In this document: piece after piece, positions 1-10,814 of the stretch
Layout of the letters: each line of letters opens with the position of its first letter
Numbering within the stretch: position 1 is the stretch's first letter
Assembly: GCA_947428535.1 (NCBI GenBank)
Contig: CANEMG010000015.1
Coordinates: 1 to 10,814, forward strand
Direction: 5' to 3'
DNA: 10,814 bases
From: an uncultured Clostridium sp.
Lineage (GTDB): Bacteria > Bacillota > Clostridia > TANB77 > CAG-508
Program-made: the position numbers and the translations under genes
Notes under the pieces: model-generated
Database searches by the model: none
The model's input: only the letters and a program-made list of their open reading frames with translations
What the model was told of the DNA's origin: nothing

Positions 1-38
1 GCTTCATTGTTCAATTTTAATTTGTTTTCTAAAGCCAT
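1..38 (-). CDS. 5' end of an unidentified gene (first 12 codons, runs off the window)
   Basis: Only the start of this minus-strand gene is present. The ATG is at 38-36, preceded by a clean GGAGGT ribosome binding site (plus-strand acctcc at 45-50) with a 6-base spacer. The visible peptide reads MALENKLKLNNE and then continues out of the window. This kind of N-terminus resembles the start of some Fic-family proteins in Clostridia, but twelve residues cannot establish a family, so I assign no function. It lies downstream of the tRNA-Met gene on the same strand, separated from it by the tRNA terminator. It is therefore probably transcribed from its own signal or by read-through. Confidence 0.6.
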   Translation of the reverse strand, partial: MALENKLKLNNE

Positions 39-57
39 AAGTGTACCTCCATAATGG

Positions 58-99
58 AAATAAAAATGCTGTAAGGTTTCAAAACTTAAACCTTACAGC
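58..99 (-). terminator. Rho-independent terminator of the tRNA-Met gene
   Basis: A perfect 12-bp inverted repeat pairs 68-79 with 88-99 around an 8-base loop (80-87). Read on the minus strand it starts three bases after the CCA end of the tRNA. It is followed by a T-rich run (ATTTTTATTT, 67 down to 58). Confidence 0.85.
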
Positions 100-101
100 T
101 G

Positions 102-178
102 TGGTAGCGATGGTGGGACTTGAACCTACGACCTGCCGGGTATGAACCGGATGCTCTAGCCAACTGAGCTACATCGCC
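102..178 (-). tRNA. tRNA-Met (anticodon CAU), elongator type
   Basis: This 77-base minus-strand tRNA includes an encoded CCA end (104-102). The 7-bp acceptor stem runs from GGCGATG at the 5' end to CATCGCT at the 3' end, with a G1-U72 wobble. The D arm is GCTC...GAGC and the anticodon loop is TTCATAC, with CAT at 144-142. The T loop is TTCAAGT. The fold and the G1-U72 pair match elongator tRNA-Met of Bacillota as I remember it. The initiator type would show a C1/A72 mismatch and a GGG/CCC anticodon stem, and a lysidine tRNA-Ile2 has a different loop flank. Two stem pairs look mismatched: U27/C43 at the top of the anticodon stem and A51/C63 in the T stem. The transcript probably has a leader of only about 10 bases. 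Confidence 0.95.
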
Positions 179-195
179 ATAACTTAGCAGATATT

Positions 196-224
196 ATTAT
201 AATAATATTATTCCTATTTGTCAA
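196..224 (-). promoter_or_regulatory. Consensus vegetative promoter of tRNA-Met
   Basis: On the minus strand, TTGACA (224-219) and TATAAT (201-196) are separated by exactly 17 bases, a perfect match to the housekeeping sigma consensus. Transcription would start near 189, just upstream of the tRNA 5' end at 178. Such strength suits a stable-RNA gene. Confidence 0.9.
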
Positions 225-294
225 GTAAAAATACAAAATATCAGTAAGTTACCATCAAAATTATTACAATAAACTATGAAATGCAATAAATATA

Positions 295-303
295 TGATAT
301 AAT
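295..303 (+). promoter_or_regulatory. Extended -10 promoter of the nitroreductase gene
   Basis: TGATATAAT at 295-303 is a perfect extended -10 element (TGnTATAAT). No convincing -35 lies 16-18 bases upstream, which fits an extended -10 promoter. Transcription would start near 309-310, only a few bases before the ribosome binding site at 315-320. Confidence 0.65.
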
Positions 304-326
304 ATTTGCTAATAAGGAGGAATAGT

Positions 327-848
327 ATGGAATTTTTAGAATTAGCTAGAAATAGATATTCTTGTAGAAGTTTTGATAACAAAACTGTTGAACAAGAGAA
401 GATAGATAAAATATTAGAAGCAGCGAGAATTTCGCCAACAGGTAGAAACTGGCAACCACAAAGAATATTGGTGCTTACAGATAAAGAGCAGCTTGAAAAG
501 TTAAGTGAATGTACACAATATGGATGGAATGCACCTGTAATAATGATTATTTGTTATGATAAAACTGTATCTTGGAAAAGAAAATATGATGGTAGAGAAG
601 GCGGAGAGGTAGATGCAAGTATTATTACAACACATATGATGCTTGAAGCTTTTGACTTAGGACTTGGAACAACTTGGATAGGATCTTTTGATCCAGTTAA
701 AGTTCGTGAAGTTTATAATGTTCCAGAAAATTATGAAATAGTTTCTATATTACCTATTGGATATCCATCAAAAGAAGCGAAGCCAAGTAATTTACACTTA
801 GAAAGAGAACCTATTGAAAAAATAGCTTTTTACAACAAATTTGAATAA
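327..848 (+). CDS. Small nitroreductase-family flavoprotein
   Basis: This 173-residue protein belongs to the nitroreductase (FMN-dependent oxidoreductase) family of cytoplasmic NAD(P)H-using flavoenzymes. Visible family marks are the N-terminal RYSCRSF at residues 10-16, where basic and serine residues contact FMN phosphate, SPTGRNWQPQR at 36-46, GTTWIGSF at 114-121, and LPIGYP near 142-147, close to the C-terminus. The length fits the compact 165-180 residue branch. I chose ATG 327 because AGGAGG (315-320) lies 6 bases upstream. An in-frame TTG at 306 would overlap the promoter and has no ribosome binding site. The gene appears to be a single unit, with an extended -10 promoter immediately upstream and a strong terminator after the stop. 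The physiological substrate cannot be read from sequence; nitro compounds, quinones and unsaturated carbonyls are all possible in this family. Confidence 0.92.
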   Translation: MEFLELARNRYSCRSFDNKTVEQEKIDKILEAARISPTGRNWQPQRILVLTDKEQLEKLSECTQYGWNAPVIMIICYDKTVSWKRKYDGREGGEVDASIITTHMMLEAFDLGLGTTWIGSFDPVKVREVYNVPENYEIVSILPIGYPSKEAKPSNLHLEREPIEKIAFYNKFE

Positions 849-855
849 TAATTTT

Positions 856-894
856 AAATCTCCTATAATTTTCATTATAGGAGATTTGATTTTT
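856..894 (+). terminator. Terminator between convergent nitroreductase and sigma-fusion genes
   Basis: A 14-bp perfect inverted repeat (856-869 with 874-887) closes a 4-base TTTC loop. On the plus strand GA and five T residues (890-894) follow, making a good terminator for the nitroreductase. The T run overlaps the stop codon (895-893) of the opposing sigma-fusion gene. On the minus strand the hairpin is followed only by mixed A/T, so it would be a weaker terminator in that direction. Confidence 0.8.
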
Positions 895-2278
895 AAGATT
901 CGAAACTAAATAAAATTTTTGAATTTCCAATTTCATCTGATATTGAATAAGTGTTACCATTTGAATTAATTTTATTTCCTGAAGAATAAACAACATGATT
1001 ACCTTCAAAAGTTATATTTAATCTACTTGTATTAATTATTTTATTTTTACATTCAATATCAATTATCTGAACACAGTTAGTAAGTTCTTGATATTCATAA
1101 ACTCTAAGGATACCATCAATTCCATTATTGCAATTTTCAATAAACGTATTGAATAATTCTCTATTATTAGATATAACTTGGTTTGCTGAAATAACAAAAC
1201 AACCATCTGCTATTGCTTGTTCTTGAGAATAATCTTTTGGGATATCTTCTATTTTTATATATTTTGTAGACATATTAGGTACATTTGGATTATTATGAAC
1301 TATTATATTTGGTCTATTTAAGTCTTTAGAAACTTTAGTAGATATTATTGTGCTACCATCATATGTATCTTTTTTATTTAAATCTATATGAAGAATTTCA
1401 GTATCTGCTGAAATATTTGAAATATATAATCCTGTTGTATGATAATTTTCTCCTGCAATTACTACTACAAAAGAGTTTTCAAAATCTTTTTCTGTCATTT
1501 CAACTAGTCCAGACCATTTTTTTAGGTCTATTAAATAATTATTATAGGTCTCTATTTTTTTATAATATATACCATCATAATGCTGCATATCCTGAGAATA
1601 GTCATAATAATCAGGATTATTTTTGAAATCTGTTTTAGTTTCCTTTTGAATAAAATTATTATAAACTATTATGCTAGCATAAGCTATACTACCAATAAAT
1701 ATAGAGATTATAATAAAGTTTATAAATATTTTGTACATAGAATTATTTTTAGTTATTCTATTTCGCAGTTCTTTTCGTGCTCTATGAATTAACATTTTAA
1801 TTTGAGATGGCGTTTTATCAAGAATTTTAGATATTTCTTTGTATGTAAAACCGTGAATATCTTTTAAATAAATTACCATTTTATAATCAGATTTTAAAGT
1901 ATTAATAGTTCTCATTAAACCTTCTTTTTCTTCATTTTCTATTAAAATATTATCTATGTCTGTACTTAAAAGGTTAACATTGTTTTCATCAAATTGGATG
2001 TTTTCTTTTCTGTTTTTTAAATAGTTTATTGCTCTACTTTTGGCTATAGTATATAAATAAGTTTTGAAGCTATATTTAAAATCATATTCTTTTTTTGTTT
2101 TAAAAATATATAAAAAGGATTCTTGTGCGATATCTTCTGAAGATTCTAAACTGTTTACGTATTTCATAATAAAATATATTAAATTGTTTTCATGTCTTTT
2201 TACAATAATATTAAAAGCTTCTTGATTTCCATCTAAAAATTCTTTATATAGTTCTTGATCACTTAAATTTTTTTTCAT
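893..2278 (-). CDS. Membrane-anchored ECF-type sigma factor fused to an extracytoplasmic sensor-like region
   Basis: This 461-residue protein joins a transcription factor to a membrane sensor in one chain. Residues 1-91 form sigma-70 region 2, with SEDIAQESFLYIF at 47-59 and FKTYLYTIAKSRAINYLK at 71-88. Residues about 120-175 form region 4 with a helix-turn-helix (GFTYKEISKILDKTPSQIK, 143-161). Region 3 is missing, as in ECF factors. A basic stretch precedes a hydrophobic helix at about 184-206, predicting N-in/C-out topology. Outside lie about 250 residues. Residues 255-330 are beta-rich and resemble PrcB C-terminal domains (DFENSFVVVIAG...TTGLYIS). Residues 348-430 resemble DUF4362 proteins (YSQEQAIADGCFVIS...FIENCNNG) and hold all four cysteines of the protein (360, 383, 402, 410). 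The start at 2278 has AAGGAG 9 bases upstream. Both outer domain names are from memory and less certain than the sigma part. No separate anti-sigma gene is adjacent. Confidence 0.88.
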   Translation of the reverse strand: MKKNLSDQELYKEFLDGNQEAFNIIVKRHENNLIYFIMKYVNSLESSEDIAQESFLYIFKTKKEYDFKYSFKTYLYTIAKSRAINYLKNRKENIQFDENNVNLLSTDIDNILIENEEKEGLMRTINTLKSDYKMVIYLKDIHGFTYKEISKILDKTPSQIKMLIHRARKELRNRITKNNSMYKIFINFIIISIFIGSIAYASIIVYNNFIQKETKTDFKNNPDYYDYSQDMQHYDGIYYKKIETYNNYLIDLKKWSGLVEMTEKDFENSFVVVIAGENYHTTGLYISNISADTEILHIDLNKKDTYDGSTIISTKVSKDLNRPNIIVHNNPNVPNMSTKYIKIEDIPKDYSQEQAIADGCFVISANQVISNNRELFNTFIENCNNGIDGILRVYEYQELTNCVQIIDIECKNKIINTSRLNITFEGNHVVYSSGNKINSNGNTYSISDEIGNSKILFSFES

Positions 2279-2309
2279 AATATAATACTCCTTAAACGCT
2301 TTCTATTTA

Positions 2310-2338
2310 TATATACAATAAAAAAATAAAAAGGTCAC
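2310..2338 (-). promoter_or_regulatory. Tentative promoter of the sigma-fusion gene
   Basis: On the minus strand GTGACC (2338-2333) and TATATA (2315-2310) are 17 bases apart, with a TG immediately before the -10. This is a moderate housekeeping-type match. GTGACC followed by a T run also vaguely recalls -35 elements of ECF promoters, but no ECF-type CGT-containing -10 lies at a suitable distance: the nearest CGTTT (2298-2294) is 34 bases downstream. Autoregulation is therefore not demonstrated. Confidence 0.35.
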
Positions 2339-2361
2339 GCTTTTGGAAAAGAATTTAAAAT

Positions 2362-2394
2362 AAAAAAGTAGAAACATAAATGTATTTCTACTTT
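2362..2394 (-). terminator. Terminator of the small lysine-rich protein gene
   Basis: A 10-bp perfect stem (2394-2385 with 2374-2365) with a 10-base loop is followed on the minus strand by TTTTTT, A and TTTT. It lies 10 bases past the stop of the 67-residue gene and before the sigma-fusion promoter. The two minus-strand genes are therefore probably separate transcription units. Confidence 0.85.
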
Positions 2395-2404
2395 AAATTA
2401 AAAT

Positions 2405-2608
2405 TTATTTTTTATCTTCTTTTGAATCAGAATCTTTTTTCTTTTTTTTATTAATTGGTATAATAACTTTCTTTTTATCATTTTTTTTAGGGCGTAGAGA
2501 ATTCATACAATCATTGACTTCAGAGATATTTAATACTGATTCATCCCCTATAACTATTTCTATATCATTTTCATTTTTTTGATTTTGATTGGTATTTTTA
2601 TTTTTCAT
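2405..2608 (-). CDS. Small lysine-rich hypothetical protein (67 aa)
   Basis: I do not recognise this protein with certainty. It is a 67-residue, strongly charged chain: an Asn/Gln/Lys-rich N-terminus (1-14), a hydrophobic-acidic core (DIEIVIGDESVLNISEVND, 15-33) continuing into CMNSLRPK, then a lysine-rich tail with VIIPINKKKKK (48-58) and a polar end. There is no signal peptide or membrane segment, so it is probably cytoplasmic; the basic tail could bind nucleic acid, but that is a guess. The start at 2608 is set by AGAGGTGAG at 2620-2612, which matches the anti-Shine-Dalgarno region; an in-frame upstream ATG at 2632 lies at the promoter and has no such site. A consensus promoter, a good ribosome binding site and a strong terminator all support a real gene. 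It is divergent from scpB. Confidence 0.8.
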   Translation of the reverse strand: MKNKNTNQNQKNENDIEIVIGDESVLNISEVNDCMNSLRPKKNDKKKVIIPINKKKKKDSDSKEDKK

Positions 2609-2636
2609 ATTCTCACCTCTTAGTAAATTCAAAATT

Positions 2637-2665
2637 ATTATAGCATATGAATAATACTAAGTCAA
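2637..2665 (-). promoter_or_regulatory. Strong promoter of the small lysine-rich protein gene
   Basis: On the minus strand TTGACT (2665-2660) and TATAAT (2642-2637) are separated by exactly 17 bases. TGC precedes the -10, giving an extended -10 as well. Transcription would start near 2630, about 20 bases before the start codon. Confidence 0.85.
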
Positions 2666-2715
2666 TTTTATGAAATTACAAAATGTTGAACTGCTTGATT
2701 TGAGTGAATTTGAAA

Positions 2716-2744
2716 TTGACAATTAGCTAAATTTGTGTAATAAT
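2716..2744 (+). promoter_or_regulatory. Promoter of the scpB-proS operon
   Basis: TTGACA (2716-2721) and AATAAT (2739-2744) are 17 bases apart, and TGT directly precedes the -10 (an extended -10 context). It lies about 50 bases from the divergent promoter of the small lysine-rich gene, with about 30 bases of leader before the scpB start. Confidence 0.75.
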
Positions 2745-2771
2745 ATATAAATACTGTGAAAGGAGGAGAGT

Positions 2772-3380
2772 ATGGAGTTTAGCAAAGAAGAATCAATAAT
2801 TGAAGCAATGCTTTTTGCTGCAGGAAGAGAAGTAAGTGTAAAAGAGTTTATGAATGTTCTTGAACTTGGGGCAGAAGATATTGACAAAATTATATTAAAA
2901 ATGAAATCAGAATATGTTGCTAGGAATAGTGGTATAGAATTAATAAAAGTTGATGATAGCTATCAGCTTTGCACTAAAAAAGAATATTATGAGTATATAT
3001 ATCCATTATTTGATAATAGAGCTAAACCTAATATCTCTAATGCTGCATTGGAAACTTTATCTATAATAGCATACAATCCAAATATAACGAGATCACAAAT
3101 AGAAGCAATTCGTGGAGTTAGTGCAGATGGAACAGTATATAAATTATTAGAATTTGATTTAATAGAAGAAGCTGGAAAACTTGATGCACCTGGAAGACCA
3201 ACAATGTATAAAGTAACAAATAAATTTATGAAAATGTTTGGTATTTCAAGTTTAGAAGAGTTGCCAGAACTTCCAAGATATAAACTAGATGAAAATGAAC
3301 AAATAGTAATTGATGATGTAATGGAGGCTCCAATGCCCGAAAGGGATGGCGAGGATATTGAAAACGGAGAAGAAAATTAA
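2772..3380 (+). CDS. scpB: Segregation and condensation protein ScpB
   Basis: ScpB is the winged-helix (kite) subunit of the bacterial SMC-ScpA-ScpB condensin. It dimerises and binds the ScpA kleisin to help compact and segregate chromosomes. The 202-residue protein has the usual length. Its first winged helix starts at residues 5-20 (KEESIIEAMLFAAGRE). The best-known signature spans about residues 92-147: ALETLSIIAYNPNITRSQIE, then RGVSADGTVYKLLE, then DAPGRPTMYKVT. FGISSLEELPELP follows at 156-168, and the acidic tail (170-202) is typical. AGGAGG at 2761-2766 lies 5 bases before the ATG. It is the first gene of an apparent operon, with proS starting 18 bases after its stop. The usual upstream partner scpA is absent here; its place is taken by a divergent small gene. 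smc itself lies about 4 kb downstream in a separate unit. Confidence 0.97.
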   Translation: MEFSKEESIIEAMLFAAGREVSVKEFMNVLELGAEDIDKIILKMKSEYVARNSGIELIKVDDSYQLCTKKEYYEYIYPLFDNRAKPNISNAALETLSIIAYNPNITRSQIEAIRGVSADGTVYKLLEFDLIEEAGKLDAPGRPTMYKVTNKFMKMFGISSLEELPELPRYKLDENEQIVIDDVMEAPMPERDGEDIENGEEN

Positions 3381-3398
3381 TTTATTGGAGGTAAGATT

Positions 3399-4838
3399 AT
3401 GGAAAAGAAAGAAGAATTCGTAAAAGAAATTACAAATATAGAGGATGACTTTGCTCAATGGTATACAGATGTAGTAAAAAAAGCAGATTTAGCAGATTAT
3501 ACAGATTTAAAAGGTTTTGTAGCAATAAAACCTTATGGATATGCAATATGGGAAAACATACAAAATTATGCAGATATGAGATTTAAAGAAGTTGGAATAA
3601 CTAACCTTTATATGCCACTACTTATACCAGAAAGCATGTTACAAAAAGAAAGTGAACATGTTGAAGGATTTGCACCAGAAGTAGCTTGGGTTACAATGGG
3701 AGGAGGAGAAGAGTTAGAAGAAAGACTTTGCATAAGACCAACTTCAGAAACAATAATGTCTACAATGTATTCAAAATGGATAAATTCTTGGAGAGATTTA
3801 CCAATTTTAGGAAATCAATGGTGTAGTGTATTAAGATGGGAAAAAGAAACAAGACCATTTTTACGTTCAAGAGAATTTTTATGGCAAGAAGGTCATACAG
3901 TTCATGAATCAGCTAAAGAAGCTGAAGAAAGAACATTAACTATGTTAGATGTATATGCTGATGTTATAGAGAATCTTTTGGCAATACCAGTACTTAAAGG
4001 GCAAAAAACTAAAAAAGAACAATTTGCAGGTGCAGATGCTACATATACAGTAGAAACACTTATGCATGATGGAAGAGCACTTCAAGCAGGAACATCACAT
4101 TATTTTGGACAAAATTTTTCTAAGCCATTTAATATAAAATTTCAAAATAGAGAAGGAAAAGAAGAATATGCATATCAAACTTCTTGGGGAATTACAACAA
4201 GATTGATAGGTGCAGTTATTATGGCACACGGAGATAATAGAGGGTTAAAATTACCACCAAGAGTTGCTCCAATTCAAACAGTTATAGTTCCAATTGCACA
4301 GCATAAAGATGGAGTTTTAGATAATGCAAATAAATTATTTGAAGAACTAAAAACTGAATATAGAGTTAAATTAGATGATAGAGACAATTGTTCAACAGGT
4401 TTCAAATTTAATGATTGGGAAATGAGAGGAGTACCAGTTAGAATAGAATTAGGACCTAAAGATATAGAAAATGGAGAAGCAATTTTAGTAAGACGTGATA
4501 ATGGAGAAAAAGAAACAGTTAAACTTGAAAATCTAAAAGCAAGATTAGGAGAAGTTCTAGAAGATATTCAAGCAAGTATGTATAAAGCTTGTGAAAAAAT
4601 AAGAGAAGAAAGAACAACAGTTGCTTATACATTAGATGAAATAGCTAAAAACTTAGATGAAAATCAAGGATATGTTAAAACAATGTGGTGTGGATCTCAA
4701 GATTGTGAAGATAAAGTAAAAGAAGTTACAGGAGCACCATCAAGATGTATGCCATTTAAACAGGAACATATTGCAGATGTATGTCCAGTTTGTGGTAAAA
4801 AAGTAGATAAAATGATTGTCTGGGGAAGACAATATTAG
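3399..4838 (+). CDS. proS: Prolyl-tRNA synthetase, archaeal/eukaryotic-like type
   Basis: This class II enzyme charges tRNA-Pro with proline in the cytoplasm. The 479 residues are normal for the short form that lacks the bacterial editing insertion. Visible landmarks are motif 1 around MPLLIPE (72-78), RPTSET (113-118), motif 2 RWEKETRPFLRSREFLWQEG (146-165), and motif 3 GDNRGLKLPPR (278-288). The anticodon-binding domain spans about 292-400. The C-terminal zinc-type domain has cysteines at 431, 436, 450, 462 and 465, and the protein ends in aromatic GRQY, typical of this subclass. The start has GGAGGT 6 bases upstream. It lies 18 bases after scpB and 20 bases before the next gene, with no terminator at either junction, so co-transcription is likely. 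I see no T-box leader before it; the 18-base gap is far too short. Confidence 0.98.
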   Translation: MEKKEEFVKEITNIEDDFAQWYTDVVKKADLADYTDLKGFVAIKPYGYAIWENIQNYADMRFKEVGITNLYMPLLIPESMLQKESEHVEGFAPEVAWVTMGGGEELEERLCIRPTSETIMSTMYSKWINSWRDLPILGNQWCSVLRWEKETRPFLRSREFLWQEGHTVHESAKEAEERTLTMLDVYADVIENLLAIPVLKGQKTKKEQFAGADATYTVETLMHDGRALQAGTSHYFGQNFSKPFNIKFQNREGKEEYAYQTSWGITTRLIGAVIMAHGDNRGLKLPPRVAPIQTVIVPIAQHKDGVLDNANKLFEELKTEYRVKLDDRDNCSTGFKFNDWEMRGVPVRIELGPKDIENGEAILVRRDNGEKETVKLENLKARLGEVLEDIQASMYKACEKIREERTTVAYTLDEIAKNLDENQGYVKTMWCGSQDCEDKVKEVTGAPSRCMPFKQEHIADVCPVCGKKVDKMIVWGRQY

Positions 4839-4858
4839 ATTTGCACATAGGAGAAAAA

Positions 4859-5023
4859 ATGGAAATCACAAGATTTAATTTATCAGATTTCAAAAAAATA
4901 AGAGGTGAATGGGATATTCCTGGCAACTCTACTTCTGTAAGAGGAGAGTACCTTATACCAGGAATGAATATAACTGGATTTTACAAAATGAATGGTTGTA
5001 TGGGAATCGATAAACGGAAGTGA
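4859..5023 (+). pseudogene. N-terminal fragment of a frameshifted HipA-like kinase-fold gene
   Basis: ATG 4859 has AGGAG (4849-4853) 5 bases upstream and follows the proS stop by 20 bases, so it is the natural start of the next operon gene. The frame encodes 54 residues and ends at TGA 5021-5023. The sequence (YLIPGMNITGFYKMNG, 32-47) looks like the N-lobe of HipA/CtkA-like proteins, where a YK lysine sits on a nucleotide-contacting strand. The rest of the same domain continues in another reading frame that overlaps this one from 4992. That other frame has a stop (TGA 4989-4991) immediately upstream, so the shift must lie between 4992 and 5020. Removing one G of GGG 5002-5004, or one A of AAA 5012-5014, would restore a single protein of about 322 residues. 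Sequencing error and genuine inactivation cannot be told apart here. Confidence 0.7.
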
Positions 5024-5828
5024 AGATCTAAGAGAACATTTAGCTTCAAATATATTATCTGTAATTGGTTTTCCTAGTGCTGATGTTGTTTTAATATGTG
5101 ATGACAAAGCAGAGTACAGCCATAATTTAGAAGAGCACCATAATGGCTGCCTTTCTATAAATATATTAAAGGAAAATGAGGAATTTGTAGCTTTATATTT
5201 GAAAGGAAGTAAAAATGTAAGTGAGTTTATTGAAAACGATTTAGCACAAATTTCTACTTTACCTAATGTTACTCCAGAAGTAATTGAAAAAAGAAGAACT
5301 TATTTAGCACAATGGTTATATTGTTCTGCAATATTATCTAATACAGATTTAAAGTATGATAATCGTCAAATTATATATAATAAAAAAACAGGTAACTATA
5401 GGAACCCCGAATATTATGATGCAGGATTATCTTTTATATCAGATCATAGACATTTTTTTGATAAAAAAGATTCTAATGAAGTATTAAAAGAACTATATAA
5501 AGATTATGCAGTAGAAATTTTTCCACTAGCTCAAGAAACAGAAAAAAAACTTACTCCTGAAAAAGTCAATGAGTTATTGACAGATTCAGTATATGAAGGA
5601 TTTGGAAATGAAACAAAAAAGCAGATTATAGAAGGTTTAAATAATAGAGTTAGTTTAGTAAAAACATATAATCATAATATTCTTAAATATGGTAATGCAG
5701 AACCAGAACAAATTTCTATAAAAGATATAGAGAAAAAGTCTAGAGGAAGCAATATTGCACTAAAAGATAAAGTCGGTAATTTTATTTCTAATTTAAAAAA
5801 TAGAATTATTGGGAAGGATAATAGATAA
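4992..5828 (+). CDS. HipA/CtkA-like kinase-fold protein, C-terminal part (shifted frame)
   Basis: The frame open from 4992 encodes up to 278 residues and carries the main lobe of a HipA-like (CtkA-like) Ser/Thr kinase fold. NTDLKYDN (117-124, bases 5340-5363) fits the HipA catalytic loop with its D-x4-N spacing. PEYYDAGLSF (139-148) fits the later metal-binding aspartate loop. These residues look intact, so a repaired protein could be active. The ATG at 4992 has no ribosome binding site and lies inside the preceding frame, so I regard it as the continuation of the 4859 gene rather than an independent start. The C-terminus is basic and amphipathic (VGNFISNLKNRIIGK). The stop at 5826-5828 is directly followed by the partner gene. 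Unlike classical HipA, no HipB-type helix-turn-helix antitoxin gene is adjacent. Family placement is from motifs only. Confidence 0.7.
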   Translation: MVVWESINGSEDLREHLASNILSVIGFPSADVVLICDDKAEYSHNLEEHHNGCLSINILKENEEFVALYLKGSKNVSEFIENDLAQISTLPNVTPEVIEKRRTYLAQWLYCSAILSNTDLKYDNRQIIYNKKTGNYRNPEYYDAGLSFISDHRHFFDKKDSNEVLKELYKDYAVEIFPLAQETEKKLTPEKVNELLTDSVYEGFGNETKKQIIEGLNNRVSLVKTYNHNILKYGNAEPEQISIKDIEKKSRGSNIALKDKVGNFISNLKNRIIGKDNR

Positions 5829-5829
5829 T

Positions 5830-6264
5830 ATGTTGATCGTGACTGAACTAGATTATAAAAGAGCTTTTAAAGAAGTTCTAACTATATTAAAGTATATTCC
5901 TAAAGAAGATTTTGATAAAACTTTAGAAATGAATGAAGATAATTCATTTAATTATAAAATAGACTTTTCTAAAGATTTTGAGGAGCAAGATGTTTCAGAT
6001 GTTGCTAAAGCGATACTTTCTAATTTTTATAGAGATTACTGGGCAACTGAGGAAGAAAGAAAGCAAATCTTGAAAGATGAAGAAATAGAAAGAAATAAGG
6101 ATGAAGAAGAAAAAAGAAAAAAATATAATCCGGAGAATATTTTTGATAATCAAAATAAGAGTTTTAATATAGAAAATGAAAATATACAGACAGATTTAAT
6201 AGTAAAAAAAGAGAATTTTTTTCAAAAAATAATTTCTAAAATAAAATCAATAATAAAAAGATAA
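5830..6264 (+). CDS. Conserved-looking small protein paired with the HipA-like gene
   Basis: This 144-residue protein has no function that I know. The N-terminal half is mostly helical and contains ILKYIPKEDF (19-28), which looks like a family signature seen in clostridial proteins encoded near HipA-like kinases (from memory). Next comes EEQDVSDVAKAIL...FYRDYWAT (51-72), then a highly charged helix (73-98) ending in KRKKYNPENIF (95-105). An Asn-rich linker and a basic amphipathic C-terminal helix (FFQKIISKIKSIIKR, 130-144) follow. ATG 5830 begins one base after the upstream stop; GGGAAGG at 5811-5817 is 12 bases away, a loose fit, so translational coupling is plausible. An in-frame TTG at 5809 and GTG at 5839 are less likely starts. 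It is the last gene before the operon terminator. The basic tail resembles that of the HipA-like protein, suggesting a shared site of action, possibly the membrane surface. Confidence 0.75.
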   Translation: MLIVTELDYKRAFKEVLTILKYIPKEDFDKTLEMNEDNSFNYKIDFSKDFEEQDVSDVAKAILSNFYRDYWATEEERKQILKDEEIERNKDEEEKRKKYNPENIFDNQNKSFNIENENIQTDLIVKKENFFQKIISKIKSIIKR

Positions 6265-6269
6265 ATATT

Positions 6270-6310
6270 AAAAAGAGCAGATTATAAAATATGCTCTTTT
6301 TTATATTTTT
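6270..6310. terminator. Bidirectional terminator between the scpB-proS operon and the HD-GYP gene
   Basis: A 10-bp stem (6270-6279 with 6292-6301, core AAAAGAGCA/TGCTCTTTT) has a 12-base loop that can add three inner A/T pairs. On the plus strand it runs into TTATATTTTT. On the minus strand it ends in TTTTTAATATTT. The minus-strand gene's stop codon (6303-6301) overlaps the end of the stem, so both convergent units use one element. Confidence 0.88.
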
Positions 6311-7242
6311 AATTTTTTAATTTGTTTTATTTCATCATATAATTTACTAATGTGTTGTTTCCTAATTTCATAAGCTTTTTCAAACTCAGATAACATTAAA
6401 GGAATCTTTTCAGGGTCTTCATTAGGTTTTAAATAACATTTTATTTCTTCTTTTAAATATTCTCTTTTATCAGGAGTTTTAGCTACAATCATTTTATTAT
6501 AATATTTTTGTGCATCTTTAATTCTTTTAATTTCTTCTTTTAAAAAGTTAATATAGTCAGTTCTAGCAACAATTTCATATTCAGTATCTTCAATAATAAC
6601 TTTAAAAAGTACTTTTAAAATTTTCTTATCAATTTTTCCAACATTTGCAGTTTTAAAATTTTTAACTGCATCAGAAGCGTTTTTAACTTCTGGAGGTCTT
6701 GCATTACTAATCATAATGTTTAAAGCATCTATAATACCAATATGACTTTTGTATTGTCGTTTAGCTGTGATAGCTTCAAATTCATCTGCTACTCTAATAA
6801 TTTGAGCTTCATATGGAATTTTATCTCCTGTAATACCATTTGGATATCCAGTACCATTTAATGCTTCATGGTGATAATATGCACCAGCAGCATATGGACG
6901 TAATTTTAAATCATTCATACACATTTTATATCCTATTTTAGTATGTGATTTCATTATTGCAAATTCTTCATCTGTTAATTTTCCAGGTTTTTGAAGAACA
7001 GAATGTATTATAAAAATTTTTACGATATCGTTAATATATGCACAAGTTGTACAGTAAATAGTAAATCCTTTAGACATACCCAATTTTTCACAAAGCCTAC
7101 AAGTAATATTAGCAACATTTTCTGAATGACGTCTTGTAAAAGCATCTAGCCCATCTAGCATTTTTAATTGGTAACGTATTTTCTCATCTAAGTTATAAGA
7201 TTTGATTGATGTACTATTATAAAAGTCAAATGTTTCTTTCAT
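6301..7242 (-). CDS. HD-GYP-type protein with an altered HD dyad
   Basis: HD-GYP proteins are metal-dependent phosphodiesterases, many of which degrade cyclic di-GMP. This 313-residue protein has an HD-GYP domain at about 20-220 and a charged, probably coiled-coil C-terminus (230-310). Conserved parts are RRHSENVANI (37-46, first ligand H39), KPGKLTDEEFAIMKSH (85-100, H100), YHHEALNGTGYPNG (123-136) and RVADEFEAIT (150-159, D153). The central HD motif, normally HDIGK, reads NDIVK at 71-75: the histidine ligand is Asn and the glycine is Val. Loss of this ligand predicts reduced, altered or absent catalysis, so it may act as a binding protein. Several cysteines (48, 51, 64, 67) lie nearby. There is no signal peptide or membrane segment. 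GAGGAG (7254-7249) lies 6 bases before the ATG. It is transcribed alone, divergently from smc. Confidence 0.9.
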   Translation of the reverse strand: MKETFDFYNSTSIKSYNLDEKIRYQLKMLDGLDAFTRRHSENVANITCRLCEKLGMSKGFTIYCTTCAYINDIVKIFIIHSVLQKPGKLTDEEFAIMKSHTKIGYKMCMNDLKLRPYAAGAYYHHEALNGTGYPNGITGDKIPYEAQIIRVADEFEAITAKRQYKSHIGIIDALNIMISNARPPEVKNASDAVKNFKTANVGKIDKKILKVLFKVIIEDTEYEIVARTDYINFLKEEIKRIKDAQKYYNKMIVAKTPDKREYLKEEIKCYLKPNEDPEKIPLMLSEFEKAYEIRKQHISKLYDEIKQIKKLKI

Positions 7243-7281
7243 TAAAATCTCCTCATTTGTATATTAAAAATATATACATTT

Positions 7282-7310
7282 ATTTTATATCTTATTAAAA
7301 TTTTGGTCAA
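7282..7310 (-). promoter_or_regulatory. Promoter of the HD-GYP-type gene
   Basis: On the minus strand TTGACC (7310-7305) and TAAAAT (7287-7282) are 17 bases apart, each one mismatch from consensus. The start site would be near 7275, giving a leader of about 33 bases. Confidence 0.7.
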
Positions 7311-7329
7311 GAGAATTTATTATAAATGC

Positions 7330-7358
7330 TTGAAAAAAGTAGAAAAATATAATATGAT
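7330..7358 (+). promoter_or_regulatory. Promoter of smc
   Basis: TTGAAA (7330-7335) and TATGAT (7353-7358) are 17 bases apart. A perfect TATAAT also lies at 7348-7353 but is only 12 bases from this -35 and has no good -35 of its own. The promoter is close to and divergent from that of the HD-GYP-type gene. Confidence 0.65.
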
Positions 7359-7396
7359 AAATAAGATTAAAGTAAGAGAAATAGAGGAAAAATAAA

Positions 7397-8611
7397 ATGT
7401 ATCTTAAAAGGTTAGAAATGTATGGATTTAAGTCTTTTGCTGATAAAACAGTTTTAGATTTTATACCAGGAATAACTACAGTAATAGGTCCAAATGGATC
7501 AGGAAAAAGTAATATATCAGATTGTATTAGATGGATCTTAGGAGAGCAAAGTTTAAAATCTCTAAGGGGTACGAAATCAGAAGATATTATATTTGCAGGA
7601 ACACAAAATAGGAAAGCTTTAGGATATGCTGAAGCTTCTTTAGTAATAGATAATTCAGATAGTAAATTACCAATAGAATATAGTGAAGTTGTTGTTACTA
7701 GAAGAATATATAGAAGTGGTGAATCTGGATATTTTATAAACAAAACACCATGTAGATTAAAAGATGTTCTAGAATTATTTATGGATACTGGAATTGGAAA
7801 AGATGGGTATTCTATTATAGGTCAAGGAAAAATAGATGAAATATTAAGTAATAAATCAGAAGATAGAAGACACATTTTTGAAGAAGCAGCAGGTATTGTA
7901 AAATACAGAACTAGAAAAGCAGATTCAGAAAAAAAATTAGAGCAAACAAAATTAAATTTACTTAGAATAAATGATATTATTTCTGAAATCGAAAGTAATA
8001 TAGAACCTTTAAAAATTCAATCAGAAAAAGCAAAAAAATTTTTAAGTTTGAGAGAGGAACTTAAAAATATTGAAGTAGGATTGTTTTTATATAACATAGA
8101 AAATTACAAAGCTCAAACACAAGAAGTATTAGAAAATATTGATATTTTTGAAACTCAAAAAGTAAAAGAAGAAGAGAATTTAAATAACATACAAACAGAA
8201 AAAGAAAATATAAAAGTACTTATAGATAAATTAATAGAAGAAATAGAAAGAACTCAAAACTTGAATTTTGAAGGAAATCAAAAGAAAGAACAATATAATA
8301 GCGAAATAGGAATTACTCAGGAAAGAATATCAAATAACAAAGAAAATTATGAAAGATATGAAAAAGAATTAGAAGAACTAGAAAATCGTAACAAAGAATT
8401 AGAAGAAGAGAAAAAACAAAAAGAAGAAAAGAAAAATAATTTATTTACAAATAAAGAAAAGTTTGAAACAGAGCTTAAAGAAAAAGAAGCGGAATTAGAA
8501 AAATACTCTAAAACTTTATCAGATAAAGAAATTGAAATAGAGAAAAAGAAACAAATTGTACAAACTAATATAGATAATAAATATGAAATATTAGCAAATT
8601 TAAATGCATAA
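7397..8611 (+). CDS. smc: Chromosome partition protein SMC, N-terminal part ending at a premature TAA
   Basis: SMC is the ATP-driven core of bacterial condensin; it dimerises at its hinge and acts with ScpA and ScpB on the nucleoid. Residues 1-160 form the N-terminal half of the ATPase head. Walker A is GPNGSGKS (31-38), followed by the typical LRGTKSEDIIFAG and the DGYSIIGQGKID and FEEAAGI segments. From about 165 to 404 the chain is a Glu/Lys-rich coiled coil, the descending arm. The frame then meets TAA at 8609-8611, where codon 405 should be, well short of the 1,150-1,200 residues normal for SMC. The same frame continues to the window end with recognisable SMC sequence, so one point change explains the break. 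AGAGGA (7383-7388) lies 8 bases before the ATG. The product as read lacks the hinge and the Walker B half and should not function. Confidence 0.93.
   Translation: MYLKRLEMYGFKSFADKTVLDFIPGITTVIGPNGSGKSNISDCIRWILGEQSLKSLRGTKSEDIIFAGTQNRKALGYAEASLVIDNSDSKLPIEYSEVVVTRRIYRSGESGYFINKTPCRLKDVLELFMDTGIGKDGYSIIGQGKIDEILSNKSEDRRHIFEEAAGIVKYRTRKADSEKKLEQTKLNLLRINDIISEIESNIEPLKIQSEKAKKFLSLREELKNIEVGLFLYNIENYKAQTQEVLENIDIFETQKVKEEENLNNIQTEKENIKVLIDKLIEEIERTQNLNFEGNQKKEQYNSEIGITQERISNNKENYERYEKELEELENRNKELEEEKKQKEEKKNNLFTNKEKFETELKEKEAELEKYSKTLSDKEIEIEKKKQIVQTNIDNKYEILANLNA
8609..8611 (+). other. In-frame TAA interrupting smc
   Basis: Codon 405 of smc reads TAA in the context NLNA-stop-KANFDNL. One change from CAA (Gln, a C-to-T transition), AAA (Lys) or GAA (Glu) would produce it, and any of these would suit the coiled coil. 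TAA also ends other genes in this window, so recoding is unlikely. Confidence 0.95.
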
Positions 8612-10814
8612 AAAGCTAATTTTGATAATTTAGGAAAAAGAGAAAATTCTTTAAAAAGTGAAATTCAAGAAACAATATCAGAATTAGATAGCTCAAGAGC
8701 AACAAAAGAAGAGAATTCAAAAGGTTTTTATGAATTAGAGAAGAAAAGAAATGATGTTGCTAAAAAACTTGAAGCTATGAAAGAAGAAAAAGATAGTAGT
8801 TCAGAAAAACTTAAACAATTTGATGAAAAAATAAATACTTATCAATCAGAATATAGAATAAAAGAATCTAAATACAAATTTTTAGTAGAAACAGAAAAAG
8901 AAAAAGAAGGATATACGAAGAGTGTAAAACTTTTATTAGATGCTACAGAAAGAAATCCTGGCTTGTCAAGAGGAGTTCATGGGATTTTAGCAAATTTAAT
9001 TCAAGTAGATAAGAAATACGAAACAGCTATTGAAATGACTTTAGGAGGAACAATTCAAAATATTGTTACAGATTCTGAAGAGGAAGCAAAGAAACTTGTA
9101 AATTATTTAAGAGAAAATAAATTAGGACGTGCTTCATTTTTACCTATAACATCTGTTAAAGGTCAAAGAATAGCTGGAGTACATACACGAGGGGTAGATG
9201 GAGTAATAGGAATTGCCTCAGATTTAATAAGTTGTGATAAAAAATATGAAGGAATAGTTTTGAATTTATTAGGAAGAACTGTTGTTGTAGAAGATATTGA
9301 CAATGCAGTTAAACTTGCAAAATTAAATTCTTATAAATTCAAAATTGTAACTTTAAAAGGTGATATTATAAACCCATCAGGAGCAATAAGTGGTGGTTCT
9401 GTTGCCAATAAAACGACTAGCATTTTAGGAAGAGGAAAAGAAATAAAATCTCTTGAGTTAGAATTAAGAGAAATAAAAACGAAAATTGAAAAAATTGAAA
9501 AAGAAAAAGCAGATTATGAAGCAAGCATTTCAGAAATTTTGAATACATTTGATGTAAAACAAAAAGAAGCACAAGAATTAGAAATTATATATGCTACAGA
9601 AAAACAAAAAAATGATAATTTAGATTTAGAAATACTAAAATTAGATAGCAAGCTTGCAAAATTAAGAGATGATTTAGAAAATACTAAAACAGAAAAAGAA
9701 GAAAATGTTAGAGGTCAAGAAGAATTAAATAAACAAATTCAAGAAACGGAAAAAGAAAATCAATCTTTAGAAATAGTTATAGAAGAATTTACTAATTTAA
9801 ATAAAGATAATCAAAAATACATAGATGATTTAAATTTTGATATAACAAATTTAAGAATATCAGTATCTTCATTTGATGAAAGTGAAACATCAATAAATGA
9901 GATGGTAGAAAGAATAGATTTAGACATACAAAACAATTCTACAAGTATACAAAATAAAATTGAATTAAGAGAAAATATATTATTAGAGAATACAGAACTT
10001 GAAAATAAAATAGCAGATGTGAAACAAAAAATATTAGATTTAGAAAAAGAGATTTTAGGTAGTACAGATAAAGTTGAAAAGCTAAAGAACGAAAGAACAG
10101 AAAAAAATGAAAAATTAATTAGCATTGAAAAAAACATTGAAGAACAAAACTTAAAATTAGAAGAAGTAAAAACTCAAATTTCAAAATTAGATTTAAAGAA
10201 ATCAAAAATCGAGCTTGAACTAAATCAAGTTATAAACAAAATGTGGGAAGAATATGAATTAACACCTAATAATGTCCAAGATGTAGAAAAAATAACAAAT
10301 CCAGCAGAAGTACAAAAACAAGTAAACACAATTAGAGGTGAAATTAAAAATCTAGGAAGTATAAATGTTGATGCTATAAAAGAATATAAAGAAATAAAAG
10401 AAAGATATGATTTTATGAGTGAGCAACGTTTAGATCTTGAAGATTCTAGTAACAAATTAAGAAAAGTTATTAGTGAAATGACAGAAACAATGAAAAAGCA
10501 ATTTTCTGAACAGTTTAAAATTATAAATAAAAATTTTGGAGAAGTATTTGCAGAGTTGTTTGGCGGAGGAAAAGCAGAATTAATTCTTGCAGATGAGGAT
10601 AATATATTAGAATGTGGAATCGAAATTGCAGTTCAACCACCTGGAAAAAAATTGCAAAATATGATGTTGTTATCAGGAGGAGAAAGAGCCTTTACGGCTA
10701 TTGCTTTATTGTTTGCAATATTAAAAATAAACCCAGCACCATTTTGTGTACTTGATGAAATAGAAGCAGCTCTTGATGATGTAAATGTATATAGATTTGC
10801 AGAATACTTAAGGA
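8612..10814 (+). pseudogene. smc: SMC C-terminal part, in frame after the premature stop (runs off the window)
   Basis: Reading codon by codon from 8612 to the end I find no further stop and no frame change, through about 734 codons. The arm continues to about residue 515 (numbering through the stop). The hinge domain follows at about 515-670: RGVHGILANLIQVDKKYETA, GGTIQNIVTDSEEEA, LGRASFLP, and GDIINPSGAISGGS at 655-668. The ascending coiled coil comes next. The C-terminal head half has the signature LSGGERAFTAIALLFAILK from 1092 and Walker B FCVLDEIEAALDD from 1116. The window ends at about residue 1139, some 40 codons before the expected end. The first in-frame ATG after the stop is 8777, with no convincing ribosome binding site, so independent translation seems unlikely. 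Preservation of every key motif argues for a very recent lesion or a sequence error. Confidence 0.9.

Follow-up and report, generated by a model that had tools for sequence, protein, structure and literature searches.

The window analysed here (the whole stretch of 10,814 nt) carries on its minus strand, between an ATG at 2278 and a stop at 893, a gene of 461 open codons in which an ECF sigma factor, one transmembrane helix and an outer region form a single polypeptide (893..2278; ORF list and homologues). Its nearest relatives encode the same parts as two overlapping genes. Even so, 43 of 77 non-redundant genes of the family, the window gene among them, are built in one piece, so that we take this for a genuine architecture and no lone oddity, and every one of these fusions lacks the cytoplasmic segment with which the membrane partners of the two-gene form begin. 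We consider it probable that in the window protein the membrane tether replaces an anti-sigma domain and that proteolysis in two steps would free the sigma domain. On inspection, the plus-strand frame from 893 is full of stops.

Judged from its sequence, the N-terminal part of the protein (residues 1-175) is a complete ECF sigma factor. It consists of region 2 (residues 26-91; 2006..2203, minus strand; Sigma70_r2, PF04542, E 3.1e-12) and region 4 (residues 121-171; 1766..1918, minus strand; Sigma70_r4_2, PF08281, E 1.3e-13), both matched above the Pfam cut-offs, without regions 1 and 3, as defines the ECF type, and the NCBIfam sigma70-ECF model scores 84.3 bits against a cut-off of 42.9. Matches to solved structures, for example 1or7, a sigma-E factor (E 5.6e-19), agree with this. 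Across the other 76 family members, 25 alignment columns reach an identity of 90% or more; the protein retains 24 of these, compared with a mean of 23.9 among the others, and it is predicted to direct transcription from ECF promoters. The sigma domain is followed by a short cytoplasmic linker (residues 172-183; 1730..1765, minus strand), free of any anti-sigma segment, and by the only hydrophobic helix of the protein, called from hydropathy at about residues 184-202 (1673..1729, minus strand); the best 19-residue window is 188-206 (Kyte-Doolittle 2.3), and the hydrophobic run reads by eye as about 184-201. The two sigma regions, a single helix at 184-206 and the lack of an adjacent anti-sigma gene had all been put forward in an earlier note on this DNA, and on these points our results agree with it: neither the ORF list nor the Pfam scan of the window ORFs contains an anti-sigma gene, Pfam and a profile of the cytoplasmic segment detect no zinc finger or other cytoplasmic anti-sigma domain in the protein itself, and a search with a split partner as the query finds no second partner-like gene in the own genome, which is 74% complete.

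That genome is a draft of 1.36 Mb in 273 contigs, in which nothing but the window gene matches at E<=0.001. When genome contigs were scanned, 14 loci were obtained, 12 of them from uncultured Clostridia, one from an uncultured Clostridiaceae and one from an uncultured Clostridium sp.; matches were present in 37 of 56 kin genomes (E<=1e-10) and in 82 of 287 genomes drawn from the order (E<=1e-20), the own genome being included in both sets. Loci of the split layout have a sigma gene of ~180-220 codons and, overlapping or adjoining it, a gene for a membrane protein. The latter begins with ~38 residues on the cytoplasmic side, in which the pattern F-(I/L)-x-x-(I/V)-(Y/W)-x-K-Y recurs, and continues with a helix and the outer region. 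By its position and by analogy with RsiV, we presume this cytoplasmic segment to be the anti-sigma domain. In the fused layout, the sigma factor, the helix and the outer region share one frame, without the segment, and the linker from the end of the sigma profile match to the best helix window measures 5-13 residues in all 43 fused genes.

For the count, sigma frames scoring at least 190 bits were taken from the loci in hand and copies more than 97% identical were removed, leaving 77 genes, 43 fused (window gene included) and 34 unfused, a ratio that is biased towards fusions and represents no population frequency, as some 37 of the 40 fetched stretches had been picked for a long open frame. 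Eleven weaker sigma frames, five of them open over 307-559 aa, were dropped. The segment profile matches none of the 43 fused proteins but matches the adjoining partner of 33 of the 34 unfused genes, partly by construction, the profile having been built from 21 split partners. The one exception, L055, lies inside a fused clade and has the appearance of a fused gene that a stop codon has broken. When the split partner of L004 was searched against the own genome, it matched only the window gene, and the match begins at partner residue 34, indicating that the cytoplasmic segment is missing at the joint of the window gene. The fusion described in the earlier note has split genes as its nearest homologues and yet stands as an architecture shared with many other relatives.

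In the tree of sigma domains, the window gene belongs to a clade with 13 split genes (support 100/99), and the other 42 fusions lie elsewhere, in clade A (24) and clade B (18). Its place inside the split clade is unsure (sister L009, support 81/55) and its branch is long (0.71). With two outgroups and L029 left out, the fused label needs two changes, and none of 200 bootstrap trees gets by with one; forcing all 44 fused rows (L055 included) into one clade is disfavoured, with a moderately small AU p of 0.035. From the tree, the window fusion most likely represents an event separate from the other fusions, with the segment absent after both. The two-gene form is presumed to be ancestral, a polarity that rests on the nested position of the window gene and a midpoint root.

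In the course of events that we favour, the split form would encode, in the gene overlapping the end of the sigma gene, a membrane protein whose short cytoplasmic part serves as the anti-sigma segment; on the way to the window gene, the sigma and partner genes would have been joined in frame and the segment lost. The C-terminal helix would then anchor the sigma domain in the membrane, with the outer sensor on the same chain, and region 4, ~12 residues from the membrane, would be hindered in holoenzyme formation. An envelope signal acting on the outer region would expose a candidate signal peptidase I site at the helix exit, AYA-S (residues 199-202; 1673..1684, minus strand; recurring motif pattern), where signal peptidase I would make the site 1 cut before the serine. 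A RasP/RseP-type protease would make the site 2 cut inside the helix, and the freed sigma domain would transcribe its targets, including its own gene. Tethering with proteolytic release had been suggested in the earlier note, and it is the best-supported reading by virtue of the exit site, the comparison of segment-less fusions with split homologues and the precedent of IutY, although of the two domain labels attached to the outer region in that note one has fallen and the other is weak, as detailed below.

The closest known protein in layout is IutY of Pseudomonas putida (ECF243), in which, according to the sections of the published report that concern its build, one polypeptide of 374 aa runs from an ECF sigma domain in the cytosol through a single membrane helix to an outer domain, a variant ending at residue 168 consists of the sigma domain only, and no cytosolic N-tail is described between the sigma domain and the helix (PMC5411451). 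The same sections state that RseP is needed for the activity of every tested truncation that keeps the helix and that the sigma domain alone is active without RseP, albeit less so; the helix-bearing truncations are undetectable without RseP, so that stability is a confounder (PMC5411451). In the window protein, as in IutY, the sigma domain leads straight into a single helix, beyond which lies an outer domain. By contrast, the IutY outer domain, as described there, belongs to the Gram-negative iron-siderophore (cell-surface signalling) type and undergoes trimming by Prc, whereas the outer region of the window protein has no such Pfam match (E<=1) and is preceded by a signal-peptidase-like site, a distinction drawn from descriptions of the two proteins. 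No TonB-dependent receptor gene was detected by Pfam among the seven window ORFs scanned. We therefore suggest, by analogy, that the window protein may work like IutY, but do not file it under ECF243, as it lacks a cell-surface-signalling domain and a receptor gene.

The split partners, in turn, follow the plan of RsiV and the other DUF4179 anti-sigma factors of Firmicutes (ECF30), as far as these are described in the sources cited here: a short cytoplasmic segment, a helix, an AXA-type site 1 and an outer sensor. In Bacillus subtilis RsiV, with its cytoplasmic helix at 37-59, the AXA site just outside the membrane helix is reported to be cut by signal peptidase upon lysozyme binding, followed by site-2 protease (PMC4183432). 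RsiP is likewise reported to be cut by signal peptidase at a similar site (PMC8844934), and an amphipathic stretch in DUF4179 is said in part of a further report to guard the cleavage site of RsiV (PMC6066255). RsiV is a separate protein, whereas the window protein has the sigma domain in its own chain and no cytoplasmic segment. Pfam finds no DUF4179 in the window protein; among the relatives scanned singly, the only matches are those of the fused L036 (29.7 bits) and the split L027 (22.5 bits), both below the cut-off of 30.1. The small-x-Ala site just outside the helix, as used in RsiV-like regulated proteolysis, is present in the window protein, and an RsiV-type protective amphipathic helix is weakly suggested at residues 205-216 (moment about 0.45). 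By analogy, cleavage of the window protein by signal peptidase and then site-2 protease in response to a signal is predicted.

At the level of the family, the pattern [AVSTG][YF][AG] is found close to where the helix leaves the membrane in 35 of the 43 fused proteins and in 26 of the 33 split ones, although at least two of the latter matches (GFGV and TFGF, in L006 and L007) lie inside the helix, both proteins carrying VTYAG slightly further on; it is absent from eight fused and seven split proteins, several of which have a looser small-x-Ala. By eye, the motif (YA-G/S) is absent from L028, L038 and L039, the three stand-alone anchored homologues of the outer region that were inspected. The own genome encodes one M50 site-2 protease of the RasP/RseP type (E 8.1e-64) and one S26 signal peptidase I (E 2.5e-54), the presence of which says little, since these proteases are near-universal (12 of 14 control genomes have a signal peptidase and all 14 an M50 protease).

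These observations bear on an alternative in which the sigma factor would be active while anchored, an outer signal altering its conformation or oligomeric state and bringing RNA polymerase to the membrane without any cleavage. CadC and ToxR are membrane-bound regulators that work in this anchored state. With no inhibitor segment in the cytoplasm, nothing visible blocks the sigma surfaces, and the linkers are uniformly short, both of which are compatible with anchored activity. Nevertheless, region 4 would sit very near the membrane, the exit motif is common to the split partners, as expected for proteolysis, and IutY, the studied protein of the same layout, depends on RseP in the portion of the work cited above (PMC5411451); we regard anchored activity as unlikely, though it deserves to be weighed. 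Regulated release is itself open to objections: the exit motif could serve helix packing or membrane exit, the loss of IutY activity without RseP is no clean proof that tethering inhibits, and the window gene sits on a long branch and comes from one 74%-complete draft, with an interrupted SMC gene on the same contig.

Upstream of the gene, a Shine-Dalgarno sequence, AAGGAG, was seen by eye nine bases before the ATG (2288..2293, minus strand), preceded by an ECF-like promoter, GCGTGAC-N15-TTGTAT (2313..2340, minus strand), similar to sites before the sigma genes of relatives. A perfect TGAAACTTTTT stands upstream of 18 genes, all of clade A or L055, and an xxAC-N15/16-T(T/C)GTAT site precedes 28 of the other 76 genes, namely, 18 unfused genes and 10 fused genes of clade B. 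A profile of those 28 sites, which were collected with a filter set by eye and from which the window gene was left out, recovers GCGTGACCTTTTT-N-TTGTATA at 2340-2312 with a score that only four of 5000 Markov samples of this upstream stretch reach. The promoter-like site suggests that the sigma factor transcribes its own gene. Further upstream lies a Lys-rich ORF of 75 codons (2405-2632, minus strand; no convincing Pfam match), 3' of which a hairpin with a T run is visible by eye (2394-2365); it would end the small ORF, and the sigma gene thus probably stands alone.

An attempt to derive a regulon from the promoter pattern gave 39 sites in 56 genomes (own included) versus 27 for the reversed control, and no member is claimed beyond the gene itself. 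The own genome contains two such sites, one at the window gene, where the match is no independent evidence because the pattern allowed that gene's own letters, and another among A-rich repeats between mraZ and rsmH (named by eye), which is on the strand facing away from rsmH and is taken as chance.

If the anchor were instead cut constitutively as an ordinary signal peptide, the outer region would be secreted, the sigma domain would always be free and control would be transcriptional only. The stretch does read like a signal peptide, a hydrophobic core followed by AYA-S, and the sigma gene has a promoter-like site and a Shine-Dalgarno sequence of its own; still, nothing would in that case explain why the outer region remains fused or adjacent to the sigma factor, yet 43 genes have a helix behind the sigma domain in the same chain and 33 have it in an adjoining gene, so that we find this alternative very unlikely. 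A caution on the draft sequence comes from an SMC gene (named by eye) at 7397-10813 of the window, the frame of which stops after 7397-8611, with SMC-like sequence resuming at 8777 and remaining open to the window's end. Gene decay or faulty assembly as the source of the fusion is less probable still. The long branch, the fragmentary draft (74% complete, 273 contigs), the interrupted SMC gene nearby and the lack of a near-identical copy from a second assembly in the 56 kin genomes, the 287 order genomes and the contig scan, from which near records may be missing, would fit it. However, all 461 codons are open, and the gene aligns collinearly with relatives before and after the joint; 24 of the 25 conserved sigma positions are intact, a promoter-like site and a Shine-Dalgarno sequence are in place, the split-partner match omits 33 N-terminal residues in frame, more than an error of one base could bring about, and there are 42 other non-redundant fusions.

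Fused membrane extensions of ECF factors are known elsewhere. ECF52, ECF48 and ECF53 of Actinobacteria (e.g. SCO4117) resemble the window protein, according to the parts of two reports that treat them, in combining an ECF sigma factor with a C-terminal membrane helix and an outer extension (PMC8999054, PMC5826349); the former names these groups, ECF36, ECF243 and others among the factors joined to anti-sigma or membrane parts (PMC8999054). However, the extensions of ECF52, ECF48 and ECF53 are described as carrying a zinc-finger (anti-sigma-like) domain and, in ECF52, also a carbohydrate-binding outer domain, and Pfam detects neither in the window protein, which has no cysteine before residue 360. 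No description of this architecture in Clostridia was found among open-licence PMC papers, where silence is weak evidence of absence, nor did these papers yield a hit for the pairing of such outer domains with a sigma factor, which the earlier note had held to be perhaps little described. By comparison with these systems, the IutY-type one-piece layout is already known, and the window protein appears to be a further version of it, with another outer region and no receptor gene. The fusions, each without the anti-sigma segment, amount to a natural experiment, with the split relatives as matched controls that share the outer region, and suggest that covalent membrane attachment alone can keep an ECF sigma factor inactive. 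With this family, the IutY case would reach into Gram-positive bacteria, where the first protease is likely to be another one and the outer domains are exchangeable.

The outer region of the window protein (residues 207-461) was modelled by AlphaFold2 with good confidence (pLDDT 91, pTM 0.80; 24-sequence alignment) and is mostly strand, in line with the beta-rich part noted earlier. It has no recognizable fold relative in the PDB: none of 370 Foldseek matches (those at E<=10) reaches E<=0.001, and the PDB sequence-profile search gave only two matches (E 0.023 and 0.027). The label PrcB-like, which the earlier note gave to the first part (residues 207-340; 1259..1660, minus strand), is rejected, being without support even at relaxed thresholds: PrcB_C (PF14343) matches neither the window protein (E<=1), nor the window gene in a search of the own genome (E<=10), nor any of the 12 members of alignment A1 (the window protein and 11 homologues). 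For the second part (residues 345-461; 896..1246, minus strand), which had been called DUF4362-like, the label survives at the family level only; DUF4362 (PF14275) matches four of the 12 members of A1 (best E 4.4e-4), with scores for L002, L004 and L010 of 16.6, 19.5 and 17.5 bits, below the cut-off of 25, but not the window protein (E<=1) or, in the own-genome search, its gene (E<=10), so that the homologues lend weak support to this identity. All four cysteines do lie in this C-terminal part, as had been noticed (360, 383, 402 and 410). Only C360 is conserved, in 21 of 24 aligned sequences, the others being cysteine in two, one and one of 24, respectively, and a conserved disulphide among them is accordingly unlikely from the alignment. 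In alignment A2, the outer region shows 31-46% identity with the split partners and 25-31% with the fusions of clade A. The stand-alone proteins L028, L038 and L039 are membrane-anchored with the same outer region as the window protein, and no sigma factor or cytoplasmic segment was seen in them.

A different outer domain is found in many clade A fusions (L004:3985-5778 on the plus strand, L030, L032, L089, L090, L093, L096, L103 and L109) and in some split partners (L014, L011, L020 and L021). The model of the L004 domain, the only member modelled (382 residues, 13 sequences, pLDDT 85, pTM 0.60), has 120 PDB matches at E<=0.001, and all of the 50 listed are serpins; among these 50, most align over 190-200 columns at an rmsd of 4-6, some are longer at an rmsd of 12-24, and the TM-score is at most 0.34 of the query. 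The model thus points to a partial likeness to serpins. From sequence alone, a serpin identity is unsupported, the fold search being the only clear signal: the PDB sequence-profile search found no serpin, and Pfam Serpin matches one of six members scanned (L014, E 7.3e-4, 19.3 bits, below the cut-off of 27). The domain contains an E-x-G stretch which we take to resemble the serpin hinge, and such a sensor might report proteases. Overall, and only tentatively, we picture one order of Clostridia in which ECF sigma factors were fused to their membrane partners on two or more occasions, the anti-sigma segment being lost in each case, so that the tether would act as the anti-sigma factor in a protease-released one-component platform with exchangeable sensors (DUF4362-like, DUF4179-like and serpin-like), and in which internal starts in many members of the two fused clades might allow one gene to make both a tethered sigma factor and a free sensor.

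An in-frame ATG is present in the linkers of 22 of 24 clade A and 10 of 18 clade B fusions, for instance, around residue 186 of 3985-5778 in L004. A Shine-Dalgarno sequence of at least five bases precedes 27 of 34 linker Met codons (window gene's included) versus 18 of 354 other internal ATGs. When synonymous codons were redrawn, linkers of the KKG type had 21 of 21 against 12.3 expected and those of the EKV type 7 of 8 against 0.2, and the four other linkers had one, an excess inflated by shared ancestry. The linker ATG with its Shine-Dalgarno sequence may possibly yield a second product, a sensor without the sigma domain; Met181 of the window gene has no Shine-Dalgarno sequence.

Elsewhere in the window, two plus-strand ORFs of 278 and 151 aa (4992-6264) lie between proS (named by eye) and an HD-domain gene, with no convincing Pfam match. 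Among the relatives, the partner ATG at L002 directly follows the sigma stop codon in the same frame (6547-6552), placing this gene pair one stop away from a fusion that would keep the cytoplasmic segment. At L004/L005, the fused sigma gene (3985-5778) is located directly upstream of a split pair of the same family (5983-7517) in the same orientation.
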